Assembly: GCA_025499705.1 (NCBI GenBank)
Contig: JAFMVE010000030.1
Location: 1 to 64,000, forward strand
Source of the DNA: Carboxylicivirga caseinilyticus
Lineage (GTDB): Bacteria > Bacteroidota > Bacteroidia > Bacteroidales > Marinilabiliaceae
DNA length: 64,000 bases
Direction: 5' to 3'
This document shows, in pieces, positions 1 through 64,000 of the stretch (within the stretch, counting starts at the first letter, position 1; each line of letters begins with the position of its first letter). The notes under the pieces are model-generated. The model was not told the origin of the DNA and did not search any database. It saw only the letters and a program-made list of their open reading frames with translations. The translations under genes and the position numbers were made by a program.

Positions 1-30
1 TCTTACCGAAAAAACCTTCAATTAAATATG

Positions 31-66
31 AAACAGAGCCAACTTATGGGCAATTAGCTCTGTTTT
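31..66 (+). terminator. Intrinsic terminator of an upstream gene cut off by the window edge
   Basis: A perfect 9-bp inverted repeat (AAACAGAGC at 31-39, GCTCTGTTT at 57-65) encloses a 17-base loop and runs straight into T residues. This is the form of a rho-independent terminator reading rightward, so a gene probably ends just left of base 31, mostly outside the window. Confidence 0.55.
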
Positions 67-321
67 AAGAATTCTCTTATATCGAACTCAGGTTAATAAT
101 ATTTATACAAAGGGATAAAAAGATTTGAGTTTAGAATAATCTGTATTGATTTAACAAAATTTTTGCTGGTAGTATTTTTATTCCTTATTTCAACGATTTG
201 ATACTCATTTGAATTCTCATTCTCGCTTGTGATTTCTATATTTGCATTTTATTTAACGGAACTGTTAAGACAAACGCGACCCAAATATTACTCCGTAAAA
301 CCAAGAACAAAAATTATAAAC
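67..321 (+). other. AT-rich leader region upstream of pgi
   Basis: This 255-base stretch has no convincing reading frame. It is AT-rich and carries a TAnnTTTG match (237-244), described separately. I see no RNA gene or repeat in it. Confidence 0.5.
237..244 (+). promoter_or_regulatory. Candidate -7 element for pgi
   Basis: TATATTTG matches the Bacteroidetes -7 consensus TAnnTTTG exactly. The nearest upstream TTTG (208-211) is 25 bases away, longer than the usual spacing, so the -33 element is doubtful. Transcription from here would give a leader of about 70 bases, and it would exclude the 5' extension of the pgi frame that begins at 229. Confidence 0.35.
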
Positions 322-1971
322 ATGTTACCAAGTATTAATCCAACTACTACTAAAGCGTGGAAAGCGCTTGAAGAGTATTATGCTGAGTTCAAAGACACTC
401 AGATGAAAGATTTGTTTGCTGCAGATGGTCAACGTTTCGACAAATACTCATTGCGTTTTGAAGATATTTTGCTTGACTTTTCAAAAAACCGTATTGATGA
501 TAAGGTTTTGAGTCTTTTGATTCAACTGGCCGAAGAATGTGGTTTAAAAAGTGCTATCGATGCTGAATTTGGTGGAGACAAAATTAATGTAACCGAAGAT
601 CGTGCTGTATTACATGTGGCTTTACGTAATAGAAGCAATACACCTATTATGGTGGACGGCGAAGATGTGATGCCAAAGGTAAACGCTGTTTTAGATCAGA
701 TGAAAGCTTTTTCTGAGAAGCTTATCTCAGGTGAGTGGAAAGGTTACAGTGGAAAAGCTATTACTGATATTGTGAACATTGGTATTGGTGGTTCCGATTT
801 GGGTCCTTTAATGGTTACTGAGGCCTTAAAGCCTTTCAAAAAGGAAAACATCAACCTTCATTTTGTATCCAATGTTGATGGTACTCATATTGCTGAAGCA
901 TTGAAAAAAGTGAATCCTGAAACAACGCTTTTCATCATTGCTTCTAAAACATTTACAACACAGGAAACAATGACCAATGCCAACTCAGCTAAATCATGGT
1001 TCCTAGAAGCAGCTAAAGATGAAGCTGCCGTTGCAAAACATTTCGTGGCTTTATCAACTAATGCCAAGGCTGTTTCTGCTTTCGGTATCGACACTGCTAA
1101 TATGTTCGAATTCTGGGATTGGGTAGGCGGTCGATATTCGTTATGGTCGGCTATCGGATTAAGCATTGCTTGTGGTATCGGTTTCGATAATTACCAGGCT
1201 TTATTAGAAGGAGCTCATGCAATGGATCAACACTTCAGTACTGCATCTTTCGACAAAAACCTTCCGGTTATTTTGGCTATGATTGGAGTTTGGTACAATA
1301 ACTTCTATGGAGCTGAAACTGAAGCTATCTTACCTTACGATCAGTATATGCACCGGTTCTCTGCTTATTTCCAACAAGGCAACATGGAAAGTAACGGTAA
1401 ATACGTTGATCGCAACGGTGAAAAAGTTACTTATCAAACAGGTCCTATTCTTTGGGGTGAACCTGGAACTAATGGTCAGCATGCGTTCTATCAGTTGATT
1501 CACCAGGGAACAAAACTGATTCCTTGTGATTTTATGGCAACTGCAAAGTCTCATAACCCATTAAGTGATCATCATCCAAAGTTGTTGGCTAACTTCTTTG
1601 CTCAAACCGAAGCAATGATGGTTGGTAAAACTGAGGAGCAGGTTACAGCTGAATTAAAAGCTGCCGGAAAATCTGACAAAGAAGTTGCTGCTTTATTACC
1701 ATATAAAGTATTCCTTGGTAACATTCCAACCAACTCAATTCTAATGCAACAGTTGGATCCACGCACTTTAGGTGCATTGATAGCCATGTACGAACACAAA
1801 ATTTTTGTACAGGGTATCATCTGGAATATTTACAGTTTCGATCAATGGGGTGTAGAATTGGGTAAACAATTAGCAAATGCAATTTTACCTGAGCTAGTTA
1901 ATGATCAGGTTGTTACTTCACACGATGCTTCAACCAATGGATTGATTAATGCATACAAAGCAATGAAGTAA
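322..1971 (+). CDS. pgi: Glucose-6-phosphate isomerase
   Basis: Interconverts glucose-6-phosphate and fructose-6-phosphate in cytoplasmic glycolysis and gluconeogenesis. From the ATG at 322 the product is 549 residues, the length of the E. coli enzyme. The phosphate-binding loop [10 protein letters not shown] lies at about 153-162, the family signature [11 protein letters not shown] at about 269-279, the catalytic glutamate in QGNMESNGK (E356) and the catalytic histidine in NGQHAF (H387). The frame is open upstream to 229, but those 31 residues overlap a likely promoter and do not resemble PGI. The gene stands alone, with a terminator directly behind it. Confidence 0.97.
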
Positions 1972-1993
1972 TTTATTCATTAATGATATTTTT

Positions 1994-2023
1994 AAAAGGC
2001 TGCTCGTTGGAGTGGCCTTTTTA
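1994..2023 (+). terminator. Terminator of pgi
   Basis: AAAAGGC (1994-2000) pairs with GCCTTTT (2015-2021) around a 14-base loop, and T-rich sequence follows. It sits about 20 bases after the pgi stop. The nominal GTG start of the next frame (2012) lies inside this hairpin, which argues for the downstream ATG of that gene. Confidence 0.7.
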
Positions 2024-2065
2024 TTTATTTTTAATGTCTGTTGTACTAACCTTATTTTCATTCTG

Positions 2066-2803
2066 ATGAAAACATTTGAAAGATTGGCTTTTGTTTCATT
2101 CTGGATTCACATTATATATGTTCCTTTGATAATGATAGGATTTCCTGTTTCTGTTGTTTTAGTGGCAAAAGGCTTGATTATAGAAAGCTTTTTTGAGAAG
2201 GGTTGGTTTCCTGTTATACATTCTGTAATGGCAATCTTCATTTTCTATTTTGTCTTATATTGTTTTTGGTTCTGGTACAAATTTGATAGATATTCTCACG
2301 CCATTTTACTTCTGTTTTTTCTAAATACATTTTATGCCCCATATTATTTCTATCAGGTAAAGATTAAAAAGAGACCACTAAAAAATAAAAAGCCTAAAGA
2401 AGAGTATGTGCCATTTATAAAGATTGAAAAAGGAGAAGAAATTGAGGAGAGTGATTATGGAGAATTAACCAGAAAAAGTTTAATTGGAATTGTTGAGCTT
2501 TGGTCAAACAAGGATGAGCAATTAAACTATCAGAAAGAGAATCCGGATTTCAATATTACTGAGGAGCTTTTTGTTCAGTGGGAAGATTTATTTTCTCAGT
2601 GGGAAAATATTTCTATGTTTTTTACCAAAGAGGAACAAGACCAACTTGTAGAATTTGACATAGCCATTAAGAGTAGTCAGGCTAGTTTAAAGCCATTGTA
2701 TCCACCTTGGGATATATTTATGAAACAATCAGAATGGAATACTATTAACAAAATAGCTATCAGAATTAGTGCACATTTGAATTTTGAAGGTCAAAAGGAT
2801 TAA
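2066..2803 (+). CDS. Unknown protein with N-terminal membrane segments
   Basis: I do not recognise this 245-residue protein. The first ~110 residues are strongly hydrophobic and hold about three membrane-spanning segments rich in Phe and Tyr. A basic stretch (KIKKRPLKNKKPKEE) follows, and then an acidic, probably cytoplasmic domain rich in Trp, Glu and Gln. The ATG at 2066 is preferred because the longer frame begins with a GTG inside the pgi terminator. No catalytic motif is visible. The next gene runs the same way after about 80 bases, but nothing ties the two functionally. Confidence 0.6.
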   Translation: MKTFERLAFVSFWIHIIYVPLIMIGFPVSVVLVAKGLIIESFFEKGWFPVIHSVMAIFIFYFVLYCFWFWYKFDRYSHAILLLFFLNTFYAPYYFYQVKIKKRPLKNKKPKEEYVPFIKIEKGEEIEESDYGELTRKSLIGIVELWSNKDEQLNYQKENPDFNITEELFVQWEDLFSQWENISMFFTKEEQDQLVEFDIAIKSSQASLKPLYPPWDIFMKQSEWNTINKIAIRISAHLNFEGQKD

Positions 2804-2886
2804 ATTAAACAAAGTTTCATATGCCATTATTTCCATGATTCGGTATAATTTTTGTAATATCTTTGATTTTATTAAAAGGTAAAAGT

Positions 2887-3567
2887 ATGTTGAGATTACA
2901 ATTATTCCTTTTTGCATTATTAGTTGGATTTGTTTCCAAAGCACAGGAAACATCTATGATTGCGATTACCTCCGATTCAACTAAGTTTTCTTCAATAGAC
3001 TCTTTACTTTATAACCGATTTGTACTCGGACATAATCAATCAATGGACACTTTGCCGAATCCATTTCACATGGGTGTTGAAGTTGGTACCAGTGTTTCAA
3101 CAGATTTTAATGGTGGATTTGGAACAAACCTGTATGTTGCTCCGCAATTTTGGTATGTACCCAATGAGAAATGGCAATTTAATATTGCACCTGTGTTAAG
3201 CAGAAGTACTTTTCATGATATGCCGGTCTGGATTGCCCCGGGTTATGTTGCATCTTTTGATGGAACAGCAACTCATATCGGGCTTTATGCGCAAGGTTCA
3301 TACAATATTAACGAAAAGCTTTATGTAGGAAGTTCTGTAATGGGGAATATCCAGATATTTGAGCAAAACTTATCAGGTCAGTCAATCCCTGATTTAAACA
3401 GTATTGCTACATCGGCATTTGTAGGATATAAATTCTCCAATGGTTTCAGGGTAGAAGCTGAATTTGGCATTGGACGAAATTTGTATGGTTTCTATAATAG
3501 CTGGTCATCACCCATGACCCCTTACATGATCACTCCACGAACACGTAATCCGTACGATAGATTTTAG
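2887..3567 (+). CDS. Secreted or outer-membrane protein of unknown function
   Basis: The product is 226 residues. A signal peptide spans residues 1-20 (MLRLQLFLFALLVGFVSKAQ, likely cleaved after the final Gln or Ala-Gln). The mature part is rich in Gly, Phe, Tyr and Asn with alternating hydrophobic residues (for example GGFGTNLYVAPQFWYVPN and VGYKFSNGFRVEAEFGIG). This suits a small outer-membrane beta-barrel with about eight strands. The ATG at 2887 is chosen over an upstream in-frame start at 2863 because it gives a normal signal peptide. The stop lies one base from the stop of the convergent regulator gene. Confidence 0.65.
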   Translation: MLRLQLFLFALLVGFVSKAQETSMIAITSDSTKFSSIDSLLYNRFVLGHNQSMDTLPNPFHMGVEVGTSVSTDFNGGFGTNLYVAPQFWYVPNEKWQFNIAPVLSRSTFHDMPVWIAPGYVASFDGTATHIGLYAQGSYNINEKLYVGSSVMGNIQIFEQNLSGQSIPDLNSIATSAFVGYKFSNGFRVEAEFGIGRNLYGFYNSWSSPMTPYMITPRTRNPYDRF

Positions 3568-3568
3568 A

Positions 3569-4246
3569 TCAGGAGTTCTTACTGATCATCTTTAATGAAT
3601 CCATTTTAAGGATCGAAATCTGGCGGCCATCAAGCTGAATAATATTATCCTTTTCAAATTCTTTCAAAAATTTAATGGCACTTTCACTGGTGATTGAGGC
3701 AAAATCAGCAATATCCTGTCGCGACATGTGTTCAAAAACATTAACCCCTTCAGCCTCAAATTTCGATAAGTAAATAAGGGTTGATGCTAATTTACCGCGC
3801 ATTTGCTTGTATGAAATATTGCTTATGATTTCAAGATAGCGATTCTCAATTTCATAGTTACGTGAGGTAATTTTTAAACCAAATTCAGGATTGGAAACAA
3901 GCAATTCTTTTAACGCTTCCTTATCGACCATACAAATGATTGAATCTTTTAAAGCTACAGCTGAGTAGGGGTATACTTCATCACCAAAAACAGCTGAGAA
4001 TGCCATGAAGTCGCCCTGTTTTTTAAGCTGTAGGTTGATCTGTTTGGTTCCTGTCGTTTGCAAATAAACACGAACCAATCCATCCACAACAAATAAAACA
4101 TGAGTTGCGAATGCTCCTTGTTTCATTACATTTTCACCTTTCAGGTAGGTAATACGGGCTTTTTTGTCCTGTAAAAGTTTTAATTCTTCATCAGAAAGAA
4201 ATTTAAAACACTCTGTAGTTTCTTCTATGCTTTTTCCCAGCTCCAT
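3569..4246 (-). CDS. Crp/Fnr-family transcriptional regulator
   Basis: A 225-residue regulator with a cyclic-nucleotide-binding-type beta-roll over residues ~15-130 and a C-terminal winged helix. The recognition region reads MSRQDIADFASITSESAIKFLKEF, the usual Crp/Fnr HTH with a conserved Ser-Arg-Q-D-I-A pattern. There is no N-terminal cysteine cluster, so it is not an FNR-type iron-sulfur sensor. The ligand cannot be read from the sequence. The gene is single, converges on the secreted-protein gene with a one-base gap, and lies next to hppA. A TAnnTTTG element precedes it. Confidence 0.85.
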   Translation of the reverse strand: MELGKSIEETTECFKFLSDEELKLLQDKKARITYLKGENVMKQGAFATHVLFVVDGLVRVYLQTTGTKQINLQLKKQGDFMAFSAVFGDEVYPYSAVALKDSIICMVDKEALKELLVSNPEFGLKITSRNYEIENRYLEIISNISYKQMRGKLASTLIYLSKFEAEGVNVFEHMSRQDIADFASITSESAIKFLKEFEKDNIIQLDGRQISILKMDSLKMISKNS

Positions 4247-4270
4247 ATTATTGCTACTTTATTAAGTCTA

Positions 4271-4278
4271 CAAAAATA
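4271..4278 (-). promoter_or_regulatory. Candidate -7 element for the Crp/Fnr gene
   Basis: The minus strand reads TATTTTTG, an exact TAnnTTTG match, 25 bases upstream of the start codon at 4246. That implies a leader of about 20 bases. No clear -33 TTTG lies at the expected distance. Confidence 0.4.
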
Positions 4279-4392
4279 AAGGAAAGATTTAGTTGATGAT
4301 GAATGATTTTAAGTTAATTGAAAGGTTATTCTCAATTCTAAGAACAATTGAACTACTTATTTTAGACGATAGATTATTTTAACCTAAATAAA

Positions 4393-4417
4393 AATCCCGC
4401 CGAACTTCGACGGGATT
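4393..4417 (-). terminator. Terminator of hppA
   Basis: AATCCCG (4393-4399) pairs with CGGGATT (4411-4417), with CGA/TCG pairing inside. On the minus strand the hairpin is followed by a run of T (ATTTTTATTT). It lies about 25 bases beyond the hppA stop. Confidence 0.75.
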
Positions 4418-4440
4418 CCATATTGTAATGATTAACGATT

Positions 4441-6678
4441 CTATCCAAAAATTGAGTAAGCAACAGTTAAACCGGCCATCACAACCGATACCATTGTCAT
4501 TAATTTAATTAAAATATTTAAAGAAGGTCCAGAAGTATCTTTAAATGGATCTCCCACTGTATCGCCGGTTACACCAGCTTTGTGAGCCTCACTTCCTTTG
4601 CCGCCATGATGTCCTTTTTCGATGTATTTTTTAGCATTATCCCATGCTCCACCGGCATTGTTTAACATTACAGCCAATGTAAATCCGGCTGTTAATCCTC
4701 CGGCCAATAAACCTACAACACCGGCAACACCCAAAACAAGTCCTACCAAAATAGGAACGATGATGGCCAGTAACGAAGGTACAATCATTTCACGTTGTGC
4801 TCCTTTGGTTGAAATAGCAACACACTTGGCATATTCTGGAGTACCTGTTCCATCCATGATTCCAACAATTTCTTTGAACTGACGACGAACTTCTTCAACC
4901 ATTGAGCCAGCTGCACGTCCAACAGCTTTCATGGTCATTGCACAAAAAACAAATGCCATCATAGCTCCCAGGAATAAACCACCCAGCAACATTGGATTGA
5001 ATAATGAAAGATCGTAGAATGAAACAAAATCTTTAATGTTGGCATCTGCATAAGATGTTAAGCCTGTTGCTTCCAAAAAAGCTTGTCCTTTTTCCGGCAC
5101 TTTACCAAGCCATAATCTGATTTCTTCCATATAAGCTGCTAAAAGAGCCATGGCAGTAAGAGCTGCAGAACCGATGGCAAAACCTTTACCCGTTGCAGCA
5201 GTAGTATTACCTAACATATCCAATGCGTCGGTACGTTCACGAACCTCTTTTGGAAGATGTGACATTTCAGCGTTACCACCCGCATTATCAGCAATCGGGC
5301 CAAAAGCATCGGTTGCCAATGTGATTCCTAATGTTGATAACATACCAACAGCAGCAAAACCAATACCATAAACACCTTCTGAGAAATTAGTAAAACCACC
5401 TGCAAAGCCAAATGCAGCAATAATACCAGCCACGATGGTAACAACCGGAATCCAGGTACTGAACATACCTACAGCAATACCATCGATAATGGTAGTAGCA
5501 TGGCCTTGTACAGCCTGTCCGGCAATACCTTGTGTTGGTTTGTACTCATCAGAAGTGTAATATTCTGTTCCCTGACCAATGATAACACCTGCTGCCAAAC
5601 CAGCAATTACAGATCCGAAAATACCCCAGGTAATCCAGTCCATATATGCCAAAATGGCTATTGCAATCAGAATAAGCACAGAACTTCCTCCTGTACCAAT
5701 CAATAGGGCGTTCAATAGATTCTTCTGAGTTGCCGATTCTTTGGTACGTACCATAAAAACCCCAACGATAGATAGAAGAATACCTATGGCAGCTACAATC
5801 ATAGGAGCCATCACCGCTTTTAACTGTAAATCACCTGTTAAACCAGGTAGTGCTGCTCCCAGAGCAGCAGTTGCTAATATCGAACCACAATACGATTCAT
5901 ATAAGTCGGCACCCATACCAGCCACATCACCCACGTTATCGCCAACATTATCAGCAATGGTTGCAGGGTTACGAGGATCATCTTCAGGTATTCCGGCTTC
6001 TACTTTACCTACAAGATCGGCACCAACGTCGGCAGCTTTTGTGTAAATACCTCCACCAACACGTGCAAATAATGCCTGAGTAGAAGCACCCATTCCAAAT
6101 GTCAGCATGGTGGCAGTAATTTCCACCATTTTATGATGTTCCGTTGTGCCGGCATGAACGAAGTCTAATCCCAGAAAACTGAATCCATTCACAAGATGAT
6201 CAGGGGTAAACACAATCTCGTTCAGGAAATAAAACCATAATGCAATATCTAATAATCCAAAACCTACAACTACCATTCCCATTACAGCACCACTTCGGAA
6301 TGCAACTTTTAATCCTCTGTTAAGAGAGTTGGATGCACCGTGAGCAGCACGGGCAGAAGCGTAAGTGGCAGTTTTCATGCCCAGATAACCACATAAACCT
6401 GAGAAGAAACCTCCTGTTAAAAAGGCAATGGGTACAAACGGATTTTGCACACCCATGTATGCCAACACACCTAAAAGAACTACCAATACAATAAAAACTT
6501 TTCCAACCACCTTGTATTGGCTCGAAAGGTACGCCATCGCTCCGTCACGCACATGTTGTGCAATTTCTTTCATTTTATCGGTACCCTCGGACTCTTTCAT
6601 CATTGATTTGAAGAATATCCAGGCAAAAATCAAAGCTATCAGCGATGATACTGGAATCAACCAAAAAATTGAACTCAT
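4441..6678 (-). CDS. hppA: K+-dependent membrane-bound pyrophosphatase (ion pump)
   Basis: Hydrolyses cytoplasmic pyrophosphate and uses the energy to pump H+ and/or Na+ across the inner membrane. The 745-residue, ~16-helix protein carries the family motifs DVGADLVGK (217-225) and the PPi/Mg-binding stretch from [12 protein letters not shown] to VGDNVGD (233-251). Residues 490-499 read [10 protein letters not shown]. Ala at 494 and Gly at 497 are the state of the K+-dependent subfamily; K+-independent pumps have Lys and Thr there. Whether H+, Na+ or both are moved cannot be decided here. It is a single gene with its own terminator and a structured upstream region. Confidence 0.95.
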
Positions 6679-6721
6679 AATAAACTTGGTATTTTAGTTA
6701 GTAAATGATTTAGCCAAATTT

Positions 6722-6734
6722 CGTTTACTAAACG
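6722..6734. repeat. Short palindrome upstream of hppA
   Basis: CGTTTAcTAAACG is a 6-bp inverted repeat about one central base, 44-56 bases upstream of the hppA start. Its size and place fit an operator, but no regulator can be assigned. Confidence 0.3.
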
Positions 6735-6748
6735 ACGATGAAGAACCG

Positions 6749-6787
6749 TTATCACACGAAAGAAATGGTTTTCTTTAACTGTGATAA
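6749..6787. repeat. Nested inverted repeat upstream of hppA
   Basis: TTATCACA (6749-6756) and TGTGATAA (6780-6787) are perfect complements. Inside them AAAGAAA (6759-6765) pairs with TTTCTTT (6770-6776), giving a two-part hairpin. No T-run follows on either strand, so it is not a standard terminator. It lies 70-110 bases before hppA and after the stop of the upstream gene. Confidence 0.45.
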
Positions 6788-6945
6788 AAAGTAGATCTGA
6801 CAAAGAAACTGAGTAGTTAAGAAGTTTCATAAGGATCGTTTAGCGAATCACATCTCCTGTCCCTTAAGCATCTGTCCCACACTACCAAGATAACAAATTT
6901 GATAAGAATTCCGAGTGGTGAAGCATTATTTATTACCTGTATAAA

Positions 6946-9900
6946 TTACCATCCGGCCAGAATATTCAGTCCAAACTGGCCTGGTTTGAACTCTCCCTGA
7001 TGGTAAGGAAATGCGTAATAAGGTTCAATAACCATTGCTCCGAAAAGATTTATCCGATATGCCAGTCCACTGCTGAAAACAGGGATTCTTTCACTGACAG
7101 AATGAGTAGTTAAGCTTAAAACAGGGTGACTTTCCTGGTTCCAACTCACACCTGCATCGATAAATAATGCCAACTCGCTAAATAAAATACCGGAAGAGAT
7201 CATAGCCAGTTCTCGTGGTCCGGTAAAGGGAACACGCCACTCAACATTAGATACGAGCAGTCGGGTACCAATGAGTTGGTTTAAACTGATGGTGTTTCCA
7301 TCTTCTGTTTCGTTGCCATAGAACTCGCCGGTATCATAACCTCTCACATACCACGGTGAACCCAGAAATAATTCAGTCATCCGATCGCTGTCAGAATCGT
7401 TTCCGTATCTTCCGTAGTGGTATATTCTGAAAGCCAGACTGTAAGGTTTGATAAAAAAATATTTTCTATAATCAACTAATAATGTTTGCATCTTCATATG
7501 ATGCAGATAATGTTCTGCCTGTATTCGTAACCGCTTTCCTTCAACGGGTGAAGCCAATCCCATTTTTGCATTGTCAATTACAAAGGCAAAATCAAGGATA
7601 GCAGTTCCAAATCCCGATGGGGCTGGCATTTTTTCTTTCTCAGAAGCATAAAACTGGTTGTATGAACTCAGGTTTTTAAATTTCTCTATTCGATAATTAT
7701 AAAGAGCATATGAAGCTCCTAACTCAAACCGTCGTGTTTTATTGATGGGAATAAAGGTGAAAACAGATACTTTATCCTCAAAAGTGCGTCTGAAGAGATA
7801 ACTAAGGCTTTTACTGGTTGATCCGTCTTCGTTTTCAATAATATCATAAGTAAAACTGCCATATCGGTATGGAATATGTGATAAACTGGTACCAACCTTT
7901 ATCCTTTTTTGCTGATTGATATAGGCAACCTGTCCGCCAAAGTCATATACCTCACCATTAATGCTTATTGCCGTGTAAAGCATGTTCTGTCCCAAAATAT
8001 CACTAAACAGTGCTTCCATACTGCCGGCCATTCCGGCGCCAAACCTTCCTGCCATAACTCCTCCCTGGATATTGCCAAGGTAATCGAGTTTAAATTTTCT
8101 CTTTATCTGATCATTAAAGAAGCTATCAACAGAAAGGGTATAAGGTTGGCGATTAAAGTATAAGTTGGTTTCCACCTGCGATGGGATGGGAGAGAAAGGA
8201 ACCAGGCGTGAGGAGGCCAGATTCATCTGTTTCTCTTGAACCTCTTTTTTATTTCGGTTGATAAACTTTGTGTTGGTTTTATAAATAGAAAACTCACCGT
8301 CCCAAAGCATGGTATAATATAAACATTGTCCTGATACGGCAAGAGCGGGAGAGTATTCTGTCATACCAATGATACCTGTTGGATATTCGGTAATTCTGAA
8401 TATTTGATTATTGGTTGTATTCAGAAGGTACAAATTTCGCCGACCGTCAAAATCGGATAAAAAGAATACTTCATCAGGAGACCCTAACTCAACAGGATTC
8501 AGGTTTTTTGCTCCTTCAAAAGTGTTAAAAACCTTATGCTTGCCTTCCTTGTCTGTATAGGCAATATTGAAAAATCCCCTTGAATTGGGTATGTGTTTCT
8601 CCGAAGGCTCATCGGTGCTATAATAAATATGTTGTCCGTTTTTCGACCACGAAGGTTGCATGCAGGCAAATTTGTTATTAGTCAAATTGCGTAATTCTTT
8701 CGATTTAAGATGAAAGATGTATATGTCTGATTGAGCCTCTTTCAAGCCTGCAAAGGCAATCTCATCACCATCGGGCGACCATGCCGGCCAGTTAATATCA
8801 TCCACCTCTTCGAAACTTATTTCATTGATAATTTGCTTTTTCTTTGTGTCAAAAACCATACAGGTGGCTTTACCTTTTGCAAATGCTATAAATGCAAAAT
8901 ACCGACTATCTGGCGACCAGCTTCCCGATGTTTCAAGATAATTAAGTGCATCAATCTCATCATGACTGGTGGCTGTATATAAACGCGACTCAACATCGCC
9001 GGTATTTGCATTGGCCAAAAATAAATCGATGGCATACAGATCTCTCTCCGATAAAAACACGATGTGTTTGCCATCAGGACTCACTGCAGGATTCAGATTG
9101 TAACGTCCGCTGTTTTTTTTGGATAATATTCGTTCTCCAATGATGGTAAAGGTTGAATCAATTGAAGCATTTATTAAATGATCCTTTATTGTTTTCTTCC
9201 ACAACACCGATAGTGAATCGGTTGAAAGCATCAAAACGTCACCTATTGCTTTTTCGTAACCTTCTCTGGCAGTGGCTTTGAATAATCGGGGTACATATTG
9301 TTCTCCGAATTTATAAGAAATAAATGCCCAGAATGAATGACCGAAGCGGTATGGTGAGTAACGATAATCGTAGGTCATTTCTTTTAATGAAGGGAAATGA
9401 TTATTTATCAATGCATCGCGCATCCATAAGTTTGTTTGGCTGTTAACACTACCTATTGAGAGGTATTCAGCCATTCCTTCCACCATCCACAAGGGGATAT
9501 TGCCAATGGACATCAGACTTATCTCCGGGTCAACTTCCAGCATGTGATACTGAAAAGCATGTACCAGTTCATGCCCCATTACATGATCGGTCTGATGCTG
9601 GCTATAGGTTACAGGTAATACCACCCTATTTTTCATTCCTTCGGTTACACCTCCGGTGCCTACGTCAATGCGACTGCCAATTGCTGTGGTTTGCTGAAAA
9701 TCGGCATGATTGGAATACAGGATAATTGGGTTTCTTGTATAAAAAGTGTCGATTAAAACCTGCTGATGATAGTAATACCATTTCTCTGCCAGTTCACCTA
9801 AGTCCTTAACTAATTCAGGATTTTTGAAGTAATGGTATAATTCAAAATGAGGTGTTTTAAAGAGTTGGTAGTTTAACTCTTTATAGGCTGGCTTATTTTG

Positions 9901-9972
9901 ACCAAAATATTGTGCATATCCATTTATCATGAATACCAAAAGCATGGATGATATGATAAGCAATCTTTTCAT
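6946..9972 (-). CDS. Outer-membrane fusion: HExxH peptidase-like domain, TolB-like propeller, Omp85-like barrel
   Basis: The 1008-residue protein has three visible parts. After a signal peptide (1-20) comes a gluzincin-like domain with HELVH at 134-138 and WMVEGMAEY at 162-170, the likely zinc ligands and third-ligand glutamate. Residues ~285-590 hold repeated propeller blades of the TolB/WD40-like type (SPDGKHIVFLSERDLYAID, SPDSRYFAFIA, SPDGDEIAFAG, SKNGQHIYYST). Residues ~640-1008 form a beta-barrel with an Omp85/surface-antigen signature (FLGSPWYVRGYDTGEF) and an aromatic C-terminus. It probably sits in the outer membrane with the peptidase domain in the periplasm. The substrate is unknown. 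It follows clpX on the same strand but has a separate promoter region. Confidence 0.75.
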   Translation of the reverse strand: MKRLLIISSMLLVFMINGYAQYFGQNKPAYKELNYQLFKTPHFELYHYFKNPELVKDLGELAEKWYYYHQQVLIDTFYTRNPIILYSNHADFQQTTAIGSRIDVGTGGVTEGMKNRVVLPVTYSQHQTDHVMGHELVHAFQYHMLEVDPEISLMSIGNIPLWMVEGMAEYLSIGSVNSQTNLWMRDALINNHFPSLKEMTYDYRYSPYRFGHSFWAFISYKFGEQYVPRLFKATAREGYEKAIGDVLMLSTDSLSVLWKKTIKDHLINASIDSTFTIIGERILSKKNSGRYNLNPAVSPDGKHIVFLSERDLYAIDLFLANANTGDVESRLYTATSHDEIDALNYLETSGSWSPDSRYFAFIAFAKGKATCMVFDTKKKQIINEISFEEVDDINWPAWSPDGDEIAFAGLKEAQSDIYIFHLKSKELRNLTNNKFACMQPSWSKNGQHIYYSTDEPSEKHIPNSRGFFNIAYTDKEGKHKVFNTFEGAKNLNPVELGSPDEVFFLSDFDGRRNLYLLNTTNNQIFRITEYPTGIIGMTEYSPALAVSGQCLYYTMLWDGEFSIYKTNTKFINRNKKEVQEKQMNLASSRLVPFSPIPSQVETNLYFNRQPYTLSVDSFFNDQIKRKFKLDYLGNIQGGVMAGRFGAGMAGSMEALFSDILGQNMLYTAISINGEVYDFGGQVAYINQQKRIKVGTSLSHIPYRYGSFTYDIIENEDGSTSKSLSYLFRRTFEDKVSVFTFIPINKTRRFELGASYALYNYRIEKFKNLSSYNQFYASEKEKMPAPSGFGTAILDFAFVIDNAKMGLASPVEGKRLRIQAEHYLHHMKMQTLLVDYRKYFFIKPYSLAFRIYHYGRYGNDSDSDRMTELFLGSPWYVRGYDTGEFYGNETEDGNTISLNQLIGTRLLVSNVEWRVPFTGPRELAMISSGILFSELALFIDAGVSWNQESHPVLSLTTHSVSERIPVFSSGLAYRINLFGAMVIEPYYAFPYHQGEFKPGQFGLNILAGW

Positions 9973-9983
9973 TCACCTATTTT

Positions 9984-10015
9984 TAGTCGTCAGAAGAATT
10001 AATAATATACGACTA
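9984..10015. repeat. Inverted repeat upstream of the 1008-residue outer-membrane protein gene
   Basis: TAGTCGT (9984-9990) and ACGACTA (10009-10015) are perfect 7-bp complements separated by 18 bases, starting 12 bases upstream of the start codon at 9972. Possible operator or leader hairpin; no T-run is present. Confidence 0.35.
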
Positions 10016-10063
10016 TTTAAGATGAATGATGCAGAATTTTTTGATTTTAAGATTAATAGAAAC

Positions 10064-10086
10064 AAAAAAAGCGGCCATTGGCCGCT
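10064..10086 (-). terminator. Terminator of clpX
   Basis: AGCGGCC and GGCCGCT (10070-10086) form a strong GC-rich hairpin. On the minus strand it is followed by a run of seven T (10064-10070), about 25 bases after the clpX stop. Confidence 0.85.
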
Positions 10087-10109
10087 CTGTATTATTATTT
10101 TTGAACTTT

Positions 10110-11324
10110 CTAACTTGCCTTAAGACGGGCAATGTTGGCACGTTCTATTTTCTTTTTAGCATAGTCGAGGTTAATGATTAGCTCTTTGTCTTTGCCTGAA
10201 GGTGCATTAAACATTGAATCAATCATGATCGTTTCGCAAATGGAGCGTAATCCTCGTGCACCTAATTTAAATTCTACTGCCTTGTCAACGATATAGTCCA
10301 GAACTTCATCTGAAAATACCAACTTAATCTTATCAATTTCAAACAGCTTCTCGTACTGTTTGATTATCGAATTTTTAGGTTCGGTAAGAATACGTCTTAG
10401 AATATCACGGTTTAAAGGTTGCAGATAAGTTAATACAGGTAAACGACCAATAATCTCAGGAATCAAACCAAATGACTTCAAATCCTGTGGAGCGATGTAT
10501 TGCAGCAGGTTATCTTTATCAATCTTCTCGTTTGATTTACTGGCTGTATATCCAACCACCTTTGTATTTAAGCGCTGTCCTATTTTGCGGGTAATACCAT
10601 CAAAGGCACCACCACATACAAACAGAATGTTTTTAGTATCAACCGGAATCATTTTTTGTTCAGGATGCTTACGACCGCCTTGAGGTGGAACATTAACAAT
10701 TGAACCTTCCAGTAATTTTAAAAGACCTTGTTGCACACCTTCTCCGGATACATCGCGTGTGATTGATGGATTATCGCTTTTACGGGCAATTTTGTCGATC
10801 TCATCAATAAATACAATACCTTTTTCCGCTGCTTCCACATTGTAATCGGCTGCCTGCAATAAACGAGTTAAGATACTTTCAATATCTTCCCCAACATAAC
10901 CGGCCTCAGTAAGTACAGTTGCATCAACAATGGTGAACGGAACATGCAACATACGGGCAATAGTGCGGGCAAGTAAAGTCTTACCAGTTCCTGTTTCACC
11001 AACCAGAATGATATTAGATTTTTCAATCTCTACCTCATCGTTGGTGTTTTTTTGCATCAAACGCTTGTAGTGATTGTATACTGCAACGGAAAGATACTTC
11101 TTCGCTTCATCCTGTCCGATCACATACTGATCAAGAAATTTTTTTATTTCAAGCGGTTTGAGAAGAGTGATCTCATCAACGTTAAATGAGTTTTTCTTCT
11201 TGAACTCTTCATCCAGAATTGAATGAGCCTGTTCGATACAATTATCACAAATATGTCCTGAAACTCCAGCAATTAACAGGTTTGTATCTTTTCTTTCTCT
11301 ACCACAAAAAGAACACTTATCCAT
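10110..11324 (-). CDS. clpX: ATP-dependent Clp protease ATP-binding subunit ClpX
   Basis: Hexameric AAA+ unfoldase that feeds proteins to ClpP. The 404 residues start with a Cys4 zinc-binding domain (C4, C7, C26, C29), followed by Walker A GETGTGKT (109-116), Walker B with IVFIDEID, and the sensor region around [13 protein letters not shown]. The ClpP-docking tripeptide, IGF in E. coli, appears to be VGY here (in KVVGYTASK). The gene follows clpP after 73 bases that hold a hairpin, and a terminator closes the tig-clpP-clpX group. Confidence 0.97.
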
Positions 11325-11343
11325 ACAGTTGTTTTAAACACGA

Positions 11344-11376
11344 ATGCAGAGTCAACCTCAAAGGCTGATTCTGCAT
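11344..11376 (-). repeat. Hairpin between clpP and clpX
   Basis: ATGCAGAGTCA (11344-11354) pairs over 11 positions with TGATTCTGCAT (11366-11376), one being G-U. CCT/AGG adds inner pairing and leaves a three-base loop. No T-run follows on the minus strand, so it looks like an RNA processing, stability or partial attenuation element inside the clpP-clpX transcript. Confidence 0.5.
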
Positions 11377-11397
11377 CGCTATATTTTAAGTCAATAT

Positions 11398-12081
11398 TTA
11401 CTTAGGATTACGAACCAATACTTCATCAATCATTCCGTATTCTTTCGCTTCCTCAGCTGTCATCCAATAATCACGGTCAGAATCTTTTTCAACCTTTTTG
11501 TAGGTATTACCCGAGTGATCGGCGATAATGGTATACAATTCTTTCTTCAGCTTTAAAATTTCTCTTGCAGTAATTTCAATATCCGAAGCCTGTCCTTGTG
11601 CACCTCCCATTGGCTGATGAATCATTACTCGTGAATGCTTCAGTGCAGAGCGTTTCCCCTTGGTTCCTGCTGTCAATAATACAGCTCCCATTGATGCTGC
11701 CATACCTGTACAAATGGTAGCTACATCTGATGAGATATATTGCATGGTATCGTAAATACCTAAACCGGCATGTACCGAACCTCCAGGTGTGTTAAAATAG
11801 ATAGAGATGTCCTTTGAAGGATCAGCTGACTCTAAATACAGTAACTGTGCCTGAATAACATTGGCCACATAATCATCAATAGGTAAGCCAAGAAAAATAA
11901 TGCGGTCCATCATCAAACGTGAGAAAACGTCCATGCTGGCCACATTTAACTGACGCTCTTCAATAATAGTTGGTGAAATGTAACTATTTGTAATTGAAGT
12001 ATATTGGTCAAGAACCAGGCTGTTTATACCTAAATGCTTTGTAGCGTATTTTTTAAAATCTTTTGGATCAATCATCTTCAA
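11398..12081 (-). CDS. clpP: ATP-dependent Clp protease proteolytic subunit
   Basis: Serine peptidase forming the tetradecameric proteolytic chamber used with ClpX. The product is 227 residues. The catalytic triad is visible as S130 in GMAASMGAVLL, H155 in HQPMGGAQGQ and a likely D204 in SDRDYWMTA. The N-terminal ~30 residues are longer than in E. coli, as propeptides often are. Starts at 12081 and 12075 (the second Met) are both possible. It lies between tig (60 bases upstream) and clpX, the usual order for this protein-quality-control group. Confidence 0.97.
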   Translation of the reverse strand: MKMIDPKDFKKYATKHLGINSLVLDQYTSITNSYISPTIIEERQLNVASMDVFSRLMMDRIIFLGLPIDDYVANVIQAQLLYLESADPSKDISIYFNTPGGSVHAGLGIYDTMQYISSDVATICTGMAASMGAVLLTAGTKGKRSALKHSRVMIHQPMGGAQGQASDIEITAREILKLKKELYTIIADHSGNTYKKVEKDSDRDYWMTAEEAKEYGMIDEVLVRNPK

Positions 12082-12141
12082 AAATTTTTATTTGATATGC
12101 TAAATTAGTAATTAAACAGCCCGATCGGCATGTCTGTTCTA

Positions 12142-13500
12142 TTATTTTTCGAATAATTTATTAAAATCTTCTCTTGAGATTTCTTTATCTTCGATTTTAA
12201 CTGACTCTTTGATGAAGTCCATCACCTTGTCATTGATAGCTCCTTCAGCCATTTGACGACGTTGTTCTTCTTTCTGAATCATTTCTTTAGCATAGTTCTC
12301 TAGGTGCTCATCAGGCACATTGTTCAAACCATACTGCATAAACTGAATACGAGCTGATTTTTTTGCGTATTCAACTACGTCAGCTTCTTCAATTTTAATT
12401 TCATTAGCTTTAATAATTGAATTACGGATCAACTGCCATTTCAGATCCTCTAAGAAACGAGGCATTTCATTCTCCAAAGTTTGCTCATCCAACTGCTCGT
12501 TTTCACGATTAGTAGCTAACAACCATCTCTTTAAAAATGCTTCAGGAAACTCAACGTCAACTTTACTCATTAATTTTTCTTTGGCATCAACAGTGAAACG
12601 ATAATCAGTTTCCATAGCCAACATATTAGCAAAGTCACTTTTAACTTTTTCTTTGAATTCTTCTTCTGTTTTTACTTCACCTTCACCGAAAGCTTTGTCA
12701 AACAATTCCTGATTCATTTCAGGTTGTTTAAACTCTGTTACTTCTGTAATGGTAAATTGAAAATCACTTGTCAATGTCTCAGCAGCTTCCTTTTCAATTC
12801 CTAACATGTAAGTAATCTCAGTTTCGTTAGGGAAAGCTTTTTTAGGATTGAAAGTGATTACATCACCTGCTTTAGCTCCAACTAATTTTGCTTTTTCTGC
12901 ATCGTCTTTGATGATTTGTAGTGAGATAACAGCATTTTCTTTAGTTATGCCTTCTTCAACTACTTCACCATTTTCGTTTAATTCAGCAAAGCTACCTTTC
13001 ACCATTGATTTCTCGGTTACTTCATCAACTTTTTCAGTTGTACCGAAACGACCTGCGATAGAATCAACTTGGGTAGCAAGCATCTCGTCAGTTATCTCAA
13101 TGCTATATAGTGGTAATTTTTCACGCTTGGTTAATTTCACTTCCACCTCTGGAGCAATGGCTACATCAAATGCAAACTCGAAGCTGTCAGCAGTATCAAA
13201 GTCAATTAACTCTTGTGATTCAGATGGAAGTGGTTCGCCCAACAAATCTAAGTTGTTTTCAACAATGTATTGGTGAATGCTTTCTGATACAAGTTTGTTA
13301 ACCTCATCAGCAATAACAGCTTTACCATACATTTTTTTTACCACTCCGGCAGGTACCTTACCCGGACGGAAACCAGGCATATTCACGCGCTTACGATAAT
13401 CTTTCAAGACATCGTCCACCTTTTTTGCATAGTCCTCTTTCTCAACAGTTAGTTTAATAACCGCGTTTAATGCATCAATGTTTTCCTTTGAAATGTTCAT
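12142..13500 (-). CDS. tig: Trigger factor, ribosome-associated chaperone
   Basis: Binds nascent chains at the ribosomal exit tunnel. The 452 residues show the N-terminal ribosome-docking motif GFRPGKVP at 43-50, a central region (~150-245) in the place of the FKBP-type peptidyl-prolyl isomerase domain, and a long, charged helical C-terminal chaperone domain. The central domain lacks an easily recognised FKBP active-site pattern, so isomerase activity is uncertain. It is the first gene of tig-clpP-clpX, downstream of tRNA-Leu and its terminator. Confidence 0.93.
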   Translation of the reverse strand: MNISKENIDALNAVIKLTVEKEDYAKKVDDVLKDYRKRVNMPGFRPGKVPAGVVKKMYGKAVIADEVNKLVSESIHQYIVENNLDLLGEPLPSESQELIDFDTADSFEFAFDVAIAPEVEVKLTKREKLPLYSIEITDEMLATQVDSIAGRFGTTEKVDEVTEKSMVKGSFAELNENGEVVEEGITKENAVISLQIIKDDAEKAKLVGAKAGDVITFNPKKAFPNETEITYMLGIEKEAAETLTSDFQFTITEVTEFKQPEMNQELFDKAFGEGEVKTEEEFKEKVKSDFANMLAMETDYRFTVDAKEKLMSKVDVEFPEAFLKRWLLATNRENEQLDEQTLENEMPRFLEDLKWQLIRNSIIKANEIKIEEADVVEYAKKSARIQFMQYGLNNVPDEHLENYAKEMIQKEEQRRQMAEGAINDKVMDFIKESVKIEDKEISREDFNKLFEK

Positions 13501-13591
13501 CTGCTTTGATTTAAAGTGAACTCACCTCTTCTATAAAAGCGAATTTGTATCCGAGGGAAAGAAATATTAAAAATTACAATTTGTTTTAACT

Positions 13592-13637
13592 AAAAAAAAC
13601 CGCCTCATCGTCGATTTGACTCGATCTATGAGGCGGT
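13592..13637 (-). terminator. Terminator of tRNA-Leu
   Basis: ACCGCCTCAT (13600-13609) and ATGAGGCGGT (13628-13637) form a perfect 10-bp stem with further TCGA pairing inside. The minus-strand transcript then reads eight T (13592-13599). It lies seven bases beyond the 3' end of the tRNA and separates it from tig. Confidence 0.9.
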
Positions 13638-13643
13638 ATTCTG

Positions 13644-13725
13644 TGCGGATGAAGGGACTCGAACCCCCACGCCTCTCGGCACTAGATCCTAAGTCTAGCG
13701 CGGCTACCAATTACGCCACATCCGC
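13644..13725 (-). tRNA. tRNA-Leu, anticodon UAG
   Basis: On the minus strand an 82-base class II tRNA folds with acceptor stem GCGGATG/CATCCGC, a D arm, an anticodon stem CTAGA/TCTAG around loop CTTAGGA (anticodon TAG, 13689-13691), a variable arm TGCCGAGAGGCGT and a T arm with GGTTCGAGTCC. The long variable arm and anticodon give leucine (CUN codons). CCA is not encoded. Its own promoter and terminator flank it. Confidence 0.97.
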
Positions 13726-13744
13726 ATTTTCGTGTTTCGCGGTG

Positions 13745-13774
13745 CAAAGATAATAGCTTTTTTATTACCGCAAA
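13745..13774 (-). promoter_or_regulatory. Bacteroidetes-type promoter of tRNA-Leu
   Basis: On the minus strand TTTG (13771-13774) is followed after 18 bases by TATCTTTG (13745-13752), an exact TAnnTTTG. This is the clearest -33/-7 pair in the window. The start point would be near 13738, about a dozen bases before the mature tRNA end. Confidence 0.75.
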
Positions 13775-13794
13775 ATATTTTTTTCAAAAAAAAT

Positions 13795-14547
13795 CTACTT
13801 GGCAAAGTCGCGACGCTTCAGCTCAAAGTCATCACCAAGGTACAGACGTTTCACATCTTCGTCTAAGGCAAGGTCTTCCGCTGTTCCGGCTTTTAAAATT
13901 TTACCTTCGAATAATAAATAGGCCCTGTCGCAAATCGCTAAAGTTTCATGAACATTATGGTCTGTGATAAGGATTCCAATGTTTTTAAATTTAAGTTTTG
14001 CAACAATTTCCTGGATATCTCTCACCGCAATTGGATCGACACCTGCAAAAGGTTCGTCGAGCAAGATAAATTTGGGGTTAATGGCCAATGCACGGGCAAT
14101 CTCTGTTCTACGGCGCTCTCCTCCTGATAACTGAATGCCCTGACTTTTTCTGATGTGGGTTAATGAGAATTCCTCAAGCAATTCTTCCATTCGTTCTTTC
14201 TGATATTGCTTACTGTAATTGGTCATTTCCAATACCGATCTGATATTATCCTCAACACTTAGCTTACGAAATACACTGGCCTCCTGTGCCAGATAGCCAA
14301 TGCCTTTTTGTGCTCTTCTGAAAACAGCATCGTTAGTTATTTCTTCATCATTCAGGTAGATCTTACCACTATTTGGTTTAATAAGACCTACAGTCATATA
14401 GAAGGTAGTTGTTTTACCCGCACCGTTAGGGCCAAGCAATCCAACAATCTCGCCCTGTTCCAAACTAACCGAAACTCCCTTTACTACAGTTCGGTTCTTA
14501 TATTTCTTAATGAGGTTATCGGTATGAAGCTTTAATTTCTCTTCCAT
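13795..14547 (-). CDS. lptB: LPS export ABC transporter ATPase LptB
   Basis: Cytoplasmic ATPase of the LptB2FG complex, which extracts lipopolysaccharide from the inner membrane. The 250 residues carry Walker A GPNGAGKT (39-46), the ABC signature LSGGE (140-144) followed by RRR as in LptB, Walker B FILLDE (160-165) and the H-loop ITDHN. Its length matches LptB and the C-terminus is only slightly extended. It follows tatC after six bases, so the two are probably cotranscribed. Confidence 0.93.
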
Positions 14548-14553
14548 GTTGCA

Positions 14554-15372
14554 TTAATTATTTGCCATTTGTTTTGCTCGCTTGGCTTCAATTCTTCGGG
14601 CTATCACAATCCCTGACTCGTACAATATAATCAAAGGAATACATACTAACAATTGACTGATCACATCCGGAGGAGTTATCACGGCAGCTAAGATCAAAGC
14701 CAGTACAATTGAGTGTTTCCTGTATTTTCGCAAAAACTCAGAGCTTACAATTCCTACTTTAGCAAGGAAATATATGAAGATGGGTAATTCAAAAATAATA
14801 CCTCCGGCCAATACGATTGATGTAATGGTACCTATATATGAACCCAGATTAACAATGTTCTCAACTTTTTCACTTACTTGGTAGGTTCCCAGAAAATGAA
14901 CCGACAGAGGACATATTATATAGTAAGCGAATAATATTCCAACAGTGAAAAGGATTGAAGTAAAGAAAATTGCTCCTCTTGAATGCTTAACTTCTTTAGA
15001 ATACAATGCAGGCTTAATAAAACGCCAGAATTCCCAAAATACATAAGGAAAGGCTACAACAATACCGGCAACAAAAGAAACCCAGATGTGAGTTGTAAAC
15101 TGACCTGACATTTTGATATTCTGAAAACTTAGCGGTTCCTGGTTGATGCAAAGTAATGGCATATCCAATTCGGTGGATAACCAACACAAAAGCCTGTTAG
15201 TAAAGAAATCAGGATCGGATGGGGCTAATATAACGGTGTCAAACACAAAGCCTTTGAATATAAAGGCCAGCACAGCGAAAATGAAAACACCAGCAAAAGC
15301 CCTTACCAGATGCCAACGAAGCACCTCCAAATGGTCCAGAAACGACATTTCACCGGAAGAATTATTGCTCAT
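14554..15372 (-). CDS. tatC: Twin-arginine translocase subunit TatC
   Basis: Receptor subunit of the Tat system, which moves folded proteins across the inner membrane. The 272 residues show six membrane segments, the N-terminal MSFLDHLEVLRWHLVRA (family pattern HLxELR), the conserved FVFWEFWRFIKPALY region and the periplasmic loop before the last helices. There is an insertion of about 30 residues after the first helix (SDPDFFTNRLLCWLSTELDMPLL), common in Bacteroidetes TatC. No tatA/B lies next to it. lptB follows immediately. Confidence 0.95.
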   Translation of the reverse strand: MSNNSSGEMSFLDHLEVLRWHLVRAFAGVFIFAVLAFIFKGFVFDTVILAPSDPDFFTNRLLCWLSTELDMPLLCINQEPLSFQNIKMSGQFTTHIWVSFVAGIVVAFPYVFWEFWRFIKPALYSKEVKHSRGAIFFTSILFTVGILFAYYIICPLSVHFLGTYQVSEKVENIVNLGSYIGTITSIVLAGGIIFELPIFIYFLAKVGIVSSEFLRKYRKHSIVLALILAAVITPPDVISQLLVCIPLIILYESGIVIARRIEAKRAKQMANN

Positions 15373-15409
15373 CTCTTTTAAGATTGAATTTTTATTGATT
15401 CAGCGCCGA

Positions 15410-15417
15410 CAAATTTA
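15410..15417 (-). promoter_or_regulatory. Candidate -7 element for tatC-lptB
   Basis: The minus strand reads TAAATTTG, an exact TAnnTTTG, 38-45 bases upstream of the tatC start. No good -33 TTTG is seen. Confidence 0.4.
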
Positions 15418-15753
15418 GTTATTCAAATTGTTAAAAATACTTAAACGAATTAGTCAGGATTACTATAATCATGCGCATTGCGAAGATAATATTCACAATC
15501 TGTTTTGCAAACTTCTTGTTATTGAGAAAGATTATGCATAACTTCAATTTATAAGATTTTATTTAGCTAATTATTAATTGATTAATAGTGCAATTGGTAA
15601 ACTGGCTTCTAAACTAAAGACATTAAACAAAACATACCTTCGAATTGATATTGACAAAACTGTTTCATTATCTTTCTAATAGGTTGAACAATTATTTAAG
15701 ATAGATTAAGATTTCAGGGTTGATAAAAACACGGATTTTAAATCTTTAAAAGT

Positions 15754-15761
15754 TATTTTTG
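15754..15761 (+). promoter_or_regulatory. Candidate -7 element for recQ
   Basis: TATTTTTG matches TAnnTTTG exactly, 70-77 bases upstream of the recQ start. It would place the hairpin at 15793-15808 inside the 5' leader. Confidence 0.35.
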
Positions 15762-15792
15762 TTTAAAGTCTTGAATTGAGGAAAACATTTCG

Positions 15793-15808
15793 GGCGGGAA
15801 CTACCGCC
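15793..15808. repeat. GC-rich hairpin in the recQ leader
   Basis: GGCGG (15793-15797) pairs with CCGCC (15804-15808) around a six-base loop, 22 bases before the recQ ATG. It is conspicuous because the surrounding 400 bases are AT-rich. Confidence 0.35.
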
Positions 15809-15830
15809 GGAAAGAAATTTAAAAATTGTT

Positions 15831-18008
15831 ATGGCAAAGCAGGTTGATCTAAATGCTCAGTTAAAAAAGCATTTTGGGTTTGATACCTTTAAAGGGAATC
15901 AAGAGGACGTCATTAACAATGTATTAAAGGGAAATGATACATTTGTTTTGATGCCAACAGGAGGAGGTAAATCTCTGTGTTACCAACTTCCGGCACTCAT
16001 TCTACCCGGAACGGCAATTATTATATCGCCATTGATTGCTTTGATGAAGAATCAGGTTGATGCAATGAGAAACTTCAGTGAAGATAACGGTATTGCACAC
16101 TTTTTAAATTCGTCACTTACCAAAACTGCAATAAATCAGGTTAAAGAAGATATTCTTCAGGGCAAAACCAAGTTGTTATATGTAGCTCCCGAATCATTGA
16201 CAAAAGAAGAAAATATTGAGTTTCTGAAGCAGATTGATATTTCGTTCTATGCGGTTGATGAAGCCCATTGTATCTCAGAATGGGGTCATGATTTCCGACC
16301 TGAATATAGACGTATTCGTCCAATTATAAGTGAAATAGGCAACTCGCCACTTATGGCTCTGACAGCTACTGCAACACCTAAGGTGCAGAATGATATTCAG
16401 AAAAACCTGGGTATGCTTGATGCGATGGTTTTCAAATCATCCTTTAACAGACCCAATCTGTATTATGAGGTGAGACCTAAACTTCATCCATCAAAAGAAA
16501 TTATTAAGATTCTGAAGAATAATGTTGGAAAGTCGGCCATTATCTATTGTTTAAGCAGGAAGAAGGTGGAAGAACTGGCTGAGACATTAGTTGTTAATGG
16601 TATAAAAGCGCTTGCGTATCATGCCGGAATGGATGCTTCAACCAGGGCTAAGAATCAGGATATGTTTTTGATGGAGGAAACGGATGTAATAGTTGCGACT
16701 ATTGCTTTTGGAATGGGTATCGACAAACCCGATGTACGGATTGTGATGCACTATGATATTCCTAAAAGTCTGGAAGGTTATTACCAGGAAACAGGTCGTG
16801 CCGGACGTGATGGAGGTGAAGGAAGGTGTATTGCATTTTACAGCTATAAGGATATTCAGAAGCTGGAGAAATTTATGCAGGGAAAACCACTGGCAGAGCA
16901 GGAAATTGGTAAACAGTTATTGCTCGAAACAGTTTCTTATGCCGAATCATCTATCTGTCGTCGAAAAACACTCCTTCATTATTTTGGTGAGAAGTATCAC
17001 GAAGAAAACTGTGAGACCTGTGATAATTGTGTCAATCCTAAAGAGGAGTTTGAGGCTAAAGACAGTGTTGTAAAAGTTCTGAATACCATTGTTGAATTTA
17101 AAGAACGCTTTAAATCAGATCATATTATTAATATACTGATTGGAAATAATAATACAGCCGTAAAATCATATAAACACAACGAACATTCTTTGTTTGGTTC
17201 TGGTGATGAATTTGATGACAAGCACTGGAATGCTGTTATTCGACAATCGTTGGTGCGTGGTTTTATCATAAAAGATATCGAGACTTACGGTCTGTTACAT
17301 GTGAGTAAAAAAGGTCATGAGTTTCTGAAAAGTCCGGAATCAATCATGATGACAAAAGATCATGATTTTGATACCATTGAAGAAGAAACCAATACAGGTG
17401 GAACAGCAGCCGTTGATGATGCGTTGTTCTCAATGCTGAAGGATTTGAGAAAAAAGATCTCAAAGAAATTGAATCTTCCTCCTTTTGTCATCTTTCAGGA
17501 TCCTTCATTGGAAGCAATGTCGACCTATTATCCGGTAAGTATTGAAGAATTACAGAATATTCCGGGTGTAGGAACCGGTAAGGCTAATCGATTTGGTAAA
17601 GACTTTGTAAAACTGATTGCCGACCATGTTGATGAAAACGAAATTGATCGTCCAATGGATATGGTGGTAAAATCGGTTGCTAACAAATCGAAAATGAAGA
17701 TTAGCATTATTCAAAGTATCGACCGCCAAATGCCACTTGACGAAATTGCCTCGTCAAAGGGTATGGAGATGGATGAATTAATTAAGGAATTAGAATCAAT
17801 TGTTTATTCAGGAACCCGTGTCAATATCGATTACTACATTGATCAGGTAATGGACGAAGACATTAGCGATGATATATTTTACTACTTTAAAGAAGAGGCT
17901 GAAACAGATGAAATAGATGCGGCTCTTGAGGAATTAGGTGAAGACGCATATTCGGAAGAGAATATTCGATTAGTGCGAATAAAATTTATTTCTGAAGTTG
18001 GAAATTAA
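15831..18008 (+). CDS. recQ: ATP-dependent DNA helicase RecQ
   Basis: A 3'-5' superfamily 2 helicase acting in recombination and fork repair. The 725 residues have motif I TGGGKS (43-48), DEAH (143-146), motif VI QETGRAGRDG, the zinc-binding cysteines of the RQC region (CRRKTLLHYFGEKYHEENCETCDNC, cited here only as a family landmark), a winged helix and an HRDC-type domain around residues 520-600 (SIEELQNIPGVGTGKANRFG). A further ~100-residue acidic C-terminal region follows, making it longer than the 610-residue E. coli enzyme, as is usual for this phylum. Confidence 0.95.
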   Translation: MAKQVDLNAQLKKHFGFDTFKGNQEDVINNVLKGNDTFVLMPTGGGKSLCYQLPALILPGTAIIISPLIALMKNQVDAMRNFSEDNGIAHFLNSSLTKTAINQVKEDILQGKTKLLYVAPESLTKEENIEFLKQIDISFYAVDEAHCISEWGHDFRPEYRRIRPIISEIGNSPLMALTATATPKVQNDIQKNLGMLDAMVFKSSFNRPNLYYEVRPKLHPSKEIIKILKNNVGKSAIIYCLSRKKVEELAETLVVNGIKALAYHAGMDASTRAKNQDMFLMEETDVIVATIAFGMGIDKPDVRIVMHYDIPKSLEGYYQETGRAGRDGGEGRCIAFYSYKDIQKLEKFMQGKPLAEQEIGKQLLLETVSYAESSICRRKTLLHYFGEKYHEENCETCDNCVNPKEEFEAKDSVVKVLNTIVEFKERFKSDHIINILIGNNNTAVKSYKHNEHSLFGSGDEFDDKHWNAVIRQSLVRGFIIKDIETYGLLHVSKKGHEFLKSPESIMMTKDHDFDTIEEETNTGGTAAVDDALFSMLKDLRKKISKKLNLPPFVIFQDPSLEAMSTYYPVSIEELQNIPGVGTGKANRFGKDFVKLIADHVDENEIDRPMDMVVKSVANKSKMKISIIQSIDRQMPLDEIASSKGMEMDELIKELESIVYSGTRVNIDYYIDQVMDEDISDDIFYYFKEEAETDEIDAALEELGEDAYSEENIRLVRIKFISEVGN

Positions 18009-18027
18009 TATATTTGAATGCTTCATA

Positions 18028-18071
18028 AAATTATTAGGATGAATTTGCGGTGCGAATTTTCCTAATAATTT
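18028..18071. repeat. Long imperfect hairpin after recQ
   Basis: AAATTATTAGGA (18028-18039) and TCCTAATAATTT (18060-18071) are perfect 12-bp complements. Inside, GAATTTGC (18041-18048) pairs with GCGAATTT (18052-18059) with two wobble pairs, leaving a three-base loop and one bulge. It lies 20 bases after the recQ stop. No T-run follows, so it may act as a 3' stability element or a weak terminator. Confidence 0.5.
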
Positions 18072-18218
18072 GAAATCATACATAACGCATAGTCACAAAG
18101 CATATTAATCCAAATCTATCCGTGTGATTATGTAAATACTCTTTGAGTCTGTGCAATAATTTAGAATTATTAACAAAGCAATTCTAACAATTTGTTATTA
18201 AAAGCTGCAATATTTATT

Positions 18219-18226
18219 TAAATTTG
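18219..18226 (+). promoter_or_regulatory. Candidate -7 element for the PEPCK-like gene
   Basis: TAAATTTG matches TAnnTTTG, 34-41 bases upstream of the ATG at 18260. TTTG at 18191-18194 lies 24 bases upstream, a little far for a -33 element. The position makes the in-frame TTG at 18224 impossible as a start if this promoter is used. Confidence 0.4.
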
Positions 18227-18259
18227 CAGCTCATTCATAACTTAAATCGTGTACCAATT

Positions 18260-21200
18260 ATGAAAGATGATGTGCTTTTAAAGCAAAAACCCAGCAAGAA
18301 GGATAGGAAGGACATGATACAATACATCAACCTTCAGTTAGCATCGTTGGGGCAGCCCTTGTTTTACGACGAATCTGACGCTAAAACAAAATTCTCCAAC
18401 GCCAAGTTTCTATCACTTACTGAAGGGCTTATCAACAGTTTTAGAGAAAAATCACGTTTGTTATCAGACCACCTTTCCCCTGTTGATACACGCATTCAGA
18501 ATTTTCTTGATTCTTATCTGGCAGATGTCGAGTTTGATAATTCATTCCGACTACCAAACAAAACATTTGTATTAAACCAAAAAGGTTTGGCTCGCGAGGT
18601 GAGTTTACCTCCTAACAAAAATAGTTTTGAAAGTGAATTGGTTAAATCATACCGTGTAAAACAAGGTATCTTAAATAATCCGTTCAATGATAAAAGAACC
18701 ACAAAAGGTACTTTTCATATTGTAGAAGGAGGATTGCCTGTTCCACTTGATAAAAAAGAAGTGCCAAAAATAGCTTTTGCACACATGTTGCATGCAGCTA
18801 TGAATCCTTCAGAGGAGATGAATGTCCTGCCTTTTACAGCAATGCAGGAAGACAAAGCCAAAATAATGGTTTCTCTTTTGCTTCGTCCGGTTGTGTGCCC
18901 CGAAGTTAAAGGTGTAATCAGCGAAAAAAGTATGGAAGTACGCTTTTTCGCTCCTGGTAGTTTGGTGAGTAATCTTGATTTTGTTGAAAATATCTTCGGA
19001 AACGCAGGTGACCACAACTTAGCAGAAAATGACTCAGCTTTAGATATTGAACACTGGACAGGTACTACAGGATGTATCATTCTTGCACCTCAGTTAACGA
19101 AGCTGAAGAAAAAAGATATGGGTCTTCCACACTACGATGACGCTACAGAAAGACAGCGTAAAGATGGAATGTGTTGGAAAGATGCCGATGAATTATATAA
19201 CGAAGGAGGTGCTTTTAAAGTAACTTGTCGTGATGAACGTGGAGTTGTTGTAACGCTTATTGCAGATAACTACTACGGATATTCTAAAAAGGAAATTAAA
19301 ACCCAGATTGGTTATTCTGCCAATATTTATGGTTTGGTAGAAGAAGAGCATGCGGGTGGTGCCATTGCTTTTCCTCGTGGGATCATGGGTGAAAGTGTTT
19401 ATGGAGAATTATTCTCATCCAAATTAGGCCGGACTTATACATTCGAAGAGGCAAAAGCATTATTAGGCGATCGCATTGAGGTTAACACCGAAATGAACTA
19501 TGCGATTGATAAAAAATATCAGGATATTATCTACATACCTGAAAATGCTGATATTGATATTAATGCCAATAAAGTAAGTTGGGAATATAACGGAAAAGAG
19601 CAAAAGTTGAAATTGTCACCGGATAAATTTTATATCCATCCTTCAGGAAACAAATTTCAATTAGCAAAACATCCGGCTCAACCTTTGTGGAGAATTATCA
19701 ATACTGCTCCTGAAGGTATGTTCTGTCATAAACCATGTACTGTATCAGGTGGTGGTAAATCAGAAATCTCTAAATCAATGCAGAATGCCATTAAATATGG
19801 TACCTACAATATCGTTGATTTGGAAGAAGATTTTAAATTGGCCGACATGGTTATCGACTATGATTATTCGACCCGTTGGAAGGATATCAGACCTGATGCC
19901 AGTCCGTCTCGTCCATTATTAAGCCCTAAGCGTACATTGGGTTCTGCTGTTAAATTGTTAACTCCATCAGATCAATATAATGATGAATACAATAAATGGT
20001 TGACAGAGATTCCTGATCACATTCGTTCATTGGTACTGTTTCTTAAGAGATTGTACCGTAATGATCGTGAGCAAGGAAACTGGAAAGATTATATGTCAGT
20101 AGAGTTTATCAATGGCCGTAAAGGAACAACTTTATTGTACAAGCATAATAATGTATTAGCCAGCTATGTTCGTATTGGATTTGATCAGGAAGGAAACTGG
20201 TTATTACATAAATTGAGATCTGACTTTGTGCCTAGTCACAAGATACAGATGGAAGATGATATCTCTGCCTCAATTACATTGCCATCAAAGAGTCTGAAAG
20301 ATTTGAATCCGGAGTATTCAAACAAGAGTTTGAAAATGGTAGCCAACTGTGAGGCTCATCTTTTCCAACGTCCTGATGAGGCAATTCACAGAGGTTATGA
20401 TGTTGAAGCTGAAGCAGATATTGTTCAGGCCAACACGTTTCTAACCAATTATGAACCTTTAACTTATGAGGATGCGAAAGACTTATTAGAGGATGCGATT
20501 AGTTTTGAGCAATATACTCAGCCTGTTAAAGATCTGATTAAAGAGGTAGTTGAGTCTGGGAAAGATGGTTATTTTGTGGTTCCTTCACATCCTCGTATTG
20601 TAGATGGTGAGCCAACAAAAAATCCTCGTTACCTGCAAAGGAATATCTATACTGAGGAAACATTGGATAGCTATATGGCTGAAATAGGAATTCGTATGCA
20701 TCGCAAGATCAAGAACGAAGATCCGGTTATTTATCCTGTAAATGCTGTGCTTCCGGGTAGACGAAACAATCCGGCTGATCGTGCAGCAGGAATCAGACCT
20801 TTGGCTGTTTACAATCCAATTCACTACCAGGAGCTTCCTGAGTTGTTTATGGATTTCATCTGTAGCTTAACAGGTAAATCTCCTTCAACTACAGGAGCTG
20901 GATCAGAAGGTGCATTGACAAAAGGTCCGTTTAACATGTTGGTTCCAACATCTGACCTTAATAATGCATTGCTTTCTTATATTCTTACCGAATATCAGGG
21001 CTTCAGCTCTGCAGCAGGTTATGTGGGTGGCGAAAACAGATTTGACCATGACATCAGTATCCTGATTCCTGAAATCTGGGCACGTTTGGTACCGGAAGAC
21101 AGAGATCCTAAGACACTGATTGAAAATAAATGTCTTGAGAAACTGGAAGATTTCGAATACAATGGCGAGAAAGTATACGCAAGCCGTTTAGGTTACCGTA

Positions 21201-21739
21201 TTACCAAAAACTTTGCTTTCCGTTGTATGAACCGTTTGTTCGATGAACCTCTGGCTGTATTTAACGAGCATATGTTGAAACCAGAGAAGCAAAATATGGA
21301 AGATTTTGTGGATGGTATCAATAATATTGTTGAGGCTCAGAAGAAGGTTGCTCTAAGTTATTTTGAAGATGGAAGTGTTGATGGAGCCATTCCTCCGTTG
21401 AAGATTTTGCTTCACATTATGGCTTATGGCGAATATGAAGGAAAAGATATCAGTGATCCTGAATTGAGAAAGTATTTCGAACGTGATTATGTAATCAATA
21501 GTGATTGGTATAAAGCTCGTTTGAAGCACAAACAAGAGAAGGATGTGAAGTTCCATGCTGATCAGATTGCTTATCTTGAAGCTTTCAAAGCTAATCCGGA
21601 TAACAGTGCAATCATAGACGAAATGGATATTGAAACCCGTTTGAAACGTGCAAAAGAATTATTGGCACATGCATCATCTGATGCTTACCTTTCAGAATTG
21701 GAAGGAACTATTGGAGCTGATATTTTGTATACGAAATAA
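18260..21739 (+). CDS. Probable PPi-type phosphoenolpyruvate carboxykinase
   Basis: PPi-type PEPCK interconverts PEP + CO2 + phosphate with oxaloacetate + pyrophosphate and is a ~130-kDa cytoplasmic enzyme known from Entamoeba and Propionibacterium. This product, 1159 residues from the ATG at 18260, has that unusual size. It carries CTVSGGGKSEIS with K500, which aligns with the kinase-1a loop GLSGTGKT of ATP/GTP PEPCKs, and Gly/Pro-rich conserved stretches such as TGKSPSTTGAGSEG near residue 880. The N-terminus (INLQLASLG) also resembles the family as I recall it. No other domain family is evident. The gene is alone, with its own promoter candidate and a terminator. The assignment is from memory of the family and needs alignment. 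Confidence 0.7.
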   Translation: MKDDVLLKQKPSKKDRKDMIQYINLQLASLGQPLFYDESDAKTKFSNAKFLSLTEGLINSFREKSRLLSDHLSPVDTRIQNFLDSYLADVEFDNSFRLPNKTFVLNQKGLAREVSLPPNKNSFESELVKSYRVKQGILNNPFNDKRTTKGTFHIVEGGLPVPLDKKEVPKIAFAHMLHAAMNPSEEMNVLPFTAMQEDKAKIMVSLLLRPVVCPEVKGVISEKSMEVRFFAPGSLVSNLDFVENIFGNAGDHNLAENDSALDIEHWTGTTGCIILAPQLTKLKKKDMGLPHYDDATERQRKDGMCWKDADELYNEGGAFKVTCRDERGVVVTLIADNYYGYSKKEIKTQIGYSANIYGLVEEEHAGGAIAFPRGIMGESVYGELFSSKLGRTYTFEEAKALLGDRIEVNTEMNYAIDKKYQDIIYIPENADIDINANKVSWEYNGKEQKLKLSPDKFYIHPSGNKFQLAKHPAQPLWRIINTAPEGMFCHKPCTVSGGGKSEISKSMQNAIKYGTYNIVDLEEDFKLADMVIDYDYSTRWKDIRPDASPSRPLLSPKRTLGSAVKLLTPSDQYNDEYNKWLTEIPDHIRSLVLFLKRLYRNDREQGNWKDYMSVEFINGRKGTTLLYKHNNVLASYVRIGFDQEGNWLLHKLRSDFVPSHKIQMEDDISASITLPSKSLKDLNPEYSNKSLKMVANCEAHLFQRPDEAIHRGYDVEAEADIVQANTFLTNYEPLTYEDAKDLLEDAISFEQYTQPVKDLIKEVVESGKDGYFVVPSHPRIVDGEPTKNPRYLQRNIYTEETLDSYMAEIGIRMHRKIKNEDPVIYPVNAVLPGRRNNPADRAAGIRPLAVYNPIHYQELPELFMDFICSLTGKSPSTTGAGSEGALTKGPFNMLVPTSDLNNALLSYILTEYQGFSSAAGYVGGENRFDHDISILIPEIWARLVPEDRDPKTLIENKCLEKLEDFEYNGEKVYASRLGYRITKNFAFRCMNRLFDEPLAVFNEHMLKPEKQNMEDFVDGINNIVEAQKKVALSYFEDGSVDGAIPPLKILLHIMAYGEYEGKDISDPELRKYFERDYVINSDWYKARLKHKQEKDVKFHADQIAYLEAFKANPDNSAIIDEMDIETRLKRAKELLAHASSDAYLSELEGTIGADILYTK

Positions 21740-21762
21740 TTTACAATTGTTGAATAAAAACG

Positions 21763-21797
21763 AAGGCTACTCATTTTGAGTGGCCTTTTGTTTTTTA
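21763..21797 (+). terminator. Terminator of the PEPCK-like gene
   Basis: AAGGC-ACTC (21763-21772) pairs with GAGT-GCCTT (21778-21787) around ATTTT, followed by a T-rich run to 21797. It lies just before the stop of the convergent kinase gene. Confidence 0.8.
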
Positions 21798-23603
21798 AAG
21801 GGGTAATGAAATTCGAACGGTTGTGCCCATGCCCAATTCAGATTCAAAGAGTAACTGACCATTGTGTTCCTCAATAATCTTTTGAGTTATTGATAATCCT
21901 AAACCTGTTCCTTCACCCGATGGTTTGGTTGTGAAGAATGGCTCTGTTAATCGGTTAATATCCTCAGGGCTTATGCCTTTACCGCTATCAATAAAAACAA
22001 GCTGAACGTTATCATTATCAACTAATGTTTTAATAATAATCTTACCTTCTTTAGTAATAGCCTGAGCGGCATTATTTAGAATGTTGATTATAACCTGGTG
22101 CAGTTGCCCTTCGTTACCCGAAATAATAATAGGCTCATAATAGAATTGTCTTTCAATTTCAATTCTATGTTTTATTTTATTCGAAAGGATATTTAAACAG
22201 TTATCAATGATAGTATGAATATTGAAATGTTCTGTTTTCTCATTTTTTTGTCTGCTGAATTGATTTAAACTGGCTACAATATCTGCCGATCGGCTTACAC
22301 CTTCATTAATTGAATTCAGAAGAATGTTAATTTCTTCAGGTATGTCATTGTAATTGTCTTCAAAATAGGCTTCTAAACCTAATGAGCCGGCCTGTATGTA
22401 TTGTAAAGGACTGTTTACTTCGTGGGCTATGCCTGCTGACAAAACACCTAAGGTTGCCATTTTCTCCGACCTTAACAGTTTTTCATGAGCACTCTTTAAC
22501 TCTTCAAGAGTCGTTCTTAATTCCTCTTTTTGGTAAATCAGATCCCCGTTGATTCTCGTTAGTTCATCATTTGCCCGGTGCAAGGCAACAGTTCTTTCTT
22601 GTACTAAATCTTCCAGGCGGTTTCTGTAATTATCTAACTGTATTTGTATTTTTTTCTTTTCATCAATATCTCTAACAACAGCCAATAATTTGTTTTGACC
22701 AAGAATTCTGGCTTTTTTCATTGATACCTCTATCCAGAATGTTTCCCCATTTCTTTTGGTTGAAAGCCATTCGAAAACGGTACTTCCGTGTTCTATTACT
22801 TCCGTGAAATATTTTTTAACTTCCTCATAACCATATCCTTCTTTATTCTTATTCAGTTCTTTCCATTCTATAAACTGTATCTCTTCCCTTATATAACCAT
22901 ACATCTCTAGCATGGCATCGTTTACATCTTCAATATTTCCCTGGTAGTCCATTTTGAAGATAGCATCGGTTGATGAATTAAATATCTCGCGATAACTCTG
23001 TTCGCTAAATGTCAGGCTTCTGTTTTTTTGTTTCAGGTCTTGAAGCAGACGAAAAAAGGAAGTATTAAATTGCGTAAGGATAATTAAAATAGAAATGGAC
23101 ACAAATCCTAAAATCAAAAGGGCCAGAATCCATGTCTGTATATGAGAGTATCGTTCAAGGTCGATATCTCTTACGGAGAGATAACCACTAACGTGTAACA
23201 GACCCAATAAAACGATGGCGGCAATGGTACTTAAAAAGATAATAACAGAATGTTTAAGGCTAAATGCCATGGTTGAAAAGAAGGGTACCATGATAATCAA
23301 TGGCAGATACTCTGAATAAATTCCTAGCCAGGCAACATGAAGTATAACAACTGTTATCAGTGCAAATATCAGAATGGACGATTTAATTTTCAGGCTGAGC
23401 CTTTTCCTAAATATGGCTACTGATATTGCAAGAGATAACGTAAATGTATTTACTATGTAATTCAGTTTATTAAAATAGTTTGGCACATCGCTAAAGCTAA
23501 GCGCAAAAGCGGTAGCATACATCAATCCCCCAACAACCAATGAAATGTTTACAATTCGGTTTTTAAGAGAATCAATCCCGATATTTGATTCTTGTCTCCC
23601 CAT
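21795..23603 (-). CDS. Membrane PAS-domain sensor histidine kinase
   Basis: A 602-residue kinase. About five or six membrane segments fill residues 15-180. A PAS domain (~205-315, SYREIFNSSTDAIFKMD) and a coiled coil (~320-385) follow, then the H-box GIAHEVNSPLQY with H394. The catalytic ATPase domain has an N-box (INILNNAAQAI), G1 (DSGKGIS) and G2 (GTGLGLSI). All kinase motifs look intact. No receiver or response regulator gene is adjacent, so it is an orphan kinase whose partner is elsewhere. The membrane part may sense a membrane or small-molecule signal, but the ligand is unknown. It has its own promoter candidate. Confidence 0.9.
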   Translation of the reverse strand: MGRQESNIGIDSLKNRIVNISLVVGGLMYATAFALSFSDVPNYFNKLNYIVNTFTLSLAISVAIFRKRLSLKIKSSILIFALITVVILHVAWLGIYSEYLPLIIMVPFFSTMAFSLKHSVIIFLSTIAAIVLLGLLHVSGYLSVRDIDLERYSHIQTWILALLILGFVSISILIILTQFNTSFFRLLQDLKQKNRSLTFSEQSYREIFNSSTDAIFKMDYQGNIEDVNDAMLEMYGYIREEIQFIEWKELNKNKEGYGYEEVKKYFTEVIEHGSTVFEWLSTKRNGETFWIEVSMKKARILGQNKLLAVVRDIDEKKKIQIQLDNYRNRLEDLVQERTVALHRANDELTRINGDLIYQKEELRTTLEELKSAHEKLLRSEKMATLGVLSAGIAHEVNSPLQYIQAGSLGLEAYFEDNYNDIPEEINILLNSINEGVSRSADIVASLNQFSRQKNEKTEHFNIHTIIDNCLNILSNKIKHRIEIERQFYYEPIIISGNEGQLHQVIINILNNAAQAITKEGKIIIKTLVDNDNVQLVFIDSGKGISPEDINRLTEPFFTTKPSGEGTGLGLSITQKIIEEHNGQLLFESELGMGTTVRISLPL

Positions 23604-23699
23604 TTGGTATATCTTCCAACTCCCCCAAAATGCTTTCTGATAATACAGAATAGCATTAGTTATTTAATAATACCTGTTGTTATTTTCCCTTACTAAACA

Positions 23700-23707
23700 C
23701 AAAGTTA
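23700..23707 (-). promoter_or_regulatory. Candidate -7 element for the PAS kinase gene
   Basis: The minus strand reads TAACTTTG, an exact TAnnTTTG, about 100 bases upstream of the start at 23603. It falls in the 148-base gap after the MBL-fold gene, suggesting separate transcription of the kinase. Confidence 0.4.
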
Positions 23708-23751
23708 GTTATTTTGATTCAAACAGTAATCAACTAACTATATATCAACAG

Positions 23752-24570
23752 TCAGAATTCGATACGTGCGCCACTATTAAAGGTTATAACCTTATGATGA
23801 AAAAATTGTTCAAATAATGTAATGGCCTCATCACCTGTGCAGTGATTCAAACCCCATTGATCAACGCGAATGGTTTTTAATCCTTCAATTACATTTTTGA
23901 TTTCTTCTTCTGATCTTCCGTTTAAGTGTAATCCGCCACCTATAAAACTATATTGATCAATGCCTAGTTGAGATTTAATGGTTTCAGTAATATTTACAAT
24001 GCCGTTGTGTGCACAACCGCTTAATAAAGCCGTGTGGTCATTTTCTTTTGCAACCACCACCACTTCATCTTCGAACGGATCAGGCATATACTCATTTTCA
24101 TTTTTATATACCAAGCGCTGGTTTAATATGGGGGTTTGTCCTGCGCTGGTTAAGTTGGTAACTACCCAGAAATCAGTAAATAGTTCCACTGTTTTGTCAA
24201 TAAATTGAATGCGATCAGCAAAAGTCTTCCATTCTTCTTTCCAGGGAATTCCATTTGACTTAATCATATTGGCTGACCGTGAGAATCGCTCTTTAAAAGC
24301 ATCGGTATGCATTATTACCTTTGCTTTTGAATTGATTTTTAAGAAGGAGGGCAAGCCGCCGGTATGATCATAATGGCCATGACTAAGAATGACGTAATCA
24401 ATGTTTTTTAAATCAATTCCTAAAGCGTGAGCATTGTGAATAAACTTATCAGACTGACCTACATCAAACAGCACAGCTTTGTTATTCACTTCCAGATAGG
24501 TTGATAATCCGTGTTCGCAGAGGATCTGTTGATCGTGACTTTTGTTTTCGATGACATTTATTATTTTCAC
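23752..24570 (-). CDS. MBL-fold metallo-hydrolase
   Basis: A 272-residue member of the metallo-beta-lactamase fold. The metal-binding motif SHGHYDHTGG lies at about residues 63-72, preceded by LFDVGQSDKFIHNA, and SGCAHNGIVNI supplies the next histidine. The overall pattern resembles the archaeal dihydropterin ribofuranosyl aminobenzene 5'-phosphate synthase-like group, a frequent annotation for such proteins, but its substrate is not known. It is divergent from the TraB/GumN gene with 42 bases between the starts. Confidence 0.8.
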   Translation of the reverse strand: MKIINVIENKSHDQQILCEHGLSTYLEVNNKAVLFDVGQSDKFIHNAHALGIDLKNIDYVILSHGHYDHTGGLPSFLKINSKAKVIMHTDAFKERFSRSANMIKSNGIPWKEEWKTFADRIQFIDKTVELFTDFWVVTNLTSAGQTPILNQRLVYKNENEYMPDPFEDEVVVVAKENDHTALLSGCAHNGIVNITETIKSQLGIDQYSFIGGGLHLNGRSEEEIKNVIEGLKTIRVDQWGLNHCTGDEAITLFEQFFHHKVITFNSGARIEF

Positions 24571-24612
24571 TACCTTTCAATTCAATTTTAGAGATAAATC
24601 AAGAACTAAATT

Positions 24613-25464
24613 ATGAAGAAATTACTAGCATTAACCCTTTTTGTATTTTTAATTAGCCTTTCGTACGGGCAAAATTCATTGTTGTGGGAGATTAGTGGGA
24701 ATGGACTTGAAAAACCTTCGTATCTTTTTGGTACTATTCATGTTATTTGTCCCGATGATTTTTTTATGCCGGAGCAGACATCCGAAAAGCTGAACAGCTG
24801 TGAGCAACTGATGCTGGAGATGGATATAACTGATCCTACCGTATTGCAAACAGTTCAGCAAGGAATGATGAATCCCCAGATGAAGAATATAAAGAGTGAC
24901 CTATCGGAAGAAGATCAGGAATTACTTAATAAAGTACTTACTCAAACCCTGGGTGTTGGAATTGATCAGCTGGGAATACTTAAGCCCTGGGCTTTATCAA
25001 CCATGTTAAGTGTAAAGCTGGCATTAAATTGCGAACAACCTGCTCAATATGAGATGGAGTTTTCTAAAATGGCCGGTGAAGCCAAACTTCCTGTTGTGAG
25101 CCTTGAAACCGCCACAGAGCAAATAGCCATTTTTGAAAATATACCCTACGAAAAACAGCTTGAACTACTAATGGATGGTATTATAAATAAGGATGAAGAC
25201 AAGGCTTTATTTGTTGAGATGGTAGCAGTTTATAAAAAGCAAGATATTAATGCTCTGTACCAATATATTCTGGAAGAAGGTGAGATGGAGGACTTTAGTG
25301 AATTTTTGCTGGATAACAGAAATGTGAAATGGGTGCCTGTTATTGCAAAAACAATCAATGCCAAACCAAGTTTTATAGCTGTGGGTGCCGGGCATCTTGC
25401 AGGAGAGAATGGACTGATAAAACTTCTAAGAAAAGAAGGATACAAGGTTGAACCTGTTCAATAA
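24613..25464 (+). CDS. TraB/GumN-family protein, exported
   Basis: The 283-residue protein begins with a signal peptide (MKKLLALTLFVFLISLSYGQ). It continues with the family landmarks SYLFGTIHVICPDDFF (~36-51), LMLEMDITDP and, near the C-terminus, FIAVGAGHLAGENGLIKLLRKEGYKVEPV. TraB/GumN proteins have a Tiki-like fold with conserved GxxH/GxxxH histidines, some of which act as metalloproteases. The two motifs here (GTIH and GAGH) are intact. The substrate is unknown. It is a single gene closed by a strong terminator shared with the convergent gene. Confidence 0.85.
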   Translation: MKKLLALTLFVFLISLSYGQNSLLWEISGNGLEKPSYLFGTIHVICPDDFFMPEQTSEKLNSCEQLMLEMDITDPTVLQTVQQGMMNPQMKNIKSDLSEEDQELLNKVLTQTLGVGIDQLGILKPWALSTMLSVKLALNCEQPAQYEMEFSKMAGEAKLPVVSLETATEQIAIFENIPYEKQLELLMDGIINKDEDKALFVEMVAVYKKQDINALYQYILEEGEMEDFSEFLLDNRNVKWVPVIAKTINAKPSFIAVGAGHLAGENGLIKLLRKEGYKVEPVQ

Positions 25465-25471
25465 ATATGAA

Positions 25472-25497
25472 AAAGCGGAAGACCGGTCTTCCGCTTT
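25472..25497. terminator. Bidirectional terminator
   Basis: A perfect 26-base palindrome (13-bp arms starting AAAGCGGAAGACC) lies between the convergent TraB/GumN and LVIVD lipoprotein genes. A-rich sequence on the left and T-rich sequence on the right let it serve both strands. Confidence 0.85.
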
Positions 25498-25539
25498 ATT
25501 AAAGTAATCAGAGCTATGTTAAGGCTCAACATAGTGTTG

Positions 25540-26832
25540 TTAATCTTCCGAAGCAACTACTCTAATAGAGCTTAGCAACTTCATGTCATTTATATTAGTA
25601 TAGTCGTATTGATAAAAGCCATCTTCTCCAATGGTGAGTAAAATATCGCCCAGTGGAATCACATCAAAAGCATGGATATCATTAAACTGCTTTAGCTGAT
25701 TGGAAATATCCATTTGTTCGGGCAATGATGCATCAAACACGCGTAAACCGTCATCACCGTCACATACAAATAAGTAATCACCATCAATGCCTAATCCATG
25801 CGGATTTGTTAGTACTACAGAATTTTTAAGCAATGGTGTTTCTATATTCCTTATATCAATAACATCCAACTGATTGGTGTTGCCTCCGCAAAAGTTATTT
25901 GCACGAAGGGTAACAAAAGCATACTCGTCGTTTACCACAACCGGATCGCAGGCTGTTATGTGGCTGTAACCTGATATATATTCAGGTACTTCAGGATTGC
26001 TAAGACTAAAAATCTGCATTCCACTTTGTCCACCAATAAACAACTTATCGTTTTTGATAAATAATGTTTCCGCATTGTTATTGGTATAAAAACCATTTTT
26101 TGAGATTGGTGTATCCGGTGATGTTATGTCGAAAACATCAACATACCACCCTTGCTGAATCACGTATAAATAATTCTGATACAACATAAAACGGGCAAGC
26201 GATCCAGCTGTTCCTTGTGTGTCTGAACTTTGACCCGATGCTTCAGCTCCAGCCGAATTAAACATGGCATAATCGGCTGTATAAAGGATGTCGTAATAAA
26301 TGGGGTAATCATTTTCAATTACTTCTTCGCGCACTTCTTTAACAGTCCAATCAACCACTACCCCTTTTGAGTAGTCAATTGAACCTACCCTGTAATCATT
26401 CTTTGTTTCAGGTACTGTGTAATTAAAAACACTTTTTATCCGATGTTTTTCAACTGGATTATCGAGAGTTGAAATATCAATAGCCACCAAATCAATATAA
26501 CTGTCGGCATAAAGCAAATCACCTTTGATAGCAATATCTACATTACCAGGTATTTCAATAAATGTTTTATAAACAGGAGTCTCTGGGTTTGAATTGTCAT
26601 AAACATGTACGCCCTTCATCAATTCATTGATAAAAATGAAATTGTCTTTAAAATAAATCTTACCCGGCACTTCCAATGGTTGCTCATCAGTTTCTTTGAT
26701 GCTTTTCCGCAAATCTTCGTACGACATGTAAACAGGTTCGTTTACCAGATATTCTTCATAGGTTTTATCCTGGCATCCACTCAGTGCGATAAGCGATATC
26801 AGAAATAAAATGTAGCTGTACTTGATATTCAT
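25540..26832 (-). CDS. LVIVD-repeat lipoprotein
   Basis: A 430-residue exported lipoprotein. The signal peptide ends in the lipobox LSGC, giving lipidated C20. The rest is a beta-propeller-like series of repeats of the LVIVD type, for example GKIYFKDNFIFINELMKGVHVYD, DVAIKGDLLYADSYIDLVAIDIS and GDYLFVCDGDDGLRVFD. It is predicted to sit on the periplasmic or outer face of the outer membrane. No enzyme motif is visible, so it probably binds another protein or a polymer. It is transcribed alone, divergent from priA across about 110 bases. Confidence 0.8.
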   Translation of the reverse strand: MNIKYSYILFLISLIALSGCQDKTYEEYLVNEPVYMSYEDLRKSIKETDEQPLEVPGKIYFKDNFIFINELMKGVHVYDNSNPETPVYKTFIEIPGNVDIAIKGDLLYADSYIDLVAIDISTLDNPVEKHRIKSVFNYTVPETKNDYRVGSIDYSKGVVVDWTVKEVREEVIENDYPIYYDILYTADYAMFNSAGAEASGQSSDTQGTAGSLARFMLYQNYLYVIQQGWYVDVFDITSPDTPISKNGFYTNNNAETLFIKNDKLFIGGQSGMQIFSLSNPEVPEYISGYSHITACDPVVVNDEYAFVTLRANNFCGGNTNQLDVIDIRNIETPLLKNSVVLTNPHGLGIDGDYLFVCDGDDGLRVFDASLPEQMDISNQLKQFNDIHAFDVIPLGDILLTIGEDGFYQYDYTNINDMKLLSSIRVVASED

Positions 26833-26914
26833 AGTCAGGTTTTAAATCAGTTTATTATTAGATGGCATTTTATGGTAAAGGTTGCTTTTGAATAAAAATT
26901 CCGAAAGGACTATG

Positions 26915-26922
26915 TATCTTTA
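26915..26922 (+). promoter_or_regulatory. Candidate -7 element for priA
   Basis: TATCTTTA matches TAnnTTTG at seven of eight positions. The start of transcription would be near 26929, which favours the second ATG (26944) over the first (26932). Confidence 0.35.
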
Positions 26923-26943
26923 AAGCCATAAATGCATTCTTTA

Positions 26944-29415
26944 ATGAGTTCACAAAACCGCTTTGCTGATATTATCCTGCCGGTACCCTTACCCAGGCTC
27001 TTCACCTATAGTATTCCTGATGAAATGAATTCTATGGTTGAAGTTGGTAAACGCGTGGTGGTATCATTTGGTAAGAAGAAATCGTATTCGGGTATTGTTT
27101 ATAAGATCCACAGTGATGAACCCAAAGAGTACGAAACAAAACCCATTGTTAGTCTGCTTGATTCGGAACCCATTGTCAATAAAGAACAACTCCGGTTCTG
27201 GGAATGGCTGGCCGAATATTATCAGTGTACCTTAGGTGAGATTTACAAAGCAGCACTTCCTTCGGGGTTGAAGATGGAGAGTGAAACCAATGTAATTTAC
27301 AATGCCGAGTTTGTAGCTGAGAAACCACTTACGGCTAACGAAGACAAGATTCTTGATATCGTATCTGCTAAAAAAGTTTGCACTATCAATGAGTTGAATC
27401 AATTGAGCGGGTTAAAGAATTGTCTGCCAATTATAAAACGTCTGCTTGAATTCAATGCCTTATTTGTAAACGAAAAATTAAAAGAAAGCTACAAAGCCAA
27501 AACAGAGAGAGTGCTGTCGTTGCATCACTCACGCCGGGATGAGCAAAGCATGCATTTGGCTTTTGATAATTTATCACGTGCTCCCAAACAACTCGAATTA
27601 CTGATGTCGTTTCTTTCGCTCTGTGGAGGGATGAATAAAGCCAATAATGGTGCGGTTGTTACCCGCCAGGAGTTATTGAAGAAGAATAATGCATCTCCTG
27701 CTGTGCTAAAGGAACTCATCAACAAAAATATACTGGAGGAAACAGAGCGGAGCATCGACCGTTTAGATCTTTCAGAAAAAGAGAAGCATGAAGCACATCC
27801 TTTAAATGATGCCCAGGTCGAGGCTCATGAGCAAATTAGAAGAGCATTTGAAGAAAAGGATGTATGTCTGCTGCATGGAGTTACATCGGGTGGTAAAACC
27901 GAAATTTATATTCACCTTATAGAGGAACAGCTTCAAAAAGGCAAACAGGTTTTATATCTGCTTCCTGAGATAGCACTGACAACCCAGATTACAACACGAC
28001 TAAAGAAGCATTTTGGCAATCTGTTGGGTATTTACCACAGTAAGTTTGCCGATGCCGAAAGGGTTGAGGTATGGCATAACCTTTTGGAACAAAAAAATTA
28101 TCAGATCATACTTGGTGTTCGTTCATCCATATTCTTGCCATTCAAAAATCTTGGGCTAATCATTGTTGACGAAGAACACGAAAATACATACAAGCAGTTC
28201 GATCCTGCTCCGCGTTACCATGCCCGGGATGCAGCTATCGTGTTGGCAAGTTTGTTTGGAGCTAAAACCTTATTAGGAACAGCTACACCTTCACTTGAAT
28301 CGTATTACAATGCGCAAAAAGGTAAATTTGCACTGGTTGAACTAACTCAGCGTTTTGAAGGTATTCAGATGCCGGAGATAATTGCCGTTGACACCCGCGA
28401 AGCCCGAAGGAAAAAGAAAATGAATTCACATTTTTCACCCGTATTGCTTGAACATATGGATAAGGCATTGAATAATGGTGAGCAGGTTATTCTTTTTCAG
28501 AACCGAAGAGGATTCAGTCCTTTTATTGAGTGTGGACAGTGTGCCTGGGTGGCTAAATGTGTCAACTGCGATGTTAGCATGACGTACCATAAGCACTTTA
28601 ACCAGTTGGTATGCCATTATTGTAATCATACCCAGAAACTACCAGATGTTTGTCCGGCATGTCATAGTCCTGCCATTGAAACCCGGGGATTTGGAACCGA
28701 AAAGATTGAAGAAGAAATGTCGATTTTGTATCCGGATTACAAAGTGGCTCGAATGGATTTGGATACCACCCGGAGTAAAACAGCCTATGATAAAATAATT
28801 GGTAGTTTTGAAGAGGGTAAAATTCAGATACTGATTGGAACACAAATGATTTCGAAAGGGTTGGATTTTGAAAATGTGAGTGTTGTTGGAATTTTAAATG
28901 CCGACAATATGCTTAATTATCCCGACTTCAGAGCTTTTGAACGAAGTTACCAGTTGATGACACAGGTAAGCGGTCGTGCCGGAAGAAAGCACAGGCGAGG
29001 GCTGGTTATACTTCAGACATCTAATCCTCAGCACCCGGTTATAATGGATGTGATCAATCACAATTTTAAAAATCATTTTGAAGGACAGATACAGGAACGG
29101 CACCATTTTAAATATCCACCATTCTATCGTTTGATTAATATCACCATCAAGCATAAAGAGCAGCAAACAACCAAACAGGCTGCCTACTTTGTAGCGAAGC
29201 AATTGGGAATTGTTTTAGGAAATCGTGTGCTCGGACCACAGGCACCGGTCATTAACCGAATACAAAATCAGTTTATTCAAAAGGTTCTGATCAAGGTAGA
29301 AAAGAAAGCCTCACCTGTGAAAGTGAAACAGTTAATTCAGGAAGTAATTTTTTCGATACAAGCCCAACAAGCTTATCGCTATGTTACCTTTCAGATTGAT
29401 GTAGACCCTGCATAA
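26944..29415 (+). CDS. priA: Primosomal protein N' (replication restart helicase PriA)
   Basis: Recognises stalled forks and reloads the replicative helicase. The product is 823 residues from the ATG at 26944; an ATG four codons earlier (26932) is also possible. The N-terminal DNA-binding domain begins FADIILPVPLPRLFTYSIP. The helicase core has Walker A GVTSGGKTE, the box DEEH and GTATPSLESYY. Eight cysteines in the pattern CxxC-CxxC-CxxC-CxxC (from CGQCAWVAKCVNC to CPACHSP) bind two zincs. ISKGLDFENVSVVGI and QVSGRAGR complete the motifs. It is a single gene with a terminator. Confidence 0.96.
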   Translation: MSSQNRFADIILPVPLPRLFTYSIPDEMNSMVEVGKRVVVSFGKKKSYSGIVYKIHSDEPKEYETKPIVSLLDSEPIVNKEQLRFWEWLAEYYQCTLGEIYKAALPSGLKMESETNVIYNAEFVAEKPLTANEDKILDIVSAKKVCTINELNQLSGLKNCLPIIKRLLEFNALFVNEKLKESYKAKTERVLSLHHSRRDEQSMHLAFDNLSRAPKQLELLMSFLSLCGGMNKANNGAVVTRQELLKKNNASPAVLKELINKNILEETERSIDRLDLSEKEKHEAHPLNDAQVEAHEQIRRAFEEKDVCLLHGVTSGGKTEIYIHLIEEQLQKGKQVLYLLPEIALTTQITTRLKKHFGNLLGIYHSKFADAERVEVWHNLLEQKNYQIILGVRSSIFLPFKNLGLIIVDEEHENTYKQFDPAPRYHARDAAIVLASLFGAKTLLGTATPSLESYYNAQKGKFALVELTQRFEGIQMPEIIAVDTREARRKKKMNSHFSPVLLEHMDKALNNGEQVILFQNRRGFSPFIECGQCAWVAKCVNCDVSMTYHKHFNQLVCHYCNHTQKLPDVCPACHSPAIETRGFGTEKIEEEMSILYPDYKVARMDLDTTRSKTAYDKIIGSFEEGKIQILIGTQMISKGLDFENVSVVGILNADNMLNYPDFRAFERSYQLMTQVSGRAGRKHRRGLVILQTSNPQHPVIMDVINHNFKNHFEGQIQERHHFKYPPFYRLINITIKHKEQQTTKQAAYFVAKQLGIVLGNRVLGPQAPVINRIQNQFIQKVLIKVEKKASPVKVKQLIQEVIFSIQAQQAYRYVTFQIDVDPA

Positions 29416-29420
29416 ACTAT

Positions 29421-29452
29421 GAAAGGATGATAACCGTTGCTATCATCCTTTC
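29421..29452 (+). terminator. Terminator of priA
   Basis: GAAAGGATGATA (29421-29432) and TATCATCCTTTC (29441-29452) form a perfect 12-bp stem with an eight-base loop, five bases after the priA stop. The following T-tract is weak (ATTATTAA). Confidence 0.7.
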
Positions 29453-29714
29453 ATTATTAACCTAACCCAAATCTATGAAAAAAAATCTGATAGGATTATT
29501 GCAAGACTTGTGCCAAAAGAGGTGATAATAATCTTAATTAATGTTAGAGGTTCTTAAATAATCTCATCCAAAAATTAATGTAAGTATTTGTTTAGTATGC
29601 GATTGTCAGTGTGTCTTTGAGAATTCAATCGCAATGTTATTATTGTTTTTTCAATTGTGATAAAATGGGTTTGGGCATAATTCCGGCCTTAAATCATCAC
29701 TTATCCTTTTTTTT

Positions 29715-29722
29715 TATCTTTA
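29715..29722 (+). promoter_or_regulatory. Candidate -7 element for the heptose kinase gene
   Basis: TATCTTTA matches TAnnTTTG at seven of eight positions, 17-24 bases upstream of the ATG at 29739. No -33 TTTG is evident. The implied leader is about 10 bases. Confidence 0.3.
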
Positions 29723-29738
29723 CGCAAATTTTTTTGGT

Positions 29739-30737
29739 ATGACACGGAACGAATTTTCGCAAATATTTGATGGATTTGATAATATGCACATCCTTGTGAT
29801 AGGAGATGTAATGATTGATTCCTACCTGTGGGGAAACGTTACGAGGATATCACCTGAAGCACCGGTACCCATAATTGCAACTACTCAGCGGGAAGATCGA
29901 CTGGGGGGAGCCGCCAACGTTGCTTTAAATATTCAGTCATTAGGTGCCACACCCATTCTTTGTTCTGTGGTGGGGAAAGATGATGCCGGGACTATTTTAA
30001 GGGATTTGCTAAAGGAAAGAAATTTGCCATCCGATGGCATTATTGCATCCAGTAAGCGCAAAACAACGGTTAAAACACGCATAATTAGTCAGAATCAGCA
30101 TCTGCTGCGGGTAGATGAAGAAGAAGATAAAGCCCTCTCTACTGATTTAGAACAGAAACTACAGCAGCATATAGCTGATTTATTGGAAAAGTTCAAAATT
30201 GATGCCATCATCTTTGAGGATTATGACAAGGGCACACTAACGCCGGCATCAATCAGTTATGCTGTAAACCTGGCTAATGATAAAGGCATACCGGTTTTGG
30301 TTGATCCTAAAAAGAGAAATTATAACGATTATCGGCAGGTTACTTTCTTTAAGCCCAACCTGAAGGAATTTTTTGAAGGCTGTAAGCTGGAAATTAATGC
30401 TGATGATCAAACAGAAATGTTAAAAGCAGGTAAAGCCTTTTTGATGGAACAGGAGTTTGATCAGTTGATGGTTACAATGGCCCGCAGGGGTGTGATGATT
30501 ATTGATAAGCAATCACATCATTTTATTCCGGCCGAGATAAGAAATATTGCCGATGTATCGGGTGCAGGAGATACCGTGATTAGCGTAAGTGCCTTGTGTC
30601 TGGCTTCCGGTTTGGAACCTTTTTACATTGCATCAATTGCAAACATGGCAGGTGGATTGGTATGCGAATATCCGGGTGTTGTACCCATTGATAAACAGGA
30701 GCTTCTTAACGAATGTCTCATTAAATTAGCAAAATAG
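29739..30737 (+). CDS. rfaE1: PfkB-family kinase, probable heptose-7-phosphate kinase (HldE N-domain type)
   Basis: Phosphorylates D-glycero-beta-D-manno-heptose-7-phosphate at C1 on the way to ADP-heptose for LPS core. The 332 residues begin ILVIGDVMIDSYLWG, with RLGGAANVALNIQSLGA near residue 53 and the PfkB C-terminal signature DVSGAGDTVIS, whose Asp is the catalytic base. This pattern and length match the kinase half of HldE. The nucleotidyltransferase half is absent, so a separate RfaE2 is expected elsewhere. A different sugar kinase of the same family cannot be excluded. It lies upstream of parAB but with its own promoter candidate. Confidence 0.75.
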   Translation: MTRNEFSQIFDGFDNMHILVIGDVMIDSYLWGNVTRISPEAPVPIIATTQREDRLGGAANVALNIQSLGATPILCSVVGKDDAGTILRDLLKERNLPSDGIIASSKRKTTVKTRIISQNQHLLRVDEEEDKALSTDLEQKLQQHIADLLEKFKIDAIIFEDYDKGTLTPASISYAVNLANDKGIPVLVDPKKRNYNDYRQVTFFKPNLKEFFEGCKLEINADDQTEMLKAGKAFLMEQEFDQLMVTMARRGVMIIDKQSHHFIPAEIRNIADVSGAGDTVISVSALCLASGLEPFYIASIANMAGGLVCEYPGVVPIDKQELLNECLIKLAK

Positions 30738-30805
30738 CAGGTTACGATTGTTCGTAACTTAATGCGAAAAATAATCGTACTCTGCCTAAATGTTTAAGAA
30801 AAGTT

Positions 30806-30813
30806 TAACTTTG
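30806..30813 (+). promoter_or_regulatory. Candidate -7 element for the parA operon
   Basis: TAACTTTG matches TAnnTTTG exactly, 63-70 bases upstream of the parA ATG at 30876. No -33 TTTG is seen at the expected place. Confidence 0.45.
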
Positions 30814-30875
30814 GCTTTCGGAAAAAAATTTCCATTTTGCAAGCCTTAACTTCATCACAAAAAAACACCAAAAAT

Positions 30876-31655
30876 ATGGGTAAGATAATTGCTCTGGCAA
30901 ACCAAAAAGGAGGAGTTGGAAAAACAACAACAGCTATTAATCTGGCAGCTAGCTTGGCTGTACTTGAATACAGGGTGCTGATTGTTGATGCCGATCCACA
31001 GGCTAACTCAACCTCGGGATTAGGCTTTGATTTGAAGGAGATTGATAATAGTATATATGAGTGTATTGTAGATGGCATCGAACCTAAAGAAGCTATTCTT
31101 CAAACCGAAATTGATCATCTTAGTGTAATGCCTTCACACATTGATTTGGTTGGTGCTGAAATTGAAATGCTAAACCTTCCTAATCGTGAGAAAGTACTTA
31201 GCGGTGTTTTGGAAAAACTTCGCGATCAGTATGATTTTATTTTAATCGACTGTTCTCCTTCATTGGGATTAATTACCGTTAATGCGCTTACGGCTGCTGA
31301 TTCAGTGATTATTCCGGTACAATGCGAATATTTTGCTTTGGAAGGATTGGGTAAACTTTTAAATACCATTAAAATCATTCAAAGTCGCCTGAATCCGGAA
31401 CTGGAGATTGAAGGCTTCCTTTTAACCATGTATGACTCGCGTTTGAATCTATCAAATCAGGTTGTGGAAGAAGTTCAACGTCACTTCCAGGATATGGTGT
31501 TCGAAACATTAATATCACGTAATATTAAATTAAGTGAGGCACCTAGTTACGGAAAAGCTGTTGTAATGTATGATGCTACTTCGAAAGGTGCAGTTAACTA
31601 TTTAAATTTGGCAAAAGAATTGCTGAAGAAAAATAATTTAGCAGTTAAGAAATAA
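30876..31655 (+). CDS. parA: Chromosome-partitioning ATPase ParA/Soj
   Basis: Deviant Walker ATPase that moves ParB-parS complexes apart. From the ATG at 30876 the product is 259 residues. It starts GKIIALANQKGGVGKTTTAINLA with the deviant Walker A KGGVGKTT at 11-18, and shows VLIVDADPQANSTSGLG and FILIDCSPSLGLITVNAL. The frame extends upstream to a TTG at 30837, which adds 13 residues of no ParA character. parB follows 29 bases downstream, and DUF5683 and mltD genes continue the operon. Confidence 0.96.
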   Translation: MGKIIALANQKGGVGKTTTAINLAASLAVLEYRVLIVDADPQANSTSGLGFDLKEIDNSIYECIVDGIEPKEAILQTEIDHLSVMPSHIDLVGAEIEMLNLPNREKVLSGVLEKLRDQYDFILIDCSPSLGLITVNALTAADSVIIPVQCEYFALEGLGKLLNTIKIIQSRLNPELEIEGFLLTMYDSRLNLSNQVVEEVQRHFQDMVFETLISRNIKLSEAPSYGKAVVMYDATSKGAVNYLNLAKELLKKNNLAVKK

Positions 31656-31684
31656 GAACTAATTTAATCAATTGATAAAATAAT

Positions 31685-32563
31685 ATGGCGAAAAAAAGTG
31701 CTTTAGGACGTGGTTTGGGAGCATTGATTGACAATGCAGATGAGGTAACGCAGGGTAGACCGGCAGCTTCATCTATAAACGAAATTGAAGTTACAAAAAT
31801 TGAAGCCAACCCATGGCAACCACGAACTAAATTTGATGAAGAACGCCTGCAGGAGCTGGCTGCATCCATCAAAGAAATTGGCATTATTCAGCCATTAACA
31901 CTTCGCAAAATTGGAAAAGACCGTTATCAGCTGATTGCTGGTGAACGTCGTTTCAGAGCCTCTAAAATTGCCGGATTAGAAAAAGTACCGGCTTATATCA
32001 GAACGGCTGATGATGATACCATGCTTGAAATGGCCCTGGTTGAGAATATTCAGCGTGAGGACCTGGATCCGATTGAAGTAGCCATCAGTTATCAACGATT
32101 GATTGAAGAATGTAAATTAACACAGGAAAGCATGTCGGAACGTGTTGGTAAAAAACGTTCTACTATAACCAATTATCTCCGATTGTTAAAGTTACCGGCC
32201 GAAGTACAGTTAGGATTGGTATCAAAACAAATTGGAATGGGACATGCCCGTGCTATCGTTAGTGTTGAAGATCCTAATGCTCAGTTGAATATTTATGAGC
32301 AAACCATTAAAGACGACCTATCGGTAAGAAAGGTTGAGGAAATGGTTAGGGAGCTTAATTCTGGTAAGTCATCCAAAAAAGAGAAGAAAACCAATGCTGG
32401 CGATCCTGAAGAATACAGAGAGCTCAAGTCACAACTTTCTACTTTCTTCCAAACCAATATTCAATTCTCACGTACTGAAAATGGAAAAGGAAAGATTGTT
32501 ATTCCATTTAAATCGGATGATGAATTGGAAAAAATCATTGGGATATTGGATAAAGCCAAGTAG
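31685..32563 (+). CDS. parB: Chromosome-partitioning protein ParB/Spo0J
   Basis: CTP-dependent clamp that loads at parS sites. The 292 residues begin with a basic tail (MAKKSALGRGLGALI), followed by the nuclease-like N-domain with NPWQPRTKFDEERLQELAASI, the box II motif AGERRFRAS and ENIQREDLDPIE. A central helix-turn-helix (ESMSERVGKKRSTITNYLRLL) and a C-terminal dimer domain complete it. It is second in the parA-parB-DUF5683-mltD operon. I did not find a parS site by eye. Confidence 0.96.
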   Translation: MAKKSALGRGLGALIDNADEVTQGRPAASSINEIEVTKIEANPWQPRTKFDEERLQELAASIKEIGIIQPLTLRKIGKDRYQLIAGERRFRASKIAGLEKVPAYIRTADDDTMLEMALVENIQREDLDPIEVAISYQRLIEECKLTQESMSERVGKKRSTITNYLRLLKLPAEVQLGLVSKQIGMGHARAIVSVEDPNAQLNIYEQTIKDDLSVRKVEEMVRELNSGKSSKKEKKTNAGDPEEYRELKSQLSTFFQTNIQFSRTENGKGKIVIPFKSDDELEKIIGILDKAK

Positions 32564-32593
32564 GAATAATAGCTTTACCGAAAAATAATAGCA

Positions 32594-33247
32594 TTGACCT
32601 TAACATTTTCTCATCATAGATGGCTGATTTGCCTGATGTTTCTGCTTGGATTCCGGATTTTAGCCGGGGCACAATCCGACACATTGGTGTTACGTAACGA
32701 CACATCTTATCTGGAAGGAACATCTCTGGAACTGGTGAAAGCCAAAAAGATCCATTCGCCGCATAAAGCATCTTTCTACGCGGCTATTTTACCGGGTATG
32801 GGTCAGATTTACAATAAGAAATACTGGAAACTGCCACTTGTCTATGGAGGAATTGTGGCAACAGGATATGCTATTCATTTCAATTCGAAGTATTACAGTA
32901 AATACAAATCAGCTTATCGCGATTGGATCATTCAAGACCCGGGAAACAAAAGTTATTTAGAGTTTTTACCGCCAGGCTGGACAGAAGCCAAGCTTTATCA
33001 GAACGCTTCTTGGTTTGAATCAGCCTTGGATGACAAAAAACAATATTACCGCAGATATCGCGACCTAAGTTATTTTATCATGGCTGGGGTTTATATGCTT
33101 CAGATTGTTGATGCAGCAGTAGATGCTCACTTTTATAATTTTAGTATTAGTGATGATTTAAGTATGCGAATCAGTCCAACTATAATGGAGCCATCACCTG
33201 TTGTAGAAACCGTAGGTGTTGGAATGCAGTTGAATTTTAAGTTTTAA
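32594..33247 (+). CDS. DUF5683-domain protein
   Basis: A 217-residue exported or membrane protein. The start is probably the TTG at 32594, giving a signal sequence with basic residues before the hydrophobic core (SHHRWLICLMFLLGFRILAGAQ); the next ATG, at 32636, removes most of it. The DUF5683 landmark KASFYAAILPGMGQIYNKKYWKLPLVYGG lies near residues 57-85, followed by a membrane segment. The function is unknown. In the Bacteroidetes this family typically sits between parB and a LysM lytic transglycosylase, as here (31 and 6 bases to the neighbours), which hints at a link between partitioning and the cell envelope. Confidence 0.8.
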   Translation: MTLTFSHHRWLICLMFLLGFRILAGAQSDTLVLRNDTSYLEGTSLELVKAKKIHSPHKASFYAAILPGMGQIYNKKYWKLPLVYGGIVATGYAIHFNSKYYSKYKSAYRDWIIQDPGNKSYLEFLPPGWTEAKLYQNASWFESALDDKKQYYRRYRDLSYFIMAGVYMLQIVDAAVDAHFYNFSISDDLSMRISPTIMEPSPVVETVGVGMQLNFKF

Positions 33248-33253
33248 TATACT

Positions 33254-34804
33254 ATGTGGTTAAAGAAAGGATTACTATCGCTTTCAATAGTGATGATAGG
33301 ATTAAGTGCAAAAGGACAAACTACAGTTATTGATACAATACCGGATTACAATCCTGAATATCTGGATGAATGCCTCGACAGTTTAGTCAATCAATGGTAT
33401 GTTAGCAAATCAGCTACCAACCTCGTTCTTGACAGTATACCTGTTAATGATAGTATCTCAAAGTATTCGTTACCTGATTCGGTTTACATTAATCGATTGT
33501 CTGAAATCAGCTCTCCGATTAATTACACTTTCAATTCTAAGGTTAAGTCATACATTGAGTTGTATACAATAAAACGTCGCGAACAGGTACAGACCATGTT
33601 GGGATTATCGCAATATTATTTCCCAATGTTTGAAGAAGTACTGGATTCGAGACAAATGCCGATTGAACTAAAGTATTTGCCAATTATAGAGTCAGCGTTA
33701 AATCCACGAGCCTACTCAAGAGCTGGAGCTTCTGGTTTATGGCAGTTTATGTACTATACAGGTAAGCAGTATGGGTTAAGAATTGATTCGTATGTTGATG
33801 AGAGACGCGATCCCTATCGTTCGTCGGTTGCTGCGGCTGATTTCCTTCAGGATCTTTATGACATTTATAAAGACTGGCTTTTGGTAATCGCAGCATATAA
33901 CTGTGGACCCGGTAATGTCAATAAGGCCATTCGTCGTTCAGGTGGTCACCGCGATTTCTGGAAAATCTATTACCATCTTCCAAAAGAGACCAGAGGTTAT
34001 GTGCCTGCTTTTATTGCTGCAACCTATACATTTACTTATGCACAAGAGCATAACCTATACGCTGTTGCCTCAGGACTTCCGATTGCAACAGATACCATAA
34101 TGGTTCAGCAGCCATTACATTTAAAGCAGGTTTCAGAAATGCTAAATGTTAACCTTGATTACCTGCGTGAGTTAAATCCTCAATATCGACGTGACGTTGT
34201 ACCTGCAAAGAAATATGCATTCCCGTTAAGATTATCATTTAACCTGGCAACTGAATTTGCAGCTTACGAGGATACAATTTATGCTCATAAACGTAATAAT
34301 TACTTTCCTGGTGGAGCGCTTGTTTCCAATCCTGAATACACTCAATATACACCCTCAGTGCCAAAAGATAAGACTACCGTTTGGTACACTGTTAAATCGG
34401 GTGATGCAGTGGGATTAATCGCCGATTGGTATGATGTAAGAACATCAGACCTTCGTTATTGGAATAATGTTCGTGGTAATCTTATTAAGGTTGGACAAAA
34501 ACTGGCTGTTTATGTTCCAAAGCACAAAGTAGACTACTATAAGAAGATTAACCAAATGAGTTATGCTGAAAAGCAACGTTTAAATGGTCGCTCTTCAGGT
34601 TCAACAACAACGGCATCAAAAACTCAGCCGGTTAAAGAGGACAGTAATTACATCTATTATACAGTTCGTTCGGGAGATAGTTTATGGAGTATTGCTCAAA
34701 AATACAATGGAGTGAGCAACTCCGATATTATGCGGTTGAATAATTTGTCTTCAGGGGCTAAAATTAAACCCGGGCAAAAACTAAAGATCAAACCTAAGGC
34801 ATAA
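33254..34804 (+). CDS. mltD: Membrane-bound lytic murein transglycosylase with two LysM domains
   Basis: Cleaves peptidoglycan glycan strands to 1,6-anhydro ends. The 516 residues have a signal peptide (1-22), a goose-type SLT domain at about 125-300 with the catalytic glutamate in LPIIESALNPRAYSRAGASG (E146) and AYNCGPGNVNKAIRRSGG, and two C-terminal LysM domains (~376-424, WYTVKSGDAVGLIADWY; ~470-514, YYTVRSGDSLWSIAQKY) that hold it on the wall. It is the last gene of the parAB operon. The next genes encode a likely O-acetylation pair that could modulate such enzymes. Confidence 0.92.
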   Translation: MWLKKGLLSLSIVMIGLSAKGQTTVIDTIPDYNPEYLDECLDSLVNQWYVSKSATNLVLDSIPVNDSISKYSLPDSVYINRLSEISSPINYTFNSKVKSYIELYTIKRREQVQTMLGLSQYYFPMFEEVLDSRQMPIELKYLPIIESALNPRAYSRAGASGLWQFMYYTGKQYGLRIDSYVDERRDPYRSSVAAADFLQDLYDIYKDWLLVIAAYNCGPGNVNKAIRRSGGHRDFWKIYYHLPKETRGYVPAFIAATYTFTYAQEHNLYAVASGLPIATDTIMVQQPLHLKQVSEMLNVNLDYLRELNPQYRRDVVPAKKYAFPLRLSFNLATEFAAYEDTIYAHKRNNYFPGGALVSNPEYTQYTPSVPKDKTTVWYTVKSGDAVGLIADWYDVRTSDLRYWNNVRGNLIKVGQKLAVYVPKHKVDYYKKINQMSYAEKQRLNGRSSGSTTTASKTQPVKEDSNYIYYTVRSGDSLWSIAQKYNGVSNSDIMRLNNLSSGAKIKPGQKLKIKPKA

Positions 34805-34896
34805 TTATAGTTCACAGGTCTTTATATAAAAATGTAATTTCTCCCTAATTCTTTTAGTGGAGAAATTTTCTTTTTATTTTGGCATTAAATATTGCA

Positions 34897-36327
34897 ATGA
34901 AACAGGCCCTTCGTATACTATTTATTTATTTGATCGTATTAGGTCTGGCTTTTGCTATGGTGCATTTTATACCGTTTCAATTTAATCCCGAGATTTTAAA
35001 CAAGGCTTCTGTTGAAAACCTGATAATCAATGAAACTGATAGTGCTGAAATCATAACGGCTTTTGATATAGATACTCTTTTAACAGATAGTCTTCTGTTG
35101 GGTAAAACGACAGAAATAGAGAAGGATACTGTAATAACAGATCTGTTTCTGAGTTGTCCTACGACCTTTCTAACCAAGCTTCAAAATTTAAATGATCGTT
35201 TAAGAAAAGTACATGAGCAAAATGAGGTAATCAGAATATTACATTTTGGGGATTCGCAGATTGAAGGAGACAGAATAACAGCTAATCTGCGTGAAGGTTT
35301 TCAAATGCGTTTTGGAGGAAGTGGTCCGGGATTGAATTGTATTCTCGATCCTCAACGGATGAATCCATCTGTCTGGTTGGATAATAATGAAAATTGGGAA
35401 CTGCAAACCATCTATGACCGAAAAAGAGATCGTAACAGAGATACATATGGTTTATTGGGACAATATGCATTTTTGGAAGCTACTAACATTGGCGAATTTA
35501 AGATCTCCCGGTCACCATGGGCTGAGGATCATTCTAAAAATTATCAAAGCATACGACTTTTTATTGCACCTCATAAAGGATCCGTTTTTATTAAAGGATC
35601 TATAAAAGATACAGAAGTTATTAACGACACCTTAAATGCTTCGGTAAACCTAACAGAAATTAACTGGTCATTCCCGCAGATATCTCCTTCTTTAGCTTTT
35701 CAGGTTAAGAGTGACAGCGCAATTGCAGTATTAGGAGTTGCCTTAGACAGTTTATCTGGTGTAGCAGTTGATAATATTGCCTTAAGAGGACAAAGTTCAC
35801 CACTCCTGCATCGTACTGATGCTGATTTATTTAAGGCAATGGGCGAACATCTGAATATTGGGATGGTTATTCTTCAATACGGAACCAATATCATACCTTT
35901 AGAACGTACTAATTATAATTTTTATAAAAAAATACTCTCCAGACAATTTGATTTGCTGAGTGAATACCTGCCTGATGTTCCCGTTTTATTTGTGGGCATA
36001 GCCGATGCAGCAAAAAGTGAGAATGGTGAAACGAATTCATACTCTCATTTGCAAGCACTAAGAAACGCCCAGAAGGAATTAGCTCTTCAATATGGATTTG
36101 CCTATTTTGATTTGTATGAGGCGATGGGTGGAGAGGGATCCATCATTAAATGGACTCAATCTGAACCTCCATTGGCATTGACTGATTTTGTACATTTATC
36201 AAGATATGGTGGGAAAAGAGCTGCAGATTATATAACCAAGGCACTTTGGCAGCAGATGGATAGATTTGATAGCCTTGCAGATTCATTAACTATATTATCA
36301 GATAGTTTACAGGTATGCAACAATTAA
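34897..36327 (+). CDS. SGNH/GDSL-type hydrolase, probable O-acetyltransferase partner
   Basis: A 476-residue protein, membrane-anchored by residues ~6-24 with the rest periplasmic. SGNH landmarks are visible: block I HFGDSQIEGDRI with nucleophile S120, a GxN block in QYGTNIIPL, and the catalytic pair in LTDFVHLSRYGG (Asp-x-x-His). The last 13 bases overlap the MBOAT gene. SGNH+MBOAT pairs (PatB/PatA, AlgX/AlgJ with AlgI) O-acetylate peptidoglycan or exopolysaccharide, so this is probably the transferase. The start at 34897 is chosen over an in-frame TTG at 34879. Confidence 0.75.
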   Translation: MKQALRILFIYLIVLGLAFAMVHFIPFQFNPEILNKASVENLIINETDSAEIITAFDIDTLLTDSLLLGKTTEIEKDTVITDLFLSCPTTFLTKLQNLNDRLRKVHEQNEVIRILHFGDSQIEGDRITANLREGFQMRFGGSGPGLNCILDPQRMNPSVWLDNNENWELQTIYDRKRDRNRDTYGLLGQYAFLEATNIGEFKISRSPWAEDHSKNYQSIRLFIAPHKGSVFIKGSIKDTEVINDTLNASVNLTEINWSFPQISPSLAFQVKSDSAIAVLGVALDSLSGVAVDNIALRGQSSPLLHRTDADLFKAMGEHLNIGMVILQYGTNIIPLERTNYNFYKKILSRQFDLLSEYLPDVPVLFVGIADAAKSENGETNSYSHLQALRNAQKELALQYGFAYFDLYEAMGGEGSIIKWTQSEPPLALTDFVHLSRYGGKRAADYITKALWQQMDRFDSLADSLTILSDSLQVCNN

Positions 36328-37820
36328 TAACATGGATAGAAAGCCAATCTGATCTTTTCTTGTTTACTCAAACAGGATTTTGGATTTTCTATGCCATTGT
36401 TTTGTTGATCAATGCCGTGGTTTGTAAAAACAGAATCCTGCGAAGTAGTTTTCTGTTTGTAGCAAGTCTGTATTTCTATTACAAAACGGGAGGGTACTTT
36501 TTTACCTTACTTATCATCTCTACCATTGTTGATTATAGTATTGGTTTATTTCTGGGGAAAGCACAGAATAAATATCTAAGGAAACTGTTGGTGTTTTTTA
36601 GCCTGCTCATTAATCTGGGTGTGCTTGCCTATTTTAAGTATACCTACTTCATTTTAGACCTTTACTCTTCTGTCAGTCATCAACCGATTAAGGTTTTCGA
36701 TTTTTTGGCAAATGAGATGAATAAACTGGCTGGCACAAGTTTTAATATAGATTCAATAACGCTGCCCGTTGGTATTTCCTTCTTTACTTTTCAAACAATT
36801 AGTTATACCATAGATGTTTATCGTAAAGAACTAAAGCCTGTTCGTAATATTATTGATTTTGGATTTTATGTTTCTTTTTTCCCTCAACTAATTGCTGGTC
36901 CCATTGTAAGGGCAAGAACTTTTATACCGCAAATTTATAAACGTTTTGTTGTATCAAACAAATGGATGTGGTGGAGTTTTCTATGGATTCTTGGTGGTTT
37001 ATTTAAAAAGATGGTCATCTCAGATTATATCTCTGTTAATTTTGTTGATCGTGTTTTTGAACATCCGATAGCATACTCAGGCTTTGAGGTTTTGATGGCG
37101 GTTTATGGTTATGCTCTTCAGATCTACTGCGATTTTTCGGGTTATACCGATATTGCAATGGGGGTTGCCTTATTACTTGGCTTTCGCTTACCAGTAAATT
37201 TTAATTATCCTTATAAGGCCACTTCAATCAGAGATTTCTGGAGACGCTGGCATATCAGTTTATCATCGTGGTTACGCGATTATCTGTACATCCCGCTTGG
37301 CGGTAATAAAGGTAATTCAATTCGTACAGGTTTTAACCTGATGCTAACAATGTTGCTTGGAGGATTATGGCATGGAGCTGCCTTGAAATTTGTTGTTTGG
37401 GGCGGTTTACATGGCCTGGGTCTGGTTTTCAATCGCATTGTTAATGGTATCTGGAAAATAAATGGCAATAAAATCACACGCTTGATAAGCTGGTTCTTTA
37501 CTTTTCATTTTGTTGTATTTACATGGATTGTGTTTCGGGTTGAGTCAATTGAAAGTGCTGAGATTTTAATCACCCGACTTTTCAGAGCTTTTATGCCGAA
37601 TCATGTAATGGATGTTGTTTTATCACAGACCTATTTATTTTTATTGATTTTATTTGGTTTTATCATCCATTTTATCCCTTCAGTGTGGCATCATCGAGGC
37701 AAACTATTTTTCTTAAAACTTCCACTTATTGTAAAATTGATTGTCTCTGCAAGTATGATATATATCATTATTCAGCTGCATCAGTCCGATATTTTGCCTT
37801 TTATCTATTTCAGATTCTAA
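36315..37820 (+). CDS. MBOAT-family O-acyltransferase (AlgI/PatA-like)
   Basis: A 501-residue polytopic protein with about 10-12 membrane helices. The family landmarks are YFKYTYFILD, LPVGISFFTFQTISYTIDVYRKE, FFPQLIAGPIVRAR, CDFSGYTDIAMG, the cytoplasmic FWRRWHISLSSWLRDYLYIPLGG and the catalytic histidine in GGLWHGAALKFVVWGGLHG. It likely carries acetyl groups from cytoplasmic acetyl-CoA across the membrane for the overlapping SGNH protein to place on an envelope sugar. Whether that is peptidoglycan or another polymer is not shown; the upstream lytic transglycosylase favours peptidoglycan. Confidence 0.9.
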   Translation: MQQLITWIESQSDLFLFTQTGFWIFYAIVLLINAVVCKNRILRSSFLFVASLYFYYKTGGYFFTLLIISTIVDYSIGLFLGKAQNKYLRKLLVFFSLLINLGVLAYFKYTYFILDLYSSVSHQPIKVFDFLANEMNKLAGTSFNIDSITLPVGISFFTFQTISYTIDVYRKELKPVRNIIDFGFYVSFFPQLIAGPIVRARTFIPQIYKRFVVSNKWMWWSFLWILGGLFKKMVISDYISVNFVDRVFEHPIAYSGFEVLMAVYGYALQIYCDFSGYTDIAMGVALLLGFRLPVNFNYPYKATSIRDFWRRWHISLSSWLRDYLYIPLGGNKGNSIRTGFNLMLTMLLGGLWHGAALKFVVWGGLHGLGLVFNRIVNGIWKINGNKITRLISWFFTFHFVVFTWIVFRVESIESAEILITRLFRAFMPNHVMDVVLSQTYLFLLILFGFIIHFIPSVWHHRGKLFFLKLPLIVKLIVSASMIYIIIQLHQSDILPFIYFRF

Positions 37821-37907
37821 AAAGAGCTTTAAAAAGTTAAGGTACATCGTCAAGTGTCTTGTGAAGCTTTCACGAAAAGATTATATTTATCTTGTAATTG
37901 ACAACCC

Positions 37908-40900
37908 ATGAGAAAATATTTGCTATCAACCATAGTAACGATTTGGTTTAGCTTACAATTTGTTAGTGCGCAGCATTATCATTTTAAACAATACTCCCTC
38001 GAAGAAGGTCTTCCTCAATCCGAAATTAACGGGTTAACGGAGGATCAATTTGGATATCTATGGGTTGGAACGAATGGTGGAGGCCTTTGCAGGTTTAATG
38101 GAATGGGATTTGAGGTTTTTACCCGTAAGGATGGATTGATGGATAATATTATCCTTGGAATACATCACGATGAAAACTATAATCTTTGGATTGGTACCCC
38201 TAAAGGAATTCAGAAGTTTGATGGTAGAGAGTTCAAAAATATTCTTGTGTCGGATTCTACTATCTTTGCTGATCGACTGACATTTTGCGAAATTGGAGCT
38301 AATAATCTTTGGTGTCTGACCAGGGATATCTCCGGACTTCAGACTTTATACAAAATTGAGAATGATAGCTTAATAAATTTCTCTGAGCATCTGAAGGAAC
38401 AAATTACAGAGGATAATTTTATTCTGAGAATTGTTGCCGATGGCGAATCAAATCTTCTTATTTCAACCCTTCATAACTTATTTCGATATGATGGAAGTAA
38501 GCTTGAGATTGTTGAGACCCAAGAGTTGGGAATTGACGATGAGGCCGTAAAATACCCATTATTGGTTGACAGAAGTAATCTCATGTGGTGCATGCTTTTT
38601 TATCGTAATGAAAAGAGTGAGTTGATTGTGCACAAACCCGGAGGAAAGATTAAAACTATAAGCCTTCCTGAGAAAATTAAAAATAAAGCAATCTTTGATG
38701 CCTTTGAAGACCGAAGCGGATCACTTTGGTTTTTAATTGAGAATGGTGGTGTTTTAAACTACAGCAAAAAAGGCTGGCGTATTTTCGATAAGAGCAATGG
38801 ACTACCAACCGAATTGGTTTTTAAGATTCATGAGGATGCCGAAGGTAATATTTGGTTAGGAACTTTGGGAAGTGGACTTGTGAGATATAGTGGAGATCTG
38901 TTCACCTCTTTGAATCATACCAATGGCTTAACCGATGATTTAACCAGAACCATTTTTCAGGATAAAAAAGGAACCTATTATTTTGCCGATGGAGATGGTG
39001 GTTTCAGTACTTTAAAAGATGGAGTAATTAAGCAATTTAGAGATGGTGAGATTGCTGATTTTACTGTGATTAGTGCATTCGATGATTTACCGGATGGAAA
39101 AACGATGATCTGTTCTCGAAATGGATTGTTTTCTTTTGATGGTAAAAAAGCTTCTCTTATTAACACGCAATATGGCTGGAAAAGCAGAATCCATATTAAT
39201 GGTGTTGCCCATATTAATGACACTACTTTCTTTGCAACCATTGGTTTTGGACTTATCAAAAGCGTGAAAGGGAAGGCTACCTTTTATAATTCGTATAATT
39301 CAAATTTGATAGATAATAATATTACACATTTGTTGGTCGACAGTAAAAGCAGGCTTTGGATTACAACTCCCCGAGGTATTTCGCTTTATGAGAATGGAGC
39401 AGTAATAAATTTTGCAGATCAGAAATTACTTTCATCTTCTTATTTCTTGCAAGCGGCAGAAGATGGTGCAGGACAGATATGGTTTGCCAGCTACACTAAA
39501 GGATTGGTTCGTTTTAATCAATCTCATTGGTCTACTTTTGACACAAGTAATGGTTTATCTTCTGATAATATATATTCAATTATTGCTGATGATAAAGGAG
39601 ACATTTGGGCAGGTGCGCAAAACGGAGTGGATAAATTGCTTATCAATAGTGAAGGGGAAGTTAAAGATATTGAATACTTTGATCGACATGATGGGTTTGT
39701 AGGGATTGAAAATAACAGTGCTGCCAATTTTAAGGATAAGGATGGGAACTTATGGTTTGGTACTGTTAAAGGAGTAATGCGATATAACCCTAGTGAACGA
39801 AGAATCAATTACCTTCCTCCTCCGGTCTATATCAGAAATATAGAACTGTCATATAAAAAGCCTGTTTGGCAAAGTGATGAGTATTTGGCTCGTTATGATT
39901 CGTTGGTTCCCTGGTTTGGAATACCAAATCAGTTGTCGCTTCCCAAAGAACAAAATAACATATCGTTTACTTTTGATGCTTTATGTTATACTATTCCTGA
40001 GAAGATTCAATACAAATGGCGTCTTGAACCAATAGAGACAGAATGGGTTTATGGTAAAAATAACGAAATAGCTTATCCTTCACTGCCGCCAGGTGATTAT
40101 ACCTTTAGAGTAACTGCCGCTAATAATAACGGTATCTGGAATGATGAAGGTGCTTTTTATAGTTTTAGCATTAATCCGGCATGGTATCAAACATTTGCAT
40201 TTAAGGTTTTATTGGCCGCATTTGTTATAATCATCATATTAACATTTGTCTTTATCTGGAATCAGAAAATTAGAAGGCTACGTTTTGAGATGGAAACACT
40301 GGTGGTTGCTAAAACAAAAGAAATCAGGCTTCAGAAAACTCAAATTGAAGCAAAAAATGAAGAGCTTCAAAAACAGAAAGAACAGATTACAAAGCAAGCC
40401 GAATCTATTTCTTCTTCATATAAAGACCTTGAAAAACTGACAGAGATTGGTAAGACACTCACTGCCAACCTGTCAATAAGTCGTATTTTCGATCTTGTTT
40501 ATAATGCAACCAGTGAAATAATGGACACTTATTTGTTTGGTTTCGGACTTTATAATAAGGAGACTAATTCATTGGATTTTCAGAATATTAATCTTCTGGG
40601 AGAAAGAATGCCATTCCTTACTTTCACAATGGATGATACAGAAAGATTATCAATCCATTGCCTGTTAAATGATAAGGAAATTTATATCCGTGATTTTGAT
40701 AAGGAGTACACCAATTATGTGAATGAAATCAGACCAGTTCCTGGTGATATCAATAGTAAATCAATTATATATATTCCAATTAAAGTAAACTCTGCTCCTT
40801 TTGGTGTGATCACAGTGCAAAGTGCTGATATTAATGCCTATTCAAATTATCACTTGAACTTTATGCGGAATATTGGTATTTATACCAGCATTGCTTTGGA

Positions 40901-41693
40901 AAATGCAAGTACATTCCAGCAATTAAAACAGCAGCAAAGTGATTTGGAGGTTGCAAGTCAAACAGCCATAAGTCAGAAAGAACAGATGCAACAACAGCGA
41001 GATGCGCTGGACAGACTTTACGAAGAAAATAACCATCTGATTCGCTTATTTACTACAGAACTCGAACGACCAATTACGTCCTCATTATCCATTGCCAATG
41101 CTTTACAAAGTCAGAAAGATGTGAGTGTTGAGGAAATGAATAATGCCTTGGTGAAGATTCTGGAATCATTGTGGCAAATTAAAGATATGCTCAATCAGGT
41201 AAGTGAAATAAAGCGATTAGAACAGGATGAATTTCAAATACATGAAAGTAAAGTGCCACTCACATCATTATTGAAAGAAGTGGTAGGGCAATACGAAGAA
41301 TACCTGAAAAATAAGAACATTGAGGTGCTTTGGGATTTAAGTGACTCTGTTGTTATGTCAGACTATACATTACTCGAAAAGATATTCTCCAATCTTATTT
41401 CAAACGCCATTAAATTCTCTGAACCAAATACGAATATAACTGTTAACTCATATGAAGAAGAGAGCAAAGTTACGGTAGGTATCCGTGATGAGGGGCCGGG
41501 AATGTCGGAAGAAGATCAGCAAAGGTTATTTACGAAATTCAACAAATTAAGTAATCATACCAATAAGAGCGAAGTTTCTTCGGGGTTAGGACTTTACATT
41601 GTGAAGAGATACATAGATGGACTAAAGGGTGAAATAACCTGTACGAGCCATTTGGGTATTGGTACTACCTTTTATGTGCGTCTGCCAAAATAA
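37908..41693 (+). CDS. Periplasmic propeller (Reg_prop/Y_Y_Y) sensor with kinase core lacking the phospho-acceptor His
   Basis: This 1261-residue membrane sensor has a signal peptide (1-22), about 14 Reg_prop propeller strands (~25-640, for example GYLWVGTNGGGLCRFNG and GNIWLGTLGSGLVRYSG), a Y_Y_Y domain (~690-765), one membrane helix (~770-795), a coiled coil, a GAF domain (~860-990) and a HATPase domain (~1145-1261) with N-box NLISNAIKFS, G1 DEGPGMS and G2 SGLGLYIVK. The dimerisation region reads LFTTELERPITSS; T1050 occupies the place of the histidine in the usual SHELRTPL. There is no receiver or HTH output. It may signal as a pseudokinase, or the family may use a different acceptor. Confidence 0.85.
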   Translation: MRKYLLSTIVTIWFSLQFVSAQHYHFKQYSLEEGLPQSEINGLTEDQFGYLWVGTNGGGLCRFNGMGFEVFTRKDGLMDNIILGIHHDENYNLWIGTPKGIQKFDGREFKNILVSDSTIFADRLTFCEIGANNLWCLTRDISGLQTLYKIENDSLINFSEHLKEQITEDNFILRIVADGESNLLISTLHNLFRYDGSKLEIVETQELGIDDEAVKYPLLVDRSNLMWCMLFYRNEKSELIVHKPGGKIKTISLPEKIKNKAIFDAFEDRSGSLWFLIENGGVLNYSKKGWRIFDKSNGLPTELVFKIHEDAEGNIWLGTLGSGLVRYSGDLFTSLNHTNGLTDDLTRTIFQDKKGTYYFADGDGGFSTLKDGVIKQFRDGEIADFTVISAFDDLPDGKTMICSRNGLFSFDGKKASLINTQYGWKSRIHINGVAHINDTTFFATIGFGLIKSVKGKATFYNSYNSNLIDNNITHLLVDSKSRLWITTPRGISLYENGAVINFADQKLLSSSYFLQAAEDGAGQIWFASYTKGLVRFNQSHWSTFDTSNGLSSDNIYSIIADDKGDIWAGAQNGVDKLLINSEGEVKDIEYFDRHDGFVGIENNSAANFKDKDGNLWFGTVKGVMRYNPSERRINYLPPPVYIRNIELSYKKPVWQSDEYLARYDSLVPWFGIPNQLSLPKEQNNISFTFDALCYTIPEKIQYKWRLEPIETEWVYGKNNEIAYPSLPPGDYTFRVTAANNNGIWNDEGAFYSFSINPAWYQTFAFKVLLAAFVIIIILTFVFIWNQKIRRLRFEMETLVVAKTKEIRLQKTQIEAKNEELQKQKEQITKQAESISSSYKDLEKLTEIGKTLTANLSISRIFDLVYNATSEIMDTYLFGFGLYNKETNSLDFQNINLLGERMPFLTFTMDDTERLSIHCLLNDKEIYIRDFDKEYTNYVNEIRPVPGDINSKSIIYIPIKVNSAPFGVITVQSADINAYSNYHLNFMRNIGIYTSIALENASTFQQLKQQQSDLEVASQTAISQKEQMQQQRDALDRLYEENNHLIRLFTTELERPITSSLSIANALQSQKDVSVEEMNNALVKILESLWQIKDMLNQVSEIKRLEQDEFQIHESKVPLTSLLKEVVGQYEEYLKNKNIEVLWDLSDSVVMSDYTLLEKIFSNLISNAIKFSEPNTNITVNSYEEESKVTVGIRDEGPGMSEEDQQRLFTKFNKLSNHTNKSEVSSGLGLYIVKRYIDGLKGEITCTSHLGIGTTFYVRLPK

Positions 41694-41746
41694 AAATTGG
41701 CAACATTTTTGTAATTCTTTCTTCATAACATTTAAACATTACAACT

Positions 41747-42451
41747 ATGTTCACAAGTCCGTTATTATTTATATTTCTGTTTTTCGTAATTGTGAGCTGG
41801 ATTGTTAGCTCTAGATTGAAAAGTAAGTTCAAAGCATATTCGAAAGTGCCTATCGATTATGGGATGACAGGTGCAGAAGTGGCTCAAAAGATGCTTCGAG
41901 ACAATGGTCTGATGAATATTCAGATTAACGCTGTTAAAGGTACCTTGAGTGATCATTATAATCCAACTAACCGAACCATCAATTTAAGTCCGGATGTATA
42001 TCATGGACGAAGCGTGGCTGCAGCTGCAGTGGCGGCTCATGAAACAGGTCATGCTATTCAGCATGCAAACAGTTACAGTCTGCTTAGCTTCAGGTCCGCG
42101 TTAGTGCCGTTGCAAAATGTAAGTGCGCGAATTCTTAATTTTATATTTATAGCCATGTTTTTTGGTGCATTTGCATTGCCAGGCTTATTACCTTTTGATT
42201 TGGCTTTACAAATCATCATCGTGTGTTACGGTATCTTTACTTTAGCTGCTTTTGTTACTTTGCCAGTTGAAATTGATGCAAGCAGGAGAGCGTTAGCCTG
42301 GTTAAACAATGCAGGAATTACTTCGCACGACACATATGGTAAAGCTAAAGATGCTTTGAAATGGGCTGCATATACTTATGTTGTTGCTGCACTTTCGGCT
42401 TTGGCTACATTACTTTACTACGTAATGATCTTTTTAGGAAACAGAGATTAA
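41747..42451 (+). CDS. Membrane zinc metallopeptidase (YugP family)
   Basis: A 234-residue membrane protein with the zinc motif AAHETGHAIQH (HExxH) near residues 97-107. An N-terminal helix lies before it, two or three helices follow (~125-180), and another sits at the C-terminus. The segment LSPDVYHGRSVAAAAVAAHE and the downstream VEIDASRRALAWL (third ligand region) match the neutral zinc metallopeptidase family PF04298. The substrates of this family are unknown. It follows the sensor gene by 53 bases and could be cotranscribed, but a functional link is only a guess. Confidence 0.85.
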   Translation: MFTSPLLFIFLFFVIVSWIVSSRLKSKFKAYSKVPIDYGMTGAEVAQKMLRDNGLMNIQINAVKGTLSDHYNPTNRTINLSPDVYHGRSVAAAAVAAHETGHAIQHANSYSLLSFRSALVPLQNVSARILNFIFIAMFFGAFALPGLLPFDLALQIIIVCYGIFTLAAFVTLPVEIDASRRALAWLNNAGITSHDTYGKAKDALKWAAYTYVVAALSALATLLYYVMIFLGNRD

Positions 42452-42496
42452 GAAATATGTTTATTTAATTAGAAGGGCAGCTTACGCTGCCCTTTT

Positions 42497-43219
42497 TTAT
42501 TGGTGATAGTAGTTATAATCTTTTAAGATGGTTTTTAGAAATTCCATTGCAGGTTGTTTGGTTTCTATATTCATTTTTTTAATAACTACTTCTTTTGTTT
42601 TTAATGCCAAAGGATGAGGTGCACCAATACTATTATATGAGTTATTTTTTTGCGACAGATTTAAAACCTCTTTTATGGTTTGCATGTCCTTCTCATGTAA
42701 TTTAATAACTTCGGGGTACACAGGTTCATAACCTTGTTCTACTTCAACATAAACGGTGTCATTAAGGTCTCCCTGAGCATCAATTTTTAATACCGCTGTG
42801 CCGGCAGCCAAATCGCCTATACGTTTGCCTTTACCATTAATGATGATTGTTAAAAGTGCTCCCAGGCCATAGGTTAAATGAAAATCAACCAACCGAAATA
42901 TCCATCGAATAAAGCAAGCGCCAAAGTTAAGCTCACCACCGTCAAGTTTAACTACCCTCATCTTCATAATCATTTTACCAAAGGTTTGACCATTCAGAAA
43001 CAGGTCGCACAACAGATTATAAAATATAATGGGTAAACTTAAAAGACTAACCCACCAGTCAGGTGTTTCAACTATATTGAATATAATTACCCCAAGAATT
43101 AAGGCGTAACTAAGCTTAATAAATCCATCGATTAGATGGCCGAGAAGGCGATCACCCACACTGGCAAGTTGAAACTCTATATCAACATTTTGAGTGGTTG
43201 AAATTTGTAAATGTTCCAT
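42497..43219 (-). CDS. RDD-family membrane protein
   Basis: The 240-residue protein starts with a short soluble tail, followed by the RDD landmark VGDRLLGHLIDGFIKLSYALI (~22-42). A second helix pair holds FLNGQTFGKMIMKMRVVKLDGG, and a third helix and a long cytoplasmic C-terminal tail (~140-240) follow. RDD proteins are poorly characterised; some move Na+/H+ or anchor complexes. In the Bacteroidetes they often sit divergently next to the SpoIIM-MoxR-DUF58 cluster as here, so it is likely part of that system. Confidence 0.85.
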   Translation of the reverse strand: MEHLQISTTQNVDIEFQLASVGDRLLGHLIDGFIKLSYALILGVIIFNIVETPDWWVSLLSLPIIFYNLLCDLFLNGQTFGKMIMKMRVVKLDGGELNFGACFIRWIFRLVDFHLTYGLGALLTIIINGKGKRIGDLAAGTAVLKIDAQGDLNDTVYVEVEQGYEPVYPEVIKLHEKDMQTIKEVLNLSQKNNSYNSIGAPHPLALKTKEVVIKKMNIETKQPAMEFLKTILKDYNYYHQ

Positions 43220-43325
43220 TCGGGTTAAGGAAAATGAATACGTGAATTAACTTTATAAAAGTAGCAAAATAAATTTTTTATGTGTGAAATTTTGAGTTTA
43301 TTCGTACTGCTCATGACCAAACCTA

Positions 43326-44306
43326 ATGAAAGAGGTAACATTTATTAACCGAAATAAAAAGCGTTGGGAGAAATTTGAAGCGCAATTACAAAAGTCTTCA
43401 TTGGTTACTCCGGATGAGTTGGCTGATCAGTTTATTCAGCTAACAGATGATTTGGCATATGCACGAACCTATTATCCCAATACACGCACACTAAGTTACT
43501 TAAACAGTCTTTCTCAGAAAACGCATCAGGAGATTTACAGGAACAAAAGAGAAAAAGGAAGCCGAATTCCAACTTTCTTTGCGTTCGAACTTCCGTTGAT
43601 TCTTAATTATGCCCGGCCATATTTTTTTCTTTCATTAGTTGTATTTATAGCTGCCTGGGCTCTGGGAGCAATATCGGCTTATGTTGATCATGATTTTTTG
43701 AGAGTGATTGCAGGCGATCAATATGTGAATATGACACTGGATAACATTGAAAAAGGTGATCCGATGGCAGTTTATTCTCAGGTTGGCGAAATGCCTATGT
43801 TTATTGGTATTACATTTAATAATGTATTTGTATCGTTTTATGTTTTCGTCATGGGATTACTAACTCCCATCGGTACAATCATCCAGATATTCAGGAATGG
43901 CATTATGGTAGGTGCTTTTCAGGCATTTTTTTATCATAAGAATCTGTTAGGCGTTTCAACCTATGCAATAATGATTCATGGAACACTGGAATTATCAGCC
44001 ATTGTGCTGGCAGGAGGTGCAGGCATAATAATGGGCAAATATTTGTTATTTCCGGGAACATATCCCCGTAAAGATTCCTTCGTTTATGGGGTGAAGAAGA
44101 GTATAAAAATAATGATAGGTTTGGTACCTGTTTTTATTGTGGCAGGTTTTCTGGAGGGTTTTGTAACCCGTTATTACAATAGTATGGAAACCTGGATGAA
44201 TATTTTAATTATTGCCATTTCATTAACTTTTATTGTTTGGTATTTTTTCCTTTATCCGGTAAAAGTGCATAAACGATATTTACAACAAACAGATAGAAAT
44301 GAATAA
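43326..44306 (+). CDS. SpoIIM-like (DUF95) membrane protein
   Basis: A 326-residue membrane protein. An N-terminal cytoplasmic helical region (MKEVTFINRNKKRWEKFEAQL) precedes about six membrane helices. The family landmark FNNVFVSFYVFVMGLLTPIGT lies near residues 160-180, followed by MIHGTLELSAIVLAGGAG. In Bacillus SpoIIM drives septal peptidoglycan degradation in sporulation, but this organism is a Gram-negative non-sporulator and the family is widespread beside MoxR/DUF58 genes. It is the first gene of a tight six-gene operon and overlaps the next gene by eight bases. Confidence 0.88.
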   Translation: MKEVTFINRNKKRWEKFEAQLQKSSLVTPDELADQFIQLTDDLAYARTYYPNTRTLSYLNSLSQKTHQEIYRNKREKGSRIPTFFAFELPLILNYARPYFFLSLVVFIAAWALGAISAYVDHDFLRVIAGDQYVNMTLDNIEKGDPMAVYSQVGEMPMFIGITFNNVFVSFYVFVMGLLTPIGTIIQIFRNGIMVGAFQAFFYHKNLLGVSTYAIMIHGTLELSAIVLAGGAGIIMGKYLLFPGTYPRKDSFVYGVKKSIKIMIGLVPVFIVAGFLEGFVTRYYNSMETWMNILIIAISLTFIVWYFFLYPVKVHKRYLQQTDRNE

Positions 44307-45174
44307 TACCGATGTTGATTTTAATCTGAAGAGGGATTTCAGTGATGTGATTAACGTTACATTCAGTTTTATAAAACAGGAGTTTAAAACATTAATAAGC
44401 ACCGTGGCCTTGTATACTATTATTCCCTTATTAGGCTCAGCTGTCTTAAGTGTTTTTTACACCAAGGATACCTGGACAGCCTATTTTCAAGGTATTTTTA
44501 CGAATGCTCCTGTTGTAGAAACTCCCAATTTTACCGTTCTGATTTTAATGATTGTCATTAATTTTATCTCAACTCTGATGATAATGGGATTAACCTACGA
44601 ATACATTAATCTTTATAATACGCGTGGTAAAGGGAATTTTACAAGAGCAGACGTGGCTAATGCTTTCGTTAAGGATTTTCTTAAGATATTAGGATATAAT
44701 ATTATTGTATTTATTGTAGTAACACTTGCTTCTCTTTTAATAATACCCGGAATATATTTAGCTGTTCCTCTGACATTTATTACCATTGTTTTAATTGTAG
44801 AGAATAGAGGCTTTTCCGGTTCCTGGAGACGTTGTTTTGAGATTATTAAGAATAATTGGTGGCTTACTTTAGCATTGATAATAGTTACCTATATTATTAT
44901 TTACATGCTCGGAATGGTATTTAATCTACCCTTAGGAATTTATTCAGGTATAAAAGGTTTTACTGCAGCCACAGGAGGTAATTTTGAAATGGATTATGTG
45001 GTATTGACATTATTTACAATCCTATCAACTGTTGGATCCTCGTTGCTGATGGTTCTTTTTTACACAATGTTGGCAGCACAGTATTACAGTTTGAACTCAG
45101 ATAAAACAAAAGCCAGTTCCATTCTGGATCGAATTAATGAAATAGAAGATCGCCCTGTTGAAGATTCATTTTAA
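44299..45174 (+). CDS. Polytopic membrane protein of the MoxR/DUF58 cluster
   Basis: I do not recognise a specific family with certainty. The 291 residues have about six membrane segments, each pair separated by short polar loops. SFSGSWRRCFEIIKNNWWLTLALIIV-like sequence (GSWRRCFEIIKNN, ~170-185) resembles the membrane domains annotated as glycerophosphodiester phosphodiesterase-associated or DUF975-like. No catalytic motif is seen. It overlaps the SpoIIM gene by eight bases and the DUF4129 gene by 17 bases, so translation is probably coupled and the products work together in the membrane. Confidence 0.7.
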   Translation: MNNTDVDFNLKRDFSDVINVTFSFIKQEFKTLISTVALYTIIPLLGSAVLSVFYTKDTWTAYFQGIFTNAPVVETPNFTVLILMIVINFISTLMIMGLTYEYINLYNTRGKGNFTRADVANAFVKDFLKILGYNIIVFIVVTLASLLIIPGIYLAVPLTFITIVLIVENRGFSGSWRRCFEIIKNNWWLTLALIIVTYIIIYMLGMVFNLPLGIYSGIKGFTAATGGNFEMDYVVLTLFTILSTVGSSLLMVLFYTMLAAQYYSLNSDKTKASSILDRINEIEDRPVEDSF

Positions 45175-45892
45175 ATATATATTAGTTTTTGTATTGTTAC
45201 TTAGTGGGTTTCAGTTAAAGGCTGAGACCGACTCTTTGGCTCTTAATGATAGCATTGAGGCATGGGATAATACTGCTGTTGATTACAGATACCCGTCTCA
45301 GGATACAATTGCATACTATAAACAGCACCCAGATTATAATTATATTGAAAAGGAAACTACTGAAAGTCTGCTGGATCGATTTTGGAGGTGGCTGTTATCA
45401 CTTTTTGTAAATAAAGGAACAACAACTGTATTAGGTTGGGCAATATTGATCTTGTCTATCTTTGCTTTACTGGCAATAGTAATCCGTTTATTTGGTATTC
45501 CTATTAAAGGATTATTTGTTTTTGCCCGTTCTACCAAGGTAACTGATTTAACATTCACATCGGTGAATGGAGATCTTGAAAGTGATAACCTTGAAAAGAT
45601 ACTTGAAAGTTACATTAGTAGTGGTGCCTACAGAGAAGCCACACGGATCCTTTTTATGATGACTTTGCGACAGCTTAATCGTAATAAACTGATTAAATGG
45701 AGTATTTGGAAAACAGACCGTGAATATTATTACGAATTAAAGGATCAGGATCTTAAAGCTGAATTTTTGGATATTATGCGTCAGTACGAATATGTCTGGT
45801 ATGGCAAATTTATGCCCGAAGTAGAATATTTCCGAAAGCTTGAAAATCAGTTTAATCAACTAATACATAATATTCAATCACATAAAAACTAA
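45158..45892 (+). CDS. DUF4129-domain membrane protein
   Basis: A 244-residue protein with a signal peptide (MKIHFKYILVFVLLLSGFQLKAE), a periplasmic segment of about 65 residues, one membrane helix (~95-118) and a cytoplasmic DUF4129-like domain with REATRILFMMTLRQLNRNKLI and DREYYYEL. The start is a TTG at 45158 inside the preceding gene; no ATG gives the signal peptide, so the TTG is well supported. DUF4129 proteins accompany MoxR/DUF58 in many bacteria, but their job is unknown. Confidence 0.8.
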   Translation: MKIHFKYILVFVLLLSGFQLKAETDSLALNDSIEAWDNTAVDYRYPSQDTIAYYKQHPDYNYIEKETTESLLDRFWRWLLSLFVNKGTTTVLGWAILILSIFALLAIVIRLFGIPIKGLFVFARSTKVTDLTFTSVNGDLESDNLEKILESYISSGAYREATRILFMMTLRQLNRNKLIKWSIWKTDREYYYELKDQDLKAEFLDIMRQYEYVWYGKFMPEVEYFRKLENQFNQLIHNIQSHKN

Positions 45893-45893
45893 A

Positions 45894-47087
45894 ATGAATA
45901 AACAGAAGCCAAATAACATTTTACTTTTTGGGATACCGTCATTGGTTATTATCCTGGCTTTTGTTATTGCCTATGCCCCTAAACCTGTTGATTGGACTCT
46001 TAGCTACTCAAATAGAGATGTTAAGCCATTCGGAAGTAAAATGCTTTTCGAACTATTACCGGTATTGATGGGGGATAGTTCCATCATAGCATCGCATAGT
46101 AACTTATCAGTTTTTATTGGTGATGATAATCCAATTGGTGAAAACTTTATCTTTTTAAACAACAATGTTGATTTTAATGCAGAGGACCAGTTTAAAATAG
46201 AAGAGCTCTTACTAAATGGGAATAATGTATTTATTGCTGCCGAAAACTATGAAGAAGGATTTCTGGATTCGTTAAAAGTTGGAGTAGAAATTACTACGAT
46301 ACCACAATTTGCAAAAGTTGATTCAATCAGTCTTAATCTGGCCAACAGAAGTCTTAAAAAAGGATTGGGTTATTGGTATGAAAAAGGTATTAACGACAAT
46401 TATTTTACTTCTTATGATACCCTTCATACTTCTGTTTTGGGTATTAACAGTAAAGGGAAGACTAATTTTATAAGGATTAAAAAAGGTGCAGGTTGGTTGT
46501 ATCTTCATTTAAACCCTATTGTATTCACCAATTATAATTTGTTGGATAAAGATAATGCTGATTATGCATTTAAATGTCTGTCATACCTGCCTCAAGCCAG
46601 AACCCTTTGGGATGAGCATTATAAAGTAGGAATGAATCGTCAGAAAACACCGTTAAGTTATATATTCGATAATCCTCCGTTACGACTGGCATATTATCTA
46701 ACCTGGATTGGAGCGATTTTATTTTTGATTTTCGAATCTGCCCGTCGACAAAGGATGATACCAATAGTGAGACCGCCGGAAAACAGTACTGTTAATTTTG
46801 TCGAAACCATTGGCAGGTTGTATTTTAGTAAGAAAAACCATTTGGATATAGCCATTAAAAAATATACCTATTTCAAAGAGTTTGTGCGTTCGCGCTATTA
46901 TGTCAGTACCTCACCAATCAACGAAGAGTTGTATCAACAAATTGCTGAAAAATCCAATATCCCTATTCGAAGTATAAAACAGCTGTTTGAAATGGGTGAA
47001 AGCCTGAAGAAAATTCAACGACTCTCAGAAGCTGATTTGGAACAATTCAACCGTAAGATTGAATTCTTTTATGAACATTGCCAATAA
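45894..47087 (+). CDS. DUF4350-domain membrane protein
   Basis: A 397-residue protein with one helix at residues 11-27, a soluble domain (~35-250) that starts PVDWTLSYSNRDVKPFGSKMLFELLP, a second helix (~262-280) and a cytoplasmic helical tail. The proline/aspartate N-domain with an S-x-x-P-x-G-S/T pattern is the DUF4350 signature. It follows the DUF4129 gene by one base and overlaps the MoxR frame. It probably forms a membrane complex with the DUF4129, DUF58 and SpoIIM proteins. Confidence 0.78.
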   Translation: MNKQKPNNILLFGIPSLVIILAFVIAYAPKPVDWTLSYSNRDVKPFGSKMLFELLPVLMGDSSIIASHSNLSVFIGDDNPIGENFIFLNNNVDFNAEDQFKIEELLLNGNNVFIAAENYEEGFLDSLKVGVEITTIPQFAKVDSISLNLANRSLKKGLGYWYEKGINDNYFTSYDTLHTSVLGINSKGKTNFIRIKKGAGWLYLHLNPIVFTNYNLLDKDNADYAFKCLSYLPQARTLWDEHYKVGMNRQKTPLSYIFDNPPLRLAYYLTWIGAILFLIFESARRQRMIPIVRPPENSTVNFVETIGRLYFSKKNHLDIAIKKYTYFKEFVRSRYYVSTSPINEELYQQIAEKSNIPIRSIKQLFEMGESLKKIQRLSEADLEQFNRKIEFFYEHCQ

Positions 47088-47098
47088 AAAACAACGAT

Positions 47099-48079
47099 AT
47101 GAATGAAAATGCTCCTTTTGAAAACAGATTGCCGCTTGATGAATTAAATCATGCGGCTTATCGTATCCGGAATGAGATAAACAAAGTAATTGTCGGTCAG
47201 GAAAAAGTGCTCGATCTTCTCTTAACGGCAGTAATTGCTAACGGACATGTGTTGCTTGAGGGGGTTCCCGGAATAGCCAAAACCATGATGGCAAAACTTA
47301 TTTCTAAATCTGTGGCAGCTGACTTTTCACGTATTCAGTTTACTCCCGATCTAATGCCAACAGATGTATTAGGAACCATGGTTTTTAATGCAGGTAATTC
47401 GACGTTTGAGTTTAATAAAGGACCGGTTTTCTCAAATCTGGTATTAATTGACGAGATAAACCGTGCTCCAGCCAAAACGCAATCGGCATTGTTTGAAGTA
47501 ATGGAGGAGCGCCAGGTTACCATTGATGGAGTAACACGGGCAATGGAAAGTCCGTTTCTTGTGTTTGCTACACAAAATCCGGTGGAACATGAAGGAACCT
47601 ATCGTTTGCCGGAGGCTCAGCTGGATCGCTTTCTGTTTAAAATACAGATAGATTATCCATCACTGGAGCAAGAAGTGAATATCTTATCAAATGCTCAAAA
47701 GAGGGAGTCTCTGGATCCTTTGTCGTTGATTTCGGCAGTAATAAGTAAGGAAGAACTGGTAAAATATCAGCAATTAGCAACAAGAGTTGTGGTGGAAGAT
47801 GATCTGTTGAGATACATTGCTCAGATAGTTGATAAAACCAGAAACAGCAATTCTTTTTATCTGGGTGGAAGTCCGCGTGCTTCATTAGCTATACTGAATG
47901 CTTCAAAAGCTTTTGCTGCTTTGGAAGGTAGGGATTTTGTTACACCTGATGATATTAAAACAGTACTGATACCTGTTCTTTGTCACAGAGTTATTTTAAC
48001 TCCCGAAAAAGAAATGGAAGGAGTAAAACCTGAAGTGATAATTCAACAAATCATCGATACAGTAGAAGTTCCACGTTAA
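47099..48079 (+). CDS. MoxR-family AAA+ ATPase
   Basis: A 326-residue cytoplasmic AAA+ chaperone-like ATPase. The Walker A motif is GVPGIAKT (usual consensus GVPGTAKT), followed by FTPDLMPTDVLGT, Walker B VLIDEINRAPAKTQ, sensor 1 FATQNPVEHEGTYRLPEAQLDRF and sensor 2 GGSPRASLAIL. MoxR ATPases work with VWA-type partners, here the DUF58 protein directly downstream, to remodel or activate enzymes or envelope complexes. The ATG at 47099 is preferred over an in-frame TTG at 47078, which lies inside the preceding gene. Confidence 0.93.
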   Translation: MNENAPFENRLPLDELNHAAYRIRNEINKVIVGQEKVLDLLLTAVIANGHVLLEGVPGIAKTMMAKLISKSVAADFSRIQFTPDLMPTDVLGTMVFNAGNSTFEFNKGPVFSNLVLIDEINRAPAKTQSALFEVMEERQVTIDGVTRAMESPFLVFATQNPVEHEGTYRLPEAQLDRFLFKIQIDYPSLEQEVNILSNAQKRESLDPLSLISAVISKEELVKYQQLATRVVVEDDLLRYIAQIVDKTRNSNSFYLGGSPRASLAILNASKAFAALEGRDFVTPDDIKTVLIPVLCHRVILTPEKEMEGVKPEVIIQQIIDTVEVPR

Positions 48080-48091
48080 CAAAAAAAGTAA

Positions 48092-49435
48092 ATGGCAAAA
48101 CTCAGGGTCAGAGGTCGCATTTTCTTTTCCAGGCTTTTTTATTATTGTTTGGCAGCAATTATACTAACCATTGCTTTCGGACAGTTTAATGAGTTGTTTT
48201 TTATATTGGGTACATTAGGGCTTGGATTATTAGGTGCTGTCATCATTCTGGATATCATTTTACTTTTTTATGTGCAAAGAGATGCCATTGAAGCAAACCG
48301 CGAGATTGATGAGAAGTTTTCAAACGGAGATTTAAATAAGATACAGCTGTTTTTTGCCAATAACTATCGCTTTCCGGTTAGATTAAGCATTATTGATGAA
48401 ATTCCGGTTCAGTTTCAACAGCGTAATTTTAATCTTAAGTTGATGCTGACTCCTGGTCAATCGGAAAGAATCAGTTATGACCTTCGTCCGGTTGAAAGAG
48501 GAGAATATCATTTTGGGGCATTAAATATTCTGGTACAGTCACCCCTTCGCATAATTGTTCGTCGCTGGACAAAGGCAGAGAATCAAATGGCAAAAGTATA
48601 TCCGTCATTCAAAGAAATGAAACAATTTGAAATGATGGCTATTTCTAATCGTTTAACCGAATTTGGAATTAAAAAGGTGCGTAAACTTGGCCATCAGATG
48701 GAGTTTGATCAAATCAGAGATTATATCAAAGGCGATGATATAAGAACCATTAACTGGAAAGCTACAGCTCGCAGAAATCATCTAATGGTCAATCAGTACC
48801 GGGAGGAGAAATCGCAACAGGTGATCTCAATAATTGATCTGGGACGTGCCATGAAGATGCCTTTTGAAGGGATGACCTTACTTGATTATGCGATCAATAC
48901 CTCATTGGTAATGTCAAAAATTGCGATGTTAAAAGAAGATAAAGCGGGTCTTATTACTTTTAATAACGAAATACGAACTGTTGTACCACCGCAACGAAGT
49001 GGCAAGCAGATGCAAATAATAATGGAGGCTCTTTATAATCAATTAACAGGTTTTCAGGAGCCAAATTTAAGGGCTTTGTATACTACTATTCGCCGACAGG
49101 TTCACCACCGGAGTTTACTGATCATTTATACCAACTTCGAAAGTTTAAGTTCTGCTAAACGCCAGATTCCAATGCTTCAGAAAATGGCAAAAGATCATTT
49201 GGTGATGGTAGTGTTTTTCGAAAATACTGAACTACGTAAACTAACTGAGGATAAAGCAACAGACATGGAAGGTATCTATGTTAAGACGATCGCAGAAAAG
49301 TTTGCTTATGATAAAAAGTTGGTTGTTCATGAGCTTGAAAGGCATGGAGTGCATACTATCCTTACTGAGCCTGGAAAGCTTACTGTTGAAACAATTAACA
49401 AATATCTGGAACTTAAAGCAAGGGGTTTGATATAA
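48092..49435 (+). CDS. DUF58 (VWA-like) protein, partner of MoxR
   Basis: The 447-residue protein has two N-terminal membrane helices (~10-65), a beta-rich domain (~70-190) and the DUF58 core: FDQIRDYIKGDDIRTINWKATARRNHLMVNQYREEKSQ (~207-245), then a VWA-like fold with ISIIDLGRAMKM where the MIDAS motif would be. The DxSxS pattern is incomplete there (IDLGRAM), so metal binding is doubtful. It is the last gene of the operon, 12 bases after moxR. Confidence 0.9.
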   Translation: MAKLRVRGRIFFSRLFYYCLAAIILTIAFGQFNELFFILGTLGLGLLGAVIILDIILLFYVQRDAIEANREIDEKFSNGDLNKIQLFFANNYRFPVRLSIIDEIPVQFQQRNFNLKLMLTPGQSERISYDLRPVERGEYHFGALNILVQSPLRIIVRRWTKAENQMAKVYPSFKEMKQFEMMAISNRLTEFGIKKVRKLGHQMEFDQIRDYIKGDDIRTINWKATARRNHLMVNQYREEKSQQVISIIDLGRAMKMPFEGMTLLDYAINTSLVMSKIAMLKEDKAGLITFNNEIRTVVPPQRSGKQMQIIMEALYNQLTGFQEPNLRALYTTIRRQVHHRSLLIIYTNFESLSSAKRQIPMLQKMAKDHLVMVVFFENTELRKLTEDKATDMEGIYVKTIAEKFAYDKKLVVHELERHGVHTILTEPGKLTVETINKYLELKARGLI

Positions 49436-49768
49436 ACTGGTCAAAATCCACTTTTTTAAAATTGACCCCTGAAAATTCAACTTTGTTTACTCCTATTTTT
49501 CAAAATCGATCAAAATTACCCTGTTAAATGGATCGTTTTTGGTTAATATTTTAAAAATAGTGACGATCTTACCTCTTTTAACGATCTAAAAATCACCATT
49601 ATCGACTTTTTTACAAAAAAATTCTGTTTCTTGTATACGTGAACCCGTGCGGCTGTTTGTCTTAGTAATGAAAGATTAACAATAGCCTAAACTGAAATTA
49701 ATTTAAATGAAATCCCATTAATTTAGTTTTGTAATGATCTAGTATTAACTGTTTAAAGTGTTGTAGCC
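49436..49768 (+). other. Intergenic region after the MoxR/DUF58 operon
   Basis: These 333 AT-rich bases hold four CGATC words in either orientation within 80 bases (49507-49511, 49531-49535, 49564-49568, 49582-49586), described as a finding. A TAnnTTTG match follows near the next gene. I see no open frame, terminator or RNA gene. Confidence 0.45.
49724..49731 (+). promoter_or_regulatory. Candidate -7 element for the aminotransferase-like gene
   Basis: TAGTTTTG matches TAnnTTTG exactly, 38-45 bases upstream of the ATG at 49769. No -33 TTTG is apparent. Confidence 0.4.
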
Positions 49769-50440
49769 ATGATGACCTTAACCAATTTATCTGAAAAGAT
49801 AGAGTTAGATGATGTTTTTGATAGTGGTATAATTTCAATAATGACCAAGTCATCAGTTTCTCCTGAAAATTTTTATTTGACAGGATATGAAACCATCAGC
49901 TTTAAACGAACACGTGAATTTGCACTTGAAACAGTTTTAGCATCTGTCGTTCCCTTTGAAAAGGATCTTTTAATCATCAGTAATAACATTGATGATCTTC
50001 GACTTAAACGACTTTGTTCTTATCATGGTATAAGCAGCCTGATCATTAAAAAGCCAGAAACTCTTGCTGATTGGGAAGAATTCGGTTTAACCGTAGCAAA
50101 TTACCGTCGTTACTCACATATTCTGGTATCATGTGATGTAAACGATGAATCTGACATGAATCAGTTGAAGAAAATCTCAACTCTTATAGACAATATGAAG
50201 ATTGGTTTGATTGTTCATTGTCGAAGAAAGCCTATGGAATTAATTGAGGTGAGCAACTTGAATGTGGATTATATGATCTGCAACGGAACCAATTCAGATA
50301 TCAGTTCAGTTGTGCTTGCACGCCGAAGCCGATTAGTGCAAACTGAAGGTACAAGCCGCGACTCAAAGATGGACTTGTATAACTACTGGCAAAGTACCTT
50401 GTACGGAAGAAATTCCTACATTGAACCAATGGCAATTTAA
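49769..50440 (+). CDS. Degenerate class V aminotransferase-like protein (probable pseudoenzyme)
   Basis: The 223-residue protein aligns, by eye, with the PLP-fold of 2-aminoethylphosphonate-pyruvate aminotransferases: LASVVPFEKDLLIISNN like their ALTSLVP...LLVLVNG, a middle HGISSLIIKKPE, and a C-terminal VDYMICNGTNSDISSVVLARRSRL like VDYLISSANK...ARRSAL, ending MDLYNYWQ like LDLYDQW. The residue at the PLP-lysine position is N175, and the aspartate that binds the pyridine nitrogen is not seen. It is also much shorter than the ~360-residue enzymes. It is therefore probably inactive as a transaminase and may be regulatory or structural. The start could also be the adjacent ATG at 49772. Confidence 0.5.
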   Translation: MMTLTNLSEKIELDDVFDSGIISIMTKSSVSPENFYLTGYETISFKRTREFALETVLASVVPFEKDLLIISNNIDDLRLKRLCSYHGISSLIIKKPETLADWEEFGLTVANYRRYSHILVSCDVNDESDMNQLKKISTLIDNMKIGLIVHCRRKPMELIEVSNLNVDYMICNGTNSDISSVVLARRSRLVQTEGTSRDSKMDLYNYWQSTLYGRNSYIEPMAI

Positions 50441-50613
50441 CCAAGCTATTAGTATATTACTTACAACCCAATAATCGTTGAAATATAATTGTTCGGCGAA
50501 TGTTGGGTTAACTTTTTCTTAACCTTCCGAACTAATTATAAATTACTTAGCAGCATTTTAACGATAAGTTTTCTTTGCGCATCTATAATTGCAGTGTATT
50601 ATTAAACAACTAG

Positions 50614-51483
50614 ATGAGTAAAGAAAAAACACTTTTAAAAAAGGATCTTGATGCCTTGGTTATATCCGATACACACCTGGGAACATTCGGCTGTAAGGCA
50701 AAAGAACTCGTAAGTTATCTTAAAACAGTCAATCCAAAGACGATTGTCTTAAACGGCGACATTATTGATGTGTGGCAGTTTTCAACCAATTATTTTCCAA
50801 AATCTCATACCAAGGTAATCCGTCAATTGATGAAGATGATGGAGAGTGGTAGCGAGATTGTATACCTGGCCGGAAATCATGATGAAAACCTTAGGCGTTT
50901 TGTGGGATTGTCGGTTGGCAATTTCAAGATTGCCAATAAGCTTGTATTGGAACTCAACGGTAAGAAATCATGGATATTTCATGGTGATGTTTTTGATGTG
51001 GTGATGCATCACTCTAAATGGCTAGCTAAATTAGGTGCAAAGGCATATGGTATCCTTACCATCACCAATAAAATGGTGAATGGATTGCTATCGGTTTTTG
51101 GTAAACGTCGAATCTCATTATCGCGCGACGTTAAAAAGGCTTTTAAAGGAAAAAATAAGAACGAACTGACCACCCGTTTTGAGACTACCGTTGCTGAATT
51201 AGCCATTAACAAGGGTTACGACTACGTAATATGTGGGCATATTCACTGGCCTGAAAAAAAGATGATTTCCAATCATGAAGGCGAGGTCGTTTACCTGAAT
51301 AGTGGTGACTGGGTAGAAAATATGACTGCACTTGAATTCTACAATGGCGATTGGCATCTGGTTTATTTTGCAGAGCAGCAACCATTACAAAATCAAGAGA
51401 ATGTTTTTATAGCTGATGATATAATTCTTCCTGATGAAAAAGTGCTGTTCAGAGCCATGTTAAATGATGTATTAAGCAGCTAG
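50614..51483 (+). CDS. Calcineurin-like metallophosphoesterase (LpxH/YbbF-like)
   Basis: The 289 residues have all five metallophosphoesterase motifs: VISDTHLG (17-24), LNGDIIDVW, LAGNHDEN, the histidine in IFHGDVFD and ICGHIHWPEKK near the C-terminus. The overall pattern resembles UDP-2,3-diacylglucosamine pyrophosphatase relatives. Residues ~135-185 form an inserted helical hairpin rich in Lys and Arg, as in membrane-associated members. It is followed after 29 bases by a glycosyltransferase gene and then an acyltransferase gene, so a role in lipid or lipid-sugar metabolism is likely, but the substrate is unproved. Confidence 0.8.
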   Translation: MSKEKTLLKKDLDALVISDTHLGTFGCKAKELVSYLKTVNPKTIVLNGDIIDVWQFSTNYFPKSHTKVIRQLMKMMESGSEIVYLAGNHDENLRRFVGLSVGNFKIANKLVLELNGKKSWIFHGDVFDVVMHHSKWLAKLGAKAYGILTITNKMVNGLLSVFGKRRISLSRDVKKAFKGKNKNELTTRFETTVAELAINKGYDYVICGHIHWPEKKMISNHEGEVVYLNSGDWVENMTALEFYNGDWHLVYFAEQQPLQNQENVFIADDIILPDEKVLFRAMLNDVLSS

Positions 51484-51512
51484 TCTCGCAACCATCCAAA
51501 CTTCTTTGACTT

Positions 51513-52547
51513 ATGAAAATACTATATGCTATACAAGGAACTGGAAATGGGCATATGGCCCGTGCCTTTGAAGTGATTCCGGAACTGAAAAAATATGGTA
51601 AGGTAGATATTCTTGTCAGTGGTATTCAAACAGAAATAAATTTGCCTTGGTCAGTCAAATACAGGTATTATGGACTTGGGTTTATTTTTGGCAAAAATGG
51701 AGGTGTGGATTTTAAATCAACCCTCTTAAAAAGTCGTTTATTTAAATTCTTGAAAGAAATAATGACGGTGCCGGTTTATAAGTACGATTTGGTGATAAAC
51801 GATTTTGAGCCGGTTGTAGCATGGGCTTGTAAGTTGCGTGGTAAAAGATGTATTGGAATCAGTCATCAAAGTGCTGTTTTGCATCCGGAAGCTCCAAAAC
51901 CAATTGAAAAAAATACTATCGGAAGATTAATATTAAAGTATTACGCACCGGTAAATCATTTTCACGGATTTCATTTTAAGAATTTGGGTAACCACATTAC
52001 AACTCCTGTGATCAGGGGTGACATAAGAAATGCAAAAACATCGAATGAAGGGCATTATACAGTTTATCTGCCATCCTATTCAGATGATAAAATAATTGCT
52101 GTATTATCTCAAATTCCCTTTATCAAATGGGAAGTTTTTTCAAAGCATAACAGTACTCCGGTTGTAATAGGAAATGTTAGTATTCAGCCGGTTAACAAAG
52201 AACAATTCACAGAAAGTTTTTTATCTTGTACGGGTATATTGTGTAATGCAGGATTTGAATCTCCTGCTGAGGCTTTGTACATGGGAAAGAAGCTTTGTGT
52301 TATTCCGATGAAAGGGCAATTTGAACAACAATGCAACGCGGCTTTTCTGAGTAGCATGGGTGTAAGAACCATAAATGATTTTGAAACCGGTTTGGAATCG
52401 ATAAATGAATGGGTGTTTTTTGACAGTGCAATAGCAGTTGATTACCCCAATAATCTGGCGGAAGTGATAGATGATATTTTATTCAGATATACACCTCAAT
52501 ATGATTCTTTACCTCAGTTGGCATTAAGTAGTCAGTTCAAAATTTAA
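51513..52547 (+). CDS. MurG-like glycosyltransferase (GT-B fold)
   Basis: A 344-residue GT-B enzyme that opens KILYAIQGTGNGHMARAFEVIPEL with the glycine-rich loop (GTGNGH) that starts MurG- and MGDG-synthase-like transferases. A second motif in the C-terminal half, ILCNAGFESPAEALYMGKKLCVIPMKGQFEQQCNAAFLSSMG, is the nucleotide-sugar binding region (usual GGxxS/T-x-x-E) with NAGFESPAEAL. The acceptor is probably a lipid. It is three bases before the fused acyltransferase gene. Confidence 0.8.
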   Translation: MKILYAIQGTGNGHMARAFEVIPELKKYGKVDILVSGIQTEINLPWSVKYRYYGLGFIFGKNGGVDFKSTLLKSRLFKFLKEIMTVPVYKYDLVINDFEPVVAWACKLRGKRCIGISHQSAVLHPEAPKPIEKNTIGRLILKYYAPVNHFHGFHFKNLGNHITTPVIRGDIRNAKTSNEGHYTVYLPSYSDDKIIAVLSQIPFIKWEVFSKHNSTPVVIGNVSIQPVNKEQFTESFLSCTGILCNAGFESPAEALYMGKKLCVIPMKGQFEQQCNAAFLSSMGVRTINDFETGLESINEWVFFDSAIAVDYPNNLAEVIDDILFRYTPQYDSLPQLALSSQFKI

Positions 52548-52550
52548 GAT

Positions 52551-54296
52551 ATGCTGATTTCAGATCAAAGTTTAAAGGATGTAGGTGTGCCTGTACCAAC
52601 CAATCCTTTGTTTAAGAAGGCCATTTTTTCTTATCTGCGGGTTAATCGCATCAATCATATTTTAGATGCAGCCGGAGAGAATCAGCAGGGACTTGATTTT
52701 ATTCAGTCATTGTTGAAAGAGTTAAATATTCATTTTCATATTTCAGAGAGAGAGCTAAGGCACATTCCTGTCTCTGGTCCATTTATATTAATGTCGAATC
52801 ATCCTTTTGGCTTTCTGGATGGATTAATTATGATGTTGATTGCTGGTCAAAGAAGACCAGATTTCAAAGTTTTAGCCAATTTCTTTTTAAAGCAGTTCAA
52901 ACCCTTAAGTAACTTTTTTATTGATCTGAATCCTTTTGAATCGAAAAATTCGATGAATATGAAGGGTATCAGAAGTGCATATCATAATATCGCAGAAGGA
53001 AGACCAATCGGATTATTTCCTGCAGGAGAAGTTGCAACCATGCAAAAGGGCTTCAGACGGATAGAGGACAAGGTGTGGGATGCCGGGATTATTCGGTTTA
53101 TGGTCAACTGCAATGTTCCTGTTATTCCAATGTACTTCGAGGGAACCAATAGTCTTAAATTTCATTTATTGGGAAAAATTCACCCTTATTTACGCACTCT
53201 AACTATCCCTTCTGAGTTTTTTAAATACGAGAATAAAACAGTTAATGTAAGGATTGGAGCCCCGATTCATCCATCGGAATTAAAAGAATTTGATAATCTT
53301 CAAAAAGCTGGCAGATATTTGCGTGCTTCTTTGTTTGGATTAGGTTCGAAAGTGGATGTGAAGCACCATTTCAGGCTAACTAAAAGGCAAAAAGTTCAGG
53401 AGCCTGTTATTAATCCTGTTTCAACTGATTTAATAAAAGACGAATTAGAAGGTTTAAGAGCTAATAATGATCTTCTTTTTACAAAATCAAATTACGAGAT
53501 GTTTTTAGCTGATGCTCATTCCATACCTAATATTATTAAGGAATTAGGGCGACTGCGTGAACATACTTTTCGGGCAGTGGGAGAGGGAACTGGTCATAAG
53601 ATTGACATAGATGAGTATGACCTTTATTATCTGCATTTGTTTATATGGGACACAAAAGCTGAAGTGATAGCCGGCGCGTATCGTTTAGGCCCAGGTGATA
53701 GGATAGTGGATGCTTATGGATCAAAAGGTTTTTATGTTACCAGCTTATTTGATTTGGATAAGGAGCTTAATCCTGTTTTGTCGCAAACATTGGAAATGGG
53801 TCGTTCTTTTGTAGTTAAGGAATATCAGCAAAAGCCATTACCACTGTTTCTTCTTTGGCAAGGAATATTGCATTTTCTTAAGCAGAATCATCAGTATAAG
53901 TATTTGTTAGGTCCGGTTAGTATCAGTAATGATTTTACACAGTTTTCGAAAGATCTGTTGATTGCTTTTATCAAAAAGCATCACTACGATTATGAGCTGG
54001 CTAAATGGGTGCATTCGCGAATGGAATTTGTTGTTAAAACAAATCAGGAAGATATTGAAGTAGTGTTGGAACGGAACTCTGATGATTTGCAGAAACTGGA
54101 TAAATACATTTCAGCCATTGAGCCGGGGTATATGAAAATTCCCGTGTTATTAAAGCAGTATATGCGTCAGAATGCCAGGATAATTGGCTTTAATGTGGAT
54201 CCCAAATTTAACAACAGTCTGGATGGTTTAATGATTCTTGAAATCAAAAATCTCCCACAGAGCACTTTTGATTTTTTAAAACCCAAAGAAGAATAA
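52551..54296 (+). CDS. Fused O-acyltransferase/N-acyltransferase (OlsF/GlsF-like aminolipid synthase)
   Basis: The 581-residue protein fuses two domains. The N-terminal half (~60-280) is a PlsC/OlsA-type acyltransferase with NHPFGFLDG (H84, D90) and FPAGEVATMQKG. The C-terminal half (~310-560) is an OlsB/hemolysin-type GNAT N-acyltransferase with REHTFRAVGEGTGHKIDIDEYD and GAYRLGPGDRI and EMGRSFVVKEYQQKPLPLFLLWQG. OlsF of Serratia and GlsF-like proteins of Bacteroidetes have this order and make acyloxyacyl ornithine or glycine lipids. The head group here is not shown. It ends the phosphoesterase-glycosyltransferase-acyltransferase run. Confidence 0.8.
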   Translation: MLISDQSLKDVGVPVPTNPLFKKAIFSYLRVNRINHILDAAGENQQGLDFIQSLLKELNIHFHISERELRHIPVSGPFILMSNHPFGFLDGLIMMLIAGQRRPDFKVLANFFLKQFKPLSNFFIDLNPFESKNSMNMKGIRSAYHNIAEGRPIGLFPAGEVATMQKGFRRIEDKVWDAGIIRFMVNCNVPVIPMYFEGTNSLKFHLLGKIHPYLRTLTIPSEFFKYENKTVNVRIGAPIHPSELKEFDNLQKAGRYLRASLFGLGSKVDVKHHFRLTKRQKVQEPVINPVSTDLIKDELEGLRANNDLLFTKSNYEMFLADAHSIPNIIKELGRLREHTFRAVGEGTGHKIDIDEYDLYYLHLFIWDTKAEVIAGAYRLGPGDRIVDAYGSKGFYVTSLFDLDKELNPVLSQTLEMGRSFVVKEYQQKPLPLFLLWQGILHFLKQNHQYKYLLGPVSISNDFTQFSKDLLIAFIKKHHYDYELAKWVHSRMEFVVKTNQEDIEVVLERNSDDLQKLDKYISAIEPGYMKIPVLLKQYMRQNARIIGFNVDPKFNNSLDGLMILEIKNLPQSTFDFLKPKEE

Positions 54297-54350
54297 AAAA
54301 GAGAAGTTTAGGTGAGGATCTTAAAATTCAATTCTCACCTTAATTATTTC

Positions 54351-54860
54351 TTATACACAATCGAACCTGCCAAAACTTTTCAGGTTGATGTATGAATAAG
54401 TTAATCCTGTTTTTTCGTCAATCATATTATCCTGACGGAATGTCTCTTTCCAACCCAGACTTTTATATTCCGGAAAAAATACATCTACCCCATCAAAAGA
54501 ATGATGTATTTCAGTTAGATATAATTCATCAGCTTCGTGCAAGAATGCTTTATACACTTCACCTCCACCAATCACAAATACTTTCTGATCATCGCTGCAA
54601 AGTGAAATGGCTTCAACCATTGATTTAACAACTTCAGCTCCGGTTGCTTTATAATCTTTCTGACGAGTGATTACAACATTTCTACGATTTGGCAAAGCAC
54701 CTTTAGGAAGAGCCTCAAAGGTTTTTCTTCCCATAATAATTGTATGTCCGGTAGTTAGTTCTTTAAATCTTTTTAAGTCGGCAGAAATATATGCTAATTG
54801 ATCTCCGTTCTTTCCAATGCCATTGTTTTGGTCAATGGCAACAATCATTGCTAAAATCAT
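54351..54860 (-). CDS. folA: Dihydrofolate reductase
   Basis: Regenerates tetrahydrofolate from the dihydrofolate made by ThyA. The 169 residues begin [50 protein letters not shown], landmarks of DHFR, with [14 protein letters not shown] near the NADPH site. The usual Trp-x-x-Pro at residues ~22-25 (LLWHLP) is replaced by LAYISAD, a departure from most bacterial enzymes. The start ATG overlaps the thyA stop (ATGA), so the two are coupled. Confidence 0.93.
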
Positions 54861-55651
54861 ACAGAAATGGCTCCTTTAATATGTGGATGAGCATCGTAGT
54901 TCACCAGCTCAAAATCATCAAAAACAAAATCGTCAATATTTTTACGGTCGGGATTGATAATCAATTGAGGAAGTGATTTAGGTTCACGCTCTAATTGTGT
55001 TTTAACCTGCTCAATATGATTTAAGTAAATATGAGCATCTCCTAAAGTATGCACAAAAGTGCCTGGTTTTAAACCGCAAACTTGGGCAACCATCATGGTT
55101 AATATAGCATACGATGCAATGTTAAATGGCACACCTAAAAAGATGTCGGCACTTCGCTGGTATAACTGACAGCTTAATTTACCATCGGCAACATAAAACT
55201 GAAACAGAATATGGCAAGGCGGAAGTTGCATGTCATCAATGGCACCCACATTCCATGCGCTAACAATATGACGACGTGAATCCGGGTTGTTTTTTATACT
55301 ATTAATCACCTGCTTAATCTGATCGATGTTGCCTCCTTTATAATCGGGCCACGATCTCCACTGATAACCATAGATAGGTCCTAACTCCCCATCTTCCTTG
55401 GCCCACTCGTTCCAGATTCGTACACCGTTTTCCTGAAGATATTTAACGTTGGTACTTCCTTTCAAGAACCATAGAAGCTCATGAATAATGGATTTTAAAT
55501 GCAGTTTTTTTGTTGTCAACAAAGGGAAGCCTTCTGCTAAATCGAATCGCATCTGATGCCCAAATACACTGATGGTTCCGGTTCCTGTCCGATCTTCTTT
55601 CGTTGCTCCTTCATCAAGCACCCTCTGCAGTAAATCCAAATATTGCTTCAT
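54857..55651 (-). CDS. thyA: Thymidylate synthase
   Basis: Methylates dUMP to dTMP with methylenetetrahydrofolate. From the ATG at 55651 the product is 264 residues, exactly the E. coli length; the frame remains open for 25 further codons upstream, without ThyA character. Landmarks are [20 protein letters not shown], the catalytic cysteine in [31 protein letters not shown] and [10 protein letters not shown]. folA overlaps its 3' end by four bases. Confidence 0.97.
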
Positions 55652-55685
55652 TATGAGAAATTTTAGCCCAAAAATAGTCTTTTTT

Positions 55686-55982
55686 TTATTGCTGCCTAAA
55701 TCCTTTGAAGTAGTCCTCGATGGCATCTACATATTTTGTGTAAGCATCAATCCCAATCTGGGTAATTCTGCAAATAGTTAATGGATAATTACCCCTGTTG
55801 GCTTTTATTATATCAACATACCCGGCTTCTTTTAGTTTTGTTAACTGGAAGCTTAAATTACCTTTGGTTGCGTTTGTGTTATCGAGTAAATAGGCAAATT
55901 CGGCTGATTCAATTCCAATTAATACCGACATGATGGCCAGTCGTATCTGGGAATGTAAAACCGGATCTAAATCTTTAAACAT
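55686..55982 (-). CDS. Winged-helix transcriptional regulator (HTH_34-like)
   Basis: A 98-residue MarR/ArsR-like protein made of one winged-helix domain. Helices with [24 protein letters not shown], the recognition helix [18 protein letters not shown] and a wing [16 protein letters not shown] are visible. It has no obvious metal or ligand-binding cysteines. It lies one base after the 204-residue membrane protein gene, a common pairing in which the small regulator controls the membrane gene. Confidence 0.8.
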
Positions 55983-55983
55983 A

Positions 55984-56598
55984 CTATTTCTGACGTTGCG
56001 AATACATTATGTGTCCCGGAATAACAAATGCAATTAACCATCCGAGGGCTTCAATCATTAATTGTTTATCTAAAGGATATAATGAAGCAACATAAGCCAT
56101 GGCAGCAAAAAATATTCCTCCAAAAATAACAACATTGTATCGTAATATACCTCCTGTAATTACGATGGCAAAAGCTATTAAAACCATAAAGATAGGATGT
56201 TGCAATTCAAACGATATACTATGTAAAACATTGAACTGAATCAAATTTATCAAGACCATGCTAACCAGCAAGCCAAACCAAACATACCTTAATGAAGTAC
56301 TGATGTAAGTTTTAACCTTTTTTCGTGACTGATACATGTAATAGGTTGTATAAAAGAGACCAGCGAACGGTAAAACTATTCTAAGAAGACGGACTACCTG
56401 CATTAATGTGTAACCAGGATTGTAAATTCCAACTAAATAGTTTAATGCAAAGTAGTTAAATACTGCTATCCACCCCCATACGATGAATAAAATTCCATCA
56501 CTTTTAAGTTTCTTTTGCGAAACTTCAATCATTTGTCGGATTACTTGTAATGATTGTTCTTCATTCAAATCATTACTATTTTCTTCATTGGGATTCAT
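55984..56598 (-). CDS. Small membrane protein paired with a winged-helix regulator
   Basis: The 204-residue protein has a polar N-terminal segment (MNPNEENSNDLNEEQSLQVIRQM) and about six hydrophobic helices grouped in pairs. I do not recognise a catalytic motif. It is upstream of, and almost touching, the winged-helix gene, so the two are one operon, and the regulator probably controls this gene. A transport or membrane-stress role is possible but not shown. Confidence 0.65.
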   Translation of the reverse strand: MNPNEENSNDLNEEQSLQVIRQMIEVSQKKLKSDGILFIVWGWIAVFNYFALNYLVGIYNPGYTLMQVVRLLRIVLPFAGLFYTTYYMYQSRKKVKTYISTSLRYVWFGLLVSMVLINLIQFNVLHSISFELQHPIFMVLIAFAIVITGGILRYNVVIFGGIFFAAMAYVASLYPLDKQLMIEALGWLIAFVIPGHIMYSQRQK

Positions 56599-56694
56599 AA
56601 CTTAAAATTTAGTTTGCAATACAAACTTAATTAGGTTTGTAAAACAAACCAAATAAATTCGTCAATTTAACATTCTGAAATTTCAGAATTTAAA

Positions 56695-57813
56695 CTATGA
56701 ATCAGTAGGTACCTCTTCCTGAAGGTTTATGGTGGTCATAATAGGGTAGTGATCGGAATAATTCACATCTATCTTTTTAAAACCATATGAATTAAATCGT
56801 TTGTCATGAAAAATGAAATCAATGCGGAATGAGGGTAGAATGCCGTTATAGGTTCCGCCAAAACCCTTGCCCGATTCAACAAAGGCGTCCTTAAGATCGC
56901 CACGCATTTGACGATAAACATACGAAACCGGTGTGTCATTAAAGTCGCCACAAACAATAGCGGGGAATGGTGAATTACTGATGTGTTTACCTAAGCGTTC
57001 AGCCTGATCGGCACGATGCTGAAAAGCAGATCTGAGCTTATCGGTTATTTCTTTGACCCCTTCGCGACGTTCTTTATCATTTTTATAATTCAGGCTATCA
57101 ATAAAATTCAGATGCTTGGGAGTTAAACGAATTGATTCCAGGTGATTATTAAAGACTCTGATTCTTTGGCCGTGCGCTTCAATGTCAGTTTGGATGCTGA
57201 AATTTGTAGTGTGCTTAAATTTAACACTTCCTTTTTCTGCAATAGGATACTTGCTTACGGTAATCAATCCAAAATTGCGTCTTCCTCTTTTCCCTGAATG
57301 ATACTCTATGTGTTTATATTTATATTGATTGAGGCGAGATAAGATGTAGTTTTCGTTAAAGACTCCTTTTGCAGTTGTGCTGTAAAATTCCTGTAAGCAT
57401 AACACGTCAGGATTTTCTTTTCGTATCAGTTCAAAAATTTTCTCCTGAACATCTTTTTCCCCCGACCAATTATACATATCAAACATCCGAACATTAAAAC
57501 TCATTATGGATAAAGAGTTTTCCAATTTTTCTTCTTTATCTAATGGAACTGCTTTCCATTGAAAAGTATTGGTCCAGTGACTAAACGTAATAAGTAAAGC
57601 AATTGTCGGAAATAAAAACTGCCATCTTTTTCTTACCATCCAGAATATGGCTAAAACTAAATTTAACAACCATAATACAGGGAAACCAAACCCTAAGAAT
57701 GGTAAAATCCAGGTGTGAGAAGGACTAATATATGCCGTAAGCACTGAAAGCAACAGAAAAAATGCTGCTAAAAAGGAGATGAGGGTTATTATGGATTTAA
57801 AGAAACGTTTCAA
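56695..57813 (-). CDS. Endonuclease/exonuclease/phosphatase-family membrane protein
   Basis: A 372-residue protein with three membrane segments (~8-30, ~36-60, ~68-84) followed by an EEP fold. Landmarks are SIMSFNVRMFD (SFN), DVLCLQEFYST (Glu metal ligand), FNNHLESIRL, IVCGDFNDTPVSYVYRQM (DFN) and the C-terminal YSDHYPIMTTI (SDH). All catalytic motifs are present, so it is a metal-dependent phosphodiesterase with its active domain outside or at the membrane. The substrate may be a lipid or nucleotide. It lies directly after the rhomboid gene. Confidence 0.85.
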   Translation of the reverse strand: MKRFFKSIITLISFLAAFFLLLSVLTAYISPSHTWILPFLGFGFPVLWLLNLVLAIFWMVRKRWQFLFPTIALLITFSHWTNTFQWKAVPLDKEEKLENSLSIMSFNVRMFDMYNWSGEKDVQEKIFELIRKENPDVLCLQEFYSTTAKGVFNENYILSRLNQYKYKHIEYHSGKRGRRNFGLITVSKYPIAEKGSVKFKHTTNFSIQTDIEAHGQRIRVFNNHLESIRLTPKHLNFIDSLNYKNDKERREGVKEITDKLRSAFQHRADQAERLGKHISNSPFPAIVCGDFNDTPVSYVYRQMRGDLKDAFVESGKGFGGTYNGILPSFRIDFIFHDKRFNSYGFKKIDVNYSDHYPIMTTINLQEEVPTDS

Positions 57814-57818
57814 GCAAA

Positions 57819-58700
57819 TTACTTTTTACTGGCGTCAAATAATGTTTTTTTCTCATCCGAAGTTAAACTATCGTATCCACTGGATTTAATCTTCTCAAGT
57901 ATACGATCTACTTCATGCTGTTTATTTACTTTCTTTCGGTTATATTCCATATCGGTCATAGGACGTCGATGCGTAACAGTCATTTTTGATTTTTTGGAAA
58001 AAATGGTTGCCAATTTATCCATAAAACGGTTAAATCGTATGGTAACATCTTTTCCCTGCACAAGGGATCCTGCATATAAATATCCAAACAAGGCACCACC
58101 TATATGAGCCAAATGACCTCCTGTATTCGATAAGGCAGATATATTGATTAGGTCAAGAACTAATGATCCGATTGCCAGATATTTTAATTTAACACCACCA
58201 ATGAACATGAGGTAGATTTTATGATCTCCTCTTAATTTAGCCATTGTAAAAAGTATGGCCATAACCGATGCCGAAGCACCTAATAGAATGGAGTTGGACT
58301 GAAACTGATATAAACCGGGAACTAAATTATATGCTAATAAATAAATTATTGCTCCTGTAATACCTCCAAGGAAATATACACCTAAAAGCTGACGGGGATT
58401 TAGAAATTCGAGAAAGATTTTACCAAACCAATACAACCATAACATGTTGAACAGGATGTGGAAAAAATCGTAATGCACAAACATATAGGTGATAATAGTC
58501 CATGGTTTGAATAATAATTCCATTGGATCGGACGGTACTGAAACCCACTGAAGTAAGGGGTAATCAAGTGAGCCTGTTGAAAGGCTAAATAATGCCTGTA
58601 ACAATCTGATGATAACAAATACTCCAATGTTAATGTAGATCAGCTTTATTAAGGCTCCTCCTTGCTTGTACGATTGTTTTATTTCGTCAACTATTCCCAT
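57819..58700 (-). CDS. Rhomboid intramembrane serine protease (C-terminal tail form)
   Basis: Cleaves transmembrane substrates in the inner membrane. The 293 residues have about six helices with the catalytic serine in LGASASVMAIL (S143) and the catalytic histidine in GGHLAHIGGALFG (H199). The second small residue of GxSG is Ala here (GASA), a known variation. A basic cytoplasmic tail of ~80 residues follows (KKVNKQHEVDRILEKIKSSGYDSLTSDEKKTLFDAS). It follows the second rhomboid gene by three bases. Confidence 0.9.
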   Translation of the reverse strand: MGIVDEIKQSYKQGGALIKLIYINIGVFVIIRLLQALFSLSTGSLDYPLLQWVSVPSDPMELLFKPWTIITYMFVHYDFFHILFNMLWLYWFGKIFLEFLNPRQLLGVYFLGGITGAIIYLLAYNLVPGLYQFQSNSILLGASASVMAILFTMAKLRGDHKIYLMFIGGVKLKYLAIGSLVLDLINISALSNTGGHLAHIGGALFGYLYAGSLVQGKDVTIRFNRFMDKLATIFSKKSKMTVTHRRPMTDMEYNRKKVNKQHEVDRILEKIKSSGYDSLTSDEKKTLFDASKK

Positions 58701-58703
58701 GGC

Positions 58704-59441
58704 TCAGATTCCTTTTTTTTGCCAAAATTTTATTAAGATAAATCCAAATACCATTCCGCCTAAATGTGCCCAATGTGCTACATTATCAAATGAGAAATTA
58801 GCCACACCCTGAAGAAGTTCTATAACACCATACCCTATCACAAAATATTTTGCTTTTATCGGAATGGGAGGAAAAATCAACATTAACTCTGTGTTAGGAA
58901 ATAACATTCCAAATGCCAACAGGATACCAAATACAGCACCGGAAGCCCCAATCGTGGTTCCATTTAAAATGCCGTTAAATTTACCCATCAATGGGTCTTT
59001 AAAATTCTGCCAGTTCTTAAGTGCTTCTGCTCCTTTCTCTAAGACAATCTGATGTTGTTGATCAGTCAATTGTGGAAGTATAGAGTAATACTCGATATAA
59101 TTAACTCCAATCTGAACTAAAGCAGCTCCAATGCCAGTAGCAACATAATAAATAAAGAATTTTTTTGAGCCCCAATAGACCTCTAAAATACGTCCGAACA
59201 TAAAAACTGCAAACATATTAAAAAACAGATGCATAATGTCGGCATGCATAAACATATAAGTTCCAAACTGAGCTGGATTAAAAAGTGGTGAACTAGGTAT
59301 ATGCAATCCAAGGTAGGCGCTCAAGTTTATTCCAAAAGATTTTTCAGCTACCCAAGTAGCGAATAAAAAAAGGACATTTATTATTAATAAGTTCTTTGTA
59401 ACCGGCGGTAATCCCGCAAACGGTGACTGTCGATACATCAT
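58704..59441 (-). CDS. Rhomboid intramembrane serine protease
   Basis: A 245-residue membrane protease of the six-helix type. The catalytic dyad is S167 in IGASGAVFG and H226 in VAHWAHLGGMVFGF. A large loop of ~50 residues (~112-160) lies between the third helix and the serine. It is the first gene of the rhomboid-rhomboid-EEP run, with spacings of 3 and 5 bases. The two rhomboids are only moderately alike outside the core motifs, so this may be an old duplication with different substrates. Confidence 0.92.
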   Translation of the reverse strand: MMYRQSPFAGLPPVTKNLLIINVLFLFATWVAEKSFGINLSAYLGLHIPSSPLFNPAQFGTYMFMHADIMHLFFNMFAVFMFGRILEVYWGSKKFFIYYVATGIGAALVQIGVNYIEYYSILPQLTDQQHQIVLEKGAEALKNWQNFKDPLMGKFNGILNGTTIGASGAVFGILLAFGMLFPNTELMLIFPPIPIKAKYFVIGYGVIELLQGVANFSFDNVAHWAHLGGMVFGFILIKFWQKKGI

Positions 59442-59593
59442 ACTCGAAATTTAAATTGATAGTAGGCTTTGGATGCACAACATCAATGCCATACTGAAAA
59501 AATAACTAAAAAATACTTTATATGCTCAGCTTTTATAACAAAAAGATATCATTGACAGTTCAGATATCATAATCATTCTGCCAATGTGTCACA

Positions 59594-61486
59594 TTAACTA
59601 AAGCGTTTGCCTAATTCGTCATTATCCAGGATAGAGATGATGGTTTTACCTGACGGTGAAAAATTTGGCACGCTACAGGCAAATAACTGATCAAATAATT
59701 CACTCATCTCAATCTGACTCATAGCCTTGCTATAAGGTATTGCAGCTCGTTTAGCCATTGAAGTGGCTATCTGCTCCCATACTTCTTTATCCAAATCAAC
59801 TTCTCCGTCTTTAAAATCAGTTAATATCCCGTCAATAAGCTGAGCAGCGGATACATTTTCAAGTCCGGCAGGAATGGAAAGAACCAGAAAAGTCTCCTCA
59901 TCTTTTTGCTCAATTTCAAGGCCCATGGCTAATAACTCCCGTTTAAGTTCATTTATCATTCCAATTTCATGAGGGCCGAAAGACAACTCTTCGGGGAATA
60001 GCATTTTTTGAGATAATGAAGTACCTCTGCTTAAAGCCTGCATAAATCCTTCGAAGATAATGCGCTCATGAGCTCTTCGTTGGTCGATCATCATCAGGCC
60101 GGATTTTACCGAGGTAAGGATATACCTATTCTTCAGTTGAAAAAACTGATTATTGGATATCTTATTTTCCTCCCCTCCTGAAGACAGAATGGTTTGCTGA
60201 ACCGGTTCCTGTTCTTGTTGTGATTCGAAATAAGATTGATTCTCAGAGGGTGAATAATCAAACGATGGTTCAGTTTTAAATCCATCATATAAATTCTCCC
60301 ATCCATCTGTTTTTTGGGATGATGAAAAAGAACCACCGGAAGATCCTCCAAAAGATCGGGAAGCATTTTTTTGTTCCTCCTCAAAAGGATTGTAAAAAGG
60401 ATTCACATTAACATTTGGAGCTTCTGGTACATAATCTTTCTGCATCACCGGTATATCAATCTGATCGGCTGTGTCGAAATCAATTGATGGCATCATATTA
60501 AATTTACCCAAACTTTCGCGAATGGAAGCATTCAGTATTTGCCAGATAGCTCTCTCATCTTCAAACTTAATTTCAGTTTTTGTAGGGTGAATATTGACAT
60601 CCACAATTTGTGGATCTACTTCCAGAAAAACAAAATATGCCGGAATGGTTTCGGGTAAAAGTATATTGTCGTATGCGTCCATTAATGCTCTGTGCAAATA
60701 TGGATGTTTCATAAAACGATTATTCACAAAAAAGAACTGATCACCCAATGTTTTTCTGGCTGATTCTGGTTTGCCTATGTATCCAGAAATTTTCACCATT
60801 GCAGTATCTGTTTCGATAGGAATCAATTGAGTACCCATTTGCTTTCCCATCATACTTACAATGCGTTGCTTAATATTACCTGTAGGTAAATTAAAAAGTG
60901 GCACACTGTTATGAATAAGACTCATTGCCACACCGGGGTTGGCCAATGCAACTCTTTGAAATTCATTAATGATATGACGGAGTTCTGTTGAATTCTTTTT
61001 TAAAAACCTGCGACGGGCAGGCACATTGAAAAACAGGTTTTTAATAATAAACTGACTTCCTTTGGCGCATTGAACAGGTTCCTGTGATTCAACCTGTGAA
61101 CCCGATATACAAATATGAACACCCAGTTCATCTTCTTCCCTGCGTGTTTTTAATTCAACCTGTGCAACAGCTGCAATGGATGCCAATGCTTCACCACGAA
61201 AACCCATGGTGGTAAGTTCAAACAAATCTTTGGCTTCGCGTATCTTAGATGTCGCATGACGTTCAAATGACATACGTGCATCTGTTTCGGCCATACCCGA
61301 ACCGTTATCAATAACCTGAATAAGATTCTTACCAGCTTCTGTAGTTACAACTTGTATTTCGGTTGCACCTGCATCCACAGCATTTTCAATCAACTCTTTA
61401 ATTACTGATGCAGGACGTTGTATTACTTCTCCGGCAGCAATCTGATTAGCTACCGAATCGGGTAATAACTGAATGATATTTGACAT
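59594..61486 (-). CDS. mutL: DNA mismatch repair protein MutL
   Basis: ATPase that links MutS to downstream repair. The 630 residues have the GHKL motifs ELIENAVDAGA, DNGSGM and TMGFRGEALASI, and a proline- and serine-rich linker (~365-430). The C-terminal dimer domain ends in FACSVPNFSPSGKTIISIL. The nuclease motif of MutLalpha (DQHA) would be at IDQRRAHERIIFE, where the metal-binding histidine is replaced by arginine, so endonuclease activity is doubtful. Confidence 0.93.
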   Translation of the reverse strand: MSNIIQLLPDSVANQIAAGEVIQRPASVIKELIENAVDAGATEIQVVTTEAGKNLIQVIDNGSGMAETDARMSFERHATSKIREAKDLFELTTMGFRGEALASIAAVAQVELKTRREEDELGVHICISGSQVESQEPVQCAKGSQFIIKNLFFNVPARRRFLKKNSTELRHIINEFQRVALANPGVAMSLIHNSVPLFNLPTGNIKQRIVSMMGKQMGTQLIPIETDTAMVKISGYIGKPESARKTLGDQFFFVNNRFMKHPYLHRALMDAYDNILLPETIPAYFVFLEVDPQIVDVNIHPTKTEIKFEDERAIWQILNASIRESLGKFNMMPSIDFDTADQIDIPVMQKDYVPEAPNVNVNPFYNPFEEEQKNASRSFGGSSGGSFSSSQKTDGWENLYDGFKTEPSFDYSPSENQSYFESQQEQEPVQQTILSSGGEENKISNNQFFQLKNRYILTSVKSGLMMIDQRRAHERIIFEGFMQALSRGTSLSQKMLFPEELSFGPHEIGMINELKRELLAMGLEIEQKDEETFLVLSIPAGLENVSAAQLIDGILTDFKDGEVDLDKEVWEQIATSMAKRAAIPYSKAMSQIEMSELFDQLFACSVPNFSPSGKTIISILDNDELGKRFS

Positions 61487-61517
61487 TTGTTCTTTTTTCC
61501 TTCAGAATTTCAACAAA

Positions 61518-61847
61518 TTACTCTCCTAAAAATAGCTTCAGCCAATCCATGTCTGATTCCACAATATAATAACCTATAACCATTAAAATGATTAGGATTA
61601 TAACGAGGCGTATGTTGGATTTTCGTTTGGCACTGCGCGATACTTCGTAGTGAGACTTCATTCTGCGACGCATGCCACCTTTTATTCGTTGAGCATACCC
61701 ACTATCTTTCTCCTCTTCGGTTAACATACCCAATTCTTCACGTATACGACGCTCCCTTTCTTCCCTTCTTTCCTTTTGCTCATCATAATAGATTGGATCG
61801 TGCTGAAAAACACGATGCCTGGCAACTCTTGTAAAAGTAAACTTCAT
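61518..61847 (-). CDS. Small membrane protein, unknown
   Basis: A 109-residue protein with a strongly charged N-terminal half (KERREERERRIREEL, ~25-39), a basic stretch of Arg/Lys (RIKGGMRRRMKSHYEVSRSAKRKSN) and one C-terminal membrane helix (~80-96, RLVIILIILMVIGYYIVE). I do not recognise a family. It lies 31 bases upstream of mutL on the same strand and could be cotranscribed. Length and composition suggest a membrane-anchored adaptor. Confidence 0.65.
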   Translation of the reverse strand: MKFTFTRVARHRVFQHDPIYYDEQKERREERERRIREELGMLTEEEKDSGYAQRIKGGMRRRMKSHYEVSRSAKRKSNIRLVIILIILMVIGYYIVESDMDWLKLFLGE

Positions 61848-61949
61848 AACTGTATTTTTTTGCGTTTCTCCGCGCCTAATGCAAAGATAAGAAGTAATCT
61901 GAAACAGTTGGTTTTTTACTCCAATAAGAAGTTATAAACAGGTTAGATC

Positions 61950-62768
61950 TTATTCATCTTTAAGCTTTCCCCCACAATACTTACAATGCAGAGCATCATC
62001 ATCATGATTGTCTTTAAAACATTCTGAGCAAACCTGTGTATTTGTGGGTATTTTCTTTATTACTTCTTTAGCCAATTCGCTGGTTACTATGCCAGTTGGT
62101 ACTGCAATTATGGCATATCCGGTAATCATGATCACACCGGCAACAAATTTACCCAGAGTTGTTATGGGGGCAATGTCGCCGTAACCAACCGTGGTTAAGG
62201 TTACAACAGCCCAGTAGATACTTTCGGGTATGCTTCTGAATCCTTCATTTACAGGTTTTTCAATCATGTACATAACAGTACCCAATATGGTGATTAAGAT
62301 TAAAACAGTAAACAGAAAAACACCAATTTTATTTCTGCCCGAAGCTAATGCCTGCCATAGAATAGATGCTTCTTTTACATACCTTGTCAATTTTAGCACA
62401 CGAAAGATTCGTAATAATCTTAGAGATCTCAACACCAGTAACATTTGTGTTCCGGCAAGAAATAATCCAATGAAGGAAGGTAGAATGGCTAAAAGGTCAA
62501 TAACACCGTAAAATGAAAAAATATATTTGCGGGGTTTGTCAAGCACCCAGATTCGAAGCAAATATTCAATCGTAAATAAAATGGTTAGAATCCATTCGGT
62601 TAAGTATACCCATTTTTCGAAGTGCTGAATTACACGACTATCACTTTCAATCATCACAATGATAACGCTAAAAAGAATCAGAACAATCAGAATGATATCG
62701 AACCACTTACCAGCTTTGGTGTCTGCTTCAAATATAACCTCGTAAAGTCTTTTTTTTACGCCTTTCAT
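61950..62768 (-). CDS. Voltage-gated-type K+ channel with C-terminal zinc ribbon
   Basis: A six-helix channel of the Kv type with 272 residues. S4 carries regularly spaced arginines (LRSLRLLRIFRVLKLTR, ~113-129), and the selectivity filter is TLTTVGYGD (TVGYGD at 193-198), the K+ signature. Helix S6 ends near 230. A short cytoplasmic tail holds a Cys4 zinc ribbon (C247, C250, C262, C265) like those found on many regulatory proteins. Such tails are occasional in bacterial channels; the ribbon may tetramerise or sense metal or redox. It is divergent from the sirtuin gene across ~120 bases. Confidence 0.92.
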   Translation of the reverse strand: MKGVKKRLYEVIFEADTKAGKWFDIILIVLILFSVIIVMIESDSRVIQHFEKWVYLTEWILTILFTIEYLLRIWVLDKPRKYIFSFYGVIDLLAILPSFIGLFLAGTQMLLVLRSLRLLRIFRVLKLTRYVKEASILWQALASGRNKIGVFLFTVLILITILGTVMYMIEKPVNEGFRSIPESIYWAVVTLTTVGYGDIAPITTLGKFVAGVIMITGYAIIAVPTGIVTSELAKEVIKKIPTNTQVCSECFKDNHDDDALHCKYCGGKLKDE

Positions 62769-62887
62769 ACACAGTGATGTTGAATGCCATTAATTATATG
62801 TGCTTAAAATTAACAAAAGAGGTAAGGATTGAAAACTATTACTAAATTTAATGTTCGATTATAAACTATAAGGAGTTTGATTTTAAT

Positions 62888-63577
62888 ATGAAGAAACTGG
62901 TTGTGTTAAGTGGAGCCGGAATGAGTGCTGAAAGTGGTATAAAGACTTTTCGTGATCACGATGGGTTATGGGAGAATCATGATGTTACACAGGTAGCCAG
63001 TCCGGAGGGATGGGCAGCAGATCCGCATTTGGTTCTTGAATTTTACAACCAGCGTCGTAAACAATTATATGAGACCAGGCCAAATGAAGGTCATGTAGGA
63101 TTGGCTGAACTGGAAAATTTTTTTGATGTACATGTAATCACTCAAAATATTGATGATTTGCATGAGCAAGCCGGGAGTTCTAAGGTTCTGCATCTTCATG
63201 GCGAGTTAAAAAAAGTAAGAAGTACCGTTGATGAATCATTGGTGTATGAACTTGAAGGATGGCAACTGAACTGGGGTGACAAATGTGAGAAAGGTTCACA
63301 GCTGAGACCGCACATTGTATGGTTTGGTGAAGCAGTTCCTGCAATTGAACCTGCCATTGAATTGACTCAACAAGCTGATATTTTTGTGGTGGTTGGAACT
63401 TCGTTAAATGTTTATCCGGCTGCAGGATTATTAAATTATGTGTCTCGCGGAGTGCCGATCTATTTAATTGATCCGGCACAACCGATGTTTACTCCTTCAT
63501 CCAACATTACTTTTATTCAGGAGAAGGCTACAACGGGGGTTAAAAAATTAATTAACATGCTTAAACCTCAACAATGA
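62888..63577 (+). CDS. cobB: NAD-dependent deacylase of the Sir2/CobB family, without zinc cysteines
   Basis: Removes acyl groups from protein lysines using NAD+. The 229 residues have GAGMSAESGIKTFR (9-22), TQNIDDLHEQAG and the catalytic histidine in LHLHGE (H104). FYNQRR carries Y53 and R56, the YxxR pair of class III sirtuins that prefer succinyl/malonyl groups. Only one cysteine (C133) is present, so the four zinc ligands of the small domain are absent. The porin-type gene overlaps its stop by four bases (ATGA). Confidence 0.9.
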   Translation: MKKLVVLSGAGMSAESGIKTFRDHDGLWENHDVTQVASPEGWAADPHLVLEFYNQRRKQLYETRPNEGHVGLAELENFFDVHVITQNIDDLHEQAGSSKVLHLHGELKKVRSTVDESLVYELEGWQLNWGDKCEKGSQLRPHIVWFGEAVPAIEPAIELTQQADIFVVVGTSLNVYPAAGLLNYVSRGVPIYLIDPAQPMFTPSSNITFIQEKATTGVKKLINMLKPQQ

Positions 63578-64000
63578 AAAATCTGATTGCAACCATCATT
63601 TTTATTCTTTTCATACTTCCCTGCACTAATGCACAGAGCTTTCGGGCCGGGTTTACCGGAGGGGCCACTGTTTCACAGGTGGATGGGGATACCTATGCAG
63701 GTTATAACAAATTGGGTCTTAATATCGGAGGTTTTGTGAGCAGGCAAATTACTCCAATGCTCGACCTGCAATTCGATATCAGTTATATTCAGAAAGGTGC
63801 GCGCAGAGCTCCCGATATTGAAAAGGGTGTTTATGATGATTACAAAATTGATTTGGGGTATGTTCAGTTTCCTGTAGTTGCCCGTTATTACATTAATGAT
63901 TTCTCGATTGAGGCTGGCATTTCAATAGCCACATTACTTCATGATGATGAGTTCTGGGACGAACAATCAATTAAAGATAATGAAGGTGTTCCGCCTTTTA
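63574..64000 (+). CDS. Outer-membrane beta-barrel protein (partial, PorT/OMP type)
   Basis: The frame opens with a signal peptide (MKNLIATIIFILFILPCTNAQ) and then alternating hydrophobic strands such as FRAGFTGGATVSQVDGDTYAG, LGLNIGGFVSRQIT, LDLQFDISYIQKGARR and YVQFPVVARYYINDFSIEAGI. This is the pattern of eight-stranded PorT/outer_membrane_beta-barrel proteins common in the phylum. It runs past the window end after 142 codons. The ATG overlaps the cobB stop, so it is translated from the same message. Confidence 0.8.
   Translation, partial: MKNLIATIIFILFILPCTNAQSFRAGFTGGATVSQVDGDTYAGYNKLGLNIGGFVSRQITPMLDLQFDISYIQKGARRAPDIEKGVYDDYKIDLGYVQFPVVARYYINDFSIEAGISIATLLHDDEFWDEQSIKDNEGVPPF

Follow-up and report, generated by a model that had tools for sequence, protein, structure and literature searches.

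A probable pyrophosphate-type phosphoenolpyruvate carboxykinase encoded alongside an ATP-dependent enzyme in Carboxylicivirga caseinilyticus

Sequence comparison makes it highly probable that the frame at positions 18260 to 21739 (+) of the window, the 64,000-nucleotide stretch of Carboxylicivirga caseinilyticus DNA analysed here, encodes a pyrophosphate (PPi)-type phosphoenolpyruvate (PEP) carboxykinase (PPi-PEPCK, or PEP carboxytransphosphorylase; EC 4.1.1.38). This is the joint best explanation, taking in the reaction proposed for the enzyme, the role of its loop and a second, PPi-coupled route between PEP and oxaloacetate. The gene is an ordinary member of a family that is known, though poorly catalogued, and that ties central carbon metabolism to PPi in place of ATP; its context is interesting. 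Among the matches listed for the open literature, a body from which subscription papers are mostly missing, there was no Carboxylicivirga PPi-PEPCK and, judging by title, none on Bacteroidota. A 2015 work by Chiba may list such genes. A paper combining Bacteroidetes and PPi terms concerned a PPi-dependent phosphofructokinase and not PPi-PEPCK (PMC10199937), and passages of three others describe the family in Propionibacterium, Entamoeba and methanotrophs (PMC8100219, PMC6860931, PMC5802761).

The frame begins with ATG and translates into 1159 residues, as the earlier note had read it. It is open and present in a single copy in the host genome (5.65 Mb, 145 contigs searched). A TTG start 36 bases upstream (position 18224), adding 12 residues to give 1171 aa, is possible. 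The length was in agreement with that of PPi-type PEPCKs (1130 to 1160 aa, about twice the classical size), the two solved chains having 1153 and 1131 residues, and the ATP-PEPCK of the same genome has 542 aa, about half as many. When PDB sequences were searched with phmmer (E up to 1), the only matches were 6k31 (AiPEPCK; 1064 bits, query residues 25 to 1153) and 8e1u (PPi-dependent PEPCK; 1037 bits, query residues 15 to 1153), both nearly end to end and above 1000 bits, which upheld the family assignment proposed earlier. Similarly, a profile of 33 sequences recovered these two entries only (E up to 10), with 1433 and 1425 bits. We take 6k31 to come from Actinomyces israelii, an actinobacterial species, and 8e1u presumably comes from Propionibacterium freudenreichii, of a phylum other than the query's. 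Unlike AiPEPCK, the query is a Bacteroidota protein, and its genome also encodes an ATP-PEPCK. Among named genes, its nearest match is the PPi-PEPCK of Carboxylicivirga linearis (locus L050), with 91% identity, the same recQ neighbour and tree support of 100/100; it differs in that genome G155, which carries the gene at the same coordinates as L050, has no ATP-PEPCK match.

The 33-sequence alignment comprised the query and 32 sequences picked by hand from 75 loci in named genomes, 51 to 91% identical to it; the locus scan used query peptides, so distant PPi-PEPCKs (Actinobacteria, eukaryotes) lie outside the set. It contained 213 invariant columns. Every residue of the presumed phosphate-binding loop TVSGGGKSE (residues 494 to 502, with K500; positions 19739 to 19765, +) was identical in 33 of 33 sequences, and the loop was also identical in both solved sequences, the printed alignment with 6k31 showing an identical TVSGGGKSEISKS. 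The earlier note had placed the motif exactly, and with this conservation it is not a chance motif. To call it P-loop-like was also apt, since it starts with T where the strict Walker A motif and the ATP-PEPCK loop GLSGTGKT begin with G or A. A second strongly conserved stretch covers residues 872 to 892 (GKSPSTTGAGSEGALTKGPFN; positions 20873 to 20935, +), in which 18 of the 21 positions were identical in all 33 sequences.

None of the 33 PPi-PEPCKs matched Pfam-A or NCBIfam at E up to 0.01, so that such genes are easily missed, as anticipated by the remark that they are easily annotated as hypothetical. With E up to 1, the query gave one unrelated match in Pfam (S-methyl_trans) and three matches in NCBIfam, all at chance level and below cut-off. 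An HMM search against PPi-PEPCK and PF17297 had been recommended; homology to the former was found, and the latter gave no match (Pfam, E up to 1). As for the proposed equivalence between the loop and GLSGTGKT, a partial resemblance exists, but the alignment was not recovered by hhalign: comparison of the 33 PPi-PEPCKs with ten ATP-PEPCKs, the only classical type covered, gave a probability of 2.5% and aligned residues other than the loop, with shallow alignments on both sides (Neff 2.4 and 1.6), so that this negative result is weak evidence against a relation. The host ATP-PEPCK (PF01293) shares with the query the metabolic node and a short loop ending in G-K-S/T, and differs in its roughly halved length and in a profile similarity that escaped hhalign with these shallow alignments. 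Published opinion on the kinship is divided: a passage of the review PMC8100219 holds PPi-PEPCKs to be evolutionarily unrelated to other PEPCKs, whereas another review (PMC10441589), citing Chiba et al. (2019), describes the solved PPi-PEPCK as similar in three dimensions to other PEPCKs and regards the structures as support for homology.

That the frame might instead encode a classical ATP- or GTP-dependent PEPCK, as the partial likeness of its loop to GLSGTGKT could suggest, has a negligible probability. This identity was rejected for the lack of any match of the query to PF01293, PF00821 or PF17297 (Pfam, E up to 1); moreover, the host ATP-PEPCK is a separate gene, and no profile-level similarity to ATP-PEPCK was detected by hhalign with its shallow alignments. 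It is also quite improbable that the protein is a diverged member of the family, using another donor or having a regulatory role, and not a working PPi-PEPCK. Such specialisation finds some encouragement in the three PPi-PEPCK genes of Entamoeba, which a passage of PMC8100219 reports and which indicate that members may specialise, and the portions of the literature covered contained no biochemistry on a Bacteroidota PPi-PEPCK. However, the gene is in a single copy in its genome, 213 columns are invariant over 33 sequences from several phyla, and in certain near-complete genomes, for instance G166 with its single contig, PPi-PEPCK is the only PEPCK found of the three kinds sought.

By analogy with characterised members, the enzyme would catalyse PEP + CO2 + Pi <-> oxaloacetate + PPi, with the TVSGGGKSE loop and its K500 most likely holding phosphate or PPi. 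It would open a further route between these two metabolites, coupled to PPi, in addition to that of the ATP-PEPCK. The latter is encoded at full length in the host genome (G000:C123:113762-115168; TIGR00224, 849 bits, cut-off 590), which also has a second PF01293 match below cut-off, on contig C134; no GTP-PEPCK was found there. The earlier suggestion that PPi takes the place of ATP or GTP at the node is therefore unsupported here: as the genome also encodes an ATP-PEPCK, PPi-PEPCK is no substitute for ATP there, and at the gene level the correct description of this host is PPi in addition to ATP. This agrees with a passage of the review PMC8100219, according to which a classical PEPCK accompanies the PPi enzyme in the majority of organisms that have it. 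PEP carboxylase was matched in two pieces inside an 855-residue frame.

Several further PPi enzymes are encoded by the host. PPi-dependent phosphofructokinase (PPi-PFK; TIGR02477, 858 bits, cut-off 588) and pyruvate phosphate dikinase (PPDK; TIGR01828, 1334 bits, cut-off 843) were well above their thresholds, and an ATP-PFK also passed its model cut-off. Another PFK-like gene (L082), which passed no model's cut-off, carries the GGDD motif, a mark of PPi enzymes in this family. Within the window, positions 4441 to 6678 (-) encode a membrane-bound, ion-pumping pyrophosphatase of 745 aa (PF03030, 877 bits), 11.6 kb from PPi-PEPCK and on the opposite strand. Both the "sodium-translocating" model NF001954 (1012 bits, cut-off 894) and the "H(+)-translocating" model TIGR01104 (764 bits, cut-off 652) passed, and hence the pump is not assigned to Na+ or H+. 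Through it, PPi and an ion gradient could be interconverted; the genes are there, and the coupling is presumed. A soluble pyrophosphatase lies on the same contig as PPi-PEPCK (73146 to 73664); it would drain PPi and counts against the best explanation.

Flux direction and donor use are points that we infer. There is close to an even chance that the enzyme is mainly carboxylating, fixing CO2 on PEP to give oxaloacetate, with PPi saved for PPi-PFK, PPDK or the ion pump. Propionic acid bacteria use their PPi-PEPCK in this way, carboxylating PEP and saving PPi, and PPi-PFK, PPDK and membrane pyrophosphatase are all encoded here. A CO2-fixing, anaplerotic role in methanotrophs is likewise described in parts of PMC6860931 and in the flux model of PMC5802761, although the same portion of PMC6860931 also invokes the enzyme for the conversion of malate into PEP. 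Against carboxylation, the host PEP carboxylase already covers the step from PEP to oxaloacetate, and a soluble pyrophosphatase is present. The opposite direction, a mainly gluconeogenic formation of PEP from oxaloacetate at the expense of PPi, is an appreciable possibility short of even chances, and would be clearest in relatives without ATP-PEPCK. PEP carboxylase was matched in 15 of the 16 PPi-only genomes of the family, so carboxylation is already served there; however, this count is confounded by descent, since 9 of the 16 come from the host's genus (g1) and the neighbouring genus g148, where every genome searched has PEP carboxylase. In addition, PPDK, shown for the host genome only, could make PEP from pyruvate instead.

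The immediate surroundings of the gene were in agreement with a single-gene transcript. Upstream, recQ (15831 to 18008, +; TIGR01389, 676 bits, over cut-off) is separated from it by 251 bases; downstream, a convergent sensor histidine kinase gene (21795 to 23603, -), matched by histidine kinase models that all remained below their own cut-offs, follows. Both neighbours serve as context only. A 12-pair stem resembling an intrinsic terminator, with a T run behind it (21762 to 21788, +), suggests the transcript end, even if such sites are weak by number (4 in the window, against 2.5 expected in shuffles, sd 1.6). Given the stem, the convergent next gene and the gap to recQ, PPi-PEPCK is probably transcribed alone. 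A weak promoter-like TAAATTTG, read from the sequence at 18219 to 18226 (+), fits the Bacteroidota -7 consensus TAnnTTTG, and is accompanied by TTTG at 18191 to 18194, at a rather long spacing. The sigma-70 scan, with a total of 10 sites against 13.1 expected in shuffles, placed no plus-strand site at this promoter.

The 13 window neighbours were sought at 75 PPi-PEPCK loci with flanks of up to 6 kb (48 of the 75 hold at least 15 kb). recQ lay beside PPi-PEPCK in 11 loci, one of them a piece at a contig end, all belonging to genus g1 by coordinates. Outside this genus, the search yielded only weak matches to the lptB query (27 to 30% identity), in L015, L020 and L024. A conserved neighbourhood or operon was therefore rejected. 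The distance between membrane pyrophosphatase and PPi-PEPCK in 14 genus genomes was within about 12 kb in five, 64 to 108 kb on the same contig in two, and the genes were on different contigs in seven; linkage as a functional signal was likewise rejected, the close cases being read as shared synteny.

Across 71 genomes of the family, PPi-PEPCK was matched in 56 (partial or broken in G168, G174, G189 and G203) and ATP-PEPCK in 50 (partial in G151, G203, G209, G210 and G212). Both were found in 40 genomes, PPi-PEPCK only in 16, ATP-PEPCK only in 10 and neither in 5; four of these last are less than 90% complete, and G149 is 99% complete. G168, one of the 16, may have no working PEPCK, since its PPi-PEPCK is in four pieces. 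As 40 of the 71 genomes hold both enzymes, mutual exclusion is not claimed. Within the genus, PPi-PEPCK was present in 14 of 14 members and ATP-PEPCK in 12, and the two members lacking the latter, G155 (91%) and the one-contig G166 (89%), have the PPi-PEPCKs with the highest identity to the query. In g148, the figures were 9/9 and 2/9, respectively. At the order level (149 genomes), an ATP-PEPCK over cut-off was absent from 8 of 14 genomes with a long PPi-PEPCK match versus 19 of 135 others (Fisher p 6e-4, for genomes that are not independent by descent), G130, with a 44-residue piece, being counted among the others and G012, with a match below cut-off, as lacking ATP-PEPCK.

PPi-PEPCKs of the family, partial ones aside, split into two sets, 66 to 91% and 54 to 57% identical to the query; together with the 15 of 71 genomes without a match, this indicates that PPi-PEPCK too may have moved. 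In a 35-row tree, five Flavobacteriaceae enzymes (from a Lutibacter bin, Polaribacter, Hyunsoonleella, Flavivirga and Algibacter) fell inside the Marinilabiliaceae/Bacteroidales clade (97/94), a nesting that suggests transfer between orders. Other rows came from bins named Spirochaetota, Planctomycetota, Pseudomonadota, Chlorobiota, Fibrobacteres and Cytophagales.

The host ATP-PEPCK is flanked by a susC-like gene on one side and a glycoside hydrolase gene on the other, labels given by reading the proteins and not by a model. In both G155 and G166, 144 bases lie between the hydrolase (87% identical) and the gene that follows it; the host counterpart of this next gene (81% identical) lies 9.4 kb further on, and the intervening host segment, with susC/susD-like genes and ATP-PEPCK, is absent from this site in the two genomes. 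Eleven other genus members have an ATP-PEPCK; in the eight of these whose surroundings were examined, its neighbours differ from those in the host. In a 43-row tree the host gene pairs with that of G196, from g148 (100/99). Constraining it to group with nine genus rows was rejected in a 35-row tree (AU p 1.6e-4), and so was grouping it with all eleven (2.8e-6), although in that case the other genus rows form no clade without it either; these p values are too small, since the constrained groups were chosen once the first tree was known. ATP-PEPCK was probably lost in an ancestor and regained by the host through transfer on the inserted segment, the direction of change being part of this reading. 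Regain is the simplest account; the two sisters may instead have lost the segment, but that would leave the tree unexplained.

On a broader view, put forward tentatively and with a rather low probability, PPi-PEPCK would be the standing enzyme in this part of the Marinilabiliaceae and ATP-PEPCK an optional extra, subject to repeated loss and to reacquisition by transfer. About 16 of the 71 genomes, the closest sisters included, may then exchange oxaloacetate and PEP on PPi alone, coupled via the membrane pyrophosphatase to an ion gradient. Entamoeba, reported in a passage of PMC8100219 to be without any other PEPCK, is a parallel to that extent. Because Pfam and NCBIfam are blind to PPi-PEPCK, metabolic models built from the genomes of these Bacteroidota might show a missing step, or charge ATP, at a central point where PPi may be consumed or produced. 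Close species with and without ATP-PEPCK offer a natural comparison for what PPi buys such a cell.

Within the pyrophosphate-type PEP carboxykinase (PPi-PEPCK), the stretch GKSPSTTGAGSEGALTKGPFN (residues 872 to 892; window positions 20873 to 20935) showed a conservation nearly equal to that of the phosphate loop, and it includes a GKS of its own. A membrane pyrophosphatase gene lies 11.6 kb from the PPi-PEPCK gene, on the reverse strand (window positions 4441 to 6678), and its product passed both the sodium-type and the proton-type models. The two genes were closely spaced in 5 of the 14 genomes of the genus, and the same contig also carries a soluble pyrophosphatase gene (73146 to 73664). 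Elsewhere in the genome, two adjacent PFK-family genes (L082 and L083; C62:39581-41860) lie on opposite strands, and both contain GGDD; one was identified as a PPi-PFK by model, while the other scored above no model's cut-off.

The ATP-PEPCK gene of C. caseinilyticus (L089:4944-6572) is contained, together with susC/susD-like genes, in a 9.4-kb segment (L137; C123:105992-115406) that was missing at the equivalent site in both nearest relatives, and it groups with a gene of another genus. A divergent ATP-PEPCK, 48% identical to it, was found in G198 (L104; C47:5771-7159), which belongs to a genus with ATP-PEPCK missing from 7 of the 9 genomes; its presence in G198 looks like an independent gain.

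Variation was also observed in PPi-PEPCK among the Marinilabiliaceae. A second set, 54 to 57% identical to the window protein, was present in G143, G150, G151, G182 to G187, and G199, and arose either by an old duplication or by transfer. In G168, a genome without an ATP-PEPCK match, the gene is split into four pieces (C157:3172-6544), due to either gene decay or sequencing errors. For its part, G149 (99% complete) gave no match to PPi-, ATP-, or GTP-PEPCK, and PEP carboxylase is present in it.

In the 35-row tree, the PPi-PEPCKs of five Flavobacteriaceae (L026, L027, L030, L034, and L037) branched inside the Marinilabiliaceae/Bacteroidales clade, a nesting that suggests transfer of the enzyme between Bacteroidota orders.
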